DNA from: Mariniphaga sediminis
Lineage (GTDB): Bacteria > Bacteroidota > Bacteroidia > Bacteroidales > Prolixibacteraceae
Length of the DNA: 64,000 nucleotides
NCBI RefSeq assembly: GCF_003573545.1
Contig: NZ_QWET01000002.1
Coordinates: 124,001 to 188,000 of the forward strand
Direction of reading: 5' to 3'
The notes under the pieces were generated by a model. That model was not told the DNA's origin. It made no database searches and saw only the letters and a list, made by a program, of their open reading frames with translations. The position numbers were made by a program, and so were the translations under genes. Below are positions 1 to 64,000 of the stretch, piece by piece (the first letter of the stretch is position 1; the number at the start of each line of letters is the position of its first letter).

Positions 1-879
1 AAGCCGGTAGGTGAAATCACTTCGGTCGATTTCAACTGGTACCTGAATATTTATCATGGAGCATCTTACTTCAGACGCTGGCATGGTGAACGCGACAAAG
101 GCGGGAGTTTGTTCGTACACAAGTCCACCCACCACTTCGATTTGCTAAACTGGCTTATCGATTCCGACCCGGTGGAGGTAACCGCTTATGGTGCTCTGGA
201 ACATTACGGAAAAAACCATCCCTTCAGGGGAGCCAATTGCCGGAACTGTGCCTACACCGATAAATGCGATTACTACTGGGACATTACCAAGGACAAACAT
301 TCCATGGATCTTTATGTGAAGAACGAAAAATACGACGGATACATTCGCGACAATTGTTTGTGGCGCGAAGACATTGACATCTTCGATAAAATGTCGGCTC
401 AAATCAAATACGCCAACAATGTTGTCGTAAATTACTCACTTACAACTTACTCTCCCTACGAAGGGTGGCGCATTTCATTCAACGGAAAAGACGGTCGTAT
501 TGAGTCGTGGGAAGACATTCCATGGCGCAGGCAGGATAAAATCAACCAGTCGCAGCTCCATGCTGCCGAAATGAACCAAAGCGGGAAAGGCGAAGTACGA
601 TACGATGAGATCTTTGTTATGAAAAACTTCGACCCCGACTATCAAATGGTTAAGGTTGAAGCTTCCAAGGGCGGCCATGGAGGAGGTGACCAGCGTTTGC
701 AAGACAAAATCTTCCGTGATCCCAATATGGCTGATCCGTATAAACATTCGGCCGGAACACGTGACGGCGCCATGTCGTGCCTGATTGGAATCGCAGCACG
801 CAAGTCCATCGACCAACAGCGTCCGGTAAAAATTGAAGAGCTGACAGATATCAAACCTCACCCAACAAGGGGAGCATAA
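1..879 (+). CDS. Gfo/Idh/MocA-family oxidoreductase, C-terminal part (cut by window edge)
   Basis: The reading frame is open from base 1, so the gene starts upstream of the window; a TTG at 109 is only the first in-frame start-like codon and is not the real start. The visible 292 residues are the C-terminal substrate-binding half of a Gfo/Idh/MocA NAD(P)-dependent sugar dehydrogenase: a GGSLFVHKSTHHFDLLNWL segment carries the lysine and histidines typical of the alpha/beta C-terminal domain. A small cysteine cluster (CRNCAYTDKC) follows. The Rossmann domain lies outside the window, so cofactor preference and any signal peptide cannot be judged. It precedes a KDG-kinase-like gene by 90 bp, which fits sugar or sugar-acid oxidation. 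Substrate unknown. Confidence 0.85.
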   Translation, partial: KPVGEITSVDFNWYLNIYHGASYFRRWHGERDKGGSLFVHKSTHHFDLLNWLIDSDPVEVTAYGALEHYGKNHPFRGANCRNCAYTDKCDYYWDITKDKHSMDLYVKNEKYDGYIRDNCLWREDIDIFDKMSAQIKYANNVVVNYSLTTYSPYEGWRISFNGKDGRIESWEDIPWRRQDKINQSQLHAAEMNQSGKGEVRYDEIFVMKNFDPDYQMVKVEASKGGHGGGDQRLQDKIFRDPNMADPYKHSAGTRDGAMSCLIGIAARKSIDQQRPVKIEELTDIKPHPTRGA

Positions 880-969
880 ACAGTGAGGGGTCATTTTTGT
901 GCCCCTTCTTTTCAGTCTGAAACCGTGAACGCAAACGAACCTTTAACAATGATTTAAAAAGTAAATAAA

Positions 970-2052
970 ATGAGCTTAGAATTAAAAAATGATGCCAAAT
1001 ACTCCATACTGGTGCCAACAAGCATGGGGGTGCGAATAACGCCTGTAAACGGGCAGCCGGTGCATAGCAGCAATATGTATATGATGCAGGCTACCAGCGC
1101 CGAAACAAACGTAGCCAGTGTTTCATCTTTCCTCGGGTTGCCGGTGAAAGTGTTAACCACTTTTGTAAAAGGAAGCCCGGTAGCACAGTTTATCAAAAGC
1201 AACCTGAAATCGCGCCACATGGATTACGAAGGCCCGGAGGTAGAACAGGGAGATCCCTGGGGATACCGGCATCAGTTCAACATTGCTGACAGTGGATTTG
1301 GCTCCCGCGGACCGCGTGTACAAAACGACCGTGCAGGTGAAGTGGGGCGTACATTGAATGTAAAAGACTTTGATCTCGAACGGATTTTTGGGGAAGAAGG
1401 CGTTAAAATTGTTCACATTTCAGGTTTGATTGCGGCACTTTCTCCCGAAACCAGCCAGTTCTGCCTTGAATTGGCCCGGGCGGCAAAAAAACACGGAACA
1501 AAAATTTCATTCGACCTGAACCACCGCGCCTCATTCTGGAAAGGCCGTGAAAAGGAGCTCCGCGAAAACTTCACTGAAATTGCTTCGGTTACTGATATCC
1601 TTATCGGAAATGAAGAAGACTTTCAGCTTTGTTTTGGTATTGAAGGACCTCCAGCTGGAGGCGAAGGCATTAAAGCTAAAATCGAAGGGTTCAAAGGTTT
1701 GATTAACCGCGTAAAAGAAACATTCCCTAATGCATCGGTTTTTACCACTACCTTGCGGGAGGTGGTAAGCGTAAACGAGCATTTGTGGGGAGCGATTATG
1801 CTGGAAGGTGAAAATAACTGGCAGGTGATTGAACCACGTACAATCAATGTACTCGACCGCATTGGCGGTGGAGATGGTTTCGTAGGCGGATTGCTTTACG
1901 GAATATTAAAAGGCTGGGAACCGGAAAAATGGCCGCAGTTTGGATGGGCCTCCGGAGCCATGGCCGCTACTTTCCTTACAGATTATGCCCAGCCAGCCGA
2001 CGAGGAAATGGTTTGGAGTATCTGGAAAGGAAATGCACGGGTAAAGAGGTAA
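970..2052 (+). CDS. PfkB-family sugar kinase, probable 2-dehydro-3-deoxygluconokinase
   Basis: A 360-residue ribokinase/PfkB-fold kinase. The C-terminal PfkB signature is recognisable as DRIGGGDGF around residues 296-304, where D302 would be the catalytic base in place of the usual GAGD aspartate context. The overall length and the SFDLNHR segment (FDxNxR, seen in KdgK-type enzymes) favour 2-keto-3-deoxygluconate as substrate, giving KDPG for the Entner-Doudoroff or uronate route. The N-terminus is somewhat longer than E. coli KdgK. It stands between a Gfo/Idh dehydrogenase and a LarA-type epimerase, consistent with sugar-acid catabolism. Substrate assignment is family-based; another PfkB sugar is possible. 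A nested hairpin follows the gene. Confidence 0.8.
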   Translation: MSLELKNDAKYSILVPTSMGVRITPVNGQPVHSSNMYMMQATSAETNVASVSSFLGLPVKVLTTFVKGSPVAQFIKSNLKSRHMDYEGPEVEQGDPWGYRHQFNIADSGFGSRGPRVQNDRAGEVGRTLNVKDFDLERIFGEEGVKIVHISGLIAALSPETSQFCLELARAAKKHGTKISFDLNHRASFWKGREKELRENFTEIASVTDILIGNEEDFQLCFGIEGPPAGGEGIKAKIEGFKGLINRVKETFPNASVFTTTLREVVSVNEHLWGAIMLEGENNWQVIEPRTINVLDRIGGGDGFVGGLLYGILKGWEPEKWPQFGWASGAMAATFLTDYAQPADEEMVWSIWKGNARVKR

Positions 2053-2080
2053 ACAGACAGTAGTTATCAGTTAGTTGTAG

Positions 2081-2142
2081 TAGCAGGCAGTCTTCATTCA
2101 GTAGAATGAAACTGTGTTTTTACTCAGTATAACTGCCTGCTA
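2081..2142. terminator. Nested stem-loop between the kinase and LarA-like genes
   Basis: Outer arms TAGCAGGCAGT (2081-2091) and ACTGCCTGCTA (2132-2142) are perfectly complementary over 11 bp. Inside them TTCATTC/GAATGAA (2093-2099/2104-2110) forms a second hairpin with a 4-nt loop. A short T-rich stretch (ATTTTCT) follows. This could be a terminator or a dispersed palindromic repeat; only sequence symmetry supports it. Confidence 0.5.
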
Positions 2143-2189
2143 TTTTCTGTTGCTCTCTCCTTTTATTTCGATACATAAAAATACAGATA

Positions 2190-3476
2190 ATGATACTTTA
2201 CGAAAAAGGCTCAATAAACACTGCTCTAACAGCAGAAGATCTGAAACAAGGATTGTTTGAAGCCTTAGATAAAATTGAAAAAAAGAATAAGGTACTGGCC
2301 ATTCCGCCAGATTATACCCGGTTGCCATCACGTTCCGGTGAACTGACCGAATTTGCCTGGCAATATTTGGGGGATAAACTGACGGATATTTTGCCGGCGC
2401 TTGGCACGCATACGCCAATGACTGATCCTCAAATCAGTCACATGTTTGGCAGTACCCCCCGGAATCTTTTCCGGGACCACGACTGGCGCAACGATGTGCT
2501 TACCCTGGGAATGGTTCCTGCCGAATATGTAAAAAAAGTTTCTGAGGGTGCCGTGGATTATGAATGGCCGGTACAGGTAAACAAACTGTTGGAAGAAGGG
2601 GGTTTCGACCTTATTCTTTCTATCGGGCAGGTGGTACCCCACGAAGTGGTTGGAATGGCCAACTACAACAAAAATATTTTTGTGGGAACCGGTGGTTCCG
2701 AGGGCATCAACAAAAGCCACTTCATTGGGGCGGCATACGGCATGGAAAAAATGATGGGCCGCGCTGATACGCCCGTACGAAAAATTTTCAACTATGCGTC
2801 AGAACATTTTGCATCGCACCTTCCCATTGTCTATGTTCAAACTGTTGTGGGACTGAACGAAGAAGGCAAACTGCAAACCTACGGGCTTTTTATCGGCGAC
2901 GATTTCAATGTGTTTGACAAGGCCGCGAAGCTCTCTCTTCAGGTTAACTTTAAGATGGTGGAAGAACCATTAAAAAAAGTGATTGTCTGGCTGGACCCCA
3001 CCGAATTTAAAAGTACCTGGCTGGGAAATAAAAGTGTGTACCGCACCCGGATGGCTTTGGCCAATGGCGGTGAACTGATTGTTTTGGCGCCGGCGCTTAT
3101 GGAATTTGGAGAAGACAAGGAGATTGACAGGCTCATCCGAAAATATGGATATTTGGGAACGCCACACACCCTGAAAATGGTGGAAGAAAATGAAGATCTC
3201 CGTGGCAACCTCAGTGCTGCAGCTCACTTAATTCACGGTTCTTCCGAAGGACGGTTCAGCATTACTTACTGTCCGGGAAAAGGAAAGGAAAATCTGACCC
3301 GTCAGGAAATCGAAGGTGTTGGTTTTAACTATGCCGATATCGACGAAGTAATGAAAAAATACAATCCGGAGAAAATGAAAGATGGCTTTAACACAATGCC
3401 GGACGGAGAGGAAATTTTCTACATTTCTAATCCTGCGATTGGCTTGTGGGCCTTCAAAGACAGGTTCGAATATTAG
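2190..3476 (+). CDS. LarA-superfamily nickel-pincer hydroxyacid racemase/epimerase
   Basis: A 428-residue member of the lactate-racemase (LarA, DUF2088) superfamily, which interconverts 2-hydroxyacid epimers with a nickel-pincer nucleotide cofactor. The landmarks line up with LarA by spacing: DYTR (D41, R44), THTPMT (H74), PHEVVGMANYNK giving H151 and K161 ten residues apart (the lysine that carries the cofactor), and H177 sixteen residues after that lysine. No larB/larC/larE cofactor genes are in the window, so they must be elsewhere if the enzyme is active. Since it sits beside a KDG-kinase-like gene and sugar dehydrogenases, a sugar acid such as D-gluconate/D-mannonate is a more likely substrate than lactate; this is inference. 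Superfamily members with a gluconate 2-epimerase role are known. Confidence 0.85.
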   Translation: MILYEKGSINTALTAEDLKQGLFEALDKIEKKNKVLAIPPDYTRLPSRSGELTEFAWQYLGDKLTDILPALGTHTPMTDPQISHMFGSTPRNLFRDHDWRNDVLTLGMVPAEYVKKVSEGAVDYEWPVQVNKLLEEGGFDLILSIGQVVPHEVVGMANYNKNIFVGTGGSEGINKSHFIGAAYGMEKMMGRADTPVRKIFNYASEHFASHLPIVYVQTVVGLNEEGKLQTYGLFIGDDFNVFDKAAKLSLQVNFKMVEEPLKKVIVWLDPTEFKSTWLGNKSVYRTRMALANGGELIVLAPALMEFGEDKEIDRLIRKYGYLGTPHTLKMVEENEDLRGNLSAAAHLIHGSSEGRFSITYCPGKGKENLTRQEIEGVGFNYADIDEVMKKYNPEKMKDGFNTMPDGEEIFYISNPAIGLWAFKDRFEY

Positions 3477-3551
3477 TAAGGATTGAACGTAGATTGAATA
3501 ACGATTCGGGAGATTGACAACACGGAAAAACGGTTACAGAGACCTCTCAAT

Positions 3552-4565
3552 ATGAAACAACTCAATACAATCCGCTGGGGCATTATCGGCGTTGGGGATG
3601 TGACAGAAAAGAAAAGCGGACCCGCTTTTTATAAAATCGAACATTCCCGGCTGGTGGCCGTTATGCGACGAAATGCAGAAAAAGCAGCAGACTACGCACA
3701 CCGGCACAACGTGCAAAAGTGGTTTTCCGATGCCTCGGAACTTATCAACGATCCGGAAGTGGATGCGGTGTACATTGCTACCCCACCCGACTCCCACGCC
3801 CGGTATGCCATTGAAACTATGCGCGCCGGGAAACCGGTGTATGTGGAAAAACCGATGGCACGGAATTACAGCGAATGCCTCGAAATGCTGAAGGTGTCAG
3901 AAGAAACCGGAATGCCCATCTGGACCGCATACTACCGCAGAACTTTACCCGCCTTTCTGAAGGTAAAGGAACTGATTGAGTCGGATGCGATTGGGAAACC
4001 GTTGCTGGTAAATATTAAACTGCATAAGCCGGCGACGGAAAAAAGCTCGAAGCCTGAAGAGATGAATTGGCATGTTTTTCCGGAAATCAGCGGAGGTGGC
4101 CATTTTTTCGACCTGGCATCTCACCAGTTCGATTACCTCGATTTTTTGTTGGGCCCGGTAAAGGAGGTGTCCGGAATAGCATCAAATATGGCTGGCCTCT
4201 ACCCTGCAGAAGATACTGTTGTTGGAACCTGGAAACATGAATCGGGAGTCACCGGCAGCGGAAGCTGGTGTTTTGTGTGCGATGAGTCTTCGGAAAAGGA
4301 TGAAATCACCATTACAGGAGAAAAAGGAACCATTGTCTTTCCCTGTTTCACGCATGGCAACGTCAAAATCAACTCAAATGACGGGATAGTAGAAATGGGG
4401 TTCAGCAACCCGGAGCATATCTCCCAAAACCTGGTACAACAAGTGGTAGATGAGCTGCGCGGGACAGGAAAATGCGTAAGCACAGGCGTATCTGGCGCCC
4501 GCACAAGCCGCGTACTGGATGAAATGGTAAAAAACTATTATGAACCGCACAGGTCCAATAGCTAA
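3552..4565 (+). CDS. Gfo/Idh/MocA-family NAD(P)-dependent oxidoreductase
   Basis: A complete 337-residue protein. The N-terminal Rossmann motif GIIGVGDV begins at residue 10, and the family EKP motif (YVEKPMA, K100) is present, as is a GGGHFFDLASHQFDYL segment in the substrate-binding domain. There is no signal peptide, so it is cytoplasmic, unlike the Tat-exported relative at 39062. It ends 5 bp before pdxB and is probably co-transcribed with it. These enzymes oxidise or reduce sugars, inositols or sugar acids; the substrate cannot be read from the sequence. Confidence 0.9.
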   Translation: MKQLNTIRWGIIGVGDVTEKKSGPAFYKIEHSRLVAVMRRNAEKAADYAHRHNVQKWFSDASELINDPEVDAVYIATPPDSHARYAIETMRAGKPVYVEKPMARNYSECLEMLKVSEETGMPIWTAYYRRTLPAFLKVKELIESDAIGKPLLVNIKLHKPATEKSSKPEEMNWHVFPEISGGGHFFDLASHQFDYLDFLLGPVKEVSGIASNMAGLYPAEDTVVGTWKHESGVTGSGSWCFVCDESSEKDEITITGEKGTIVFPCFTHGNVKINSNDGIVEMGFSNPEHISQNLVQQVVDELRGTGKCVSTGVSGARTSRVLDEMVKNYYEPHRSNS

Positions 4566-4570
4566 AAGAA

Positions 4571-5701
4571 ATGAAAATTATAATCGACGATAAAATACCA
4601 TATATCCGCGGGGCGTTCGAGCCATTTGCTGAGGTGGTTTACCTTCCCGGAAGCAAAACTACCCCCGAAGTGGTAAAGGATGCGGATGCACTGGTAACCC
4701 GTACCCGCACCAAATGCAACCAGGAATTGCTGGAAGGGTCGAACGTAAAATTTATTGCAACCGCCACCATTGGGTATGATCATATCGATACGGAATACTG
4801 TAAACAGGCAGGCATTGAATGGACCAACGCGCCGGGCTGCAATGCGGAAAGTGTAAACCAGTACATTGCCTCGGCATTGTTTTCTTACTCCATGAAAAAG
4901 CGGTTTGATCTGAAAGATAAAACCATCGGAATTGTAGGAGTAGGCCATGTGGGCTCCAAAGTGGCAAGGCTCTGCGAAACCATTGGCATGAAAGTGCTGC
5001 TGAACGACCCGCCACGTGAGCGGATTGAAGGTGGGGAACAATTTGTTTCCATAAAAAAAATTCAAAAAGAAGCAGACATTATTACATTCCATGTACCGCT
5101 GAATATGAAGGGGGCAGATGCCACCTTCCACCTCGTTACTGATGATTTTATTCAATCCCTTGAAAAAAAGCCGCTGCTCATCAATTCCTGCCGGGGAGAG
5201 GTTTTCGATACTGAAGCAATCAAAAGTGCAATAAAATCGGAAAAGGTTTCCGGTTGTATTGTTGACTGCTGGGAAAACGAACCCGACATTGATCTGGAGT
5301 TATTACAGAAACTGGCCGATTACGGAACGCCCCACATTGCAGGCTATTCCAAAGACGGGAAAGCCAACGGGACCCAAATGAGTGTTCAGGCTATCAGTCG
5401 TTTTTTTAATTTGGGAATTGACGACTGGGAACCGAAAAACGTAGAGCTTCCCGAAAAAACAGTTATACATATTGACGGCAATCAGCGGCGTGAGTATTCC
5501 ATCCTGGCAGAAGCTATACTTTCTACCTATGACATTGAGACGGACGATGAAGCTCTCCGTGAAGACCCGCAACAGTTTGAAAAACTAAGGGGAGATTACC
5601 CGGTGCGAAGGGAGTTTGCCACGTACACTATAAAAGTCAAAAATGTGGAAGAAACAATAAAGTTAAAATTGCTAAAATTAGGATTTCATATTTCAGAATA
5701 G
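4571..5701 (+). CDS. pdxB: Erythronate-4-phosphate dehydrogenase
   Basis: A 376-residue D-2-hydroxyacid dehydrogenase. It has the NAD-binding GxGxxG (GVGHVG, residues 123-128), the PdxB-typical APGCNA segment at 88-92 region, and HIAGYS, where HIAG supplies the catalytic histidine region; the C-terminal PdxB dimerisation extension is present. It oxidises 4-phospho-D-erythronate in the DXP-dependent pyridoxal-phosphate pathway. It follows the Gfo/Idh gene by 5 bp. The stop codon (5699-5701) directly abuts the left inverted repeat of a decayed REP-like element, so the natural 3' flank may have been replaced. Confidence 0.93.
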   Translation: MKIIIDDKIPYIRGAFEPFAEVVYLPGSKTTPEVVKDADALVTRTRTKCNQELLEGSNVKFIATATIGYDHIDTEYCKQAGIEWTNAPGCNAESVNQYIASALFSYSMKKRFDLKDKTIGIVGVGHVGSKVARLCETIGMKVLLNDPPRERIEGGEQFVSIKKIQKEADIITFHVPLNMKGADATFHLVTDDFIQSLEKKPLLINSCRGEVFDTEAIKSAIKSEKVSGCIVDCWENEPDIDLELLQKLADYGTPHIAGYSKDGKANGTQMSVQAISRFFNLGIDDWEPKNVELPEKTVIHIDGNQRREYSILAEAILSTYDIETDDEALREDPQQFEKLRGDYPVRREFATYTIKVKNVEETIKLKLLKLGFHISE

Positions 5702-6060
5702 TTGTCATTCCCGCGAAAGCAGGAAACTCATCAAACTGGCGCCATGAAAAATTTTAACTTTTACGTTTACATTGTAACTAATAAACGGAATAAAGTTCTT
5801 TACATTGGAGTGACCAATAATTTAAAAAGACGGCTGGAAGAACATAAAGACAGTAAAAAAAGGATTTTCAACGAAATACAATGCTGAAAAACTGGTATAT
5901 CTTGAACACTTCAGATATATTAACGATGCAATTAAAAGAGAAAAAAGACTAAAAAAGTGGAAACGGGAATGAAAAAATGAGTTAATAAATAAGGTGAATC
6001 CTGAATGGCGGGATTTGGCTGCAGATTTAGATAAGATTCCTGCTTTCGCAGGAATGACAA
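5702..6060. mobile_element. REP-like element with terminal hairpins enclosing a GIY-YIG pseudogene
   Basis: The ends 5702-5725 and 6037-6060 are inverted copies matching at 23 of 24 positions. Each end contains a hairpin: the right copy is TTCCTGC-TTTC-GCAGGAA followed by the tail ATGACAA; the left copy mirrors this with one change. The enclosed segment encodes a GIY-YIG endonuclease relic. The right end, translated in the plus frame, gives IPAFAGMT, a peptide commonly seen when such repeats are translated by mistake. The 359-bp unit fits exactly between the pdxB stop codon and the leader of gnd. No target-site duplication was identified. Confidence 0.75.
5744..6036 (+). pseudogene. GIY-YIG (URI-type) endonuclease, degraded
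   Basis: The start at 5744 gives NFYVYIVTNKRNKVLYIGVT, which carries the GIY and YIG half-motifs in the variant forms VYI and YIG, followed by NNLKRRLEEHK with the conserved arginine. The frame then breaks in a run of seven A residues (5855-5861): removing one A restores GFSTKYNAEKLVYLEHF, the usual continuation of this family. A second lesion is a TGA at 5970-5972 where relatives have tryptophan, after which NELINKVNPEWRDL continues in frame. Two independent inactivating changes make a sequencing error an unlikely full explanation. It lies inside REP-like inverted repeats, as small GIY-YIG genes often do. Confidence 0.85.
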
Positions 6061-6086
6061 TTTGCAATTCAAAAATTATAATCAAA

Positions 6087-7550
6087 ATGAATAACATGAA
6101 AAAATTAGCTGACATTGGATTAATCGGGTTGGCCGTTATGGGCGAAAACCTGGTATTGAACATGGAAAGTAAAGGTTACACGGTAGCAGTGTTTAACCGG
6201 ACAGTGGAAAAGGTGGACAAATTTATGGATGGTCGCGGAGCCGGGAAGAAATTCATTGGCGCACGCTCTATCGAAGAGTTTGTGGCTTCGCTCGAAAGGC
6301 CCCGCAAAGTAATGTTGCTGGTGAAAGCTGGTAAACCAGTTGACGATTTTATTGAAATGGTGATGCCCCACCTGGAGCCTGGTGATATTATTATCGATGG
6401 TGGAAACTCGCACTTTCCTGACACCATTCGCCGCACAGAATATGTGGAAAGCAAAGGTTTTCTGTATATCGGGACAGGCGTTTCCGGCGGAGAAGAAGGC
6501 GCTTTGCTCGGGCCTTCAATGATGCCCGGCGGATCACCTGATGCATGGCCTCATGTGAAAGAAATTTTCCAGGCAGTAGCTGCCAAAGTAGAAGACGGCT
6601 CTCCCTGCTGTGACTGGGTAGGAGAAAACGGTGCCGGCCACTTCGTAAAGATGGTTCATAATGGAATCGAATACGGTGACATGCAGATTATCACCGAAGC
6701 ATACCAGTTGATGAAAGACTTACTGGGAATGAGCAACGCTGAAATGCACGAAGCATTCAAAAAATGGAATGAGGAAGAACTCGACAGCTACCTTATTGAG
6801 ATTACCCGCGACATCCTGGGTTACAAAGATGAAAATGGCGAAGAAACCGTAAATTATATCCTTGATACAGCCGGACAGAAAGGAACAGGAAAATGGACTG
6901 GTATCTCAGCCCTTGATCTTGGTATTCCGCTGACGCTCATTGGCGAATCAGTATTTGCCCGTTGCCTGTCGGCACAAAAAGACCTGCGTGTACAGGCTTC
7001 AAAAGTAATTAATGGTCCGAAATCAAAATTTGAAGGTGACCGTGAACAGTTCCTCAATGATATAAAAATGGCCCTTTACGGAGCAAAAATCATCTCCTAT
7101 GCACAGGGTTACAACCTGATGATGGAAGCCGCAAAAGAATACAACTGGAATCTGAACTACGGTGGCATTGCCCTTATGTGGCGCGGAGGCTGTATCATTC
7201 GTTCGGCATTCCTGGCCGACATCAAAAAGGCGTTCGACAAAAATCCTGAACTGCCTAACCTTCTGCTTGATCCATTCTTCAAAGAAAAAGTGGAAGCAGC
7301 TCAGGAAGGCTGGCGCAGGGTTAGCGCAACCGCATTGTCAAATGGAATTCCCGTTCCGGCAATCACTTCGGCACTTTGCTATTTCGACGGATTCCGTACC
7401 GAAAGACTGCCCGCCAACCTGCTGCAGGCACAACGCGACTATTTCGGTGCCCACACTTACGAACGTACCGATAAACCACGCGGTGAATTCTTCCATACCA
7501 ACTGGACAGGCCGCGGTGGAGACACAGCGTCATCAACTTACAACGTTTAA
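6087..7550 (+). CDS. gnd: 6-phosphogluconate dehydrogenase, decarboxylating
   Basis: A 487-residue enzyme of the oxidative pentose phosphate pathway converting 6-phosphogluconate to ribulose 5-phosphate with NADP+ (or NAD+). It has the N-terminal GLIGLAVMG dinucleotide motif (11-19), the IIDGGNSHFPDT signature and the C-terminal GRGGDTASSTYNV tail. The frame is open upstream to a GTG at 5994, but those 31 codons translate the GIY-YIG relic and the repeat, so I start at the ATG 6087 (MNNMKK; 6096 is an alternative). There is no Shine-Dalgarno, which is usual for Bacteroidota. The REP-like element separates it from pdxB, so its promoter may lie within or near the repeat. A terminator follows. 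Confidence 0.96.
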   Translation: MNNMKKLADIGLIGLAVMGENLVLNMESKGYTVAVFNRTVEKVDKFMDGRGAGKKFIGARSIEEFVASLERPRKVMLLVKAGKPVDDFIEMVMPHLEPGDIIIDGGNSHFPDTIRRTEYVESKGFLYIGTGVSGGEEGALLGPSMMPGGSPDAWPHVKEIFQAVAAKVEDGSPCCDWVGENGAGHFVKMVHNGIEYGDMQIITEAYQLMKDLLGMSNAEMHEAFKKWNEEELDSYLIEITRDILGYKDENGEETVNYILDTAGQKGTGKWTGISALDLGIPLTLIGESVFARCLSAQKDLRVQASKVINGPKSKFEGDREQFLNDIKMALYGAKIISYAQGYNLMMEAAKEYNWNLNYGGIALMWRGGCIIRSAFLADIKKAFDKNPELPNLLLDPFFKEKVEAAQEGWRRVSATALSNGIPVPAITSALCYFDGFRTERLPANLLQAQRDYFGAHTYERTDKPRGEFFHTNWTGRGGDTASSTYNV

Positions 7551-7596
7551 AATACGCTTAACGGTTGGAAACGTTTTGCGCGTAATTCATATAGGA

Positions 7597-7625
7597 AACC
7601 GGTCTTTTAAGAGGCCGGTTTTTTT
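7597..7625 (+). terminator. Intrinsic terminator downstream of gnd
   Basis: AACCGGTCTT pairs with the downstream arm ending in GGCCGGTT (one G-T pair), leaving an A/T-rich loop, and is followed by a run of seven T residues (7619-7625). It lies 46 bp after the gnd stop codon. Confidence 0.8.
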
Positions 7626-7705
7626 GTTTACACTTAGCGGTTGAAAACGCTTAGCGAATACTTTGAAACCACTTAGTGCGCATTGGTTTTTTATGCGCTA
7701 ATTAG

Positions 7706-8285
7706 TTAAGCTGCTAAGCGAATTAAAAAAATTATCCTTAAGTTCTGGAACTTGCCGGCTATGTGGCCTGCATTGGGAAAGGCTGTACGGCAGAACCAGT
7801 CGTAACTGTGCGACAGGTCGCGGGTTATGGTTTTAACTTCAAATCCGTTCCCTTCAAAATGAGTAGTCAGCATACTGAGTTCCTTTGCTTTTAATCTTCT
7901 GGTCAGAAGAGCAATCTTACCGGTTTCACGGTTGGACAATACAGTGTGCATTTCTTCTCCTATTTATTTTTCATCAATGGCCATGTCAGTACCAATATTT
8001 TCAGGTTTTAGTATCGGGGTTGTATTGGTCTGGAGTTTGTCCAAAAGCTGCTTAAAAAAAAGACGCAAACTCTTTGGTTGCTTTTACTCCCTGTGGATTA
8101 AAATCATAGGTGTTGATGTAATGCTTATTTTCACCTTTGTATTTCCAACGCCGGCGGTAAAGCTTTAAATATACCGGTTTGCCTTTTAGCGGAAAACTCT
8201 GTAACTCTATTGGATTGCCGACCCCATCCAACACGACCTCTTTGGTGTTTTCCATCCCCGAAAGGTACAAATGATCACACAGCAC
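7706..8285 (-). pseudogene. Decayed transposase, ISAon1/ISL3-like
   Basis: Read on the minus strand, the N-terminal piece (8285 to 8052) has FPLKGKPVYLKLYRRRW and ATKEFASFF, resembling the N-terminal region of Bacteroidota ISAon1-family transposases. A run of eight T residues in that strand (8 A at 8054-8061 on the plus strand) shifts the frame; removing one base continues with KQLLDKLQT. The frame goes on through PENIGTDMAIDEK, where IDE matches the first DDE acidic residue, then an internal TAA, and on to IGEEMHTVLSNR and ITRDLSHSYDWFCRTAFPNA (second acidic residue region). The C-terminal third is missing. Thus a frameshift, an in-frame stop and a 3' truncation. No terminal inverted repeats were recognised. 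Family name is from memory of motifs. Confidence 0.72.
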
Positions 8286-8431
8286 CTCAAATTAATATTT
8301 AGCCATTGATCTTGTTAACACAGATAGAATAAGGAATTTTATGTTCTTTATTTCAATTCATTTTGAATTCTCCCAACATTAAAATTTCAAACATTAGTTC
8401 AATAAAAAATTTTAATTCCCAACATTATTCC

Positions 8432-8439
8432 TAAATTTG
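8432..8439 (+). promoter_or_regulatory. Bacteroidota -7 promoter box for the NifX/ATPase cluster
   Basis: TAAATTTG matches the Bacteroidota -7 consensus TAnnTTTG and lies 43 bp upstream of the start at 8483. No convincing TTTG -33 box is seen at the expected distance. Confidence 0.5.
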
Positions 8440-8482
8440 CACAAAGGAAATCTCACGAGTCAATTCTAAAAATATTATTGCT

Positions 8483-8803
8483 ATGAAGTTAGTAATCACG
8501 TCTGCCGGTAATAGTCTGAAGTCAAAATTCGATATAAGGTTTGGTCGTACTGCCTGGCTTTGCCTTTACGATACGGAAACAAAAAATGTTGAATTTACGG
8601 AAAATGCGAACATAAATATCAACGGAGGGGCTGGTACCAGAATGGCTGAGAAAGTAGCTGAGCTGGGAGCCGAACGGGTAATATCGGGCGACTTCGGGCC
8701 AAAGGCAAAAACGTTGCTCGAAAAACTAAAAATACAGATGGTCATCATGGACGAAGGCACCTGCACAGTGGGTGGTATTATTGAAAAGCTCAATCTAAAA
8801 TGA
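8483..8803 (+). CDS. NifX/NifB-type Fe-Mo cluster-binding domain protein (1)
   Basis: A 106-residue single-domain protein of the dinitrogenase FeMo-cofactor/ORP family (PF02579 type): LVITSAGNSLKSKFDIRFGR at the N-terminus, GAERVISGDFGPKA in the middle and EGTCTVGGIIEKL near the end. Such proteins bind metal clusters and in anaerobes include the Mo-Cu orange protein ORP. It is first in a plus-strand cluster with a second family member and two iron-sulfur ATPases, so a role in cluster assembly or sensing is likely rather than nitrogen fixation; no nif genes are present here. Its stop overlaps the start of a small ORF (ATGA). Confidence 0.88.
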   Translation: MKLVITSAGNSLKSKFDIRFGRTAWLCLYDTETKNVEFTENANININGGAGTRMAEKVAELGAERVISGDFGPKAKTLLEKLKIQMVIMDEGTCTVGGIIEKLNLK

Positions 8804-8958
8804 AGAAAACAAGGAAAAAAAATACACCCCCAATTTTTTGTCCCGACAAATTCCGGGATTATGTGTTTCCGGGTTGGATGTACAAGCAAGGCAGGCGTGC
8901 TTTTCCTTTAAACACTAACGTAAAAAACATGGAGGCAACAGTTAAACTACCTGATTAA
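8800..8958 (+). CDS. Possible 52-residue small protein, translationally coupled
   Basis: The ATG at 8800 overlaps the TGA of the preceding gene as ATGA, the classic arrangement for coupled translation. The product begins MKKTRKKNTPPIFCPDKF, contains one cysteine and a YVFPGWMYKQGRR segment, and ends VKLPD. It is basic and has no membrane segment. I do not recognise a family. Support is the start-stop overlap and position inside the operon; short length makes it uncertain. Confidence 0.45.
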   Translation: MKKTRKKNTPPIFCPDKFRDYVFPGWMYKQGRRAFPLNTNVKNMEATVKLPD

Positions 8959-8970
8959 TACTGTTTGAAA

Positions 8971-8998
8971 GCACGGGGCAGTCTCTATTGCCCTGTGC
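8971..8998. other. Stem-loop after the small ORF
   Basis: GCACGGGGCA (8971-8980) pairs with TGCCCTGTGC (8989-8998) with one mismatch and an 8-nt loop. There is no following T run, so it is more likely an intercistronic structure than a terminator. Confidence 0.4.
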
Positions 8999-9054
8999 CT
9001 TACTACAGGATGTTATAACAATTATCAGATTCAAAATTTTAATACAGATTACAC

Positions 9055-9396
9055 ATGACAAAAAAAATTGCAGTTCCTATTGACAATAACGGAGTGCTGG
9101 ATTCACACTTTGGCCATTGTTCCTATTTTGCGTTGCACGAAGTGCAGGGAGAAGAAATTGTTTCAGAGGAGATTATCCAGCCGCCACCTCATGAACCAGG
9201 GGTATTACCGGGCTGGCTCGCAGAATTGGGAGTAACCGATGTACTGGCAGGTGGAATGGGAAACCGCGCCATTCAACTTTTTAACCAGAAGGGAGTAAAT
9301 GTTTTTGTAGGTGCCCCAAAAGTACAGGCAAAAGAACTGGTTAACGGCTACCTGACAAGTTCCATCGAATTTTCGGCCAACTATTGCGACCACTAA
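9055..9396 (+). CDS. NifX/NifB-type Fe-Mo cluster-binding domain protein (2)
   Basis: A 113-residue protein of the same family as the gene at 8483 but divergent: IAVPIDNNGVLDSHFGHCSYF at the start carries the HFGHC motif typical of this family's metal-binding proteins, and GVTDVLAGGMGNRAIQLF follows. It has cysteines near both ends (HFGHC and NYCDH). With the first copy it gives two NifX-like proteins beside two iron-sulfur ATPases, the combination found in ORP clusters of anaerobes. A hairpin follows. Confidence 0.9.
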   Translation: MTKKIAVPIDNNGVLDSHFGHCSYFALHEVQGEEIVSEEIIQPPPHEPGVLPGWLAELGVTDVLAGGMGNRAIQLFNQKGVNVFVGAPKVQAKELVNGYLTSSIEFSANYCDH

Positions 9397-9409
9397 TCCC
9401 TTTTTGGGT

Positions 9410-9430
9410 GACCCGATTTGCAATCGGGTC
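9410..9430 (+). terminator. Perfect 9-bp hairpin after the second NifX-like gene
   Basis: GACCCGATT (9410-9418), loop TGC, AATCGGGTC (9422-9430), 14 bp after the stop codon. The downstream tract TTACCTTTTACC is only weakly T-rich, so it may terminate partially or protect the mRNA end. Confidence 0.5.
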
Positions 9431-9707
9431 TTACCTTTTACCTGAGTCCACTGTCCGAAAAAAAAGTCGGGCAATGTTCAGGAAATAAAAATTTATGCGA
9501 TTTAGGGGAAAATGGTACCATTCGAATTGGTTTGACGTTGCCTGTTCCGAAAACATTAACCAAAAGATATGGAACTATACAAAGTGGAATGCCACAAAAT
9601 CAAAACATCAGGAAACGCAATAAAATACTTTTTTCCAACCGGATAAAGATTTGTAAAATCTTGTATGTTTTTTAATAACATTTTGCGGCAGGCTCAAAAT
9701 TTAAAGT
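9431..9707. other. Gene-free stretch before the first ATPase
   Basis: About 280 bp in which I see no supported gene. An 85-codon frame (9418-9675) shows no domain, begins inside the hairpin and has no upstream signal. The stretch presumably carries the promoter or leader of the ATPase gene, but no clear TAnnTTTG box was found. Confidence 0.4.
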
Positions 9708-9712
9708 GGAGG
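9708..9712 (+). promoter_or_regulatory. Strong Shine-Dalgarno that decides the ATPase start
   Basis: GGAGG sits 8 nt before the ATG at 9721. It favours 9721 over the in-frame GTG at 9706, and it is unusual in this window, where most genes lack a Shine-Dalgarno. Confidence 0.65.
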
Positions 9713-9720
9713 ACAATTTC

Positions 9721-10599
9721 ATGCAAATTGCGGTGGCAAGCGGAAAAGGTGGAACCGGAAAGACAACCGTCGCGGTGCATCTTTATCACTTTATAGGGAA
9801 ACACACAGATAAAAAGGTCGTGTTGGCTGATTGTGATGTGGAAGAACCTAACGATATGCTGTTTTTCCCATTGTTGAAGCCAACCGGAAAGAAAACGGTT
9901 TATCAATTGATTCCTGAAATTGACACAGAAGCTTGTACTTTCTGCAAAGAATGTGTGGAATGGTGCGAATTCAACGCCATTACAGTGGTCCCCAATCAAA
10001 AATTTGCCGAGGTAGATGCCAGCCTGTGCCATTCCTGTGGCGCCTGCCTGATGGCTTGTAAACACAAGGCTATCACAGAAAAACCGTTTCCTGTCGGGAC
10101 AATCACAAGGCATAAAACGGGAGCAGACAAAAACTTGCTGGAAGGCCGGCTGAAAGTGGGTTCGGCCATGCAAACTACGTTAATAAAAAAGCTAAAAAAC
10201 GAAATAGAACAAAACGGCGCTGTGGTTATTCTCGATGCACCGCCCGGTACCAGTTGCCCGGTGGTGGAAACCGTTTCTGACGCCGATTATATTATTCTGG
10301 TCGCAGAGCCTACTCCATTTGGGCTACACGATTTAAAAATCACCGTGGAATTATTGGGCAAGCTAAAAAAACCTTTTGGGATAATTATAAACAAAGCCGG
10401 CCTGGGCTCCGATGATATCTATTCATTTCTAAAAGAAAAAAAGATTGAATTATTGGGAGAAATACCGTTTTCGAAAGAATTTGCAACGTGCTATGCTTCC
10501 GGGGAAATGTTGAAAAATATTCCGGAAGAAACGGAGCAAATTTACCGGGAAATCATCGGAAAAGTTATACGCCCGGCACCGGGGAGAACAGGACTGTAA
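9721..10599 (+). CDS. MinD/Mrp-type P-loop ATPase with two [4Fe-4S] motifs (1)
   Basis: A 292-residue deviant-Walker ATPase: SGKGGTGKTT at residues 7-16 is the MinD/Mrp P-loop, and ILDAPPGTSCPV is the Walker B/switch region. Between them lies a ferredoxin-like insert with two CxxCxxCxxxC sets (C72/75/78/82 and C103/106/109/113), expected to bind two [4Fe-4S] clusters. There is no signal peptide, so it is cytoplasmic. The architecture is that of the paired ATPases found with NifX-like ORP proteins in anaerobes. Probable role: ATP-driven assembly or transfer of a metal cluster onto the NifX-like partners; the exact target is unknown. Confidence 0.9.
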   Translation: MQIAVASGKGGTGKTTVAVHLYHFIGKHTDKKVVLADCDVEEPNDMLFFPLLKPTGKKTVYQLIPEIDTEACTFCKECVEWCEFNAITVVPNQKFAEVDASLCHSCGACLMACKHKAITEKPFPVGTITRHKTGADKNLLEGRLKVGSAMQTTLIKKLKNEIEQNGAVVILDAPPGTSCPVVETVSDADYIILVAEPTPFGLHDLKITVELLGKLKKPFGIIINKAGLGSDDIYSFLKEKKIELLGEIPFSKEFATCYASGEMLKNIPEETEQIYREIIGKVIRPAPGRTGL

Positions 10600-10632
10600 A
10601 GAAGAGTAACTAAGGTCATGTCAACTTCAAAA

Positions 10633-10708
10633 TGTCATTTCGACCGCAGGGAGAAATCTGCCAAAATGTTGAGATTTCTCATCTTCGTACCTCAGATTCG
10701 AAATGACA
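10633..10708. repeat. Nested palindromic repeat between the two ATPase genes
   Basis: Outer arms TGTCATTTCGA (10633-10643) and its exact complement (10698-10708) enclose inner arms GAGAAATCT (10651-10659) and AGATTTCTC (10672-10680). This TGTCATTTCGACCG-type sequence resembles a dispersed palindromic repeat common in intergenic regions of Bacteroidota. It interrupts the ORP-like cluster. Confidence 0.65.
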
Positions 10709-10788
10709 GCACGAGACAATTTATGTTTGACTTTACACTAGTTGAAAGTTGAGTATCAAATATTGACTATTCAAAAGTACAGACAGAT

Positions 10789-11697
10789 ATGCGTGAAATA
10801 ACCATACTGAGCGGGAAAGGAGGAGCCGGAAAAACCAGCGTGGCGGCGGCTATTGCATCAATGGCCGGGAATGCCGTATTTTGCGATAACGATGTGGATG
10901 CTGCTGATCTGCATCTGATTTTCGAACCCGAAATCAGGGAAAAGTATGATTTTGACAGCGGAAGTAAAGCGGAAATTGACCCTTCAAAATGTTCCATCTG
11001 CGGATTGTGCATGGAATATTGCCGGTTTGATTCTATCCACCTGAATGCATCGGGGGTACCAGAAGTAAACCCATTTCAATGCGAAGGCTGCCGGTTGTGC
11101 GAACGCATTTGTCCGGAAGAGGCAGTCACATTGTTACAGTTCAACAACAACAAATGGTTTGTTTCCCAAACGCGATTCGGTCCGTTGGTACATGCACAAA
11201 TGGGAGCTGGTGAAGAAAACTCGGGAAGACTGGTTACTGAAATCAGAAAAAGGGCCAAAGCCATTGCCGTACAAACCCATGCAGACTTTATCATCAACGA
11301 TGGTCCTCCGGGAATCGGCTGCCCGGCGATTGCTTCCGTTACTGGTACCGGCACCGTGCTGCTTGTGATTGAACCTTCGCTTTCCGGCCTGCACGATGCC
11401 ACCCGTTTGTTTGAACTGGTGCAGTCATTCCGCATCCGGGTTTTCGCCCTCATCAATAAATTTGACATCAACGCCGAAATAACAGCCCGTATTGAACGTT
11501 TTCTGTCTGAAAACGACATTCCGCTTCTTGGCAAAATACCTTTCGATACGCGACTGGTTGACGCAATGGTCGGCGGCCAAACAATTACTGAGTACGCGCC
11601 GGATTGTGAAGTAAGCAAAGAGATGGAATCAATCTGGCAAAAAATAGTATCTTTTACCGCCCCTGACAGAGTTCCAAACCCTGCCGGGGCCAAATAG
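10789..11697 (+). CDS. MinD/Mrp-type P-loop ATPase with two [4Fe-4S] motifs (2)
   Basis: A 302-residue paralogue of the preceding ATPase: P-loop SGKGGAGKTS at 8-17, then cysteine sets C68/71/74/78 and C98/101/104/108, then NDGPPGIGCPAI as Walker B/switch. The two copies differ enough (about the level of old paralogues) to suggest a heterodimer rather than a recent duplication. It ends 8 bp before the metallo-beta-lactamase-fold gene. In ORP gene clusters of sulfate reducers two such ATPases also lie side by side. Confidence 0.9.
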   Translation: MREITILSGKGGAGKTSVAAAIASMAGNAVFCDNDVDAADLHLIFEPEIREKYDFDSGSKAEIDPSKCSICGLCMEYCRFDSIHLNASGVPEVNPFQCEGCRLCERICPEEAVTLLQFNNNKWFVSQTRFGPLVHAQMGAGEENSGRLVTEIRKRAKAIAVQTHADFIINDGPPGIGCPAIASVTGTGTVLLVIEPSLSGLHDATRLFELVQSFRIRVFALINKFDINAEITARIERFLSENDIPLLGKIPFDTRLVDAMVGGQTITEYAPDCEVSKEMESIWQKIVSFTAPDRVPNPAGAK

Positions 11698-11705
11698 TAT
11701 TCACA

Positions 11706-12488
11706 ATGAAAATAACTGTTCTAACAGAAAATACCGCCGGAGGAAAATTCCTCGCCGAACACGGCCTTTCATACCTCATCGAAATCGACGACCAAAAAAT
11801 ATTATTCGACACCGGGCACTCGGATGTATTTCTGAAAAATGCTTCGCAAATGGGAATCAATATTCAAACGGAAGTAGAAACGGTTGTGCTTAGTCACGGC
11901 CACTGGGATCATGGCGACGGGCTGCAATTCCTTCAAAATAAAAAATTGGTCAGCCACCCGGGAGCATTTATCCGGCGCTTCAGAAAACGCGATTTCTCTC
12001 CGGTAGGGTTGTCTCTTTCAAGAGCAGAACTCAAAAAAAAATTCGAATTAGCTGAAACTGAAATTCCGTTAAAACTGACGGAAAACTTATACTTTCTTGG
12101 TCAGGTTCCACGCAAAAATACGTTTGAAGCCCAAACTACTTCTTTTGCAGATGATTCCCAAAACGACGACTTTGTGCCTGACGATTCGGCCCTGGCGGCA
12201 ATATCCAACAACCAGTTAATTGTTATTACAGGCTGCTCTCACTCCGGTATTTGCAACATTACGGAACATGCAAAAAAAACAACCGGCATTTCACAGGTAA
12301 AAGCAGTATTGGGAGGGTTCCACCTGAACGAACAGAATCAGCAAACCCAGCTGACTATCGATTATTTCAAACAAAACAAAATTGAAAAGGTATTTCCTTC
12401 TCACTGCACGGAATTACCCGCTCTGGCAGCTTTCTACAATAAATTTCACACCCGGCAACTGAAAACGGGAATGATACTGGAATTGTAA
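11706..12488 (+). CDS. Metallo-beta-lactamase-fold hydrolase
   Basis: A 260-residue MBL-fold protein with HGHWDHGDG giving H64, H66, D68 and H69, and downstream histidines in TGCSHSGICN, GGFHL and PSHCTE. This resembles the family annotated as dihydropterin-ribofuranosyl-aminobenzene phosphate synthase-like hydrolases, found in anaerobes and archaea. It follows the second ATPase by 8 bp and is probably in the same transcript. The substrate is unknown; in this context an involvement in metal-cluster or cofactor metabolism is a guess from position. Confidence 0.85.
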   Translation: MKITVLTENTAGGKFLAEHGLSYLIEIDDQKILFDTGHSDVFLKNASQMGINIQTEVETVVLSHGHWDHGDGLQFLQNKKLVSHPGAFIRRFRKRDFSPVGLSLSRAELKKKFELAETEIPLKLTENLYFLGQVPRKNTFEAQTTSFADDSQNDDFVPDDSALAAISNNQLIVITGCSHSGICNITEHAKKTTGISQVKAVLGGFHLNEQNQQTQLTIDYFKQNKIEKVFPSHCTELPALAAFYNKFHTRQLKTGMILEL

Positions 12489-12500
12489 AAGGGGTAGCAA

Positions 12501-12524
12501 CCGGAATAAAATCTTCTGTTCCGG
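12501..12524. terminator. Possible terminator between convergent genes
   Basis: CCGGAA (12501-12506) and TTCCGG (12519-12524) form a 6-bp stem in the 49-bp gap between the MBL gene and the convergent amidase. The short stem and the absence of a T run make it weak. Confidence 0.35.
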
Positions 12525-12537
12525 GAGACCCGATGAT

Positions 12538-13329
12538 TCAGTCCGGCGCAGGGGAATTCGGTGTATCCAACGTAAAACTGTCTCCGTCCTCCAAAACCGG
12601 AAATTTTTTCCGGAATTGCTGCAAACCGGAGTACGAAAGTTCAAATGTTTTTACCTGCTCCTTTTCGCCCAAAAAAGAGGCAAATCCTTTGGGATCCACC
12701 AACGCTGAATCTCCCTGGTAGTCCAGACCATTTCCATCTTTTCCTATCCTGTTTATCCCCACACAGTACGCCTGATTTTCAATGGCACGAGCTACCAGCA
12801 GGCTTTTCCAGGCATGATGACGGGGTGCGGGCCAGTTGGCGACATACAAAAGCACATCATAATTTACGGTGTTGCGGCTCCACACCGGAAAACGCAAATC
12901 ATAACAAACCAACGGACAAAACCGCCAGCCTTTGTATTCAACAACCAACCTTTTGCTTCCTGCCGCATACTGCAAATGTTCGCCACTCATGGTAAACAGA
13001 TGACGCTTATCGTAATACTCCGTTTTCCCTTCCGGAAAAACCCACAAACAACGGTTGTAAACTTCGTCATTTGCGTCAATAATGAGGCTGCCTGTAACTA
13101 CTGCATTTTTCTCCCGGGCCAGGTTTTTCATCCACTCAACCGATGGTCCGGCCATGCTTTCCTTCAGCTTTTCCGGGTACATTGAAAAACCGGTGGTAAA
13201 CATTTCAGGCAAAACGATGACATCTGTTTCATCTACATCGGCAAGCATTTCAGAATAATGCTCCAGATTTGCCGTCGCACGCTCCCAAATAATATCGGGC
13301 TGTACCAATGTGACTTTTAACGTTTCCAT
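12538..13329 (-). CDS. Carbon-nitrogen hydrolase, omega-amidase (YafV/Nit2-like)
   Basis: A 263-residue nitrilase-superfamily amidase. The catalytic triad is visible as E42 (LPEMF), K108 (YDKRHLF) and C142 (CYDLRFP). Length and motifs match YafV-type omega-amidases, which hydrolyse 2-oxoglutaramate and related omega-amides, a metabolite-repair role. It is single-domain and cytoplasmic. It is convergent with the MBL gene and lies downstream of carB on the same strand with a 106-bp gap. Confidence 0.9.
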   Translation of the reverse strand: METLKVTLVQPDIIWERATANLEHYSEMLADVDETDVIVLPEMFTTGFSMYPEKLKESMAGPSVEWMKNLAREKNAVVTGSLIIDANDEVYNRCLWVFPEGKTEYYDKRHLFTMSGEHLQYAAGSKRLVVEYKGWRFCPLVCYDLRFPVWSRNTVNYDVLLYVANWPAPRHHAWKSLLVARAIENQAYCVGINRIGKDGNGLDYQGDSALVDPKGFASFLGEKEQVKTFELSYSGLQQFRKKFPVLEDGDSFTLDTPNSPAPD

Positions 13330-13435
13330 TCAGGCAAATTTATCAAACTTATTGACAAACCACCTGAAAAACATACTTATCGAAAAAGTTTCAGTGCTAT
13401 CCTTCAAACGATAATGATCATTTGGAAAAGGAATA

Positions 13436-16400
13436 TCACTCTATTTCACGATGATACTGCTGTAATGATTTCACCTTATACGCTCCGTTGCGGCGTTCTT
13501 TAATCCCCTGCGTAGCGGCAAAAGCTGCTGCAGTGGTGGTAATATAAGGAACATTGCACTTAATGGCTGTTTTTCGGATATACGAATCGTCGTATTCGCT
13601 CATTTTCCCGGCGGGAGTATTGACAACAAGGTCGATTTCACCATTCACCAGGGCATCCACAATGTTGGGCCGCTTTTCGTAAATTTTATTAATGAAACGC
13701 GCTTCGATTCCATGTTTTTCCAGGAATGTTTTTGTTCCTCCGGTTGCTACAATATTGAATCCCATTTCCTGAAAGTTCCGGACAAACGGCACGATCTTAT
13801 CTTTGTCACGGTCGCCAATAGTAACGAGTACCGTTCCCTCTAACGGAAGCGGGGTTTTGGTAGCCTCCTGAGATTTAAAAAATGCCAGGCCGAATGAGTC
13901 AGCAATTCCCAGTACTTCTCCTGTCGAACGCATTTCAGGGCCCAGTACCGGATCCACATCAGGGAACATGTTGAACGGGAAGACAGCCTCCTTCACCCCA
14001 AAATGCTTCAACGGTTTTCTTTTCAGGTTGAAATCGGACAATTTTTTTCCCAGCATAATTTCCGTGGCAATTTTTGCCATCGGTATACGGCAGATTTTTG
14101 AAACCAGCGGTACGGTACGCGATGCCCGCGGATTGGCTTCCAAAATATAAACCTTGTCATTATAAATAGCATACTGAATATTCATCAGGCCGACCACCTT
14201 CATCTCAATGGCAATACGACGTGTATAATCTTCGATGACCTCCATCTGCTCTTCTGTGATAATCACTGGCGGAATAACACAGGCTGAATCACCGGAATGA
14301 ATACCGGCATATTCGATGTGCTGCATCACAGCCGGAACAAATGCATCGTGCCCGTCGGCAATAGCGTCCGCTTCGGCTTCGATAGCATCTTCCAGAAACT
14401 TATCAATAAGCAGCGGACGGTCAGGAGTAACATCCACAGCCGCCTTAACATACTCAAGAAGCATCTCTTCATCGAGCACAATTTTCATTCCCCTGCCTCC
14501 CAAAACATAGGAAGGACGGACCATTAACGGGTAACCAACGCGGGCTGCAATTTCCAGCGCTTCCTCCAGATTGCTGGCCATCCCCGATTCCGGTTGCGGA
14601 ATACCCAGCTTTTCCATGATCTTCCGGAAACGATCGCGGTCTTCAGCCAAATCAATGGTTTCAGGACTGGTTCCAATTATTTTCACGCCGTTGGCTTCCA
14701 GTTCCCCGGCAATGTTCAGCGGCGTTTGCCCTCCAAACTGAACCACTACTCCGTCCGGTTTTTCTTTTTCATAAATACTCAAGACATCTTCCACTGTCAG
14801 TGGCTCAAAATAAAGTTTGTGAGAAGTATCGTAATCGGTTGACACGGTCTCCGGGTTACAGTTCACCATGATGGATTCATAACCGGTGTCGCGGATGGCA
14901 AAGGCAGCATGAACGCAACAATAGTCAAATTCAATCCCCTGACCAATGCGGTTGGGACCACCGCCAAGAACCATAATTTTTTTATTGTCGTCGACAGACA
15001 CTTTGTCCGGTGCGTTATACGTTGAAAAATAATACGCTGCATCAGCACCACTTACCGGTACCGGTTCCCACGATTCTGCGAGGCCAAGAGCCAGGCGGCG
15101 GTCGCGTATCTCTTTTTCAGGAATGTCAAGCAGTTTGGCCAGATACTTATCGGCAAAACCATCTTTTTTAGCCTCGATAAAAAGCTCATCAGGCAACACA
15201 CTGTTTTTGAAGCCCAGCATTTTTTCTTCCAGTTCAACCAGCTCCTTCATCTGTTCGATAAACCAGGCTTTTATAAACGTTTTTTCATGCAACGCTTCCA
15301 CGGTTGCCCCTTTCCGCAGGGCCTCATACATGATATACTGGCGCTCACTGGAAGGATCTTTCAGCAGCAGCATCAGTTCTTCCAGCGACTTTTTATGGAA
15401 ATCTTTGGCAAATCCAAGGCCGTATCGCCCGGTTTCCAGGGAGCGGATGGCCTTTTGCAAAGCCTCTTTATAATTTTTCCCGATACTCATTACTTCACCA
15501 ACGGCCTGCATTTGAGTACCGAGTTTATCTTTCAACCCGTCGAATTTTTCAAAAGCCCATTTGGCAAATTTTACCACCACGTATTCACCCCAGGGAGTAT
15601 ATTTTTCAAGGGTTCCTTCGCGCCAGTAAGGAATTTCGTCGAGGGTCAGTCCGCCTGCCAGCAAAGCCGAAATTAATGCAATCGGGAAACCGGTAGCTTT
15701 TGAGGCCAGAGCCGAAGAACGCGAAGTACGCGGATTAATTTCAATCACCACTACCCGACCGGTTTTTGGGTCATGGGCAAACTGAACGTTGGTGCCGCCA
15801 ATCACCCCAATATCCTTTACAATACGGTAAGAGTATTCCTGCAACCGTTTTTGCAGTTCCTCAGAAATAGTCAGCATGGGCGCAGTACAAAACGAATCGC
15901 CGGTATGTACGCCAATGGCATCCACATTTTCAATAAAACAAACAGTAATCATTTGGTTTTTGGCGTCGCGCACCACTTCCAGCTCCAGCTCTTCCCAGCC
16001 CAGTACTGATTCTTCCACCAGAATTTGATTAACCATACTTGCGGCAATTCCGCGGGAAGCCACAGTGCGAAGTTCTTCCACGTTGTATACCAATCCGCCG
16101 CCAGTTCCACCCATTGTATATGCCGGTCGGATAACCACCGGATACCCCAGTTCATCCGCAACTTTTTCAGCTGCATCAATCGTCGTAACAGCCTTGCTTC
16201 GGGGCATCTCAATTCCTAACCTGGTCATGGAGTTTTTAAACTCCGTGCGGTCTTCCCCTTTTTCTATGGCTTCGAGATTTACGCCAATCACTTCTACCTC
16301 GTATTCATCCAGAACTCCTTTTTTTGCCAGTTGCAGGGCAAGGTTCAATGCCGTTTGGCCCCCCAGGTTGGGCAACAACGCATCGGGACGTTCTTTTTTG

Positions 16401-16633
16401 ATGATTTCCGTTAGGGCATATTCGTTGAGCGGCTCAATATAGGTGTGATCCGCCATTTCAGGGTCGGTCATAATGGTTGCCGGATTGGAGTTTACCAATA
16501 CAATGTGGTAACCGAGAGAGCGCAGTGCTTTGCAGGCTTGTGTTCCTGAATAGTCGAATTCACAGGCCTGACCGATAATGATAGGGCCCGAGCCGATAAT
16601 AAGAATCTTATGAATATCTTCCCTTTTTGGCAT
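13436..16633 (-). CDS. carB: Carbamoyl-phosphate synthase large subunit
   Basis: A 1065-residue protein of the expected full length. The two homologous ATP-grasp halves are evident: the N-terminal half starts IHKILIIGSGPIIIGQACEF, the second half starts KIMVLGGGPNRIGQGIEF, and a C-terminal MGS-like allosteric domain contains FNIVATGGTKTFLEKHG. It makes carbamoyl phosphate from bicarbonate, ATP and glutamine-derived ammonia for arginine and pyrimidine synthesis. The small subunit gene carA is not adjacent in this window. It diverges from the fecR gene at 16916 across a 282-bp intergenic region. Confidence 0.97.
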   Translation of the reverse strand: MPKREDIHKILIIGSGPIIIGQACEFDYSGTQACKALRSLGYHIVLVNSNPATIMTDPEMADHTYIEPLNEYALTEIIKKERPDALLPNLGGQTALNLALQLAKKGVLDEYEVEVIGVNLEAIEKGEDRTEFKNSMTRLGIEMPRSKAVTTIDAAEKVADELGYPVVIRPAYTMGGTGGGLVYNVEELRTVASRGIAASMVNQILVEESVLGWEELELEVVRDAKNQMITVCFIENVDAIGVHTGDSFCTAPMLTISEELQKRLQEYSYRIVKDIGVIGGTNVQFAHDPKTGRVVVIEINPRTSRSSALASKATGFPIALISALLAGGLTLDEIPYWREGTLEKYTPWGEYVVVKFAKWAFEKFDGLKDKLGTQMQAVGEVMSIGKNYKEALQKAIRSLETGRYGLGFAKDFHKKSLEELMLLLKDPSSERQYIMYEALRKGATVEALHEKTFIKAWFIEQMKELVELEEKMLGFKNSVLPDELFIEAKKDGFADKYLAKLLDIPEKEIRDRRLALGLAESWEPVPVSGADAAYYFSTYNAPDKVSVDDNKKIMVLGGGPNRIGQGIEFDYCCVHAAFAIRDTGYESIMVNCNPETVSTDYDTSHKLYFEPLTVEDVLSIYEKEKPDGVVVQFGGQTPLNIAGELEANGVKIIGTSPETIDLAEDRDRFRKIMEKLGIPQPESGMASNLEEALEIAARVGYPLMVRPSYVLGGRGMKIVLDEEMLLEYVKAAVDVTPDRPLLIDKFLEDAIEAEADAIADGHDAFVPAVMQHIEYAGIHSGDSACVIPPVIITEEQMEVIEDYTRRIAIEMKVVGLMNIQYAIYNDKVYILEANPRASRTVPLVSKICRIPMAKIATEIMLGKKLSDFNLKRKPLKHFGVKEAVFPFNMFPDVDPVLGPEMRSTGEVLGIADSFGLAFFKSQEATKTPLPLEGTVLVTIGDRDKDKIVPFVRNFQEMGFNIVATGGTKTFLEKHGIEARFINKIYEKRPNIVDALVNGEIDLVVNTPAGKMSEYDDSYIRKTAIKCNVPYITTTAAAFAATQGIKERRNGAYKVKSLQQYHREIE

Positions 16634-16737
16634 AAAACAAAAATTTTTGAATGGTTCCTATTTTTTTAATTTTCACAAAAATGCCCTTAAATTTTTAAAA
16701 ACGGCGATTGTAGGGACAAAAAAATGACGATTTCAGA

Positions 16738-16745
16738 TAAATTTG
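16738..16745 (+). promoter_or_regulatory. Possible -7 box for the fecR-susC-susD transcript (locus A)
   Basis: TAAATTTG fits TAnnTTTG and would start a leader of roughly 165 nt ending in the terminator at 16876. The -33 element is not evident. The rest of the 16634-16915 intergenic region holds no gene that I can support. Confidence 0.4.
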
Positions 16746-16875
16746 ATCCTTCTGAATATTTTTTTTAAAAAAATCACATTTTATATAGTCCTGTTTCTTC
16801 CGTTGCGCGTATAGCTTGTCAAATCTATTACAAAATGCTGTCCTACGCAAAGCAGGATTAGTTAGACCGGGAATA

Positions 16876-16905
16876 CCTCCCGGAAATTTCCGGGAGGTTT
16901 TTTTT
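16876..16905 (+). terminator. Strong intrinsic terminator abutting the fecR start codon
   Basis: CCTCCCGGAAA/TTTCCGGGAGG is a perfect 22-nt palindrome (16876-16897) followed by eight T residues (16898-16905), only 10 bp before the ATG at 16916. Since no upstream plus-strand gene exists, it would have to terminate the fecR leader transcript itself, suggesting attenuation, or end a small RNA. Confidence 0.8.
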
Positions 16906-16915
16906 AAATAAAAAA

Positions 16916-17980
16916 ATGACAAAGGAATTACTCATAAAATTTTTGAACGACCATTGTACAGATGAAGAGTTGAAACAGGTGGTACAATGGATAAAAGAAG
17001 ACTCACTCAGCTCTGGCAGTAAAGAATGGGGTTACGGGGAATGGGAAAGTATTGAATACCAGGAAAACGAGAACCTGCCGGATGATGAAACGTTCCAATC
17101 TCTGCTTGACAGGGTCCACCACAAAATTAATATTGCGAACTATAATAAACCGTATAAGCCGGCTGTCTTGTTTACGACCTGGCTGACAAGAGCCGCTGCC
17201 ATTTTGCTGGTACCGGTTCTGGCATTTCTTATTTACACCCTTTCTCAGGTTCCGGCGAATAACTCCCAATACTCAGACTTGACTATTGATTCTCTGGAGA
17301 TAGTTGCTCCTACCGGCTCCAAAACATTCATACAATTTTCAGATGGATCGGAAGTTTTCCTGAACCACGGCAGTAAATTGAAATACCCGCAAAAATTTAC
17401 AGGTAACACAAGAGAGGTTATACTAACCGGAGAGGGATACTTTAAGATATCCCATAATCCCGAAAAACCGTTTATTGTTAAAACCAAAAACCTGGATATA
17501 AAAGCACTGGGAACAACTTTTAACGTGCATGCTTACCCTGACGAAAATATTGTTGCCACTACCCTGATTGAAGGAAAGGTGATGCTTGAGCGAAAAACAT
17601 ATTCCCAAAGGAAACAAACCATTGGGGCTATGGTGCCCGGACAGCATGTGAGTTATAAACCCGGTACAGGGGAGGTTTTCAGTTCGAAAGGAGACATCGA
17701 AAAATACATTTCGTGGAAAGACGGTAAGCTCATATTCAAACGGGACAGCCTTGTTCAGATTGCAGACAGGCTAAGCCGGTGGTATAGTGTCGATATTGAA
17801 ATAACCGATGAAGCAGCCAAAGAATTTACCTATACCGCTACCTTTGTGGATGAACCCTTATTCCATATTCTCGCATTGCTGAAAGATGCCGCCCCCATTG
17901 ACTACAGACAAATACCCCGTAAACAGCTACCCGACGGAACATTTTCAAAACAAAAAATTATTATTGAAAAAAGGAATTAA
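16916..17980 (+). CDS. FecR-family anti-sigma factor (locus A)
   Basis: A 354-residue inner-membrane anti-sigma factor. An N-terminal cytoplasmic segment (1-85) is followed by one membrane helix at about 88-109 and a periplasmic FecR domain (APTGSKTFIQFSDGSEVFLNHGS, then GEGYFKISHNPEKPFIV) with the C-terminal DUF4974-type region. It would hold an ECF sigma factor until the SusC partner, which carries an STN signalling domain, reports substrate. No sigma gene is adjacent, unlike locus B. The start at 16916 follows a terminator by 10 bp. It precedes susC by 164 bp. Confidence 0.92.
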   Translation: MTKELLIKFLNDHCTDEELKQVVQWIKEDSLSSGSKEWGYGEWESIEYQENENLPDDETFQSLLDRVHHKINIANYNKPYKPAVLFTTWLTRAAAILLVPVLAFLIYTLSQVPANNSQYSDLTIDSLEIVAPTGSKTFIQFSDGSEVFLNHGSKLKYPQKFTGNTREVILTGEGYFKISHNPEKPFIVKTKNLDIKALGTTFNVHAYPDENIVATTLIEGKVMLERKTYSQRKQTIGAMVPGQHVSYKPGTGEVFSSKGDIEKYISWKDGKLIFKRDSLVQIADRLSRWYSVDIEITDEAAKEFTYTATFVDEPLFHILALLKDAAPIDYRQIPRKQLPDGTFSKQKIIIEKRN

Positions 17981-18052
17981 CCAATAAAATATTGAGTATC
18001 TAATCAAAAAAATTAAACGCCTATGAAAGTAAACTTCTAACAAAAAACAACA

Positions 18053-18074
18053 GGGAAATGCGCTAACATTTCCC
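18053..18074 (+). other. Hairpin between fecR and susC, locus A
   Basis: GGGAAATG (18053-18060), loop CGCTAA, CATTTCCC (18067-18074). A second stem, ACCCCTGT/ACAGGGT with one bulge (18093-18100/18109-18115), follows. Locus B has the equivalent hairpin at the same place (33424-33448) with different but complementary stem bases. Confidence 0.65.
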
Positions 18075-18144
18075 CGGTATTCGTAAAAAAACACCCCTGT
18101 ATGATGGAACAGGGTATTTTCTAACTAAAAACATTTACAAAAGT

Positions 18145-21100
18145 ATGAAAAATTTTAATGAGAAGATCATGGGGAATTTTCATGTCTCCCATGCTTTAAA
18201 ACTATTGATGGTTATGAAGCTGACACTTGTACTTATATTGGTATCTACCCTCAGTATTTATGCCAACTTATCGTATGCACAAACTAAAAAGCTCACTTTA
18301 AAAATGGAAGATGTAAAAGTAGAAGACGTACTTTCCAACATCGAAAAGCAAAGTGAGTTTTACTTTTTTGTTTACAGTGAAAAAGTTATTGATGTGGAGC
18401 GAAAGGTTTCAGTTGATCTGGAAGGGCAAAATATTGAAAAGGTACTCAAAACTGTTTTTGCCGGCACCGATGTGACGTATTCCATAAGGGACAGGTTAAT
18501 CGTGCTATCCACACCTAACGTATTTGAAAATACTTCCCGTACCGCGTGGCAGCAGGTCACCGTTTCCGGAAAAGTTACAGATAACAGTAACCAACCCTTA
18601 CCCGGTGTAACGGTGATAATAAAAGGAACAACCCAGGGAACGGTTACCAATGCCGATGGAGAATATACTATAACGAATATCCCGGAGAATGCCATACTGC
18701 AATTCTCTTTTGTGGGAATGCGGGCACAGGAAATAACGGTTGGAAACCAAAAGACTATAGATGTAAAAATGGAGGAGGAAACAATTGGGTTGGGAGAAGT
18801 AGTTGCCATTGGATATGGGACGATGAAAAAAAGTGACCTGACGGGCTCTGTTGTAAGAGTTGAAATGGAACAAAAAGAAAACCAGGCAAACGTTAACCTT
18901 CTTCAATCTTTGGCCGGAACCTCGGCAGGGGTGAACATTGAGGGAAGAGGCGGCGCAGGGAGCGAACCTGCCTTTTCTGTCAGGGGACAAACATCATTAT
19001 CGGCAAGCAACCGTCCGCTTATTGTTATTGACGGAATTATTTATAATGGATCCATCGCTGACATCAACATCAATGATGTGGAATCTATAGATATTCTTAA
19101 GGATGCCAGCGCTGCGTCCGTTTATGGGTCCAGATCGGCCAATGGTGTAATGATTATTACCACTAAAAAAGGAACCTCTGAAAGTCCCGTGGTCTCATTC
19201 AACATGTATTATGGATTTCAGGACATGACCAACAACCCAATGCGGGTTATGAATGCGGATGAATTTGCAGTCAGGCTGGTTGACTGGAGCCACCAAAACC
19301 TGGTTTACCAGTGGTACACCACAAATCCAACAAGCGCAGCAGGAAGGCCTGTCCGCCCGGATGTTACAAACCGCGAGCTCGTAGCTACCTACTTAAAAAC
19401 ACAGGAGGAAAAAGACAATTACCTGGCAGGAAATGAAATTGACTGGGTAGATGAAGTGCTGCAGATAGCTCCCATGCAAAATTATAACCTAAGCCTCTCG
19501 GGAAAAAGCGGTGAAAAGGTTAATTATTTTGTATCAGGATCCTATACAGATGTGGAGGGAATTCAACTAAATGATAAATATGAAAGATTTACCCTGCGCA
19601 GTAACCTGGTGAGTGAAGTGAATGACTGGCTCTCCTTGTCTATCAACACCTCCTATTCTTATATGGATAATTCGCGTGACAATAATTCAAGTATAAATAT
19701 CGACAATGTTGCGTCCCTTGGCAATGCAAGAGTTGCAAGTCCCCTTGTAAATAATTTTATCGGAGAACCTTCGTACGATATTTACCTTGGCGGGGAATTA
19801 TTTCAACCCTACCCACTGGTTTATACATACATCGACAATTCAATCACCAGGAATCAACTGCATCTTATTGGCAACGCCAAAATAAAAATTCCATGGATTG
19901 AAGGATTGACAAATGAGGTTAACTATTCCAACATGTACACTCAGGTAGATAACAATGCTTATCATAATTACAATACGCCTTCAGGAGTTTCAAACAGGGG
20001 GCTTGCAGAAAAACATCCTTCCAGGAGCAGAGACTGGATTCTCAATAATATTGTAACATATGCCAGGACTTTTGGCGACCATCAACTGAATTCAACGTTG
20101 CTTTTCAGCAGGGAAGGCAGAACAGGAGATGCTTCATCGCTTAATGCAGAGGGATTTGACAACCAGGCCCTGGGATATAACAATATGGGGTTGGGAGAGG
20201 TTTCAACCGTTTCTTCTTCTGCATGGGAAGAAAACAGCCTTTCGTATATGGCCCGGTTAAATTATAGTTACAAATCCAGGTACATGGTTACAGGGACTAT
20301 TCGAAAAGATGGTTTCTCCGGATTTGGAGCAGAAAAAAAATGGGCAACCTTTCCTTCTCTTTCACTGGCCTGGGTATTCTCTGATGAATCATTTTTCAGC
20401 GACATGAATTTTTACTCCAAGCTGAGAGTTTCATACGGGAAGAACGGAAACCAGGGAATCGGACGTTATTCCAGCTTATCGAGAATGGGAACCCGATACT
20501 ATGTTTTTGGCCAGGCTACAGCTATCGGCCTTTATCCTTCCACTTTGGGAAATGCTGATTTGGGTTGGGAAACAACTGAATCGTATAATCTTGGGGTAGA
20601 TTTCGGATTTCTGAACAATAAAATAACAGGGTCAGTTGACGTGTATACTGCGGAAACGAAAGATGTGCTGGTTGAAAGGCAACTTCCCCGGGCAGCGGGA
20701 TACAGCAGTGTTTGGGCCAATATCGGAGGCCTTAATAACAAAGGGATTGAGCTTGAGGTAAGGTCGGTTAATGTAGATAACGGCAATTTTAAATGGGAAA
20801 GTAGTTTTATATTTTCGCTTAACAGAGACAAAATCACCAAGCTTTACGGAGAAAATGATGATGCGGATATAGGAAACCAATGGTTTGTCGGAGAACCCAT
20901 AAGCGCCATTTATGATTATAAAATGGCAGGGGGAGTATGGACAGAAGAAGAATTCTTTGCCGGAAAGATTCCATTAAAAGGCTGGTATCCGGGGCAGTTC
21001 AGATATGTCGACCAAAACCGCGACAGCCTGATCACTCCGGACTATGACAGGACAATTATTGGATACGCTGCACCAAGTTACAGGTTTAGCATAAACAATA

Positions 21101-21534
21101 CCTTGTCATATAAAAACTTCGGTTTAACTTTTCTTATTAATTCTATACAGGGAGGCGACAAATATTATTTAGCGGATAATGCGACGAATGTAAGTCCACG
21201 CTTTTACATGCAACACCGGATGAATAATTCAGCGATCAACCCCTATTGGAGGCCCGATGCCCCCACTACCAATACCACAGGAATTTATAACAATCCTCCC
21301 CAGGAGAGTGGAATTTACCAGAGCAGAAGTTTTGTCAGGCTTCAGGATATTACACTTTCCTATAACCTTGGACAGAATCTACTGGATGCCCTAAAACTCC
21401 AGAAATGCCAGTTTTATATATCCAGTAAAAATCCGTACGTCTGGACGAAGTGGCAGGGCTGGGATCCTGAGACAGGAGCAAGCGATACGCCACTCATGAG
21501 AAACATTATCGCTGGTATAAGGCTTAGTCTGTAA
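18145..21534 (+). CDS. SusC/RagA-family TonB-dependent outer-membrane transporter (locus A)
   Basis: A 1129-residue outer-membrane receptor. Order: signal peptide ending near SYAQ (residue 46 region), STN signalling domain (about 48-120, LKMEDVKVEDVLSN), carboxypeptidase-D-like domain (about 138-213, PLPGVTVIIKGTTQGT), plug with VVAIGYGTMKKSDLTGSV and DVESIDILKDASAASVYG, then the beta-barrel. The STN domain identifies a transducer that signals to FecR. It pairs with the SusD gene 24 bp downstream to import an oligosaccharide or other large nutrient. The substrate is unknown; no classical glycoside hydrolase is next to it. Confidence 0.95.
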   Translation: MKNFNEKIMGNFHVSHALKLLMVMKLTLVLILVSTLSIYANLSYAQTKKLTLKMEDVKVEDVLSNIEKQSEFYFFVYSEKVIDVERKVSVDLEGQNIEKVLKTVFAGTDVTYSIRDRLIVLSTPNVFENTSRTAWQQVTVSGKVTDNSNQPLPGVTVIIKGTTQGTVTNADGEYTITNIPENAILQFSFVGMRAQEITVGNQKTIDVKMEEETIGLGEVVAIGYGTMKKSDLTGSVVRVEMEQKENQANVNLLQSLAGTSAGVNIEGRGGAGSEPAFSVRGQTSLSASNRPLIVIDGIIYNGSIADININDVESIDILKDASAASVYGSRSANGVMIITTKKGTSESPVVSFNMYYGFQDMTNNPMRVMNADEFAVRLVDWSHQNLVYQWYTTNPTSAAGRPVRPDVTNRELVATYLKTQEEKDNYLAGNEIDWVDEVLQIAPMQNYNLSLSGKSGEKVNYFVSGSYTDVEGIQLNDKYERFTLRSNLVSEVNDWLSLSINTSYSYMDNSRDNNSSINIDNVASLGNARVASPLVNNFIGEPSYDIYLGGELFQPYPLVYTYIDNSITRNQLHLIGNAKIKIPWIEGLTNEVNYSNMYTQVDNNAYHNYNTPSGVSNRGLAEKHPSRSRDWILNNIVTYARTFGDHQLNSTLLFSREGRTGDASSLNAEGFDNQALGYNNMGLGEVSTVSSSAWEENSLSYMARLNYSYKSRYMVTGTIRKDGFSGFGAEKKWATFPSLSLAWVFSDESFFSDMNFYSKLRVSYGKNGNQGIGRYSSLSRMGTRYYVFGQATAIGLYPSTLGNADLGWETTESYNLGVDFGFLNNKITGSVDVYTAETKDVLVERQLPRAAGYSSVWANIGGLNNKGIELEVRSVNVDNGNFKWESSFIFSLNRDKITKLYGENDDADIGNQWFVGEPISAIYDYKMAGGVWTEEEFFAGKIPLKGWYPGQFRYVDQNRDSLITPDYDRTIIGYAAPSYRFSINNTLSYKNFGLTFLINSIQGGDKYYLADNATNVSPRFYMQHRMNNSAINPYWRPDAPTTNTTGIYNNPPQESGIYQSRSFVRLQDITLSYNLGQNLLDALKLQKCQFYISSKNPYVWTKWQGWDPETGASDTPLMRNIIAGIRLSL

Positions 21535-21558
21535 TTTTCTATCCAAAATCAAGGAATT

Positions 21559-23301
21559 ATGAAATCAAAAAATAATAAAGTGATGAAAGAATATTTTTAT
21601 TCGTTTACCAAAAAGTGTTTATTGACTGCAGTCATCCTGCTGTTAATGTTGCCTTCTTGTAACGAAGATATACTTCAGGAAAAACCGCTTGACTTTTTCT
21701 CTCCTGACAATGCTTTTCTGACAGAACAGGGAGTAGTGCAGGGGATTGTTGCGCTCCACGACCGTGTGCGTTCAGCCTATTATTCATTTGGTGAGTTTGG
21801 TACGATGAGCTGGAGGGTTCATGGAAGTGATTTGGGTTATATGGGAGAAGCCCCTCAGCACAATACGTATTATATCAACAGCTACCAGGATGTAAACCCG
21901 ATCAGAAGGTACGTTGTAGACACCTGGAATACAGGCTTTCAAATTATTCAATGGGCCAATGTACTTATTGAAAAAATTGGGGAACTGGACGCAGGGATAT
22001 TTCAGGACGGAGAAGCCGGAAAGAATCTGTATTTAGGCGAGGCAAGATTCTTCAGGGCTTTTGCATACCGGTACCTTGTTTCAACTTATGGTGATATTCC
22101 ACTTCTGAAAGAGCCGGTTAAAACGGCCAAGGCTGATTTTGTCAGGGACCCGGTATCGGAAATCCATAAACTGATGGAAGAAGACTTCAAATTTGCATCA
22201 GAACATTTACCCAATCCCGGAGATGAGGCTGCGCCCGGCAGAATCACAAAAGGACCGGCATTGCATTATCTTGGCGAAACATACCTGGAAAAAGGGGAAC
22301 CTCAGTTAGCTGTTGATGCACTTACTAAAGCAGTTGATAATTTTAGTTACGACCTGATGACCGAACGTTTCGGTAACCACCTCGATAAAGACATATTTGG
22401 CTCAGGAGATGCTTACTATGATCTTTTTGGATACGAGAATCACAATCGGACTGAAAACAAAGAAGCCATGTGGGTTATTCAGGTTGAGCCTTTCATACAG
22501 GGCGGAGGATTTGTTCAGGGTGCTTATATTTTCGGTCCCCGTTATTTTGATATCGGACTTACTCCTGACGGGTACCAGGCTATTCTGGGTACAATTTACG
22601 ATGGCAGGCACACCGGATATTCGGATACATTGAGTAGGGGAACAGCTAATGTGCGCGGTTCCAGCCTTGTTTATTATACCATTTGGCAAAGCGACTGGGA
22701 CAACGACACCCGTAATGCGGAGCACAATCTAAAAAGAAACATTTATTTCGATAATCCGGCCTCGGCGTATCATGGACAAAAAATCGATTTTAGCCTGTAT
22801 GATCCGCCCCGCCCGAATCCGTTGGAAGACACAACAAAATGTCTCTTCCCTGTACATACCAAATTCCTGGATCCTTTAAATTATTTCGAACAGCCCAACA
22901 GAGCGGGTGGAGGAAGGACTCACAAAGACTGGTACGCCCTGCGTTTTGCAGAAACACTGTTGCTCCGTGCAGAAGCCTATCTCGGAATAAGCAAACCGGA
23001 TTTGGCCGCTGCTGATGTAAACAGGGTAAGAGCCAGGGCAAATGCAAGCCCGGTATCTTCAGCTGCAATAGACATAGATTATATTCTGGATGAAAGGGCC
23101 AGGGAACTTTATGGAGAAGAATGGAGGCTCATTATTTTGCGGCGCACAAACAAACTCGTAGAAAGGGTTAGAAAGTACAATGACAACCCTGTCCTTCCGG
23201 GAGCTGATATAGAACCACATAATGTATTGTGGCCTATTCCGCAAAATCAAATCGACCTGAATGTGGATGCTGAATTTCCACAAAACCCTGGTTACGAATA
23301 G
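21559..23301 (+). CDS. SusD/RagB-family surface lipoprotein (locus A)
   Basis: A 580-residue lipoprotein: the N-terminal hydrophobic stretch ends in LLMLPSC, whose cysteine would be lipidated, followed by the family-typical LQEKPLDFFSPDNAF. The C-terminal RagB segment LRFAETLLLRAEAYLG, then RVRARANA and DERARELYGEEWR, is present. It forms the lid of the SusC transporter. I keep the ATG at 21559 after AAGGAATT; M9 (21583) is an alternative. Two hairpins follow the stop codon. Confidence 0.94.
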   Translation: MKSKNNKVMKEYFYSFTKKCLLTAVILLLMLPSCNEDILQEKPLDFFSPDNAFLTEQGVVQGIVALHDRVRSAYYSFGEFGTMSWRVHGSDLGYMGEAPQHNTYYINSYQDVNPIRRYVVDTWNTGFQIIQWANVLIEKIGELDAGIFQDGEAGKNLYLGEARFFRAFAYRYLVSTYGDIPLLKEPVKTAKADFVRDPVSEIHKLMEEDFKFASEHLPNPGDEAAPGRITKGPALHYLGETYLEKGEPQLAVDALTKAVDNFSYDLMTERFGNHLDKDIFGSGDAYYDLFGYENHNRTENKEAMWVIQVEPFIQGGGFVQGAYIFGPRYFDIGLTPDGYQAILGTIYDGRHTGYSDTLSRGTANVRGSSLVYYTIWQSDWDNDTRNAEHNLKRNIYFDNPASAYHGQKIDFSLYDPPRPNPLEDTTKCLFPVHTKFLDPLNYFEQPNRAGGGRTHKDWYALRFAETLLLRAEAYLGISKPDLAAADVNRVRARANASPVSSAAIDIDYILDERARELYGEEWRLIILRRTNKLVERVRKYNDNPVLPGADIEPHNVLWPIPQNQIDLNVDAEFPQNPGYE

Positions 23302-23315
23302 AACGTAAGATGTAG

Positions 23316-23356
23316 AAACAATTGGCCAAACCAGATAAACCTGGGCCGATTGTTTT
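23316..23356 (+). terminator. Terminator-like hairpin after susD (locus A)
   Basis: AAACAATTGGCC (23316-23327) pairs with GGCCGATTGTTT (23344-23355) with one G-T pair, and a short T run closes it. It lies 15 bp after the susD stop and may reduce transcription into the downstream enzyme genes. Confidence 0.65.
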
Positions 23357-23364
23357 AAGAGGGT

Positions 23365-23413
23365 ATCAACTGTTTGGATGCATCCTGAATCAGGATAAAT
23401 CCAAACAGTTGAT
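23365..23413. repeat. Nested perfect palindrome downstream of susD
   Basis: Outer 15-bp arms ATCAACTGTTTGGAT (23365-23379) and their exact complement (23399-23413) enclose an inner hairpin ATCCTG-AAT-CAGGAT (23382-23396). Such a long uninterrupted double hairpin right after the terminator could be a second terminator, an RNA-stability element or a protein site. Confidence 0.7.
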
Positions 23414-23499
23414 TCTAACCCGGGAACAGATGGGCAGGTACCGAAAAACGAATGGGAGTTTGTTTTTCTTAACACAAAGAAAAATTTAAATTATCGGTT

Positions 23500-24798
23500 A
23501 TGAATAAATACGACAACATGCACATTAAATTCTCTGCTGGTTTTCTTTATGTATTTCTTTTGACGTTGGCAGGACTGACTTTGGGTTTTCCCGTGTCCGG
23601 AAGTGCCCAAACCGCTCCGTTAAAACTCTCCACATTCGACATTGATGTCACCCCGCCAGTTGGTCATGACCTGGCCTACGATCCAATGATCCAATCGTGG
23701 GACATGGGGTTGCGTGCCAAAGGCGTTGTGTTGTCCGGAGCAGGGCAACCCATTGTATTGGTAGCAATTGACTGGATTGGCATTGATGATGCATGTTACG
23801 ACGAATTTAAACGTGCCCTTGCCTCGGCTGCCGGCACAGTGCCCGAGCGGGTGGCAGTGCACACCATTCATCAGCACGACGCACCAAGAGGCGATATACA
23901 AGATGATTTTGTTCTTGCAGCAATTCACCGCCTGGAAATGGCTGTGGTTCATTCGCTGGAAAACACCCGAACGGTCACACACATCGGGCTGGGCGAAGCA
24001 GAAGTATATAAAGTGGCTTCCAACAGGCGTATCCTGGACGTGAAAACCGATACGGTGCGGGCTCCCCGCTTCACCACCTGTCGTGATTCCGCTTTACGGG
24101 CAGAACCCGAGGGAGTAATTGACCCGATGGTGTCGGCTATAAGTTTCTGGGAAGATGAAGAGCCGATAGCCGTTATGAGCTTTTATGCGACACATCCGCA
24201 AAGCTATTACCGCACCGGGATACCCAATCCTGATTTTCCCGGCATTGCCCGGTTTTTTCGTCAGCTCGCTGTACCCAATGCGTTACACATTCATTTTACC
24301 GGTGCCGGCGGTAATATTGGTGCGGGCAAATACAATGACGGCGCTAAAGAAAACAGGCTCATTCTGGCTGAACGGTTGGCTGATGGCATAAAACGGGCCT
24401 GGGAGTCCACTGAATTGCAGCCAGTTTCAGCAAATGCTATCCACTGGGGAGTAAGGCCGGTTGTTTTACCTGCCGATACTACCAAAAACAATATCTATGT
24501 GGAACGATACAAATCCGGAAAGGCAAAGATTGATATCCAGTGTCTTTCGCTGAATAACAATGCATCTGTCCTGTTTATGCCGGGAGAGCTGTTTGTGGAA
24601 TACCAGTTGGCAGCCAAAAAAATGCGGCCAGACCTTTTTGTTACAATGGCCGCTTACGGTGATTACACCCCGGGATATATTCCAACTGTTGCCGCTTTTC
24701 CGCAACGGGGGTATGAAGTTGTTGTTTCCAAAGTAACACCCGAATCCGAAAACATATTGATGGAGGCAATGCACCAACTTTTAAACACCGGGCCCTGA
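23500..24798 (+). CDS. Exported neutral-ceramidase-fold protein
   Basis: A 432-residue protein with a signal peptide ending near GSAQ (residue 37) and a domain like the N-terminal part of neutral/alkaline ceramidase. By motif comparison the zinc ligands are kept: HTIHQHDAP (H124), ATHPQSYY (H232), MPGELFVEYQ (E363) and GYIPT (Y393). The ceramidase nucleophile motif GDVSPN is replaced by GAGGNIGAGKYN (about 268-278), without serine. The C-terminal Ig-like domain of true ceramidases is also absent. So it is probably a periplasmic metal-dependent hydrolase with another substrate. A paralogue fused to an esterase lies at 27720. Confidence 0.82.
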   Translation: MNKYDNMHIKFSAGFLYVFLLTLAGLTLGFPVSGSAQTAPLKLSTFDIDVTPPVGHDLAYDPMIQSWDMGLRAKGVVLSGAGQPIVLVAIDWIGIDDACYDEFKRALASAAGTVPERVAVHTIHQHDAPRGDIQDDFVLAAIHRLEMAVVHSLENTRTVTHIGLGEAEVYKVASNRRILDVKTDTVRAPRFTTCRDSALRAEPEGVIDPMVSAISFWEDEEPIAVMSFYATHPQSYYRTGIPNPDFPGIARFFRQLAVPNALHIHFTGAGGNIGAGKYNDGAKENRLILAERLADGIKRAWESTELQPVSANAIHWGVRPVVLPADTTKNNIYVERYKSGKAKIDIQCLSLNNNASVLFMPGELFVEYQLAAKKMRPDLFVTMAAYGDYTPGYIPTVAAFPQRGYEVVVSKVTPESENILMEAMHQLLNTGP

Positions 24799-24893
24799 CA
24801 ATCAAAATTTAAAACTTAAAAAAACGAACAAACCCTTTCTGAATTTCAGCCTGAAATAAACAAATTACTTATCTGCTAACGAATAAATAAATT

Positions 24894-26273
24894 ATGAGAC
24901 CTATATCTTTATTTGCCCTTTCCATTATAATGTTTGGGGCAGGATGTGTTGATTCAAACAAAAAAGAAACAAACGGCTCCGCTGTTACGGAAAAAAAACA
25001 ATTAACCGCCCAACATTACTACTCAGGTTTTCCACTGGCCCACGACACCTACAACACCATTACCACTGCCAGCGACGGACGGGTTTACTACTGCCTCTCC
25101 TCCCAGTCGATTGATATCGGCGGACAATACTACGTGTACGATCCCAAAACTGATAAAATAGAACACCTGGGCGACATCACAGAAATATGTGGAGAAGCAG
25201 GTGCCAAAGCCATTCCGCAGGGAAAGTCTCACTCCAATTTTTATGAAAGTAAAGGAAAACTCTATGTATCTACCCATGCCGGGTACTATGAAATGATTGA
25301 CGGCATGGAGATGATGGTTCAAAACGCGCCCGAAGGTTATAAACTATATCCCGGGGGACATATCGTTTCCTATGATTTAGCCACCGGCAAGTTTGAAGAC
25401 CTGGCCATCCTGCCACAAGGGGAAGCCATTGTAACCATGACAATGGACACCCTGCGCCAGCATATTTATTCCATTTCATGGCCTTACGGATACCTGTTCC
25501 ATTACGATGTAAAAAAAGATGAATTAAAAAACCTCGGAAAAGTATCTGCCAACGGAGAAGCCGGGAAGCCGGGAGAAGACTACCGCGTGTTGTGCCGTTC
25601 CATGGTGGTTGACCCACGTGACGGGATCGTTTACTTCTCTACCTCCGAAGGGGACATTTTATCTTACCATCCCGATTGGGATTCTATTAAAAAAGTTGAG
25701 GGCGTAGATTTGAAGCTCGACTATTTTGGGAAATACGACCCCACCCGTCCCGGCAGTATGCAGTACAACTGGAGGCGTATTGTCTGGTACCCCGAAGAAA
25801 ATGTGGCTTACGGAGTCCATGGGAATTCCGGGTATTTATTCCGGTTCGACCCCAAAGAAGCAACCGTCGAAATTGTGCAACGCATAACTTCCGAACCATC
25901 TCAAAAAAGCGGGATGTTCGATTATTTTAGTTACGGCTACCTGGGATTTGACCTTGGCCCTGACGGGGAAACAATTTATTACCTGACCGGCGGTCCCATA
26001 TACATCGACGGGAAAAGGGTGAAAGGTGTTGAGGAAATAGCCATGGGGGCAGCGCGCGGACTTGAAAACCTTCACCTGGTTACCTTCCACATCCCTACCA
26101 ATACTTACACCGACCACGGGCCCATATTTTATGAAGATGGTAGCAGGCCAATCTATGTAAATTCAATTGCTGTCGGAAAAGACGGAACGGTTTATACGCT
26201 GGCCAGGTTTAAACACGAAGGTAAAGAAATTGAAGATTTTGTAAAAATTCAAAATCCCTTTGGAAACCAATAA
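24894..26273 (+). CDS. Lipoprotein beta-propeller of unknown function
   Basis: A 459-residue predicted lipoprotein: SIIMFGAGC places the lipidated cysteine at 18. The rest shows repeated beta-strand units such as GRVYYCLSSQS, GKLYVSTHAGYY, GIVYFSTSEGDI and VAYGVHGNSGYLFRFD, spaced about 45-60 residues, as in YncE/SMP-30-like propellers. It carries no catalytic motif I recognise. Its place between the ceramidase-fold protein and the Tat-exported aminotransferase-like gene suggests it binds or processes the same nutrient in the periplasm or on the outer membrane. Confidence 0.75.
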   Translation: MRPISLFALSIIMFGAGCVDSNKKETNGSAVTEKKQLTAQHYYSGFPLAHDTYNTITTASDGRVYYCLSSQSIDIGGQYYVYDPKTDKIEHLGDITEICGEAGAKAIPQGKSHSNFYESKGKLYVSTHAGYYEMIDGMEMMVQNAPEGYKLYPGGHIVSYDLATGKFEDLAILPQGEAIVTMTMDTLRQHIYSISWPYGYLFHYDVKKDELKNLGKVSANGEAGKPGEDYRVLCRSMVVDPRDGIVYFSTSEGDILSYHPDWDSIKKVEGVDLKLDYFGKYDPTRPGSMQYNWRRIVWYPEENVAYGVHGNSGYLFRFDPKEATVEIVQRITSEPSQKSGMFDYFSYGYLGFDLGPDGETIYYLTGGPIYIDGKRVKGVEEIAMGAARGLENLHLVTFHIPTNTYTDHGPIFYEDGSRPIYVNSIAVGKDGTVYTLARFKHEGKEIEDFVKIQNPFGNQ

Positions 26274-26353
26274 CCGGAGAACAGCCATCGTAAAAAATGT
26301 TTGTTTGACATTTATAACAATGACTAAAAAATAACTATCTTAAAAATAAAAAA

Positions 26354-27709
26354 ATGAAAGCAAAAAATTTCACCAGAAGAAAATTTGTAGGGACTGTCTC
26401 TGCCAGTACCCTTGGGGCAGTAGCAATAGGTAGTATCCCTGCATTTGGGGCAACAAAAACAAGTAATAAGCTGGCCATCCTGGGCGGCAACCCGGTGCGT
26501 CAAAATAAAAGCTGGCCCGATTGGCCCTATGTCGATAAAAATGTAATGGATTCCATTGAAAAAACAACACAAAGCGGTATTTGGTGCCGTATCCAGTCAA
26601 AAGACGGAACGGTACCTACTTTTGAAAAAGAGTATGCCCGGATGATGGGTGTCACCCGCTGTGTGGCAGTGGGCTCAGGAACCCAGGCTCTCCACACGGC
26701 TGTGGAAGCCCTCGGACTGGGGCCCGGCGACGAGGTAATCACCTCTCCCTATACCGACCCCGGTACCATTGCCGCCATCCTTTCGGCCAGGGCACTGCCC
26801 GTGCTTGCTGACATTGACCGTTATTCATTCCAGGTAGACCCCGACGATGTGGAACGCAGGATTACAAAAAATACCAAAGCCATTATGCCGGTGCACATGA
26901 TGGGGCAACCTGCCGATTTGGACCGCTTCCTGCAAATTGCCCGCAAGTACAACCTCTTTCTCATTGAAGATGCCTGCCAGGCACACTTTGCAAAGTTCCG
27001 CGGTAAAATGCTTGGCTCAATTGGCGACATCGGATGTTTCAGCCACCAGTCCTCCAAAGTAATCTCATGTGGTGAAGGGGGCAGTATCATAAGCAACAAT
27101 GCGGAGTTAATGGAGCAATGTTACACGGTACAAAACCACGGAACATCCAAATTTGGCCGCACCGAAACCATTGGGCCAAAATACCGGATGAACGAATTTG
27201 AGGGCGCCATTTTGCTGGGGCAACTTCCCACTGCCATGGAACGTCATGCTGTGCGGAACAAAAATGCGCAGTACCTCACTTCCAAAATCAAAGACATTCC
27301 GGGAATCACTCCGCAAAAACTCTATGACGGCACCGAAGAAGGCTCTTTCTACCTGTACACCATGAACTACAACAAGGAAGAATACAACGGGGTACCCCGG
27401 GAAAAGTACCTGAAAGCACTGGCTGCCGAAGGGGTCGGGTTAAGTCCTTACATTAAAAACGGCCTGCACAGAGAGCCGTGGGTTGACAATATCATGGGCA
27501 GGAAAGAGTACCAGCAAATGTATGGGAAAAACAGGCTTGAGGAATTTAAACAAGACATGGCCTGTCCTGTGTGCGACCTGGTTTGCGACGAAGAAATGGT
27601 TATGTTGTGGGCTTCGGGGCCACTGCTTGGGACAACGGACGATATGGACGATGTGATCAACGCCCTGGCTAAAGTATATGAAAACCGCGACCAGCTTAAA
27701 TCCATTTAA
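26354..27709 (+). CDS. Tat-exported DegT/DnrJ/EryC1/StrS-type PLP aminotransferase-like protein
   Basis: A 451-residue protein with a twin-arginine signal (TRRKFVG at 7-13, then a hydrophobic stretch to AFGA) in front of a full DegT/DnrJ/EryC1/StrS fold. PLP-site residues look intact: GSGTQAL (107-113), IEDACQAH (D206, Q209) and the Schiff-base lysine K235 in FSHQSSKVISCGEGG. These enzymes normally act on nucleotide-linked ketosugars in the cytoplasm, so export of a PLP enzyme is odd; Tat would allow export with PLP already bound. It ends 10 bp before the next gene. Substrate unknown; a dehydratase or isomerase activity is also possible. Confidence 0.88.
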   Translation: MKAKNFTRRKFVGTVSASTLGAVAIGSIPAFGATKTSNKLAILGGNPVRQNKSWPDWPYVDKNVMDSIEKTTQSGIWCRIQSKDGTVPTFEKEYARMMGVTRCVAVGSGTQALHTAVEALGLGPGDEVITSPYTDPGTIAAILSARALPVLADIDRYSFQVDPDDVERRITKNTKAIMPVHMMGQPADLDRFLQIARKYNLFLIEDACQAHFAKFRGKMLGSIGDIGCFSHQSSKVISCGEGGSIISNNAELMEQCYTVQNHGTSKFGRTETIGPKYRMNEFEGAILLGQLPTAMERHAVRNKNAQYLTSKIKDIPGITPQKLYDGTEEGSFYLYTMNYNKEEYNGVPREKYLKALAAEGVGLSPYIKNGLHREPWVDNIMGRKEYQQMYGKNRLEEFKQDMACPVCDLVCDEEMVMLWASGPLLGTTDDMDDVINALAKVYENRDQLKSI

Positions 27710-27719
27710 TTTTTTTACG

Positions 27720-30116
27720 ATGAAAAATGTCCTTCGCATTATCTTTCTGTACTTCTTTTTTGCAGGACTGTCTTTTTCTTTTTTTTCGGATATTACAACA
27801 GTGGCTGCCCAGAACGGGCAGTCACCTGTTCTATTGTCAACTTTTGATGTAGATGCCACACCTCCTGTGGGAAACCAGCTCACTTACGATACCATGAAAA
27901 ATTCGGGCGATTTAAGTCTTCGCGCACGGGGGATAATATTGCAAGGGGCAGGCAAGCCCATTGTATTGTGTGCGATTGACTGGATAGGCATCGCGAATGA
28001 GTCGCAGGATGTTTTTAAACAAGCATTAGCCGAAGCTGCCGGTACCACACCCGACAGGGTTGCAGTACACACCATCCATCAGCACGATGCCCCGATTTGC
28101 GATTTTTCGGCGGAAAAATTACTAAAGGAAAATAATATTCCTGCAGGCTGTTTCGACGGAACTTTTGCAAGGCAATTGATAAAAAACATTCAGAAATCGA
28201 TACTTCAGGGAATCGATAATGCCCAGCCGGTAACAGAAATAGGCACAGGCAAAGCGAATGTGTATAAAGTGGCATCAAACCGAAGGGTCAATAAAAAAGA
28301 TGGGAAAATCGTTTCGATGCGGGGGTCTTCCTGTAAAGATTCCCTTCTGCGCGCTATGCCCGAAGGTGTGATTGATCCTGAAATATCATTAATCAGTTTC
28401 TGGAACAAAGACAAACCTCTGGCAGTACTCAGTTTTTATGCCACCCATCCACAGAGTTATTACTTAACTAAAATTGCAAATCCTGATTTCCCCGGGATCT
28501 CACGTTTTTTCCGCCAATTAGCTGTACCCGATGCTTTGCATATTCATTTTAATGGAGCAGGGGGAAATATTGCTGCGGGAAAATACAATGACGGAAGCCA
28601 TGAAACCAGGTTACTTCTGGCTCAAAGAATGGCTGACGGCATGGAACGTGCCTGGGAAAATACTGAAAAATATACCATTGATGCAGCACATGTAAAATGG
28701 GAAACAGAACCTCTGTTCCTCCCCCTAAATCCCAAAGCGGAGGAGATAGAAAACAAGATGCAGGAAATGAGCCCGCGCCTTCTGGCCAACAACATGGGAA
28801 GGTTAGGCTGGTACAAAAGAAGGATGGGAGGCAAATGTATTGAAACGGCCTGTTTGGCAATAAACAATGCCAGAATGTTATTTATGCCGGGCGAACTGTT
28901 TGTGGAATACCAGTTGGCCGCAAAAGACATGGCGCCGAATAACTTTGTGGCAATGGCTGCTTACGGAGATTACGGGCCATTTTATATTGGAACCCGGCAA
29001 GCCTATGCCGAAGGAGGCTATGAAATAGAATCAAGTCCTGTCACAGAAGATTCAGAAGAAATTATTATGGATAATATGAGGAATCTTCTGGCAAATACTC
29101 AAAACAACAATTGCAACACACTGCTAACTTACCGTGAACAAAATGGGAATTGTAAAAAAATAACAACTGAAAAAGAGTGGCAGAAAAACAGAAAAAGAAT
29201 ATTGGAAAAGTTCCAGGAAGCAGCAGGAAAACTTCCGGCAAATAAAATTCATGATATTGACCTTCAATATACGGATTCTTTACGGCAGAATAATTACATA
29301 CGCTATTCCATAAATTTCCTGGCAGCACCTTCAGAAAGAGTTTATGCATATTTATATAAACCACTAATCACCAAGGGAGAATCGCCTGCTGTATTGGCTT
29401 TGCACAGCACAGGTGCAGGCGGAAAGCGCATTATCGACGATGACACACCGAAGAAAGACAGGGGTTATGCTAAGGAACTGGCAGAAAAAGGGTATGTTGT
29501 TATTGCCCCTGACTATCCGGGATTTGGGGAACTCCGCGATTATAATTTTGAAAATGACCGCTACATGTCAGGGACAATGAAGGGTATTTACAACCATATT
29601 TCCTGCGTTGACTTACTGCAAACCCTTGATTACGTGAACAAAGATAAAATTGGAGCCATTGGGCATTCCCTGGGAGGCCATAATGCGATTTTTGTTGCAG
29701 CATTTGATCCGCGTATAAAAGTAACAGTAACAAGCTGTGGATGGACATTGATGGACTACTATAATGCAGGTGAAAAGGCATCAAAGTTGTATGGCGGGCG
29801 TTTGGGACCCTGGGCACAGGATAAATACATGCCGTTTATAAAAACAAAATATAATCTGGACTCCCAACAGATTCCTTTTGATTTTGATGAAATAATTGCG
29901 GCTATTGCCCCCCGTGCGTTTTTATCCGTGTCACCGGTCAATGATCTCAATTTTTCGGTAGAAGGTGTCAGACAAGGAGAAGCAAACATTCAAAAAGTAT
30001 ATGAGTTTTTGAATGCATCGGACAAAATGAAGGTGCTTTACCCCGGATGCGAACACGATTTTCCCAAGGATATGCGACAGGAGTCCTATAACTTTATCGA
30101 TAAAATTCTTAAGTAA
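27720..30116 (+). CDS. Ceramidase-fold / alpha-beta-hydrolase fusion protein, exported
   Basis: A 798-residue two-domain protein. I start at ATG 27720 because it gives a clean signal peptide (to about VAAQ, residue 31); an in-frame ATG at 27678 lies inside the preceding gene. Residues 37-455 are a ceramidase-fold domain like the protein at 23500, with H120, H243, E392 and a tyrosine near 422 as likely metal ligands and GAGGNIAAGKYN replacing the nucleophile motif. Residues about 500-798 are an alpha/beta hydrolase with S650 (GHSLGG), D742 (SPVNDL) and H779 (CEHDFP) as a probable triad, like acetyl-xylan-esterase or dienelactone-hydrolase relatives. The fusion suggests two consecutive steps on one substrate. 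Confidence 0.85.
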   Translation: MKNVLRIIFLYFFFAGLSFSFFSDITTVAAQNGQSPVLLSTFDVDATPPVGNQLTYDTMKNSGDLSLRARGIILQGAGKPIVLCAIDWIGIANESQDVFKQALAEAAGTTPDRVAVHTIHQHDAPICDFSAEKLLKENNIPAGCFDGTFARQLIKNIQKSILQGIDNAQPVTEIGTGKANVYKVASNRRVNKKDGKIVSMRGSSCKDSLLRAMPEGVIDPEISLISFWNKDKPLAVLSFYATHPQSYYLTKIANPDFPGISRFFRQLAVPDALHIHFNGAGGNIAAGKYNDGSHETRLLLAQRMADGMERAWENTEKYTIDAAHVKWETEPLFLPLNPKAEEIENKMQEMSPRLLANNMGRLGWYKRRMGGKCIETACLAINNARMLFMPGELFVEYQLAAKDMAPNNFVAMAAYGDYGPFYIGTRQAYAEGGYEIESSPVTEDSEEIIMDNMRNLLANTQNNNCNTLLTYREQNGNCKKITTEKEWQKNRKRILEKFQEAAGKLPANKIHDIDLQYTDSLRQNNYIRYSINFLAAPSERVYAYLYKPLITKGESPAVLALHSTGAGGKRIIDDDTPKKDRGYAKELAEKGYVVIAPDYPGFGELRDYNFENDRYMSGTMKGIYNHISCVDLLQTLDYVNKDKIGAIGHSLGGHNAIFVAAFDPRIKVTVTSCGWTLMDYYNAGEKASKLYGGRLGPWAQDKYMPFIKTKYNLDSQQIPFDFDEIIAAIAPRAFLSVSPVNDLNFSVEGVRQGEANIQKVYEFLNASDKMKVLYPGCEHDFPKDMRQESYNFIDKILK

Positions 30117-30132
30117 CGAAATTGTAGCAGAT

Positions 30133-31134
30133 ATGAAAAGCTACATTATACTTTCTGTGTTCTTACTGTTTGGCTGGAATATGCTGTTTGCACAAATTCC
30201 TTCAACCCAATGGGTTTTGGAGCAAAAAAACGTAGCGTGGGAGCCGAGAGATTCTCAGGGCGAGGTTGTATACAACGGTTACATGTGGATATTGGGAGGA
30301 TGGTACGATTCATACTCTCCTCCTCCCCGGGATGTATGGAAATCAAAAGATGGAAAAAACTGGGAACTGGTTTCAGAACAGGCTCCCTGGGAACACAGTG
30401 ACTTGCCCATGTCTTTGGTTTTTAAGGACAAAATGTGGATGATGGGAGGTTGGTATAATGGCCGGTTGGAAGGGAGATCTGCCAGCAATAGGGTCTGGTC
30501 TTCAAAGAATGGCAAAAACTGGAGTCTGGTCACTGAAAAAGCCGGGTGGTCTGCCAGATGTGCCGCAGCAACAGTATCTTTCAAAGGAAAAATGTGGATA
30601 CTGGGAGGCACCTCGGCCTACTATTACGGAGGAAAAGACAGCCTGCTAAACGATGTCTGGTATTCGGAAGACGGAAAAAACTGGACATTGGCAACAGCCA
30701 AAGCAGCCTGGTCTCCCAGAGCTTTTCACCAGGCAGTTGTTTTTAACGATCGAATTTATGTGATGGGCGGAGGAAATTACGACCCGGAATATTTTGGGTT
30801 CAATGATGTTTGGAGCAGTTCGGATGGTATCCACTGGAGAGAAGAAGTGAGTAATGCAAGCTGGCATGAACGTATTTGGTTCTCCTCCATAGTATTCAGG
30901 GATTGTATCTGGGTGATCGGCGGATGGTCTGGCAATCCTTATAAAAACTGGGGAGATATCTGGTACTCTCAAAATGGCAAAGAGTGGCGAGAGTTAAAAA
31001 CCGATGGCCCCACCTGGAAAGAGAGGCATGAGCATTCTGCCTTCGTGTTTCAGGACAAATTATGGATAGCGGGAGGCATGACCCCTCCCCTTGTCAATGA
31101 TGTTTGGTCATTGATACTTTCTGAAAAATGGTGA
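30133..31134 (+). CDS. Exported Kelch-type beta-propeller protein
   Basis: A 333-residue protein with signal peptide (MLFAQ, about residue 21) and six repeats of a Kelch-like unit. The GG doublets are in WILGGWYDS, WMMGGWYNG, WILGGTSAY, YVMGGGNYD, WVIGGWSGN and WIAGGMTPP, each followed by DVWxSxDGKxW. That fits one six-bladed propeller, probably a binding or sialidase-like fold without clear catalytic residues. It lies 16 bp after the fusion gene and closes the locus A set. Confidence 0.82.
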   Translation: MKSYIILSVFLLFGWNMLFAQIPSTQWVLEQKNVAWEPRDSQGEVVYNGYMWILGGWYDSYSPPPRDVWKSKDGKNWELVSEQAPWEHSDLPMSLVFKDKMWMMGGWYNGRLEGRSASNRVWSSKNGKNWSLVTEKAGWSARCAAATVSFKGKMWILGGTSAYYYGGKDSLLNDVWYSEDGKNWTLATAKAAWSPRAFHQAVVFNDRIYVMGGGNYDPEYFGFNDVWSSSDGIHWREEVSNASWHERIWFSSIVFRDCIWVIGGWSGNPYKNWGDIWYSQNGKEWRELKTDGPTWKERHEHSAFVFQDKLWIAGGMTPPLVNDVWSLILSEKW

Positions 31135-31639
31135 TGCCGGCAAGTTTTTTCACCTCCTGATTGTACCTGAAAATTGGTTCTTTTTTAACTTCTTACGGAT
31201 TTCCAACACACTTTCTTTCATAAGTCAGAGGCAACGTTTCTACCCGTTTAAACCGGATTTCATTATAATGCCAGGCCTCGCTTTATGTCGAAATTCCACT
31301 ATCGATTTTAGCTACAAACTAACACTCATTCCATTTTTGTCATGTATTCCAAAACAACAGAATAACATTCCTGGCAAGGAGGAAGGACTCTCTTCTTCGT
31401 CTATGGAACAAACAGATAAAAAACACACATAAGTTCAAATAAAAAGACTATTGAACAGGTACAAAAACAAGAGGTATATTGGCTATATCCCTTAGACGAC
31501 ATATACCTTATGCTCATATACTTCTCACAACAAGGAATCCCTTAGGTTTACTAATAATGTCATAAAATTGCATAAACATGCCTGATTAAAAAACCTTGCA
31601 TCTTCTAAAAATCCATTCCTCTTAATTTAATATTTTTAA
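31135..31639. other. Gene-free intergenic region before the ECF sigma gene
   Basis: About 500 A/T-rich bases without a supported ORF. A small inverted repeat AGGTATAT/ATATACCT (31472-31479/31501-31508) is present, and the -7 box for the sigma gene follows. No RNA gene was recognised. It separates locus A from locus B. Confidence 0.5.
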
Positions 31640-31647
31640 TAGTTTTG
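31640..31647 (+). promoter_or_regulatory. -7 promoter box for the ECF sigma gene
   Basis: TAGTTTTG fits TAnnTTTG and lies 21 bp upstream of the ATG at 31669. This also argues against the TTG at 31645 as start, because it would fall inside the box. Confidence 0.5.
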
Positions 31648-31668
31648 TCTCTTTCTAACTTTTGTCTG

Positions 31669-32259
31669 ATGAATGAAAGTGCCCGGCAACTCTTTGAACG
31701 TATTAGAAGCAGTGATGAAGCTGCGTTCAAAATTGTTTATAATAAGTACTATTCAAGATTGTACTATTTTGTTTTTGAATTCTTTCCCCAAAAGGATATA
31801 GCTGAGAACATTGTTCAGGATACCTTTTTTATTCTCTGGGACAAAAGGAAGAAATTAAACGACAATACAAATCTTTCCTCCTACTTATTTACCGTAGCCA
31901 AAAATAACTGTTTATACAGGCTGCGTGATAAAAGGTACAGACAAAAACTGTTTGCCTCATCCGATTTAGACGTACTTGAATTTGAGTTGAACCTGGAAAC
32001 ATTGGGTATAATAGATACTTCGGCATTTGCTTTTCGGGAAATTGAGGAGATCATCGAAAAAGTTCTGGAAGGGCTGCCTAAACAATGCAAAAAAATATTT
32101 GAACTCAGCCGTTTCAGGGAAATGAAAAACAAAGAGATTGCACAACAATTGAATATCTCAGAAAAAACAGTGGAAGGGCATATTACCAAAAGCCTTAAAA
32201 TACTAAAAGAAGCCCTGAAAGACTTTTTGCCAATAGTGGCTTATCTATTTATCATTTAA
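31669..32259 (+). CDS. ECF sigma-70 factor (locus B)
   Basis: A 196-residue extracytoplasmic-function sigma factor. Region 2 is seen as AFKIVYNKYYSRLYYFVFEF and DIAENIVQDTFFILW; region 4 as LPKQCKKIFELSRFREMKNKEIAQQLNISEKTVEGHI split over about residues 132-170, with a helix-turn-helix. The start at ATG 31669 was chosen over an upstream TTG lying in the promoter box. It is followed by fecR after 96 bp, and should direct transcription of the locus B susC/susD genes when released by FecR. It may also serve the sigma-less locus A. Confidence 0.93.
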   Translation: MNESARQLFERIRSSDEAAFKIVYNKYYSRLYYFVFEFFPQKDIAENIVQDTFFILWDKRKKLNDNTNLSSYLFTVAKNNCLYRLRDKRYRQKLFASSDLDVLEFELNLETLGIIDTSAFAFREIEEIIEKVLEGLPKQCKKIFELSRFREMKNKEIAQQLNISEKTVEGHITKSLKILKEALKDFLPIVAYLFII

Positions 32260-32355
32260 ACACATAAGACATCTTCCTTCCTGCTTTTCAAAAAAAAGTG
32301 ATATTTAAAGCAAGGGTAAACGCGGCCATGTGCAATATACTTATAGAACGTTAAT

Positions 32356-33375
32356 ATGGAAAATACCAATAAAATAGTAAACCTCGTTACGGGAAACATT
32401 CATCCTGAGAACAAAAAGAAAGTGCTTGCTGAAATCCATGCAAATGAAGAATCCAGAAAAACTTTTCACAAATTAAAAGCGGCATGGGTTGTTTTCTCCT
32501 TTACAAAAAAGAAACAGGACTACGAGATTGAAAAAAGCTATCTTGCGCTACATAAAAAAATCCAAAGGCATAAATACCTTCCCTTTCATTCAAAAATCAG
32601 TTATAATTTAAAATACGCTGCCATTCTGTTTATCATTATTGGGTTGCCTGTATTATGGTATTTAATTAATCAAACTTCCTCATCGGAGGTAAACAAAGAA
32701 TTGAAATATGTATCTGTAGTGGCAGACAATGGACAGATGTCAAAAATAATACTCCCCGACAGTTCTCTCGTTTTATTAAATTCCGGAACCACACTGTCGT
32801 ATAACAGTAGCTATGCCATTACCAACCGTGATTTAATCCTGAAGGGACAAGCTTACCTGCAAGTTAAAAAGGATAGTAAAAACCCTTTAACCGTAACATG
32901 CAATAATTTAAAAGTAAAAGTACTGGGAACAGAATTTGACATAAGTGCCTACCCTGAAGACGATAAAATCCAGGTGGTACTGGAAACCGGGAGCATTCAG
33001 CTATTGCGAACCGAAGATGATTCATTCAGTTACACGCTTAAACCGGGAGAAATGGCTCAATACGATGTCAAACAAAAAGATGTTGTAATAGAAAAAGTAA
33101 ATACCGCGGATTATACAACCTGGAAAGAAGGAAGCCTTATATTTAATGATGTCCCGATGGCTAATGTTACGAAACGACTGGAGCGCAGGTTCGACATTGA
33201 AATTGTCATAAAAGATAAAGAAGTTTACCAATCCGTCTTTAATGCCAACTTCAAAGAGGAAGATTTAACCGAAATACTGGAATACATCCAATATACATGT
33301 CCTATAAAATACACTGTAGAAAAAGAAACCAATGAAAATAAGAAAAAAATCAAATTTTATTATCAACCTAATTAA
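32356..33375 (+). CDS. FecR-family anti-sigma factor (locus B)
   Basis: A 339-residue anti-sigma factor: cytoplasmic N-terminus, one membrane helix at about 86-105 (AAILFIIIGLPVLWYLI), a periplasmic FecR domain (GQMSKIILPDSSLVLLNSG; GQAYLQVKKDSKNPL) and a C-terminal DUF4974-type domain. It is divergent from the locus A FecR. It lies between its sigma factor and susC, the standard signalling cassette for STN-bearing SusC transporters. A hairpin follows in the 152-bp gap before susC. Confidence 0.92.
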   Translation: MENTNKIVNLVTGNIHPENKKKVLAEIHANEESRKTFHKLKAAWVVFSFTKKKQDYEIEKSYLALHKKIQRHKYLPFHSKISYNLKYAAILFIIIGLPVLWYLINQTSSSEVNKELKYVSVVADNGQMSKIILPDSSLVLLNSGTTLSYNSSYAITNRDLILKGQAYLQVKKDSKNPLTVTCNNLKVKVLGTEFDISAYPEDDKIQVVLETGSIQLLRTEDDSFSYTLKPGEMAQYDVKQKDVVIEKVNTADYTTWKEGSLIFNDVPMANVTKRLERRFDIEIVIKDKEVYQSVFNANFKEEDLTEILEYIQYTCPIKYTVEKETNENKKKIKFYYQPN

Positions 33376-33423
33376 TTAAAAAATACGTTGCTTATGAACA
33401 AAAACTGACAGAATCTATGTAAA

Positions 33424-33448
33424 AAGGAGATGCTGCGAACATCTCCTT
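33424..33448 (+). other. Hairpin between fecR and susC, locus B
   Basis: AAGGAGATG (33424-33432), loop CTGCGAA, CATCTCCTT (33440-33448): a perfect 9-bp stem. A second stem GTGCCA/TGGCAC (33460-33465/33481-33486) follows. The locus A counterpart shares the closing ATG/CAT pair and loop bases but has different, still complementary stem bases. Confidence 0.65.
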
Positions 33449-33527
33449 CATAATGGGATGTGCCAACATTTAAACAACTATGGCACAAAATTAATTTGAA
33501 GTTTCATCATCAAATCATTACAAAAGT

Positions 33528-36500
33528 ATGAAAAAAAACGGTTATCAATTGATTGCCCTATTTAAAGTATTATGGCAGTCGAAAGGTTTAAAGGTTATGA
33601 GGCTAGTTTTATTTGCTTTAATATTTAGTGCCACCCAAATGCTGGCAGTAAATACCTATTCTCAAAATACTCCACTCACTTTAGACTTGAAAAATACGTC
33701 TATAAAAAATATTCTGGGTACTATCCAGGATAATTCGGAGTTTTATTTTATCTATGACGCCTCTCTTGTAGACGTACAGAAAGAAATCACTATCAAAGTA
33801 AAAAACAAATTGATTCCTGAAATCCTGGATGAAATATTCAGGGGTTCAAACGTGGTGTATAGAATCACGGATCGCCAAATCGCACTCACAGCACTGAATT
33901 ACAGCGCTTCAAATATTCAGCAAAACAAAACCGTATCAGGAAAAGTAACCGACATGGGCAGCCAGCCATTACCAGGAGTTACCGTCGTCCTAAAAGGGAC
34001 TACACAAGGCACCATTACAACCGCTGACGGGGATTATTCCCTTTCCAACGTTCCGGAAAATGCCACGTTGGTGTTCTCCTTTGTGGGGATGAAGGCGCAA
34101 GAGGTGGTTGTGGGAAACCGGGTGAGGATTGACATAAAAATGGAAGAAGAGACCATTGGCTTGGAAGAAGTGGTTGCCGTAGGATATGGAACGGTAAAAA
34201 AAGTAGATCTTACCGGTTCGGTGGAAAAAGTGAATACGGATATTTACAAGAACCAAAGTATGACCCAGCTAACGGACATGTTAAATGGAACAGTCGCAGG
34301 CTTTAACACCATTCAGGGTACATCTGCCAAAGGGGGCAGTTCAATAGAAATCAGGGGAGCCAATTCACTGAATGCTTCTACGGAGCCGATGGTTGTTCTG
34401 GATGGTGCCATCTACAACGGAAGCATTAGCGACATAAACCCGGTTGACGTTGAATCAATCGACATACTAAAAGACGCAAGTTCTGCCGCTGTTTTTGGTG
34501 CCAGAGCTGCATCCGGAGTAATTTTAATAACAACTTCCAAAGGAAAAACAGGTAAGCCCACAATAAATTTCTCCAGCCAGGTAGGTATTGCAAAACCTAC
34601 CAATGATTTCCGGCCTAACGACAAAGATAAATATATAACCTGGAGGCAGGATGTCATGAGGCAAAGAAACCCGAATAAACCATTATGGTATTACAATAAT
34701 CCTACTAGCTTACCCGATGGCGTGAGCCTGGAACAGTGGAGAAATGAGAGTGCCAATCCCAATGACGACAATACCAGGGAATGGCTGTCCCGGCTTACAT
34801 TCTACCCAGTAGAAGTAGAAAACTATCTGAATGGAAATTCAGTTGACTGGTACAGTAAAGTTATTGGCACAGGAGTACGCCAAAAGTACGATTTGAGTGT
34901 AGGCGGAGGAACGGAAAACCTCAGCTATTATTGGTCGTTCGACTACCAAAACAACGAAGGGATAATTAAAGGGGATGATTTTTCGACATTCAGGACCCGG
35001 TTAAATTTTGATTTTGACATTAACGATTGGTTAAATGTGGGCATAAACTCCCAGTTCGCAGACAGGGATGAAAGCACTGTAACAGCAAACATGGGGCAAA
35101 TGTACATAATGAGTCCCTATGGGTCAATGTACGAAGAAGACGGTTCATTGAAATGGTACCCCAATGATTTTGCTGTGCTTAACCCATTTATGAACTATTA
35201 CGGACAGGACAGGTTAAGAAAAATCAACTCGCTGTTTGCCAATATGTATGCCAATATTTCGTTCCCGCTGGGAATAAATTATAAAATTTCATTCCAGCCC
35301 AGGTACGAATTTTTGAAAGACTATAATTTTTACTCTACCGAAACGATTACCGGAGGGGCTGGTGGTTCGGCCTCGCGAATTGAATCCTTTTCCTTCAACT
35401 GGATACTTGACCACATTATTTCCTGGAAAAAGGAACTGGGGATGCACTCGTTCGACCTGACCCTTTTGTACAGTGCCGAACAAAATAAATATTGGGAATC
35501 GACACTTGGCAATGAAATTTTTGTTCCAAACGAAAAATTAGGATTTGGCGGACTTCAATTTGGAACAAATCCTTCGGTAGAATCATTGGATGCCGAAAGT
35601 ACAGGTGATGCAGCAATGGCCAGAATGAACTACATCTTAAATAATAAGTATCTTCTCACCGCATCAATCAGAAGAGATGGCTATTCGGCATTTGGCAAAG
35701 AAAACCCGAGAGCCTATTTCCCGGCTGTTGCCTTAGGATGGAAAATTTCGGAGGAAGACTTTTTCGATTTTGAAAACGTGTACCAACTTAAGCTCAGAGC
35801 CTCGTGGGGAACGAACGGGAACCGTGAAATAGGAAGCTATGCCGCGTTGGCGCAGTTAAACTCAACCCTGTATTATAACGGCAGCAACGTACAAGTAGGT
35901 GTTTTTAACGAATCTTTGGCAAACTATGGCCTTGTTTGGGAAAAAACAGAATCACTGAACTTTGGATTTGATCTGGGCCTTTACAACAACCGGCTGACGC
36001 TGACAGGTGATTTTTATAAAATGAATACGAAAGATCTGCTAATGGATCGCTTATTGCCTGAAATAACGGGTTATGAAAGTGTAACATCCAACCTTGGTGA
36101 ATTGGAGAACAAAGGATTCGAACTAACATTAAACTCGGTTAACATTAAGAATGAGCAGTTTAGCTGGCAAACAAATTTAGTATTTTCTCTGAACAGGAAT
36201 AAAATTGTCAGACTGTTTGGTGACTATGAGGAAGTTGAAATTGATGGAAAAGTAGTAAAAAGAGAAGTACCTGATTATTCCAATGAATGGTTTCCGGGGC
36301 ATGCCATCGATCATATATGGAACTATAAAATCCAGGGAGTATGGCAATTGGGAGAAGAGGAAGCAGCGGCTGTATACGGGTTAAGACCAGGTGACTGGAA
36401 AGCACAAGACGTTGACGATAATGACAAGTATGAGGCGATCCAGGACAAACAGTTTATCGGATACAAGGAGCCACGCTACAGAGTTGGAATGAGGAATGAC

Positions 36501-36944
36501 TTTAGCTTTTTGAAAAACTGGACTGCATCTTTCTTCTTCAGGGCAGATTTGGGCCACATGGGGCAGTTTACCGATGCGCTTCGCAGAGGAGGGAATGACA
36601 CATATGATAGAAGAAACTATGCAGATTATCCTTATTGGTCAGCTGAAAATCCTACTAATGAATGGGGCCGGTTAACATTAAATGAGAATGTTTTCGGAGG
36701 AGGCCTGATGATATATAAACCCAGGACTTTTGTAAGGTTGCAGGATCTATCGGTAGCTTATTCCATTCCCGGAAACATAATCAAGCGATATCATATGGAT
36801 AATATGAGTGTGTATTTTTCTGCGCATAATTTGTTCTATTTTTCCAAATGGCCGGGATGGGATCCTGAATCGCTAAATAAATCTAACGGAAGCCAAACCC
36901 CCATGCCTAAAACATTTACTTTAGGGCTTAGGTTAACATTGTAA
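33528..36944 (+). CDS. SusC/RagA-family TonB-dependent outer-membrane transporter (locus B)
   Basis: A 1138-residue receptor with the same order as the locus A SusC: signal peptide (ending near NTYSQ), STN domain (LTLDLKNTSIKNILGTI), carboxypeptidase-D-like domain (PLPGVTVVLKGTTQGT), plug with VVAVGYGTVKKVDLTGSV and DVESIDILKDASSAAVFG, and barrel. The carboxypeptidase-like and plug-start segments are very similar to locus A, while the barrel regions diverge, suggesting related signalling but different ligands. SusD follows directly. Confidence 0.95.
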   Translation: MKKNGYQLIALFKVLWQSKGLKVMRLVLFALIFSATQMLAVNTYSQNTPLTLDLKNTSIKNILGTIQDNSEFYFIYDASLVDVQKEITIKVKNKLIPEILDEIFRGSNVVYRITDRQIALTALNYSASNIQQNKTVSGKVTDMGSQPLPGVTVVLKGTTQGTITTADGDYSLSNVPENATLVFSFVGMKAQEVVVGNRVRIDIKMEEETIGLEEVVAVGYGTVKKVDLTGSVEKVNTDIYKNQSMTQLTDMLNGTVAGFNTIQGTSAKGGSSIEIRGANSLNASTEPMVVLDGAIYNGSISDINPVDVESIDILKDASSAAVFGARAASGVILITTSKGKTGKPTINFSSQVGIAKPTNDFRPNDKDKYITWRQDVMRQRNPNKPLWYYNNPTSLPDGVSLEQWRNESANPNDDNTREWLSRLTFYPVEVENYLNGNSVDWYSKVIGTGVRQKYDLSVGGGTENLSYYWSFDYQNNEGIIKGDDFSTFRTRLNFDFDINDWLNVGINSQFADRDESTVTANMGQMYIMSPYGSMYEEDGSLKWYPNDFAVLNPFMNYYGQDRLRKINSLFANMYANISFPLGINYKISFQPRYEFLKDYNFYSTETITGGAGGSASRIESFSFNWILDHIISWKKELGMHSFDLTLLYSAEQNKYWESTLGNEIFVPNEKLGFGGLQFGTNPSVESLDAESTGDAAMARMNYILNNKYLLTASIRRDGYSAFGKENPRAYFPAVALGWKISEEDFFDFENVYQLKLRASWGTNGNREIGSYAALAQLNSTLYYNGSNVQVGVFNESLANYGLVWEKTESLNFGFDLGLYNNRLTLTGDFYKMNTKDLLMDRLLPEITGYESVTSNLGELENKGFELTLNSVNIKNEQFSWQTNLVFSLNRNKIVRLFGDYEEVEIDGKVVKREVPDYSNEWFPGHAIDHIWNYKIQGVWQLGEEEAAAVYGLRPGDWKAQDVDDNDKYEAIQDKQFIGYKEPRYRVGMRNDFSFLKNWTASFFFRADLGHMGQFTDALRRGGNDTYDRRNYADYPYWSAENPTNEWGRLTLNENVFGGGLMIYKPRTFVRLQDLSVAYSIPGNIIKRYHMDNMSVYFSAHNLFYFSKWPGWDPESLNKSNGSQTPMPKTFTLGLRLTL

Positions 36945-36971
36945 TTGATACGTAACTTAAAAAAGAGAACA

Positions 36972-38726
36972 ATGAAATATATAGCTAAAATTATAATAAT
37001 TGGGTTGTTAACTTTCGGTATTATCTCGTGTTCCGAAGAGTGGCTGGAACCCAAGCCAAAGTCTTTTTTCAGCCCTGAAAATGTATATGTAGACAAAGCA
37101 GGGTTTGAATCCCTTTTAATAACGATGAGGAAAGACCTTAAACGGGAGCATACCGGGAATATACATTTTATCTCAGCCGAATTTGCAGTCTCCGATTTGG
37201 GGTCGCCCTGGTCGCAGTTGGATTTTTATAATTTAACACCCAATACATCAAGGTACTATCCTTTTTTATCGTTTTTTACCGATGTATATGGTTTTATAAA
37301 AAATACCAACGTCGTTATTTCGCGGATCGATAATATCGAATGGGAATCAGATCAGGAGAAAAATGCGATACTGGCTGAAGCGTTATGGCACCGTGCCTAT
37401 TGGTACTACCGATTAATTCATACATATGGCGATGTGCCATTTATCAATGAAGAAATATCAGGTGCAAAACTTGATTTTTATACCCATAGCAGATGGACAA
37501 TCCTGGATAAAATACAGTCTGATTTAGAGTTTGCCGCTACATGGCTACCTGAAGATGTTGGATTGGGAGCAATCTCCAAAGGAGCAGCCAATCATCTGCT
37601 TACCAAAGTATATCTTGCAAATTCAAATTTTGACAAAGCAATTGAAACTGCGACCAAAATCATTGATGGGCCTTACGCGCTAATGACAGAAAGATTTGGA
37701 GTGGATCTCGAAGACAAAAATCGAAATTTAATTTGGGATCTCCATCGTCCTAAAAATTTCAATATTGCTCAAAACACGGAAACCATCCTCACCTTTATTG
37801 ACAGATATGAAGCTCCTAAAGATGCCAGATCCAATGGTCTGTATACCATGAGGCTATACGGATGCCAATGGATGCAGGCACAAGTGCTGGACAGTGAAGG
37901 CAGTCCGGGAATGAAAGCTTCCGGTGCAGCTTATGATTCTCTCGGAAGAGGAAATGCGAACGTCCGGCTAACGGCCCACTACCAATACCATATATGGAAC
38001 TATGGCGGGCAGTCGTGGAAAAACACCCAGGATCTGAGAAGGGCAGATATTAACTGGCAGGATATCCATGAGTACAAATACAATAATCCTTCATCGGTTG
38101 ACTATGGCAAACCTGTAAATCCTGCTTACTTTGCGAACCCGGTAGATACGTTCAAACATTTATATGCCGTACCCCATTACATTTTATATGTCCCGATGGA
38201 TGATCCAACAGTTACACCGGTTGGGGGCAATGGAGACTGGTACATATTCAGGTTAGCGGAAACATACCTTCTCCGGGCAGAGGCATACTTCTGGAAAGAT
38301 CAGCTTACACTCGCTGCAAATGACATTAACCAGGTCAGACAAAGGGCAAATGCCATCCCAATATCTCCGGGAGAAGTAACAATTGACTTCATCTTTGACG
38401 AACGGGCCCGGGAACTTTTTGCAGAGGAACCACGACATTCTGAGCTGTTAAGGGCTTCTTATATCCTGGCTAATTTAAATAAGGATGGATATACGTTAGA
38501 TAACTTTAGTGAAAAAAATTATTATTATGACAGGGTTATGACGTATAATAAAACCTACGAACAAAAAATTGAATTGCTGGGTAATACTGCCAACATGGCT
38601 CCATTCCATGCTTTATGGCCTATACCATCTAATGTAATAACGGCGAATACGCTTGGAATAATCAATCAAAACACTGGCTATGATGGCGCAGAAAATAATG
38701 TGGCGCCACTGGAGACTATCGAATAA
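36972..38726 (+). CDS. SusD/RagB-family surface lipoprotein (locus B)
   Basis: A 584-residue lipoprotein: LLTFGIISC gives the lipidation cysteine at about residue 17, followed by SEEWLEPKPKSFFSPENVY. RagB/SusD signatures LAETYLLRAEAYFW, QVRQRANA and DERARELFAEE are present near the C-terminus. The frame is open from the susC stop, but ATG 36972 gives the proper signal peptide. It works with the SusC 27 bp upstream. Locus A and B SusD proteins are clearly divergent. Confidence 0.94.
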   Translation: MKYIAKIIIIGLLTFGIISCSEEWLEPKPKSFFSPENVYVDKAGFESLLITMRKDLKREHTGNIHFISAEFAVSDLGSPWSQLDFYNLTPNTSRYYPFLSFFTDVYGFIKNTNVVISRIDNIEWESDQEKNAILAEALWHRAYWYYRLIHTYGDVPFINEEISGAKLDFYTHSRWTILDKIQSDLEFAATWLPEDVGLGAISKGAANHLLTKVYLANSNFDKAIETATKIIDGPYALMTERFGVDLEDKNRNLIWDLHRPKNFNIAQNTETILTFIDRYEAPKDARSNGLYTMRLYGCQWMQAQVLDSEGSPGMKASGAAYDSLGRGNANVRLTAHYQYHIWNYGGQSWKNTQDLRRADINWQDIHEYKYNNPSSVDYGKPVNPAYFANPVDTFKHLYAVPHYILYVPMDDPTVTPVGGNGDWYIFRLAETYLLRAEAYFWKDQLTLAANDINQVRQRANAIPISPGEVTIDFIFDERARELFAEEPRHSELLRASYILANLNKDGYTLDNFSEKNYYYDRVMTYNKTYEQKIELLGNTANMAPFHALWPIPSNVITANTLGIINQNTGYDGAENNVAPLETIE

Positions 38727-38741
38727 TTTAAATCTGTAATT

Positions 38742-38817
38742 CACTGATGGAGTTCCTGGAATCATTTTCATTCTGTTTCATAAACAGGACCATGATTAAC
38801 CAAGAATTCCATCAGTG
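38742..38817 (+). terminator. Composite stem-loop after susD (locus B)
   Basis: Arms CACTGATGGAGTTC (38742-38755) and GAATTCCATCAGTG (38804-38817) pair over 14 bp with one G-T. Inside lie ATCAT/ATGAT (38761-38765/38792-38796) and CTGTTT-CAT-AAACAG (38773-38787), forming one long interrupted hairpin. The remainder of the 38727-39061 gap holds no gene that I can support. Confidence 0.6.
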
Positions 38818-39061
38818 TCTTGTAATAACGTCAGAAATATTACCTGGTATTTTTCATTGAATATCTTTTTTTATTATTGATTCTGAGACAGGTATACTAC
38901 CTTTTTCCATTCATCAGAAAAACTGTTTCTCTTAATCAAACAGTTTTTGTTCAAGACGAAATTACATAAAGACGCCGGATGATCTTTTTGTAATGTATTT
39001 AACTTGAAAGCAGGACCCCCTCCAAATTAAAAAACAGGAATTTATTTTAAAGTATTAGAAA

Positions 39062-40510
39062 ATGAAAAACAATCGAAGAGACTTTATAAAACTTGCAGGC
39101 GCAACCGGTCTTGGTATTATGGGGGCCTGTAGCTTAAAAAATTCGAATACGGCAGAAAGCCCAAAAAGTGATTCGGAGTTAGGGCATATTAAAACGGAAT
39201 CGGGAAAAAGTTATACCCAATTGTTTAATATGTCAGGCTATGCCGCTCCCGCAATAGAGACCGTAAGGGTTGGTATTGTTGGCTTGGGAAACCGGGGAGT
39301 CGGGGCAGTTTCGCGACTTAGTTACATTGAAGGAGTTGAAATAAAGGGTTTGTGCGATTTGTTGGAAGAAAGGGCCGAAGCAGCCAAAAGTAAAATAAAA
39401 ACACCGGGACATAATCCAAACATTTACTTCGGCGCAGAAGATGCCTGGATGAAAATGTGTCAAAGAGAAGATATCGACCTTATTTATATTGCCACACCCT
39501 GGCCTTTACACGCTCCCATGGCGATTTATGCCATGGAAAATGGGAAACATGCAGCAACTGAAATACCTGCTGCCACAACTGTTGAAGACTGCTGGAAACT
39601 GGTGCAGACTTCTGAGAAAACAAAAAAACATTGTGTAATACTGGAAAATTGTTGCTATGATTTTTTCGAATTGCTGACACTGAACCTGGCGCGTCAGGGG
39701 TTCTTTGGTGAAATCATTCACGGTGAAGGAGCATATATTCATGAAATAGGAGAAAGTCTCTTCCACAGAGGAAACCCCAACGAACGGTGGCGGCTGAAAC
39801 AAAATATAGCCCGCAATGGAAATCTATACCCAACCCATGGCTTAGGCCCCATTGCCCAGGTAATGAAGGTAAACAGAGGGAACAGGATGGATTACCTGGT
39901 ATCCACTTCAACTAAGGATTTTATGATGAATGGTTATGCAAAAGAACTGGCAAAATCGGATGATTATTACAAGCAGTTTGTGAATACCACATACCGGGGA
40001 AATATGAATACATCGGTTATCAAAACGGTTGCAGGGCAAACCATAATGCTGCAACACGACGTAACAACACTGAGGCCATATTCCCGCCTCCATTTGATAA
40101 GTGGTACCGAAGCTACAGCTCAGAAGTACCCTCTCCCCGGGCGTATTGCAGTGGGGGATAACGATTGGATGGGACCAGATGAATTAAAGAAACTTGAAGA
40201 AGAATATAATCCTCCGATAATAAAGATGATGCGTGAAATGGCATTAAAAATTGGCGGACATGGCGGCATGGATTTTCTGATGGACTGGCGTATGATTGAC
40301 TGCTTAAGAAATGGGCTACCTGTTGACATGGATGTGTACGATGCCGCCTCATGGAGCGTAATCGGCCCTTTGAGCGAATGGTCTGTTGCCAACCGGTCAA
40401 TGCCCATTGATATTCCTGACTTTACACTGGGCAAATGGAAAACGAACACGCCACATGATATTGCCTTGTCAAAAGGAGGAACGACCAAAGTCCGGTCAAT
40501 TCAATCATAA
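39062..40510 (+). CDS. Tat-exported GH109-like NAD-dependent Gfo/Idh/MocA protein
   Basis: A 482-residue protein with a twin-arginine signal (NRRDFIK at 4-10) and a lipobox-like IMGAC (19-23), so possibly a Tat lipoprotein. The Rossmann motif GIVGLGNRG is at 71-79. GH109 landmarks are present: ATPWPLH, NLYPTHGLGP, GGHGGMDF, YDAASWSVIGPLSE and IPDFTLGKWK. GH109 enzymes such as alpha-N-acetylgalactosaminidase cleave glycosides by an NAD-mediated oxidation/elimination/reduction cycle. It lies after locus B susD across a 335-bp gap with a hairpin and is probably its enzyme. Substrate not certain. Confidence 0.88.
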   Translation: MKNNRRDFIKLAGATGLGIMGACSLKNSNTAESPKSDSELGHIKTESGKSYTQLFNMSGYAAPAIETVRVGIVGLGNRGVGAVSRLSYIEGVEIKGLCDLLEERAEAAKSKIKTPGHNPNIYFGAEDAWMKMCQREDIDLIYIATPWPLHAPMAIYAMENGKHAATEIPAATTVEDCWKLVQTSEKTKKHCVILENCCYDFFELLTLNLARQGFFGEIIHGEGAYIHEIGESLFHRGNPNERWRLKQNIARNGNLYPTHGLGPIAQVMKVNRGNRMDYLVSTSTKDFMMNGYAKELAKSDDYYKQFVNTTYRGNMNTSVIKTVAGQTIMLQHDVTTLRPYSRLHLISGTEATAQKYPLPGRIAVGDNDWMGPDELKKLEEEYNPPIIKMMREMALKIGGHGGMDFLMDWRMIDCLRNGLPVDMDVYDAASWSVIGPLSEWSVANRSMPIDIPDFTLGKWKTNTPHDIALSKGGTTKVRSIQS

Positions 40511-40586
40511 TTAAAAAACACGTTATAATTACACTGTGTAATGTTGGCATCAGTAAAAGCTGTTCCAGCCTTCAGTGTATCTTAAA

Positions 40587-40626
40587 ACAAAAATGCCTGA
40601 GACCGAAAGATCTCAGGCATTTTTGT
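40587..40626. terminator. Bidirectional terminator between the GH109-like gene and tRNA-Thr
   Basis: ACAAAAATGCCTGAGA (40587-40602) is perfectly complementary to TCTCAGGCATTTTTGT (40611-40626), with an 8-nt loop. The A-rich and T-rich ends give a T tract in either direction, serving the gene on the plus strand and the tRNA on the minus strand. Confidence 0.85.
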
Positions 40627-40647
40627 CAATTTCATTTAACCAATCAG

Positions 40648-40720
40648 AGCCACTCACGGGACTCGAACCCGCGACCTGCTCATTACGAATGAGCTGCTCT
40701 ACCAACTGAGCTAAAGTGGC
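40648..40720 (-). tRNA. tRNA-Thr (anticodon CGT)
   Basis: The minus strand folds into a complete cloverleaf: acceptor GCCACTT/GAGTGGC with terminal G-T, D-arm GCTC/GAGC, anticodon stem GCTCA/TGAGC with loop TTCGTAA, and T-arm with loop TTCGAGT. Anticodon CGT reads ACG threonine codons. No CCA is encoded. It starts 11 bp downstream of the TIM-barrel gene and ends before a bidirectional terminator, so it may be cotranscribed with that gene. Confidence 0.95.
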
Positions 40721-40731
40721 CTATCTTATTG

Positions 40732-41634
40732 TTACAATTTTCCCTGGGCTTTGGCAATCATTTCTTCCCATAACTGCCGTTGTTCCTTCAGTGCGGCAAC
40801 TTTATCATCCGGGTTGGTACGGCATTCGAGCAAAACCCACCCTTTGTAGTCCATTCCAACAAACAAATCCATCAACTGCTGATAAGGATAATTGCCCACA
40901 TTAAACTCGCGTACATGGCATATATCACCAAAACGATCCTTCACCAGGTTAAAGTTGTATTCAAGGCCCTCCCCATCCAAATCCTGATCATTACTGTTCC
41001 AGCAAACAGTAGAGCCATCGTTTTGCACATAATCCATAATTGTTTTAATATGGGGCAATTGTTGTGTTCCCCGGCCATGCACTTCAAGCCTTATTTGCTG
41101 CCCCATGTCCAACGCATAACGGCCTAATTCGTCGAGTGCTTTCCCAATTTGCTCCAGGGTTTGTTCCTGAGAAATCCCTTCATGAAACTGGTTGGGCTTC
41201 ACTTTTACTCCTGATCCGCCAATATCTTTACTCAACTGCAACCACGCCTTGGTTGTTTCAATCGACTCTCTGAGCCTGGCTGGATCGGGCCAGTCATATT
41301 GCTCATTGGTCCCCATACCAATTACCTCAACCGGGGTATCAGCAAATTGCTTTCTTACTTCTTCCCGTTCAGCTTTGGAAAGTTCCAGTGTAACTCCGTG
41401 AGCGTGTTCCACCCGAAGTTCCACGCCACCAATGTTGGCTTCTGTACAATTCTTAATGATTGTAGGAATATCCCAATCCTTTGCCCACTGGTAAGTTACC
41501 AATCCTAACTTCATTTTAGAACCGGGAACTTTTGCACAGCCTGCCAGCAAACTGCCCGGGAGTACCGCCATTCCGCTTAAAAGAGACAAATCCCGGAGAA
41601 AATTTCTTCTTGTTTGTTTTGATAATGAATCCAT
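40732..41634 (-). CDS. Tat-exported xylose-isomerase-like TIM-barrel lipoprotein
   Basis: A 300-residue protein with a twin-arginine signal (TRRNFLR at 8-14) and a lipobox LLAGC (cysteine 33). The mature part is an AP-endonuclease-2/xylose-isomerase TIM barrel: GGVELRVEHAHG, RLEVHGRG, WNSNDQD and VLLECR carry the usual acidic and histidine metal ligands. In Bacteroidota such exported proteins have been linked to 3-keto-glycoside elimination or epimerisation together with Gfo/Idh dehydrogenases. It is convergent with the GH109-like gene, 11 bp before the tRNA. Substrate unknown. Confidence 0.85.
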   Translation of the reverse strand: MDSLSKQTRRNFLRDLSLLSGMAVLPGSLLAGCAKVPGSKMKLGLVTYQWAKDWDIPTIIKNCTEANIGGVELRVEHAHGVTLELSKAEREEVRKQFADTPVEVIGMGTNEQYDWPDPARLRESIETTKAWLQLSKDIGGSGVKVKPNQFHEGISQEQTLEQIGKALDELGRYALDMGQQIRLEVHGRGTQQLPHIKTIMDYVQNDGSTVCWNSNDQDLDGEGLEYNFNLVKDRFGDICHVREFNVGNYPYQQLMDLFVGMDYKGWVLLECRTNPDDKVAALKEQRQLWEEMIAKAQGKL

Positions 41635-41882
41635 TAATTAACGGTTTAGCTTATTTATATTAAGCCCAAAGATATTAATAATTCTATTCTGACAGGCTAA
41701 ATAAGAAACCGATTTTTCCCTTTTTATCCCCCGGCCCCACAGTAAAAATCAAAAATCTGTCAGATTTCACCAAAGGGTAGGTAAAACGAATAAATCTTTC
41801 GGTTAAGGGAATATTTCGATGTAGAATTAACCTCCCGTGCATACTACATCCCCCGAAACAAAAAAAATATCCCGGAATTTTT

Positions 41883-41890
41883 TACTTTTG
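41883..41890 (+). promoter_or_regulatory. -7 promoter box for the cyclophilin gene
   Basis: TACTTTTG matches TAnnTTTG and lies 23 bp before the ATG at 41914. No clear -33 element is seen. Confidence 0.5.
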
Positions 41891-41913
41891 CGCCGTATTT
41901 TAATAAAAACAGT

Positions 41914-42360
41914 ATGACACAGACGACAAAAGCAGCCATCCATACCGCAAAAGGAGTGATGAAAGTAGATTTTTATGATGCAGATGCGCCCGGAACCGTG
42001 GCCAATTTTGTAAAACTTTCGAAAGACGGGTTCTACGACGGGCTGACTTTTCACCGGGTGGTCCCCAATTTTGTGATTCAGGGTGGTTGCCCCGATGGCA
42101 CTGGTGCCGGAGGCCCGGGATATTCCATTCCCTGTGAAACCAACGGAGAAAACCAGTACCACGATCGCGGAGTACTTTCAATGGCGCACGCCGGTAAAAA
42201 CACAGGGGGATCTCAATTTTTCATTTGTCACAACAGAACAAATACCCAACACCTGGACGGACACCATACCTGCTTTGGAAAAGTAGTGGAAGGACTGGAA
42301 GTAATCGATGCTATCCGTTCCGGCGATTTAATCGAAAAAATTGAAATTTTCGAGGATTGA
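41914..42360 (+). CDS. Cyclophilin-type peptidyl-prolyl cis-trans isomerase
   Basis: A 148-residue single-domain cyclophilin without signal peptide, so cytoplasmic. FHRVVPNFVIQGG holds the catalytic arginine and phenylalanine; GSQFFICHN and HTCFGKVVEG complete the fold. It assists protein folding by isomerising X-Pro bonds. It begins a plus-strand group but has its own promoter box. Confidence 0.95.
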   Translation: MTQTTKAAIHTAKGVMKVDFYDADAPGTVANFVKLSKDGFYDGLTFHRVVPNFVIQGGCPDGTGAGGPGYSIPCETNGENQYHDRGVLSMAHAGKNTGGSQFFICHNRTNTQHLDGHHTCFGKVVEGLEVIDAIRSGDLIEKIEIFED

Positions 42361-42466
42361 AAGACAATAGCCTTTCCTAAAATGAATTACAATTAAAGGG
42401 AAAGGTTCTATCTTAATAAATAAAGATTGGTTTGAAAAGGCAAAAGCGACCACTCCTCTTGTAAAA

Positions 42467-43180
42467 ATGAACAATCTTTTTCATTTCCATTTTAAAGACC
42501 TTGGCATTTCTCCGGGAGAAATCGAAGAGCTAATGGGCTTTGAACCGGGAGAGTCGCCTGAACCTTTTCCCTTATTGATAAAAGAAGGACTGGAAATGGC
42601 TCCCGGCTATTGTCAAATCAAAGGCGGGTATCAGATTTTTGATGCAGTAGAAGCCAACCAGGCCAACGAAACAATACGAATCGGGGACCAATTGTTTTCT
42701 CCCGGAAAAAACGTGGTCTCCCGGTTTAAAAACACCTCGCAGGCAGCGCTCTTTGTCTGCACCGCCGGAATAGGAATTTCGGAGCTTTCAAAACAATTGT
42801 CTTCCAAAGGCGATGATTTGTTGGCCTTTGTAACAGATATCATCGGTTCGGTAACGGTGGAGAAAGCCGCCAATAAAATACAGGAAAAAATTCTGGAAAA
42901 AGTGGCACCGTCTGGTCTGGGAATTACCGATTCCTTTTCGCCAGGCTACTGCAACTGGAGTGTAGCCGAACAACAAAAACTCTTTGCCTTGCTGCCTCCG
43001 GATTTTTGCGGTATTTCCCTCTCGGAATCATCACTGATGAACCCCATTAAATCGGCAAGTGGCATCATCGGAATCGGAACCAACTGCAAACAAACAGGTT
43101 ATCAATGCAGCGGGTGTACTGACCAACAATGCATTTACGGAAAAATAAGGCGCCGTAAAAAAGCCAAAAAAAATCTTTGA
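42467..43180 (+). CDS. Stand-alone MetH-activation-domain (B12 reactivation) protein
   Basis: A 237-residue protein resembling the C-terminal AdoMet-binding activation domain of cobalamin-dependent methionine synthase. SFSPGYCNWSV (156-166) corresponds to the RxxxGY-type AdoMet-binding segment, and GISLSESSLMNPIKSASGI to the following helix. It lacks the homocysteine, folate and B12 domains. The C-terminus has C207, C214, C217 and C222, a possible iron-sulfur or metal site, and a basic tail. It may reactivate a separate short MetH or another corrinoid methyltransferase. No partner lies nearby. Confidence 0.82.
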   Translation: MNNLFHFHFKDLGISPGEIEELMGFEPGESPEPFPLLIKEGLEMAPGYCQIKGGYQIFDAVEANQANETIRIGDQLFSPGKNVVSRFKNTSQAALFVCTAGIGISELSKQLSSKGDDLLAFVTDIIGSVTVEKAANKIQEKILEKVAPSGLGITDSFSPGYCNWSVAEQQKLFALLPPDFCGISLSESSLMNPIKSASGIIGIGTNCKQTGYQCSGCTDQQCIYGKIRRRKKAKKNL

Positions 43181-43320
43181 ACTGTTGCAAATATCAAAAG
43201 GATACTATTTATTTGCTGTTGTTATTTGTGTAGGTGAACAACAACTGTTTCGCTGAACAAAACTTGAAGGAGTGATGATATTTGATAATAAATACGAAAG
43301 AAAAACAAAATTTTTTGACT

Positions 43321-43668
43321 ATGGCGCCTAACAAACCAAAGATAATAAAGGATTACAATAAGCTCGACAAAGATTTACAGGAACAGATAAAACTGGTTTA
43401 CTCTGAAGGCTTTGCAGAAAACCTCATCCATTTTTTCGACAAAAACGGCATCAAAGTAACAGCCCTGCCATTTGAAACCGAAGACAAATACTATATGCTC
43501 CGGATGACCGAGAATGAAGCCATTCAGATTGTGGATGAGGACGAAGATTTTGACGAAGATGGTTTTCTGAAGGACGAAGTCAAGCAGGACTACGAAGATA
43601 AGTACGCTGATTTAGACCACGTGGCAGACCAGATTTCTGACGATGACGGGGGTGACGATGACGATTAA
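43321..43668 (+). CDS. Conserved acidic Bacteroidota protein of unknown function
   Basis: A 115-residue protein with a folded N-terminal part (IIKDYNKLDKDLQEQIKL; LPFETEDKYYMLRMTE) and a highly acidic C-terminal tail ending in DDDGGDDDD. The frame starts at 43282, but ATG 43321 (MAPNKPK) gives the usual N-terminus for this type. I recall similar short acidic proteins in Bacteroidota without known function. It is convergent with yqeY. Confidence 0.75.
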   Translation: MAPNKPKIIKDYNKLDKDLQEQIKLVYSEGFAENLIHFFDKNGIKVTALPFETEDKYYMLRMTENEAIQIVDEDEDFDEDGFLKDEVKQDYEDKYADLDHVADQISDDDGGDDDD

Positions 43669-43722
43669 ATCCGTTTTCGCACCACACCGCCTCCCAATCC
43701 CAACCGGTTGATAATGGTTATT

Positions 43723-44172
43723 TTAAGACAATAACTCCTTCACTTTTGCAGCAACGTCAGCCCCTTCTGCTTTCCCGGCCAGTTCTTTTGTGGCTAAACC
43801 CATTACTTTCCCCATGTCTTTCATAGAAGATGCACCGGTTTTCTCGATAATGGCTTTTATCACGTTGACAAGCTCTTCTCCGGAAAGTTTTTCAGGCAGG
43901 TATTGTTCATAAACGGCTACTTGTACCATCTCCTCATTAAAAAGCTCCTCCCTGCCCTGCTCTTTATAAATGGCCGCAGAGTCGGTACCCTGTTTGGCCA
44001 GTTTGGCAATAATTTTCAGCGACTCCTCATCGGTTAGTTCTGAGCCGGCTCCTTTAGCAGCCCGGGCTTCAATCATTACCTTCTTGATGTTTCTTAAGGC
44101 TTCCAGCTTCGCTTTTTCACGGGCTTTCATCGCTGCCTTTAAATCGTTGTTAATTTGTTCAAAAAGTGACAT
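43723..44172 (-). CDS. yqeY: GatB/YqeY-domain protein
   Basis: A 149-residue YqeY-type protein (MSLFEQINNDLKAAMKARE; EQGREELFNEEMVQVAVYEQYLP; GKVMGLATKELAGKAEGADV), related to the C-terminal tRNA-binding part of GatB. Molecular role not settled. It is the last gene of the dcw operon, 18 bp after ftsZ(B). Confidence 0.9.
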   Translation of the reverse strand: MSLFEQINNDLKAAMKAREKAKLEALRNIKKVMIEARAAKGAGSELTDEESLKIIAKLAKQGTDSAAIYKEQGREELFNEEMVQVAVYEQYLPEKLSGEELVNVIKAIIEKTGASSMKDMGKVMGLATKELAGKAEGADVAAKVKELLS

Positions 44173-44190
44173 ATCCTTCTATTTTTTATA

Positions 44191-45585
44191 TTAATCAACC
44201 TGTCCGTGAAGGTATGAATTTTTATCGGTCAGTTTATTTTCACTGGTAACTGAATAATTGGAAAGTTTTTTCTTGTACTTCGGGTCGTTCATTCGTAACT
44301 GCCGCCGTTTATAAGCCGGAATATTTTCCAGTTCATCCAGATCTTCATCCGAGGCAGAAGCAAAGTCCATCCGCGAATTATCGGTCGAGCTTTTGCGTTC
44401 TTTCATTGTTTTGGGATACAACACTTCAAACTCCAAATCCTCTTCCTGTGTCTCTTCTGTACCGTTAAAATGAAATGTTGTCTGATCTGTGGCTACCGTG
44501 CTTTTCGTTGAAACAGGCACAGCAGGTTTCACCGGCTGCTTCTCTTCCACATCCTCTTTTAATTGATGGGTTTCTTTTTCCATTTTTCTTTCACCCGTAA
44601 ATTCAGCAATGGAACTCTTACCAAACCCGGTTGCAATGAGAGTGACTGAAATTTCCTCTCCAAGACTTTCATCTTTTCCGTTTCCCCAAATGAGGTCGGC
44701 TTCAAAACCTGCTTTATTCTGAAGGTAATCCGTAATTACTCCCACTTCATCCATTGTTACCTCCTGAGTCCCGGAAGTAATATTGAGTAAAATATTCTTT
44801 GCTCCACGAATATCATTGTTATTGAGCAACGGCGAGTTGAGCGCTTTCTCAACCGCTTCGGCAGCCCGGTCTTTTCCACTGGCAATGCCTGTTCCCATCA
44901 GTGCCAGCCCACTTTTACGCATCACGGTTTCCACATCAGCAAAATCGACGTTAATATACCCCGGTACGGTAATTATTTCTGCAATCCCCTTAGCCGCGGT
45001 AGCCAGCACATTATCGGCTTTTGAAAACGCTTCCGAGATTCCAAAATCCCCGTACATTTCGCGAATCCTTTCATTATTTATTATCAGCAAAGCGTCCACA
45101 TGTTTCTCCATCTCGGAAATTCCTTCCACCGCCTGCTTTATTCTGCGCTTCCCTTCATTCCGGAACGGAATGGTAACAATACCCACGGTAAGATACCCCT
45201 GCGCGTTGCAGGCCTCGGCAATAACCGGTGCTCCTCCGGTGCCCGTGCCACCTCCCATTCCCGCAGTAACAAACACCATTTTGGTTTTTTGCGAAAGCGC
45301 CTGCTTTACATCCTCAATGTTTTCAAGTGCCGCCTGTTTTCCCACCTCTGGTTTATTTCCGGCACCACGTCCTTCGGTAAGCGCCGATCCCAACTGAACT
45401 TTTATTGGAACCGGGCTGGCTTCCAACGCCTGCGCATCGGTATTACAAACAACAAAATCCACATCGTGAATTCCTTGTTTAAACATATAATTTAAAGCAT
45501 TTCCGCCACCGCCGCCAACACCAACAACTTTTATCGCAGCGCCCGTATTTTCCGGTAAACTAAAATTAGCCATCTTCTCTGTCAT
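44191..45585 (-). CDS. ftsZ: Cell division GTPase FtsZ, canonical copy (B)
   Basis: A 464-residue tubulin-like GTPase forming the division ring. GVGGGGGNAL (nucleotide site), GMGGGTGTGGAP (T4, with G for the usual first A), IINNERIREMYG and the catalytic NVDFAD T7 loop are intact. After a variable acidic linker the C-terminal conserved peptide NIPAYKRRQLRM (about 421-432), which binds FtsA in other bacteria, is present. Unusually, 32 further residues follow it. This copy resembles typical Bacteroidota FtsZ most closely. It lies 28 bp downstream of the divergent copy, in one operon. Confidence 0.95.
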   Translation of the reverse strand: MTEKMANFSLPENTGAAIKVVGVGGGGGNALNYMFKQGIHDVDFVVCNTDAQALEASPVPIKVQLGSALTEGRGAGNKPEVGKQAALENIEDVKQALSQKTKMVFVTAGMGGGTGTGGAPVIAEACNAQGYLTVGIVTIPFRNEGKRRIKQAVEGISEMEKHVDALLIINNERIREMYGDFGISEAFSKADNVLATAAKGIAEIITVPGYINVDFADVETVMRKSGLALMGTGIASGKDRAAEAVEKALNSPLLNNNDIRGAKNILLNITSGTQEVTMDEVGVITDYLQNKAGFEADLIWGNGKDESLGEEISVTLIATGFGKSSIAEFTGERKMEKETHQLKEDVEEKQPVKPAVPVSTKSTVATDQTTFHFNGTEETQEEDLEFEVLYPKTMKERKSSTDNSRMDFASASDEDLDELENIPAYKRRQLRMNDPKYKKKLSNYSVTSENKLTDKNSYLHGQVD

Positions 45586-45613
45586 CTCGTTGTTTTTTCA
45601 GGTTAAACTCATA

Positions 45614-46939
45614 TTATCCCTCCAACGGCTGATCATCATCTTCAAACAACCTGCCGAGTCTGAAATTTTTGTAAAACCAGCTATCAATACTTCCCTGGTT
45701 CACAGGCTCATCAGCTTTTGCTCTTTTCTTTCTCACTTTTCTTTTTTTCGAAACCGGAATTTCCTCCCTGTCTCCTTTTCCACTTTTGGAACCAACTGAA
45801 CCGGCAACTATCTTCCTTCCATTTCCTTCCATCTCCATTTCGAAAACCATCTCTGCCGGCTCCATTTCTTTGGAATCGACAGATTCTTCCAACAGGGCGG
45901 TCTCATTTTCTTTCTCCTCTTCCAAATTAAATTTTTCAGGCTCTTCTTTGGGTTGAAGTAACTGGTTCGGATTGGTTTTAAAACCGGTAGCCAGGATAGT
46001 GACACTCACATTCTCTCCCAAATTCTCGTCGTACCCATTCCCCCAAATAATGTCGGCCTCCTGCCCTGCCCGTTCCTGCAAGGTTTCAATAATTTCACCA
46101 ATCTCACCAATGGTGATTTCATCTTTACCCGAGATAATATTGAGCAAAATATTTTTTGTTCCGTAAATATCGTTGCTGTCAAGCAGGGGCGACTCAAGTG
46201 CCTCGTTCACTGCTTTAATAGACCTCCCTTCTCCGGAAGACAAACCAGTGCCCATTATAAAAACATGGCTGTCGTGCATAACGGTGTATACATCCGTAAA
46301 ATCAATATTTACATTCCCGTGAAGGGTAATGATTTCTGCCACCCCTTTCACAGCAGTGGCCACAATGTTATCGGCCATTTTAAAAGCCTTGCGGGCAGGC
46401 AGATCACCAAAAATGCTGTGAAGCCTCTGGTTGCTTACCACGAGCATACTGTCAACAAAACCACCCAGCTTTTTAATACCTTCCATGGCCTGCCCAAATC
46501 TTTTTTTGCCTTCGGCCGGGGAAGGTACCGTTACCACAGCAATGGTAAGAATACCGAGTTCACGGGCAAGTCCGGCAATTACAGGCGCCGCACCAGTTCC
46601 GGTACCGCCTCCCATTCCGGCTGTAATAAAAAGCATTTTGGTGTTTTCCTGCAGTACGTTTTTAATATCTTCATAATTTTCACGGGCAGCCTCTTCTCCC
46701 ATTTGCGGAAGATTGCCGGCGCCTCGTCCTTCGGTGAGGGTGACCCCAAGCTGTATTTTTACCGGCACCGGGCTGTTCTCCATTGCCTGGGCATCGGTAT
46801 TACAAATGATAAAATCAACGCCGGTAATTCCCTCTTCAAACATATGACTGACCGCATTGCAGCCACCTCCACCCACTCCAATCACTTTTATGATGGAAGA
46901 TGAAGCTTTTGGAAATTGAAAGTTTACTAGTTCGGTCAT
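45614..46939 (-). CDS. ftsZ: Divergent second FtsZ (A) with FtsA-like C-terminal tail
   Basis: A 441-residue FtsZ directly after ftsA (11-bp gap). The GTPase core is intact: GVGGGGCNAV, GMGGGTGTGAAP and T7 loop NIDFTD, so it should polymerise and hydrolyse GTP. It differs from copy B in the T5-T6 region (VVSNQRLHSIFG instead of INNERIREMYG) and lacks the IPAYxRRQ peptide. Instead a linker rich in E is followed by KKRKVRKKRAK (398-408), IDSWFYKNFRLGRLFE (418-433) and an acidic DDD tail. This order mirrors the C-terminus of the adjacent FtsA, whose corresponding amphipathic helix binds the membrane. A self-anchored FtsZ is therefore possible; not proven. Confidence 0.93.
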   Translation of the reverse strand: MTELVNFQFPKASSSIIKVIGVGGGGCNAVSHMFEEGITGVDFIICNTDAQAMENSPVPVKIQLGVTLTEGRGAGNLPQMGEEAARENYEDIKNVLQENTKMLFITAGMGGGTGTGAAPVIAGLARELGILTIAVVTVPSPAEGKKRFGQAMEGIKKLGGFVDSMLVVSNQRLHSIFGDLPARKAFKMADNIVATAVKGVAEIITLHGNVNIDFTDVYTVMHDSHVFIMGTGLSSGEGRSIKAVNEALESPLLDSNDIYGTKNILLNIISGKDEITIGEIGEIIETLQERAGQEADIIWGNGYDENLGENVSVTILATGFKTNPNQLLQPKEEPEKFNLEEEKENETALLEESVDSKEMEPAEMVFEMEMEGNGRKIVAGSVGSKSGKGDREEIPVSKKRKVRKKRAKADEPVNQGSIDSWFYKNFRLGRLFEDDDQPLEG

Positions 46940-46950
46940 ATCGTCATTTT

Positions 46951-48231
46951 TTAATTGAGTGCAACATCGTCGTCGTCGTCAACATAATCGAGGACTCCTT
47001 GAACGACACCTTTAAACCAGGGTGAAAACCTGCTTTCCTTTTTCTTTTTTACTACTTTTTTCTTCTCCTTCGGAGCTGGTTCAGCTTTCTCCAGCACCAT
47101 TCTCAACATCCCCAATGCTGTCAGGTAATCTGAATTCACAAAGTCTTTCGGTTTATTCACTGGTCTGAATACCGGGAATGCTTGCCGGGCATCCATTCCG
47201 GTACGAAATTTTACCAGCGAAACCAGGTTATTTAATCCGGCCGTTCCTCCGGAAATAACGATTCCCGATCCCAATTGATCGGCAATACCCGATTTTTCAA
47301 CCTGAAAATAAACACTGTCGATAATCTCTTCCATACGGGCCTGAATAATAAAAGCAAGGCTCCGGAATGAGATTTCCTTGGGTTCCCAGCCATTATGCCC
47401 CGGAATGGTCACTACTTTCCGGTCGTCGGCAAAGTCGCCCAACGCCTGTCCGTACTGAACCTTCAGTTGTTCAGCCCATTTGGGAAGGATAGAACACCCT
47501 TCTTTAATATCCCGGGTAATTACGTCACCCCCAAAAGGGATGATAGCCGTATGAATCATTGTTCCTTCATGATACACTGCCAGTTTGGTGGTTCCGGCGC
47601 CAATGTCGAGCAAAATAGCGCCCATTTCTTTTTCATCATCTGACAGGGCAGCTTCTCCCGCAGCAAGGGGCGACAAGATTACGTCTCCCATTTCCACGCC
47701 GTTTTTGCTCAGCACGCGACTAAAGTTAGTCAAATGAATTTCAGGAACAGTTATCAGTTTGAAAGTGGCTTCAATCTTCTTTCCTGTAATTCCTACCGGG
47801 CTAAGGTCGGAAACTTCTCCATCAATAATATACATCTGCGGAATGATGTGAAGAATTTTGAAATCCTGCTCCACCTGCAGGTTTTGGGCCTCCCTGAAAA
47901 GCTCATCCACATCAAACTGGGTAACCACCCCTTCGCCTGAAGTAAACCGGTAGCCTTTATGTTCAAATATTTTCATGGGCTGACCGGCATATGCTATGTG
48001 AACTTTCGAAATCTCTCCCTCAATCTGCTGCTGGATTTCTTCCAGTACCTGTTCGACCGAAGAAGCGGCTTCGTCAATATTCAGCACAACACCTCTTTTA
48101 ATTCCTTTAACCGGCGCTTTTGCCGCCCCCAGAATTTCAACTTTACCCTCCTGGTTTTTCTGCCCGGCGAAGGCTGCCAGTTTAGATGTGCCCACATCGA
48201 TTACTACTGAAAAATTTGTTTTTGAAGCCAT
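46951..48231 (-). CDS. ftsA: Cell division actin-like protein FtsA
   Basis: A 426-residue actin-fold ATPase that tethers FtsZ to the membrane. VVIDVGTSKLAAF (phosphate 1), ILLDIGAGTTKLAVY (phosphate 2) and SGIVISGGTAGL (adenosine motif) are visible, with the SHS2-like 1C insertion between. The C-terminus has a lysine-rich linker (390-398), the amphipathic membrane-targeting segment RFSPWFKGVVQGVLDYV (401-417) and five aspartates. Located between ftsQ (2-bp gap) and ftsZ(A) (11-bp gap). Confidence 0.95.
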   Translation of the reverse strand: MASKTNFSVVIDVGTSKLAAFAGQKNQEGKVEILGAAKAPVKGIKRGVVLNIDEAASSVEQVLEEIQQQIEGEISKVHIAYAGQPMKIFEHKGYRFTSGEGVVTQFDVDELFREAQNLQVEQDFKILHIIPQMYIIDGEVSDLSPVGITGKKIEATFKLITVPEIHLTNFSRVLSKNGVEMGDVILSPLAAGEAALSDDEKEMGAILLDIGAGTTKLAVYHEGTMIHTAIIPFGGDVITRDIKEGCSILPKWAEQLKVQYGQALGDFADDRKVVTIPGHNGWEPKEISFRSLAFIIQARMEEIIDSVYFQVEKSGIADQLGSGIVISGGTAGLNNLVSLVKFRTGMDARQAFPVFRPVNKPKDFVNSDYLTALGMLRMVLEKAEPAPKEKKKVVKKKKESRFSPWFKGVVQGVLDYVDDDDDVALN

Positions 48232-48233
48232 GT

Positions 48234-48983
48234 TTATCTTTTTTTCGCTATTACCTGATTTTTATATTTCACACTTATTGTCTGGTATTTATCCCAGTTA
48301 TTCCGTACCATTACCTGTTCATAAAAAGCCTTCATATTTCTTAGCTTTTCCGGGTAATTATCCAGCGTTCCCAACTCAATGAGGTGATCGCCAACAAGAG
48401 GAGTCAGCAACAAATTACCGTCCCGCTCCACGTGTACCTGTTCAACCTGCGCCTTCCAAAACGGATTGTCTTCAATAAAAAGGATAAAAGGCAGCAGTTT
48501 TTCTTTTGCAAACTGTTCTGAAAAGTACCCGGTGGCCACCAAAACGTTGGCCGTGTAACTGGATGAAACAGGAATTTGTTCCCCCTCCTTATCAAGGTAA
48601 TAATTTCCTGCTGACGACATAATCCGCACTGCTGGTTCCCGATGTCTTATCCGCACACCCAAAATCCCTTTGTAAGAGGTACTGTCTTTTGCAATCACTT
48701 TGTAAACCTCCGCTTTCAGGATTGCCTGGTGTTTCTCCACCTCCTTTTCTATAAAATCGGCATTTATTTGTCGTAATTCCCTTCCAATAAGCTGGTCGTC
48801 CGCCGCCCTGACCAACCGGGTAATTTCACTTTCACTTATTTTTATTAACTCATTTTTTCTGAATTCAACCTGAATATTGCGGCATGTCACATTCCTGCTT
48901 TCCTTTGAAGAAAAGGACAGTGTAACCACGATAAACGCGATCAACAACAGGTAACCTACAAATTTCAGTGACTTTCGCAACAT
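48234..48983 (-). CDS. ftsQ: Cell division protein FtsQ
   Basis: A 249-residue bitopic inner-membrane protein: short cytoplasmic N-terminus, one helix at about 7-26 (FVGYLLLIAFIVVTLSF), then a periplasmic POTRA-like and beta domain (RNIQVEF; YLDKEGEQIPVSSSYTANVLVATGYF). Sequence conservation is low, as for FtsQ in general; position between murC and ftsA settles it. The ATG overlaps the murC stop by one base. Confidence 0.88.
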   Translation of the reverse strand: MLRKSLKFVGYLLLIAFIVVTLSFSSKESRNVTCRNIQVEFRKNELIKISESEITRLVRAADDQLIGRELRQINADFIEKEVEKHQAILKAEVYKVIAKDSTSYKGILGVRIRHREPAVRIMSSAGNYYLDKEGEQIPVSSSYTANVLVATGYFSEQFAKEKLLPFILFIEDNPFWKAQVEQVHVERDGNLLLTPLVGDHLIELGTLDNYPEKLRNMKAFYEQVMVRNNWDKYQTISVKYKNQVIAKKR

Positions 48984-50371
48984 TAGCTTTTACTTTTTAA
49001 TACTTCTGTTATTTGATTTGCAATTCCGTCAATATCCCCGGCACCCAGGGTAATTACGATCTCCGTAGGCCTTTCCCTTAATAACTCCGGCACTTCACTT
49101 TTTTCAACCAGAAACTTCTTTTCTGTCTTCATTTTTTCAAAAATCAATGCAGAAGAGACTCCGGGTATTGGTTCCTCGCGAGCCGGGTAAAGCGGCACCA
49201 GTACAGCTTCGTCCAGTAAATCAAGACTGGCGGCAAATTCGGCCGCAAAATCACGGGTACGCGAATAAAGGTGCGGCTGAAAAATACCCGTTATCTTCCG
49301 GTTTGGGTACAACGCTTTCAACGAATTAATTACAGCCGAAAGCTCTGCCGGGTGATGGGCATAATCGTCGATGTAAACCTGGTTTTCGCTCTTGTACCTG
49401 ACATCGAACCGGCGCACTACTCCCTGGTAATCTTCCAGTCCGTTTTTAATATCGTCGGCAGAAGCTCCCGCGAGCAAAGCCAGCGCTGAAGCAGCCACTG
49501 CATTTTCCACATTCACCAGTCCCGGATAATTCAACCTGCAATGGGCAATGATTCCATCGGGCGACTTCAAATCGAAACAATAATATCCTCCTTCTTCACT
49601 CAAATGCAAATTTTGAGTAGTAAAGTCGGCATCCTCTTTCAGCGAGTAAGTAAATACCTGTGCACTTGTTTTTTGTGTATCCAACTCTACTCCTTTTTTC
49701 ACTACCAGTTTTCCGCCCGGTTTTATCTGGGAAATAAATTTTCCGAACGATTCCTGAATTTTTGCTTTGTCGCCGTAAATATCAAGGTGGTCGGCATCCA
49801 GTGAAGTTACCAGCGCCAGTTGTGGTTCCAGGTGCAGAAACGACCGGTCAAACTCATCCGCTTCGGCTACAATCCAGGGTGAATTTTCAGGAGGCAGCAA
49901 TAAATTGCTCCCAAAATTTTTTGAAATTCCTCCCAAAAAGGCTCCACATCCGGCTTCTGATTTTTGAAGAATGGTAGCCGTCATGGTGCTTACGGTTGTT
50001 TTTCCATGGGTACCGGCCACAGCAATACAGCTTTTTTCATTACAAACAAGTCCGAGCACCTTGGCGCGTTTTAACAATCCAATAGGTTTTTCCCGGAACC
50101 AGGTAAGCTCACCATGATCGTGTGGCAGCGCCGGTGTAAAAACAGCAAGTGTCTCTTCAGGATTCCAACTGGAAGGAATCTTCCGGATGTCGTCTTCATA
50201 ATGCACATCAATTCCCTCGGCCTGCAAGGCGTCGGTAAGTGCGGTGCGGGTTCGGTCATAGCCGGCCACATTCCTGCCCGAAAACTTAAAGTAACGGGCA
50301 AGCGCACTCATTCCAATCCCCCCGATTCCGAGGAAATACACATTCTTTATATTTCGAAGGTTATTTGTCAT
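48983..50371 (-). CDS. murC: UDP-N-acetylmuramate--L-alanine ligase
   Basis: A 462-residue Mur ligase. N-terminal GIGGIGMSALARYF binds the UDP part; the ATP P-loop is GTHGKTTVSTM; DDYAHHPAEL is the MurC-specific central/C-domain motif. It adds L-Ala to UDP-MurNAc in the cytoplasm. It overlaps murG by 4 bp (ATGA) and ftsQ by 1 bp, so translation is coupled. Confidence 0.96.
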   Translation of the reverse strand: MTNNLRNIKNVYFLGIGGIGMSALARYFKFSGRNVAGYDRTRTALTDALQAEGIDVHYEDDIRKIPSSWNPEETLAVFTPALPHDHGELTWFREKPIGLLKRAKVLGLVCNEKSCIAVAGTHGKTTVSTMTATILQKSEAGCGAFLGGISKNFGSNLLLPPENSPWIVAEADEFDRSFLHLEPQLALVTSLDADHLDIYGDKAKIQESFGKFISQIKPGGKLVVKKGVELDTQKTSAQVFTYSLKEDADFTTQNLHLSEEGGYYCFDLKSPDGIIAHCRLNYPGLVNVENAVAASALALLAGASADDIKNGLEDYQGVVRRFDVRYKSENQVYIDDYAHHPAELSAVINSLKALYPNRKITGIFQPHLYSRTRDFAAEFAASLDLLDEAVLVPLYPAREEPIPGVSSALIFEKMKTEKKFLVEKSEVPELLRERPTEIVITLGAGDIDGIANQITEVLKSKS

Positions 50372-51468
50372 TTCAATAACTTTTCTACCTCATCTACAAT
50401 ATGCTGCGTAGCTTTTGGCCGTGCCAGCAGTTTTATATTCTTTGAAAATTCGTTATGCTCCTCCGGGGTATTTATCAGCCGGATAGCCTCAGGCAACAAT
50501 TTTTCGTCTATTTCGCTATCAGGAATCATCAGGGCAGCCCCTTTATCGGCAAGCGCCCGGGCATTCTTAGTCTGGTGATCCTCTGCCACGTTGGGTGAAG
50601 GCACCAGAATGGCAGGTTTTCCCACCAGGCAAAGTTCCGAAATAGTTCCGGCACCGGCCCTCGAAATGACCATATCCGCTGCAGCATAGGCCAAATCCAT
50701 TCGTGAAAGGAACTCATGAATATGCAGATTGGAAGGAATAGCGTCCTTCATTTTATCCATAATCCCGCGATAATAAATGGAACCCGTTTGCCATATCACT
50801 TCCACATCCGTATCGGCAATGAGCGGAATATTTTTTAGCATGGCATTATTAACGGACCGTGCGCCCAAACTTCCCCCCACAACAAGTATCACCTTCCCCG
50901 GCTTTTTCAGTTTGAAATAATCAAAAGCTTCCTGTTTATTTTCAATCTGTTCCAGTAAACTGGCGCGCACTGGATTCCCGGTCAGCACAATTTTTTGAGA
51001 GGGAAAATAACGAGCCATATTTTCGTATGCCACACAAATAGTTTGCACCTTTTTTCCCAATAATTTATTGGTGATTCCCGCATATGAATTCTGTTCCTGA
51101 ATAAGGGTAGGAACCCCCTTGTTAGCTGCTGCCCGGAGCAGAGGGCCGCTGGCAAAGCCCCCCACGCCGATGGCAATTTGAGGTTTAAATTGATTGATTA
51201 TTTTTTTTGCCAGCTTATTACTTTTCATTAAACGAACTACAAAAGTGATCATCTTCATCCCCGGTTTCCGTGGGAAACCAGTTACCGGGAGCCCGATAAT
51301 TTTATACCCGGCAGCCGGGACTTTCTCCATTTCCATGCGGTCCAAAGCGCCCACAAACAAAATCTCAACACCGGGATACCGTCTGCCTATTTCGTTTGCA
51401 ATGGCCAGGGCAGGAAAAATGTGCCCGCCGGTGCCACCACCGCTTATTATAACCTTTTTTAATTTCAT
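50368..51468 (-). CDS. murG: UDP-GlcNAc:undecaprenyl-pyrophosphoryl-MurNAc-pentapeptide GlcNAc transferase
   Basis: A 366-residue GT28 glycosyltransferase making lipid II at the inner membrane. GGGTGGHIFPALAIA is the first glycine loop; VGGFASGPLL and QEQNSYAGITNKLLGK are conserved; VVGGSLGARSVN and SRAGAGTISEL make the UDP-GlcNAc site. It overlaps both ftsW and murC by 4 bp. Confidence 0.96.
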   Translation of the reverse strand: MKLKKVIISGGGTGGHIFPALAIANEIGRRYPGVEILFVGALDRMEMEKVPAAGYKIIGLPVTGFPRKPGMKMITFVVRLMKSNKLAKKIINQFKPQIAIGVGGFASGPLLRAAANKGVPTLIQEQNSYAGITNKLLGKKVQTICVAYENMARYFPSQKIVLTGNPVRASLLEQIENKQEAFDYFKLKKPGKVILVVGGSLGARSVNNAMLKNIPLIADTDVEVIWQTGSIYYRGIMDKMKDAIPSNLHIHEFLSRMDLAYAAADMVISRAGAGTISELCLVGKPAILVPSPNVAEDHQTKNARALADKGAALMIPDSEIDEKLLPEAIRLINTPEEHNEFSKNIKLLARPKATQHIVDEVEKLLK

Positions 51469-52667
51469 TTATTCATCTCAAAATCCTCATCAGGCATATT
51501 CACCTGAATCGGAGGTTTTTGTATTTCGCTATTTATTTGATTCTGATAACTTACACTCAAAATACATCCAAATGCCACCGACGTAAACAGCAGCGAAGTT
51601 CCGCCAAGGCTCACCCATGGCAGCGGCTGCCCGGTTACCGGCAATACTCCGGAAGAAACCCCAATATTAATCATGGCCTGAAATACCAGCATCATGGTAA
51701 GCCCCGTAACCAGAAACGCCGGAAATGTCCGGGTGGCCCGGCGCACAATGACGACACTCCGGAAAAAGAAAATCAGATACAGAAACATCACAAAAATTCC
51801 GGCCAGTAATCCGTACTCTTCAACGATAATCGCAAAAATAAAATCATTATAAGCAGCCGCCATGTAATTACTCACATCTGATCGGCCCGGGCCTTTTCCA
51901 AAAATACCCCCTTCGTAAATGGCCAGTTTGGCGTAATCGGCTTGCGTAATTCCCTGTTCCGAATTGGGATCTCCGTTAATAAACCGGTCAATACGCCCTT
52001 TTACCGTGTGAACACGGGCAGGAGCAGAAGGAAACTGGCTGGCCAAAAAATAAGTGAATGCAATAATTCCCACTCCCATTCCTACTACAATAAATAAAAA
52101 TTTTAGCGGGACCCTGCCCACGAAGAGCATCGTAAAAATGGTTGCAAACAACAGTGCGGAGGTAGAAAAATCGGAAACGAAAATCAATCCGCAGACCACT
52201 GCGGCATGGCTGATAATAATTAAAAATGCCTTTTTCAAATCGCCCTTTGATTTTTGGTATTTCCCCAATACTTTGGCAGTAAAAAGGATGAGAGATATTT
52301 TTGCCAACTCCGCCGGCTGGAAAGAAATAATCCCCAAATCCAGTGTTCGCCCACTACCGCTTGACAATCCCATAAACTTCATAGCCACCGAAACCAGGAG
52401 CAGGCCAATACTAATGTAAACCAGCAGATTGGCAAGAATAGAATAAATTTTAACCGAGAGAAAATTGACCATCACCAGCATAAGCCCGAGTCCTGCTCCA
52501 AGGAAAAAAACCTGGCGTACAAGAAAATGCATCGTATTCCCGGATGCTTGTCTGTAAGCCAGCGCTCCTGTCGAACTGTAAACAATTAGCAGGGAAAGCA
52601 GCGAGAGTAGCAGCAATACCATCCATATTACGCGGTCGCCCCTGAATATTTTGGATTGAAAAAGCAT
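51465..52667 (-). CDS. ftsW: Septal lipid II polymerase FtsW
   Basis: A 400-residue SEDS-family membrane protein with about ten hydrophobic helices. QPAELAKISLILFTA and the loop ending GVLPVTGQPLPWVSLGGTS are SEDS signatures. With the transpeptidase FtsI it polymerises septal peptidoglycan. The N- and C-termini are cytoplasmic; the C-terminal tail is polar. Gap to murD is 3 bp. Confidence 0.94.
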   Translation of the reverse strand: MLFQSKIFRGDRVIWMVLLLLSLLSLLIVYSSTGALAYRQASGNTMHFLVRQVFFLGAGLGLMLVMVNFLSVKIYSILANLLVYISIGLLLVSVAMKFMGLSSGSGRTLDLGIISFQPAELAKISLILFTAKVLGKYQKSKGDLKKAFLIIISHAAVVCGLIFVSDFSTSALLFATIFTMLFVGRVPLKFLFIVVGMGVGIIAFTYFLASQFPSAPARVHTVKGRIDRFINGDPNSEQGITQADYAKLAIYEGGIFGKGPGRSDVSNYMAAAYNDFIFAIIVEEYGLLAGIFVMFLYLIFFFRSVVIVRRATRTFPAFLVTGLTMMLVFQAMINIGVSSGVLPVTGQPLPWVSLGGTSLLFTSVAFGCILSVSYQNQINSEIQKPPIQVNMPDEDFEMNK

Positions 52668-52670
52668 GAT

Positions 52671-54008
52671 CTACAAGTTCCTTACCTGTTCTTTAAACTG
52701 ATTTCCACGATCTTCATAATTTTCAAACAAATCGAAACTGGCGCAGGCAGGCGACAGTAACACGGTATCACCATTTCGGGCCAGGTAGTAGGCGGCTTTC
52801 ACTGCTTCTTCCATACTGGAAGCATCCACCACATTTTTAGCTACGGTATCGAAAGCGGCATGCAACTTCGAATTATCTTTTCCGAGGCAGACAATTGCCT
52901 TCACCTTTTCTTTTACCAACGATTTCAACATGGAATAGTCATTTCCCTTGTCAATGCCCCCTGCAATCCATACAACGGGTTTGTGCATACTTTCGAGCGC
53001 ATACCATGTAGAATTTACATTTGTGGCTTTCGAGTCATTCACAAATTCAATTCCATGCACCCTCAGAAACCGCTCCAGCCGGTGCTCTACCCCCTGAAAC
53101 CCTGCCAGACTCTCGCGAAGCTGTTCGTTGCGGATTTCAAAAACCATACTGGCAATGCCTGCAGCCATGGAATTGTAAGTGTTGTGTTTTCCCTGTAATG
53201 ATAAATCCAGAATAGACATACTGAATTGTTTTTGGTTAAAATTTATAATCAATTTTTCGTCTGAGATGCCTGCTCCCGGCTCAACCGGATCTTTTAATCC
53301 AAAGGGGATGCAGGCAGCTTTTATCTCTCTTTTCTCTAATTCTTTTTGAATGATTTCATCATCGGAACAACAGATAAAAAAATCATTTTTTGTCTGGTTT
53401 TGAATAATGCGAAACTTCGAATCAACATAGTTTTGCATATGGTAACCGTACCGGTCGAGGTGGTCGGGTGTAATGTTGAGCAACACCGCCACATCGGCCT
53501 TAAAATCATACATACCATCAAGTTGAAAACTACTCAGCTCAATCACATATATATCGTGCTGTTCATTAGCAACCTGTCCGGCAAAACTTTTTCCTACATT
53601 TCCTGCCAGCCCCACATTCAGTCCTGCATTTTTCAGGATGTGATAAGTAAGCAGCGTAGTGGTAGTTTTCCCGTTACTTCCTGTAATACATATTGTTTTA
53701 GCGTTTGTATACCTTCCGGCAAATTCAATCTCGGAAATAACCGGAATCCCATTTTTATGCAACTTTTGAATCAGCGGAGCCGTGTCCGGTATTCCGGGAC
53801 TTTTTATGACGGTTTCGCTTTTTAAAATTTTTTCTTCTGAATGTTGCCCTTCTTCAAACTCAATATGGTGTTGTAAAAGAACGTTTTTGTATTTCTCTTT
53901 TATTTTGCCCAGATCGGAAACAAACACAGCAAACCCCTGTTTTTGCGCCAGGATGGCTGATCCCAATCCGCTTTCGCCTGCTCCCAATATGACAACACTT
54001 TTTTTCAA
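52671..54008 (-). CDS. murD: UDP-N-acetylmuramoylalanine--D-glutamate ligase
   Basis: A 445-residue Mur ligase: VVILGAGESGLGSAIL (UDP site), GSNGKTTTTLLTYH (P-loop), LNITPDHLDRYG and NDSKATNVNSTWYAL, where the SKATN motif is MurD-typical. It adds D-Glu. Only 1 bp separates it from mraY. Confidence 0.95.
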   Translation of the reverse strand: MKKSVVILGAGESGLGSAILAQKQGFAVFVSDLGKIKEKYKNVLLQHHIEFEEGQHSEEKILKSETVIKSPGIPDTAPLIQKLHKNGIPVISEIEFAGRYTNAKTICITGSNGKTTTTLLTYHILKNAGLNVGLAGNVGKSFAGQVANEQHDIYVIELSSFQLDGMYDFKADVAVLLNITPDHLDRYGYHMQNYVDSKFRIIQNQTKNDFFICCSDDEIIQKELEKREIKAACIPFGLKDPVEPGAGISDEKLIINFNQKQFSMSILDLSLQGKHNTYNSMAAGIASMVFEIRNEQLRESLAGFQGVEHRLERFLRVHGIEFVNDSKATNVNSTWYALESMHKPVVWIAGGIDKGNDYSMLKSLVKEKVKAIVCLGKDNSKLHAAFDTVAKNVVDASSMEEAVKAAYYLARNGDTVLLSPACASFDLFENYEDRGNQFKEQVRNL

Positions 54009-54009
54009 A

Positions 54010-55260
54010 CTACCTGACTTTTAAGGTTACCACTGTTAGAACTGCCAGAATGATCCCTACAATCCAGAAACGGGCAACAATCTTTGCTTCGTGAATGCCC
54101 TTCTTCTGATAATGATGGTGAATGGGACTCATTAAAAATACCCGGCGTCCTTCGCCGTATTTACGTTTGGTGTATTTAAACCAGGCTACCTGAATAATAA
54201 CCGACAGGTTTTCAACCAGAAAAATTCCACACAACAACGGAATCAGAATTTCTTTTCTGATAATAACTGAAAAAACAGCCAAAATGCCTCCCAATGCCAG
54301 GCTACCTGTGTCGCCCATAAATACCTGGGCCGGATAAGAGTTGTACCATAAAAAACCTACGGTGGCCCCGATAAATGCAGATACAAAGATGGTAAGTTCA
54401 CCCACATTGGGGATGTACATGATGTTGAGGTAATCAGAATAAATAACGTTCCCGCTCACGTAAGCCAAAATCCCCAGAGTAGCCCCGCTAATGGCCGAGG
54501 TTCCGGTAGCCAGCCCGTCGAGGCCGTCAGTTAAATTAGCTGCGTTGGAAACTGCGGTAATAATTAATATGATGGCCAAAGCATAAATTACCCATTTGAG
54601 CCACGAAGCGGCATCTCCTGCAAATGCTACCAGCCATTCATAATCAAATTCATTCTTTTTAATAAACGGAATAGTGGTTTTGGTCGATTTTACATCCTCA
54701 GTCACATACTGCAATCTCTGCTGCCCGGTTTCCGGATCCACTACAATCTCACGCAAATCGGTACCCGTAGGACTTTGCACATTCTCTCTTACTTTCACAT
54801 CATCGCTCAGAAAAAGGGTGGCCGCCACAAACAATCCCAGGCTCACCTGTCCCAATATTTTGAACTTTCCTGCGAGCCCCTGTTTGTTTTTCATGAATAC
54901 CTTAATGTAGTCGTCGATAAAACCAATAAGCCCCAGAAAAGCGGTGGTGATGAGCATGAGCAGAATATAAACATTATCGAGCCGGGCAAAAAGCAGCGTA
55001 GGCAGAATAATGGCAAACAGGATGATTAACCCTCCCATGGTGGGGGTTCCTTTTTTTTGCACCTGCCCTTCCAAACCAAGGTCACGCACCTCTTCACCAA
55101 TTTGCTTTCGCTGCAGAAGGCGGATCATTTTTTTACCAAAGGCGGTGGTTATGAAAAGCGACAAAATAATGGCCGCCCCCGACCGGAACGAAATGTACTG
55201 AAACATCCCCACTCCGGGGATATTGGTATCGGCTAGCCATTCATACAAATAATACAGCAT
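54010..55260 (-). CDS. mraY: Phospho-N-acetylmuramoyl-pentapeptide transferase
   Basis: A 416-residue polytopic membrane enzyme making lipid [23 protein letters not shown] (catalytic DD) and [12 protein letters not shown] are the family motifs, and the end has [11 protein letters not shown]. It carries a longer loop (about 150-215, with [13 protein letters not shown]) than E. coli MraY, as Bacteroidota enzymes do. Located between murE and murD. Confidence 0.96.
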
Positions 55261-55273
55261 ATCTTTCTAATCG

Positions 55274-56734
55274 TTAATCATCAATCCCAAAACATTTTTT
55301 TATCTCTTCCACATCGTCAAAATGATGCTTCACCCCATTTACATCCTGGTAATTTTCATGCCCTTTTCCGGCAATCAGAATAATATCTCCCGGCTGCGCA
55401 AGCAAGGATGCCGTTTTAATGGCTTCCCTTCTGTTTTCAATTGAAACAACCTTGTTTTTATATAGAGTTTCCACACCGGCTTCCATGTCACGGATAATTT
55501 GCGCCGGGTTTTCAGTCCGCGGATTGTCTGAAGTCAGAATAACCTTGTCGCTACCCAAAACAGCTTCTTTCGCCATCTCGGGGCGCTTGGTTTTATCCCG
55601 GTCGCCTCCGGCGCCAACTACAGTAATAACCTGCTCCTTTCCTGTCCGGATACCTGAAATAGCTACCAAAACATTTTTCAATGCGTCGGGTGTGTGGGCA
55701 TAATCCACGATGGCAAGCTTTCCGTCAACACTCCGGATGGATTCAAACCGCCCTTTTACCGGTTCGAGATTACTAATATGTGTAAGCACCTCCCCGGCAT
55801 CCTGTCCCAGGTTCACCGCAACGGCATAAACCGCCAGCAGGTTAGACGCATTGAACTTCCCCACAAAACGGGTCCATACCTCCTGGCCCTCCAGGTTAAG
55901 CAGCATGCCGTTAAAATGAGTTTCAAGCACTTTACACCGGAAGTCTGCCATTGCCCGGTTGGAGTAGGTTATTTTCCGTGCCTCTGAATTTTGCACCATC
56001 ACCAATCCGTTTTTATCATCGATGTTGGTCAGGGCAAAAGCCTCAGAAGGGAGTTGGTCGAAAAACCGTTGTTTTGCCCGGATATATTCTGCAAACGTCT
56101 TATGATAGTCGAGGTGATCGTGCGTAATATTGGTAAACACACCGCCGGAAAACTCAATGCCGGCAATCCGTTGCTGATGAACTGAATGTGAGCTCACTTC
56201 CATGAAACAGTATGCACAGCCGGCATCTGCCATTTGTGCCATCAACTGCTGAATTTTTAATGCATCGGGCGTAGTGTGCGACGCTGTTTCTTCGGTTTCG
56301 TTTATCCGGTAAGAAATAGTGGAAATAAGTCCGGTATTATACCCCAGCTCCCTGAATAACCGGAACAGCAAGGTAGCAATGCTTGTTTTTCCGTTGGTGC
56401 CGGTAATGCCTATTACCTTCATTTTGCGGGAAGGGAAACCATAAAATGCCGATGCCAGCAGCCCCGTTACCTGAATGGTATCAGCCACTTTCACAAACAC
56501 ACTATTTTCGGGCATTTTATCAACCGGAAACTCTTCGCAAAAAATAACGGAAGCTCCGCTTTCCAAGGCTGCCGGAATAAACCGGTGCCCGTCGACATGG
56601 ATGCCACGCTGGGCAACAAAAGCAGTGCCCGGCTGTACCTTTCGCGAATCAAACTCAACAGCTTTTACCTCCGGGTTTGCATCCCCGCGAACCTCTAAAT
56701 AATCAATATGTTTCAGCAGTTCTTCTAACTTCAT
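55274..56734 (-). CDS. murE: UDP-MurNAc-L-Ala-D-Glu--diaminopimelate ligase
   Basis: A 486-residue Mur ligase. GITGTNGKTSIATLLF is the P-loop, FTNITHDHLDYHKTF the Mg/ATP region and TSDNPRTENPAQI contains DNPR, the motif that in MurE selects meso-diaminopimelate. It adds the third stem residue. Gaps of 2 and 13 bp to neighbours. Confidence 0.95.
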   Translation of the reverse strand: MKLEELLKHIDYLEVRGDANPEVKAVEFDSRKVQPGTAFVAQRGIHVDGHRFIPAALESGASVIFCEEFPVDKMPENSVFVKVADTIQVTGLLASAFYGFPSRKMKVIGITGTNGKTSIATLLFRLFRELGYNTGLISTISYRINETEETASHTTPDALKIQQLMAQMADAGCAYCFMEVSSHSVHQQRIAGIEFSGGVFTNITHDHLDYHKTFAEYIRAKQRFFDQLPSEAFALTNIDDKNGLVMVQNSEARKITYSNRAMADFRCKVLETHFNGMLLNLEGQEVWTRFVGKFNASNLLAVYAVAVNLGQDAGEVLTHISNLEPVKGRFESIRSVDGKLAIVDYAHTPDALKNVLVAISGIRTGKEQVITVVGAGGDRDKTKRPEMAKEAVLGSDKVILTSDNPRTENPAQIIRDMEAGVETLYKNKVVSIENRREAIKTASLLAQPGDIILIAGKGHENYQDVNGVKHHFDDVEEIKKCFGIDD

Positions 56735-56736
56735 TT

Positions 56737-58860
56737 TTAACCTAATGTAAGATATACCTGTGCCCCCCGGGAAAAAGCGGCCCCCGGTTGCAACGATTGT
56801 GATTTTACTTTGCCAATCCCATCAATTCTCACCCGTAGCCCTGCATTTTCAAGAATAAAAATGGCATCGCTGGCTCCCATTCCCCGCACATCGGGAACTT
56901 TTCCCTCCGGAATTTCCAGCTCATCGAGAACCAGTCCGTTGTCTGACTTTTTAACGGTAACCAGCGGGGTAACCGGCTTACCGGTTATATTCCGAATGTT
57001 CAATTCCTCTGCAATGCGGATAATATTTTCAGAACCTCCCTTTTTAATTTCAGGAAAAACCGGAGCTTCCGGATTTTCGGGATCTTCCTCCGGCTCTTTA
57101 AAGAGACTCCGAATGGCATACACCCGCTCGGCAATTTCTTTAAAAACCGGTCCGGCAACCGATCCTCCGTAATAGGCGCCTCCGCGTGGATTATTTATGG
57201 TTACAATGATTGAATATTCCGGATCGTCAGCAGGAAAATATCCGGCAAACGAAGCAAGGTACATTCCTTTCTGGTATCCTCCCTGTCCGGTAGCCACCTG
57301 GGCTGTTCCTGTTTTTCCGGCAATTTTAAACCACGGATTCCGCAGTGAACGCCCGGTTCCGTTTTCGCAAGCTCCTTCCAGCATCTTTTGTGCCTGCCCT
57401 ACCGTTTCACTGGTGGCAATCATAGGGTTCAACACTTCCGGCTTAAACTCTTTAACCAGCACCCCATTCTCTCTTATTTCTTTCACAAGCCGGGGTTTCA
57501 ACATCTTCCCATTATTGGCCACAGCATTGTAAAAAGTCAATACTTGCAGTGGTGTCATTTTCGATTCATATCCGTATGACATCCAGGCCAGTGTGGTTCC
57601 CCACCAGTCGGAATCGCCCGGGTACTTAAAAAATGGTTGGCCCTCGCCTTTTATTTCCAGGCCAAGTGGCTTATTCAACCCAAACCCGTAAATGCGATCC
57701 ACAAATTTTTTCGGATTTCCTTCGTAAGCAGAGATGATAATTTTAGCCACCCCTACGTTGGAAGACTTTTCAAAAATTTGTTTTACAGTCATTTCTCCGT
57801 GACCACCATAACGGTAGTCACTGTCGTAAATAGTGCGTCCGCGGTATTTCCACACACCACTTCCGGTATCGTATACATCACTGGTATCAATTATTCCGTC
57901 TTCCATGGCAGCCATCAACGAAACAAGTTTGAAGGTAGAGCCCGGTTCGTAACACCCCTGGTTGCCTAATGCATAATTGTAATTTTCGGCATATTCACCA
58001 TTTTCTTTTCCCAGGTTGGCAATCGCCTTAATTTCCCCGGTTTTCACCTCCATGAGGATAGCTGTTCCCCAATCGGCGTCATTCTTTTCCAGGTTTCGCC
58101 GCAGGGCACTTTCCGTAATATCCTGCATTTTTACATTAATGGTAGTAAAAATGTCCATTCCATCTTGTGGCTCAATCTCAGTGCGCGTTACCCATCTTCC
58201 CGAAAGGTTTTCGCGGTAGCTGATACCTTCTTTCCCTTTGAGGTACTGTTCGTAAGCGCCTTCCAATCCGGTGTAACCGATGTTACCATGCACCCCGCCG
58301 TACGCCCCTTTATTAAGGTCACCAATGGTACGAAGGGCCAAAGACCCCAATGGGGCAACCCGTTGATTCTCCTGCTCAATGATCATTCCGCCGCCAAAAC
58401 GCCCCCTGCGCAGAATAGGGAACTTTTTGATTTGTTTAAGCTCCTGAAAATCGACCTTACGCGGAGTAAGCATAAACCCCCGGTTTTTTGCCCGATAGGC
58501 AGCATTCAGTCTTCTGTTGTATTCGGCTCTTGAGGCATCCTTAAAAAACCGGGAAAGATAATATGCCAGCGAATCACTTTCTTCGCTGTACACCCGTTTT
58601 ACTCCTTCAGCAGCCAGGTCAATTCGCACATAATATCCGGGAACAGAAGTAGCCAACACACTCCCGTCTTCGGCACAAATATTTCCACGGTTCGGATCAA
58701 TTGTAACCGTATTCTCTTTCAGATTTTTTGCAATCTTTTCCCAGCGTTCATTTTTAATCTGCTGTACGGAAATCATCTTAAAAATCACCACCATCCCGAA
58801 TAACATCAGGAAAAAGTAGAGAATTGCTATGCGTGATACTATTGATTTTCTGATTTCCAT
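56737..58860 (-). CDS. ftsI: Septal transpeptidase FtsI (PBP3-like) with PASTA domain
   Basis: A 707-residue class B penicillin-binding protein. Membrane helix at about 12-30, then a dimerisation domain, then the transpeptidase with S308-TFK (GSTFKLV), S366-S-N and K516-TG (AGKTGTAQV). A C-terminal PASTA domain (about 645-707, VPDVRGMGASDAIFILENAG) is present, as in Bacteroidota and Gram-positives but not E. coli. It crosslinks septal peptidoglycan together with FtsW. Confidence 0.95.
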   Translation of the reverse strand: MEIRKSIVSRIAILYFFLMLFGMVVIFKMISVQQIKNERWEKIAKNLKENTVTIDPNRGNICAEDGSVLATSVPGYYVRIDLAAEGVKRVYSEESDSLAYYLSRFFKDASRAEYNRRLNAAYRAKNRGFMLTPRKVDFQELKQIKKFPILRRGRFGGGMIIEQENQRVAPLGSLALRTIGDLNKGAYGGVHGNIGYTGLEGAYEQYLKGKEGISYRENLSGRWVTRTEIEPQDGMDIFTTINVKMQDITESALRRNLEKNDADWGTAILMEVKTGEIKAIANLGKENGEYAENYNYALGNQGCYEPGSTFKLVSLMAAMEDGIIDTSDVYDTGSGVWKYRGRTIYDSDYRYGGHGEMTVKQIFEKSSNVGVAKIIISAYEGNPKKFVDRIYGFGLNKPLGLEIKGEGQPFFKYPGDSDWWGTTLAWMSYGYESKMTPLQVLTFYNAVANNGKMLKPRLVKEIRENGVLVKEFKPEVLNPMIATSETVGQAQKMLEGACENGTGRSLRNPWFKIAGKTGTAQVATGQGGYQKGMYLASFAGYFPADDPEYSIIVTINNPRGGAYYGGSVAGPVFKEIAERVYAIRSLFKEPEEDPENPEAPVFPEIKKGGSENIIRIAEELNIRNITGKPVTPLVTVKKSDNGLVLDELEIPEGKVPDVRGMGASDAIFILENAGLRVRIDGIGKVKSQSLQPGAAFSRGAQVYLTLG

Positions 58861-58866
58861 TCTGCT

Positions 58867-59214
58867 TTACTTTTTGGGAACGATGATTTTTTGCGGTGGC
58901 CTCACCGTTTCTTCCAACTCTATTCCGGCCTGCTGCACTTTTTCCAATACTTCCGACGGCCTGCTGGCATCCATCAGTTTTGCCGACATGGTAATCGACT
59001 CGGAACGTAACTCATCTAGCGTATCCTGAACTATCTCAATTTGCCGGATGGTTCGTTCCGACCAGTTACGGTTTGTAATGAGCCCCAACGCAAAAAATGC
59101 CAACAATCCCAGAAACGGCAATTGCTGGGTAAACCGGTCATCGGTGAGGATAGTCCCCCCGAGAAACGATTTCATTCCGCCTTTTTTTCTGCTATTTCCC
59201 GTTTTTTCTGCCAT
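58867..59214 (-). CDS. ftsL: FtsL-like division protein
   Basis: A 115-residue bitopic protein: basic cytoplasmic N-terminus (SRKKGGMKSF), a membrane helix at about 36-50 (LPFLGLLAFFALGLI), then a probable coiled coil (TIRQIEIVQDTLDELRSE). Sequence alone is weak, but place between rsmH and ftsI identifies it. I start at 59214 (MAEKTG), 1 bp after the rsmH stop; a longer frame would run into rsmH. Confidence 0.83.
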   Translation of the reverse strand: MAEKTGNSRKKGGMKSFLGGTILTDDRFTQQLPFLGLLAFFALGLITNRNWSERTIRQIEIVQDTLDELRSESITMSAKLMDASRPSEVLEKVQQAGIELEETVRPPQKIIVPKK

Positions 59215-59215
59215 A

Positions 59216-60118
59216 TTATATCTTTTCAGCAATACGTAATTTTGCACTCCGTGCCCTCACATTACGTTCTATCTCATCCGGCTGCGGAGTAATTACCTTT
59301 CTGTTTATTAACAGAAAAGGACTTTTTACATTTCCATAAAAATCTTTTTCAACCTTTCCTTCAAAATTTCCTGACTTCATAAAATTCTTACAAATCCGAT
59401 CTTCCAGGCTGTGGTAGGTAATTACCGCTAACCTTCCTCCCGGTTTAATAAAATCAAGAGTAGCCTGCAAAAAATCCTTCAATGCCTCCATTTCATCATT
59501 CACCTCGATACGAAGCGACTGAAACACCTGCGCCAGGTATTTATTCTCATTCCCACGGGGAGCGTGGTGTGAAACAATCTCCTTCAGTTGTTCGGTTGTT
59601 TTTACCGGCTGCCGGTTTCTCTCTTTCAATATCTCCTGAACTAACCTTCCCGCATTCTTTATTTCGCCATACATTTTAAAAATAAAGACCAGTTGTTCGG
59701 CACTGTAACTGTTAATTACCTGTGCTGCATCAAGGGTTGCATTCCGGTTCATTCGCATATCGAGGTCCCCGTCAAAACGAAAGGAGAACCCACGGTCAGG
59801 CACATCAAAGTCGTGAGAGGATACACCCAGATCGGCAAAAATGGCATCCACCGACTCAACATTATAAAACCGCAGGAAATTACGGAGGTACCTGAAATTA
59901 TGCCGTATAAAAAAAAGCCGGTCATCGTGTATCACATTGCCGGCAGCATCCTCATCCTGGTCGAAGGCAAACAGCCGCCCGTTGCCCAGTTGTTGCAGGA
60001 TGAGCCGGGAGTGACCTCCCCCACCGTAGGTGGCGTCGACCACCTGCGCGCCGGGAAACAAATTCAACCCCTGAATGCTTTCTCCCGGCATCACCGGTAT
60101 GTGATACGGGTTAGTCAT
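59216..60118 (-). CDS. rsmH: 16S rRNA (cytosine1402-N4)-methyltransferase
   Basis: A 300-residue SAM-dependent methyltransferase: DATYGGGGHSRLIL is the SAM motif, FADLGVSSHDFDVPDRGFSF the family signature and ITYHSLEDRICKNFM the catalytic region. It methylates C1402 in the ribosomal P site. The start overlaps the mraZ stop by one base. Confidence 0.96.
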   Translation of the reverse strand: MTNPYHIPVMPGESIQGLNLFPGAQVVDATYGGGGHSRLILQQLGNGRLFAFDQDEDAAGNVIHDDRLFFIRHNFRYLRNFLRFYNVESVDAIFADLGVSSHDFDVPDRGFSFRFDGDLDMRMNRNATLDAAQVINSYSAEQLVFIFKMYGEIKNAGRLVQEILKERNRQPVKTTEQLKEIVSHHAPRGNENKYLAQVFQSLRIEVNDEMEALKDFLQATLDFIKPGGRLAVITYHSLEDRICKNFMKSGNFEGKVEKDFYGNVKSPFLLINRKVITPQPDEIERNVRARSAKLRIAEKI

Positions 60119-60576
60119 TATTCCGTTGTTCTACTCTTTCTTTTCTCTTTAAACCGCCGGGCAAAAGTTGCTTTGTCCATGCGTTGACTTTCGTAAACAT
60201 CTACATCCCACATCCGGATGGAAAGCCCCATTCCAATCAACCGCACATTCTTTTTCAGTTTCCCGTAACTGAAGTAGTCGGAAGGAATATTGATGCGCCC
60301 GTTGGCCGCCATTCCCACTTTGATAAAATTTTCGTAGAAAAACTGAAGAAATTCATCGTCCTCTTCGTCAAACGGGTCGAGTGTGCTCTTGAAAGCAGCT
60401 ACCCTGTCTTTCCAAAACCGTTCGGGGTAAATATCAAGACAATCCTTGAACAAATTTCGCTCAATAACCAGGGACTCCAGCGCCAGTTCACCCATCTCCT
60501 TTTTGAAGGCAGAAGGAAGCACAATGCGTCCTTTATCATCGATGGTTGCGTTATATGTTCCTGTAAATTCTGTCAT
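60118..60576 (-). CDS. mraZ: Transcriptional regulator MraZ
   Basis: A 152-residue protein with two SpoVT/AbrB-like MraZ repeats (ATIDDKGRIVLPSAFKKE and AANGRINIPSDYFSYG), each with the DxKGR-type motif, the second as AANGR. It is a DNA-binding repressor of the dcw operon. The frame is open another 70 codons upstream, but ATG 60576 (MTEFTGTYNATID) gives the normal length, and the upstream part carries the operator repeats. First gene of the operon. Confidence 0.94.
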   Translation of the reverse strand: MTEFTGTYNATIDDKGRIVLPSAFKKEMGELALESLVIERNLFKDCLDIYPERFWKDRVAAFKSTLDPFDEEDDEFLQFFYENFIKVGMAANGRINIPSDYFSYGKLKKNVRLIGMGLSIRMWDVDVYESQRMDKATFARRFKEKRKSRTTE

Positions 60577-60618
60577 TTTTGCGAAAAAGCATTGTTCGTC
60601 GAGGTAAAAGTAAGAATT

Positions 60619-60660
60619 TATTCCAAAATATTCCACTTCATTCCACTTTATTCCACTACA
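60619..60660 (-). promoter_or_regulatory. MraZ-type operator: four 10-bp repeats
   Basis: On the minus strand four TGGAA cores recur exactly every 10 bp (plus-strand TTCCA at 60621, 60631, 60641 and 60651), with AGTGGAAT-like surroundings and a degenerate fifth unit at 60661. MraZ binds arrays of GTG-containing direct repeats with 10-bp pitch in other bacteria. The array is about 45 bp upstream of mraZ. Confidence 0.75.
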
Positions 60661-60948
60661 CTCCCCTGGATATATTTGTTGAAAAAATGTTGATGATCTG
60701 TTCAAAAACTTTTCATTTCCACATGCACAAATAAACCAACGAACACATTTACAGTAAATTATTTTCAACAACCCATTTTTCAACACCCGTTAATAACTCC
60801 TGTTTAGCTTGTCCAAAACCGTTAAAAAGAATTACTTAAAGGTTAAGATGTAGAGGAAAAACAAAAAAATTCATCTTAAAAGCCGGAAATGATTTCCTAT
60901 TCCCTTTACTTTGTTCCCGATTTTTATTTAATTGCATAAAAAACGACA

Positions 60949-61797
60949 GTGAAAAAAGGCATAATAACTGATTTTAAACCCATAAATATCAGGGAATTAT
61001 TCGCATCAAAGAGCCCTGCACTGGCCCCAATAATACCCGGATTTGTTTACCGGTACTTTAACCGTATTATGCACATTGATTTTGTAAACGACCTGCTGAA
61101 AAGGCACGGACATTTAACAGGTAGCGACTTTGTTGATCAGGTAGTTACCGAATTCAACGTAAAGGTGCATCTTTACGGATTGGAAAACATCCCTGAATCA
61201 GGACGCTTCATTTTTGCCAGCAACCATCCGCTGGGTGGATTCGATGGCATGCTTCTGCTAAAAACAGTAGATGAAAAACTTGGAAACCCGAAATTTCTGA
61301 GCAATGACGTTTTGCTAGCCATTCCCCAACTGCGGGATTTGTTTGTTCCCGTAAACAAACATGGAGGACACAGCCGCATGGCTGCAATGCTGTTAAATGA
61401 GGCCTACAACTCTGACGCACAAATCCTTATTTTTCCCTCAGGATTAGCATCCAGAAGAATCAAGGGAAAAATTATTGATTTGGAATGGAAGAAGCACTTT
61501 ATTACCAAGGCCGTCCAATACAAACGCGATGTTATTCCGGTTTTTGTTGGGGGCCGGAACTCAAATCGGTTTTACAGGCTGGCCAATCTTCGGAAATTCC
61601 TCCATATTAAATGGAACCTTGAAATGTTCTTTTTGCCGGACGAAACCATGCGGCATCGCAATACCGATGTGCACATTTATTTTGGCAAACCAATCCCTTA
61701 TTCCACCTTCGATCGCTCCAAAACACACCAGCAATGGGCAGAATGGGTAAAAGAAAAAGCCTACCAACTACCTGGCATTATGGCTAATACAAATTAA
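60949..61797 (+). CDS. glsA: Lysophospholipid-type O-acyltransferase, probable glycine-lipid GlsA
   Basis: A 282-residue PlsC-family acyltransferase starting with GTG. The NHPLGGFDG motif is the HX4D catalytic box, and IFPSGLASRR is the phosphate/acceptor-binding motif. No signal peptide. It sits immediately before an OlsB-like N-acyltransferase; in Bacteroides the corresponding pair glsB/glsA makes N-acyl-glycine and then the O-acylated glycine lipid. By analogy this protein would add the second, ester-linked fatty acid. Divergent from mraZ; upstream region 60787-60948 shows no clear promoter. Confidence 0.72.
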   Translation: MKKGIITDFKPINIRELFASKSPALAPIIPGFVYRYFNRIMHIDFVNDLLKRHGHLTGSDFVDQVVTEFNVKVHLYGLENIPESGRFIFASNHPLGGFDGMLLLKTVDEKLGNPKFLSNDVLLAIPQLRDLFVPVNKHGGHSRMAAMLLNEAYNSDAQILIFPSGLASRRIKGKIIDLEWKKHFITKAVQYKRDVIPVFVGGRNSNRFYRLANLRKFLHIKWNLEMFFLPDETMRHRNTDVHIYFGKPIPYSTFDRSKTHQQWAEWVKEKAYQLPGIMANTN

Positions 61798-61832
61798 TAG
61801 GTGAGAGCAGATTCATTGTAATTCAATTTTTT

Positions 61833-61840
61833 TAATTTTG
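61833..61840 (+). promoter_or_regulatory. -7 promoter box for glsB-like gene
   Basis: TAATTTTG fits TAnnTTTG and lies 29 bp before the ATG at 61870, suggesting that the second acyltransferase can be transcribed independently of the first. Confidence 0.45.
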
Positions 61841-61869
61841 CACTCCGTTTTCATTTAAAAGATGACTTA

Positions 61870-62829
61870 ATGAAAGATATTGTTGCACCGCTTCCTAAGG
61901 AACAGATTATTGCCGAGCTGACGCCCGACAGATTGCTGAGAAAAACAAACAAAGGAGGGAATGAAATTTATGTGGTAACCCACCACAATTCGCCTTCTGT
62001 GATGCATGAAATTGGCCGTTTGCGAGAACTGACCTTCAGAGACGCTGGTGGCGGCACCGGAAAGGACACCGACATCGACAATTACGACACAGCAGAATAC
62101 CCCTACAAACAACTAATAGTTTGGGACCCTGAAGCCCAGGAAATTCTTGGCGGATACCGGTACATGCTTTGCGGGGAAGTGCCCGTTGACGCCAACGGAG
62201 AGGTTCAGATGGCCACTTCGAGGCTATTTCATCTTTCTGAAAAATTTATAAAAGAATATTTGCCGCACACCCTGGAGTTGGGGCGTTCTTTTGTTCAGCC
62301 AGCCTACCAGTCGAGTAAAGCAGGAGCCAAAGCGCTTTTCGCTCTCGATAACCTGTGGGATGGATTGGGGGCATTGACAGTCGATCATTCAGAAATCGAA
62401 TATTTCTTCGGGAAAGTTACCATGTATTCCCATTTTCACAACGAAGCCCGGAACCTGATTCAATACTTCTTTAAAAAATACTTCCGCGACAAGGAGAATC
62501 TTGTGTACCCGAAAAATCCGGTAGAATTTAACTACGATGAAGAGGCAATGAAATCTGTTTTTACCGGGCAGGACTACAGTGAAGACTACCGTATTCTGAC
62601 GCAGGCCGTACGGCGATTTGGCGAAAATGTACCGCCGCTGATAAATGCGTACATGAACCTCTCACCATCGATGAAAACGTTTGGAACTGCTACGAATGAG
62701 AAATTCGGAGGAGTACTTGAAACCGGAATTATCGTTACGCTTAAAGATATTTATGAGGTGAAGTACGATCGCCACATCGAAACGTATATCCAGAACAAGG
62801 AAAACGACGAATGGGGCACGCCGGAATAA
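61870..62829 (+). CDS. glsB: OlsB/GlsB-type N-acyltransferase (glycine-lipid synthesis)
   Basis: A 319-residue GNAT-fold protein of the ornithine-lipid N-acyltransferase/hemolysin-like family: IGRLRELTFRDAGGGTG, LGGYRYMLCGE, TSRLFHLSEKF and LELGRSFVQPAYQ are the family's recurrent segments. In Bacteroides GlsB transfers a 3-hydroxyacyl chain from ACP to glycine. The PlsC-like gene 72 bp upstream supports this assignment. Glycine or ornithine as acceptor cannot be told from the sequence. Confidence 0.78.
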   Translation: MKDIVAPLPKEQIIAELTPDRLLRKTNKGGNEIYVVTHHNSPSVMHEIGRLRELTFRDAGGGTGKDTDIDNYDTAEYPYKQLIVWDPEAQEILGGYRYMLCGEVPVDANGEVQMATSRLFHLSEKFIKEYLPHTLELGRSFVQPAYQSSKAGAKALFALDNLWDGLGALTVDHSEIEYFFGKVTMYSHFHNEARNLIQYFFKKYFRDKENLVYPKNPVEFNYDEEAMKSVFTGQDYSEDYRILTQAVRRFGENVPPLINAYMNLSPSMKTFGTATNEKFGGVLETGIIVTLKDIYEVKYDRHIETYIQNKENDEWGTPE

Positions 62830-62844
62830 CCTGATTATTTCGGG

Positions 62845-64000
62845 TTATTTTAACGGAGCGGCAAATTTCTGAACGTCTTCGCCGGTAATTTGTTTGTCAC
62901 ACAGAATAATCAATCGTTCGATCACGTTCCGGAACTCCCGGATGTTTCCGGTCCAATTTATCTTTTGCAATTCATCTATGGCATCTTTGGCAACCGATTT
63001 TTCGGGCATTCCATATTCACCGCAGATAACGTCCACAAAGTGGTTTGCCAGCAATGGGATGTCTTCCAATCGCTCGTTAAGCGACGGCACATGAATGAGA
63101 ATGACACTCAGCCGGTGGTACAAGTCTTCCCGGAACTGCCCTTTTTCTATTTCTTCAGAAATATTTTTATTGGTGGCCGCTACCACCCGTACGTCAACAT
63201 TGATGTGTTTATCGCCGCCCACCCGAGAAATAACATTTTCCTGAAGTGCGCGCAACACCTTAGCCTGGGCCGAAAGACTCATGTCCCCAATTTCATCAAG
63301 AAAAAGAGTACCTCCGTTTGCCTGTTCAAATTTTCCTTTGCGCTGTTTCACGGCCGAAGTAAACGAACCTTTTTCATGGCCGAACAGTTCGCTTTCAATT
63401 AACTCGGAAGGAATTGCCGCGCAATTCACCTCCACAAACGGCCCGGAAGCTCGTCCACTCTGATCGTGAATACGCCGGGCAACCAGTTCTTTACCTGTTC
63501 CATTGGAGCCGGTAATTAAAACCCGGGCATCGGTAGGCGCCACGCGATCCGCCATTTCTATCACCTTCTTTATGGCCGGAGACTCGCCAATAATTTCAAA
63601 TTTTTTACTGACTTTCTTTTTGAGAATTTTTGTCTCATTTACCAGCGTTGATTTATCCATGGCATTACGGATTGTAATGAGCAGGCGGTTTAAATCGAGC
63701 GGTTTTTCGATAAAATCGTAAGCGCCTTTTTTTATGGACTCCACAGCCGTATCAATATTCCCGTGACCGGAAATCATCACCACCGGTGAATCCACGGCCT
63801 GGGTATTTAACTGCTCCAGCACTTCAATTCCGTCAAGGCCGGGCATCTTAATATCGCAAAGAATAATGTCGTACTCGGTATGTTTTACCATTTCCAGCCC
63901 CTTCTTCCCGTCTTCGGCCAAATCAACCTCATATTTTTCGTATTCCAGAATATCTTTCAGCGTATTACGAATGCTCCGTTCGTCATCGATTACAAGAATT
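62845..64000 (-). CDS. Sigma54-type AAA+ response regulator without C-terminal HTH (N-terminus cut by window edge)
   Basis: The frame is open to the right edge, which cuts it a few residues before ILVIDDE; the ATG at 63921 is internal. The receiver domain has the phosphoacceptor aspartate in LCDIKMPG. The AAA+ domain follows: Walker A GSNGTGKE, Walker B GGTLFLDEIGD, arginine-finger region FREDLYHRLSV. The sigma54-contact loop reads GSFTSA instead of GAFTGA. The protein stops at QKFAAPLK, right after the AAA+ lid, so no Fis-type DNA-binding helix is present. Such HTH-less relatives occur in Bacteroidota; whether this one works with sigma54 is uncertain. Convergent with glsB. Confidence 0.9.
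   Translation of the reverse strand, partial: ILVIDDERSIRNTLKDILEYEKYEVDLAEDGKKGLEMVKHTEYDIILCDIKMPGLDGIEVLEQLNTQAVDSPVVMISGHGNIDTAVESIKKGAYDFIEKPLDLNRLLITIRNAMDKSTLVNETKILKKKVSKKFEIIGESPAIKKVIEMADRVAPTDARVLITGSNGTGKELVARRIHDQSGRASGPFVEVNCAAIPSELIESELFGHEKGSFTSAVKQRKGKFEQANGGTLFLDEIGDMSLSAQAKVLRALQENVISRVGGDKHINVDVRVVAATNKNISEEIEKGQFREDLYHRLSVILIHVPSLNERLEDIPLLANHFVDVICGEYGMPEKSVAKDAIDELQKINWTGNIREFRNVIERLIILCDKQITGEDVQKFAAPLK

Follow-up and report, generated by a model that had tools for sequence, protein, structure and literature searches.

Plastids and some archaea are known to build division rings from two types of FtsZ that are tethered differently. In chloroplasts, FtsZ2 binds ARC6 and FtsZ1 attaches to the membrane by a motif at its C-terminus, for which the RR/KLFF residues matter in angiosperms; in Arabidopsis FtsZ1, this motif is an amphiphilic beta-strand (PMC11285052, the portion drawn on here). 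In Odinarchaeota, FtsZ1 is membrane-bound via an N-terminal amphipathic helix and FtsZ2 via SepF, and the same source, in the part used here, cites further cases of direct membrane binding by FtsZ (Liu 2022; Dutta 2025), including a membrane-binding motif in FtsZ of Mycoplasma genitalium (Dutta 2025; all as cited in PMC12583498). An engineered FtsZ-YFP fusion with an added membrane-targeting sequence (FtsZ-YFP-mts) forms dynamic rings on bilayers (PMC5979038, an excerpt). The original prediction for the locus described below regarded a natural FtsZ with its own anchor as novel, a claim that these reports on Odinarchaeota, Mycoplasma and chloroplast FtsZ1 contradict. Among the matches listed for the open-licence literature, there is no report of tandem FtsZs in Bacteroidota.

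Here we describe a tandem ftsZ pair in the division operon of Mariniphaga sediminis in which the first gene (hereinafter copy A) combines a complete FtsZ GTPase and a variable linker with a conserved, non-canonical C-terminal tail. From the sequence features of this tail, we propose, with a probability of roughly 0.6, that copy A is an FtsZ paralog that tethers itself to the membrane through a putative anchor of its own.

Such a pair is similar to the chloroplast FtsZ1/FtsZ2 system in that there are two paralogs, only one of which carries a conserved peptide for a membrane-protein adaptor, the arrangement also seen among the 71 pairs considered below. The C-terminal membrane-binding motif of chloroplast FtsZ1, with its K/R-L-F-F signature, can be likened to the putative anchor of copy A, which contains R-L-F and, in 24/41 aligned sequences, K or R two places before the terminal phenylalanine (F432). 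Compared with FtsZ1 as characterized in the cited portion of PMC11285052, the differences are that an acidic run comes after the copy-A segment, that the pair belongs to a bacterial tandem operon with FtsA, and that lipid binding is predicted. The Odinarchaeota FtsZ1/FtsZ2 pair also includes one directly membrane-bound and one adaptor-bound paralog, as we propose for copies A and B, but, in the description used here, the anchor is an N-terminal helix, the system is archaeal and the adaptor is SepF (PMC12583498). Mycoplasma genitalium provides a natural bacterial FtsZ that binds the membrane directly, as proposed for copy A, with the difference that, according to the same excerpt, the terminal motifs are reported for Mycoplasma clades. 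The FtsZ-YFP-mts construct has its own membrane anchor too, but an artificial one; by analogy, the dynamic rings it forms (PMC5979038, in part) suggest that a directly anchored subunit would be mechanically workable.

Organization of the division locus

The window, that is, the whole stretch of 64,000 nucleotides analysed (contig NZ_QWET01000002.1, positions 124,001 to 188,000), encodes a compact division cluster, all on the minus strand, in the order ORF at the position normally taken by ftsQ (48234-48983), ftsA (46951..48231), ftsZ copy A (45614..46939, 441 aa) and ftsZ copy B (44191..45585, 464 aa). A Pfam scan of the first of these ORFs produced no match above the cut-off. The others exceed the cut-offs of their models: FtsA scores 285.8 bits with TIGR01174 (cut-off 175.85), and copies A and B score 348.8 and 358.7 bits with TIGR00065 (cut-off 295.2). 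Copy A is thus flanked by ftsA, directly upstream and separated by 11 nt, and by the second ftsZ, 28 nt downstream. The two FtsZs are 54% identical (residues 3-358) and are the sole FtsZ matches in the genome (E up to 0.001). A small ORF beside the cluster (43282-43668) has a very acidic end, SDDDGGDDDD.

FtsZ matches were detected in 135 of the 140 Prolixibacteraceae genomes, with at least two matches in 131, and the relatives in named records include Mariniphaga, Maribellus, Draconibacterium, Mangrovibacterium and Sunxiuqinia. Copy A lies upstream of copy B in all 71 pairs, with a median distance of 27 nt from the A stop to the B start, and the end of an FtsA ORF is found within 200 nt upstream of copy A in 74 of 75 cases.

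Both the GTP-binding motif GGGTGTG and the T7 motif NxDFxD are present in 75/75 copy-A proteins of the family, and the respective columns are invariant in a 41-row alignment. Given also the normal, confidently predicted FtsZ core in the AlphaFold2 model of the protein from the window, copy A should polymerise. Judged by its sequence, copy A is an FtsZ in its core that lacks the canonical tail.

The C-terminal tail of copy A

Copy B keeps the canonical FtsZ ending, with the C-terminal peptide core PAYKRR (residues 423-428; 44302..44319) and the extreme C-terminus NSYLHGQVD (44194..44220). Within the family, PA[YF]xR is present in 70/71 copy-B sequences and the C-terminal D in 71/71. Copy A lacks any such peptide (PAYxRR followed by NNSYLHDNVD, in the form typical of the phylum). 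Instead, its last 44 residues (398-441) consist of a basic block KKRKVRKKRAK (398-408; 45716..45748), the spacer ADEPVNQGS, the segment IDSWFYKNFRLGRLF (I418-F432; 45644..45688), which is conserved by its alignment columns and pN/pS and which we consider the putative membrane anchor, the acidic run EDDD (E433-D436; 45632..45643) directly after it, and QPLEG. Like the consensus of FtsA tails, the aligned columns of copy A show acids directly after the hydrophobic segment. The adjacent FtsA ends in KKKVVKKKKES-RFSPWFKGVVQGVLDYV-DDDDD-VALN, where RFSPWFKGVVQGVLDYV (46981..47031) occupies the usual place of the FtsA membrane-targeting sequence. The original prediction gave the residues of both tails correctly, leaving out the nine-residue spacer that follows the basic block of copy A; the stretch that it assigned to the tail, 45614-45700, corresponds to residues 414-441 plus the stop codon, so that the basic block falls outside it.

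In general form, the copy-A ending reads W-F-x-K/R-x-F-(xx)-x-x-L/F-F-acidic. A pattern written after seeing the copy-A sequences, W[FLI]xxx[FLM] (hereinafter W-motif), matches 74/75 distinct copy-A sequences in the family, none of the 71 copy-B proteins and none of 41 other canonical FtsZs. The ending [LFIM]F followed by an acid within three residues is likewise found in 74/75 copy-A sequences; this looser pattern is also seen in 10/71 copy-B proteins and 1/41 other canonical FtsZs. The exception, L064, has another hydrophobic end, without the W-motif. When 41 copy-A proteins are aligned (37 from the family to which the window belongs, two from family f19 and two from family f28), W421 is conserved in 38/40 rows, R/K424 in 35/40, F/L/M426 in 41/41 and F432 in 41/41. 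Over these rows, the mean column entropy rises from 0.95 bits in the core to 1.56 in residues 418-436 and 2.76 in the linker. For the two structure alignments (41 and 31 rows) and for the hydrophobic moment below (23 representatives), the sequences were hand-picked for diversity rather than taken one per genus by rule.

The same pattern emerges from a comparison of six sequences (that of the window, three of the genus and two of neighbouring genera), in which the core and residues 418-436 have pN/pS values of 0.091 and 0.096, compared with 0.515 for the linker and 0.326 for the last five residues; because synonymous sites are near saturation, only the contrast between these values is used. Taken at the level of sequence, the copy-A tail is a functional element rather than a quirk of one sequence, and the check on conservation among orthologs that accompanied the original prediction comes out in its favor.

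Resemblance to FtsA tails

The membrane-targeting sequence of FtsA has the same architecture as the copy-A tail, i.e., a C-terminal basic stretch, a hydrophobic segment and an acidic run. As expected of an FtsA-type membrane-targeting sequence, the copy-A tail closes the protein, and the linker in front of it is flexible and unconserved. A profile built from 70 non-redundant FtsA tails (consensus K-rich, GLFDKVKQKVKDFF, EDDDEDMEM) gives a median score of 3.0 bits for copy-A tails of the family, compared with 0.0 for canonical FtsZ tails and 0.3 for shuffled copy-A tails. The 75 copy-A tails of the family (group f1A) are separated from 289 C-termini of other ORFs in the loci examined and the window with an AUC of 0.916, and from shuffled tails with 0.806. 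When canonical FtsZ tails are compared with this background of 289, the AUC already reaches 0.706 and 0.748, so that part of the group separation is compositional. The tail of the copy A in the window scores weakly (2.2 bits) and is matched or beaten by 145/920 shuffled tails and by 11/289 background C-termini, these 11 including two FtsA fragments and two half-length FtsZ ORFs. As far as the profile goes, the resemblance to FtsA expressed in the original label "FtsA-like" is a group property and no proof for a single sequence.

Amphipathicity and predicted structure

The tail in the window had been predicted to be plausibly amphipathic, a suggestion that the hydrophobic moment does not bear out. 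Its values range over 0.36-0.57 with the span taken (0.40-0.57 for the best spans of 11-18 residues) and do not exceed that of shuffles of the same residues (p 0.21-0.57); for the 14 residues ending in F432, it is 0.36 (p 0.36). Hence the moment offers no proof of an amphipathic helix in this tail. Residues 427-428 are a two-residue insert that is present in 13-14 of the 41 aligned rows (tails of the Mariniphaga and Maribellus type) and shifts the helical phase. Among 17 representatives free of the insert, the moment is 0.49-0.59 (p 0.03-0.11) for 12 (e.g., NTDSWFQRQFNRFF) and 0.28-0.45 (p 0.16-0.49) for the remaining five. Overall, FtsA tails are more amphipathic than copy-A tails, with a shuffle p below 0.1 in 50/69 of the former (18 of 87 FtsAs, having no segment by the rule used, were left out) versus 10/23 of the latter.

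In the AlphaFold2 models of the protein from the window and of an insert-free ortholog (L072), the linkers are unstructured, with pLDDT of about 43-51 in the former. The tail of the former contains only a five-residue helix (421-425, pLDDT about 52). The latter has a nine-residue helix, F404-F412, on the conserved segment just after the W, with pLDDT of about 56 versus a linker value of about 40. A safer label for the tail than "amphipathic helix" is "aromatic, basic, partly helical segment".

Extra FtsZs in other families

From the order, 325 genomes were drawn, 320 of them outside the family. One FtsZ match was found in 288 of these 320, none in five, and two or more in 27, all of which were inspected. 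In 14 of the 27, an extra FtsZ without the canonical end is encoded beside the canonical one (five genomes of f19, three of f28, one of f63, one of f77 and four of f96). The extra FtsZs of f19, f28, f63 and f96 end in a short hydrophobic or aromatic segment, e.g., WTQIKFFKELFEDDDQKM, TIFQTFIGFFDEDPK, GGWIQTTFDSLFDE and DNWFKRKFGNIFNED, and in 16 of these 17 tailed copies F is followed by an acid, as in FtsA. Counted per group, the W-motif is found in 1/5, 0/4, 2/4 and 2/4 of the other-family extra copies and F followed by an acid in 5/5, 4/4, 3/4 and 4/4. In f28 and f63, there are three tandem ftsZ genes (L094, L095, L096, L097), the first two differently tailed and the third canonical. The FtsA-tail profile separates these groups from the 289 C-termini as well, with AUC values of 0.989 for f19 (n=5), 0.952 for f96 (n=4), and 0.992 and 0.978 for the first and second copies of f28/f63 (n=4 each). 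The extra copy of f77 (L098, genome G215) reaches 1.0 bit; its basic, hydrophobic stretch, GFIKKIGRTIVEFQKELNLTF, is not terminal but lies some 20 residues away from the end. In f96 (L099, L110, L111, L114), the downstream FtsZ ends right after PAYERR or PAFERR, without the usual NNSYLHDNVD.

Two further genomes of the 27 (f13, f54) are possible additional cases of an extra tailed FtsZ. Four encode half-length FtsZs (three of f74, one of f38). The f15 genome gives two weak half-FtsZ-like matches, that of f83 carries two divergent copies, neither with a tail of this kind, and the last five look like single genes broken up by contig ends or frames. In other orders of the class, two matches were found in 3 of 283 genomes, and these seem to be split genes or a fragment. 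Judged from coordinates and frame lengths, nine multi-match genomes were set aside: they have single genes cut by contig ends (G191, G303, G417) or lying in two frames (G256, G575), a fragment on a second contig (G464), one frame matched in two pieces (G655), a half-FtsZ resembling those of related genomes (G372), and a canonical gene accompanied by two weak half-FtsZ-like matches (G338). None of the nine adds a full-length tailed FtsZ.

Outside the class, extra copies were found in 8 genomes of one family, f181. In the two of these that were inspected (G789 and G801, from another class of the phylum), the extra copy is located away from ftsA and keeps IPAF[RL]RR close to the C-terminus. That every additional FtsZ acquires a tail of this kind is thus not borne out by these two genomes, which provide a small negative control: duplication alone brings no tail. 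In this second FtsZ (L162 1753-3150, L163 1919-3316), NPNFTGLF is added after IPAF[RL]RR.

Proposed mode of tethering and alternatives

The canonical C-terminal peptide of FtsZ binds FtsA. We hypothesize that a tandem duplication of ftsZ took place downstream of ftsA, that copy B would have retained the FtsA-binding peptide, and that copy A would have retained the GTPase and polymerisation domain, swapping the peptide for a short aromatic and basic segment. With a variable linker before it and acids after it, this segment would dip into the inner membrane as the FtsA tail does. The two FtsZs are probably co-expressed and probably share one Z ring, which would be held both via FtsA (B subunits) and directly (A subunits), by analogy with chloroplast FtsZ2 and FtsZ1. 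Membrane insertion, co-polymerisation, co-expression and a role in division are all properties that we infer for copy A.

The main and serious rival, although in our opinion an unlikely one, is that the tail serves as a linear docking motif for a protein such as FtsA itself or another divisome component; FtsZ-A would then reach the ring by a contact different from that of FtsZ-B. Much of what we found on the tail is compatible with this possibility: pN/pS is as low as in the core, K/R424 is well conserved, the amphipathicity of the form in the window is weak, and only short helices of low confidence are predicted. Above all, the invariant F432 and nearly invariant W421 are held tighter than a generic membrane anchor needs, which counts against self-tethering; the listed FtsA tails, compared by eye, look more variable than those of copy A. 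The acids beside the segment do not favour anionic lipids, which also counts against a membrane anchor. Conversely, the extra FtsZs of other families share the architecture of the tail rather than its exact residues and match the FtsA-tail profile; given that their hydrophobic or aromatic segments differ, a membrane anchor fits better than one specific partner.

Under another, improbable scenario, the tail would have been copied from the 3' end of ftsA through tandem duplication of this end together with ftsZ, and its function would again be membrane anchoring. FtsA is encoded directly upstream of copy A, and the K-rich stretch, the hydrophobic segment and the acids are common to both tails, but, beyond this architecture, no residue-level similarity was seen by eye in the inspected loci, the profile score in the window is low, and the tails differ between families. 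That copy A is a degenerating duplicate with a frayed, functionless tail is hardly credible: the canonical peptide is lost and the linker drifts freely, but the retention of two or more FtsZs in most genomes of the family, together with the conservation of the GTPase motifs and the W-motif and the low pN/pS of the tail, contradicts this reading.

If copy A does tether itself to the membrane, the A/B ring would be a parallel, in free-living bacteria, to the chloroplast FtsZ1/FtsZ2 ring. The tandem pair is located inside the division operon, and named, cultured bacteria are among the relatives (Draconibacterium, Mariniphaga, Maribellus). Such a pair would let one ask what is gained by combining directly bound and adaptor-bound subunits, whether A and B co-polymerise, and whether FtsA is dispensable for tethering. 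The occurrence of tailed copies in several families of the order would offer a comparative system for the gain of membrane anchors by FtsZ.

Origin of the tailed copies

The phylogeny of the tailed copies depends on the model. In a FastTree that included divergent outliers, they are adjacent and form no supported clade. In the IQ-TREE LG+F+R5 tree (103 rows), the family copies A are joined with the first copies of f28/f63 at 100, and the tailed copies of f19 and f96 sit on weak branches; under LG+C20 PMSF (58 rows), the former union is no longer recovered, and the deeper branching order of the tailed copies differs between the models. The family copies A form one clade (68 under LG+F+R5, 100/100 under LG+C20 PMSF), as do the first f28/f63 copies, and the second f28/f63 copies group with the f77 copy (99 and 97/89, respectively). 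A single clade of all 23 tailed rows is 25.6 log units worse and is not rejected (p-AU 0.0745). L120_1m was left out when the tree was built; ORFs that contain X, are shorter than 300 aa or are open at the end of a locus were not collected; and L101_3315m, L064_4367p and L155_1488m, whose canonical ends were missed by the motif rule, were set as canonical by hand.

From these sequence comparisons, we prefer several origins of the tailed copies. More generally, and at somewhat less than even odds, duplicated FtsZs in this one order might have repeatedly become directly membrane-bound subunits, with short hydrophobic anchors taking the place of the FtsA-binding peptide; rings would then consist of two (in f28 and f63, three) differently tethered FtsZ species.

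Half-length FtsZ-like proteins

Second loci that encode half-length FtsZ-like proteins, in open frames of 228-270 aa, were observed in L129 (G300), L130 (1366-2139; G212) and L131 (1369-2133; G274), and a similar match is present in L180 (G372). Two of these proteins that were scanned match only positions from about 11 to 210 of the 353-position FtsZ model, which indicates that the C-terminal domain is absent. Such proteins are possibly filament caps or regulators. Those of L130 and L131 carry a basic and aromatic stretch at the end.
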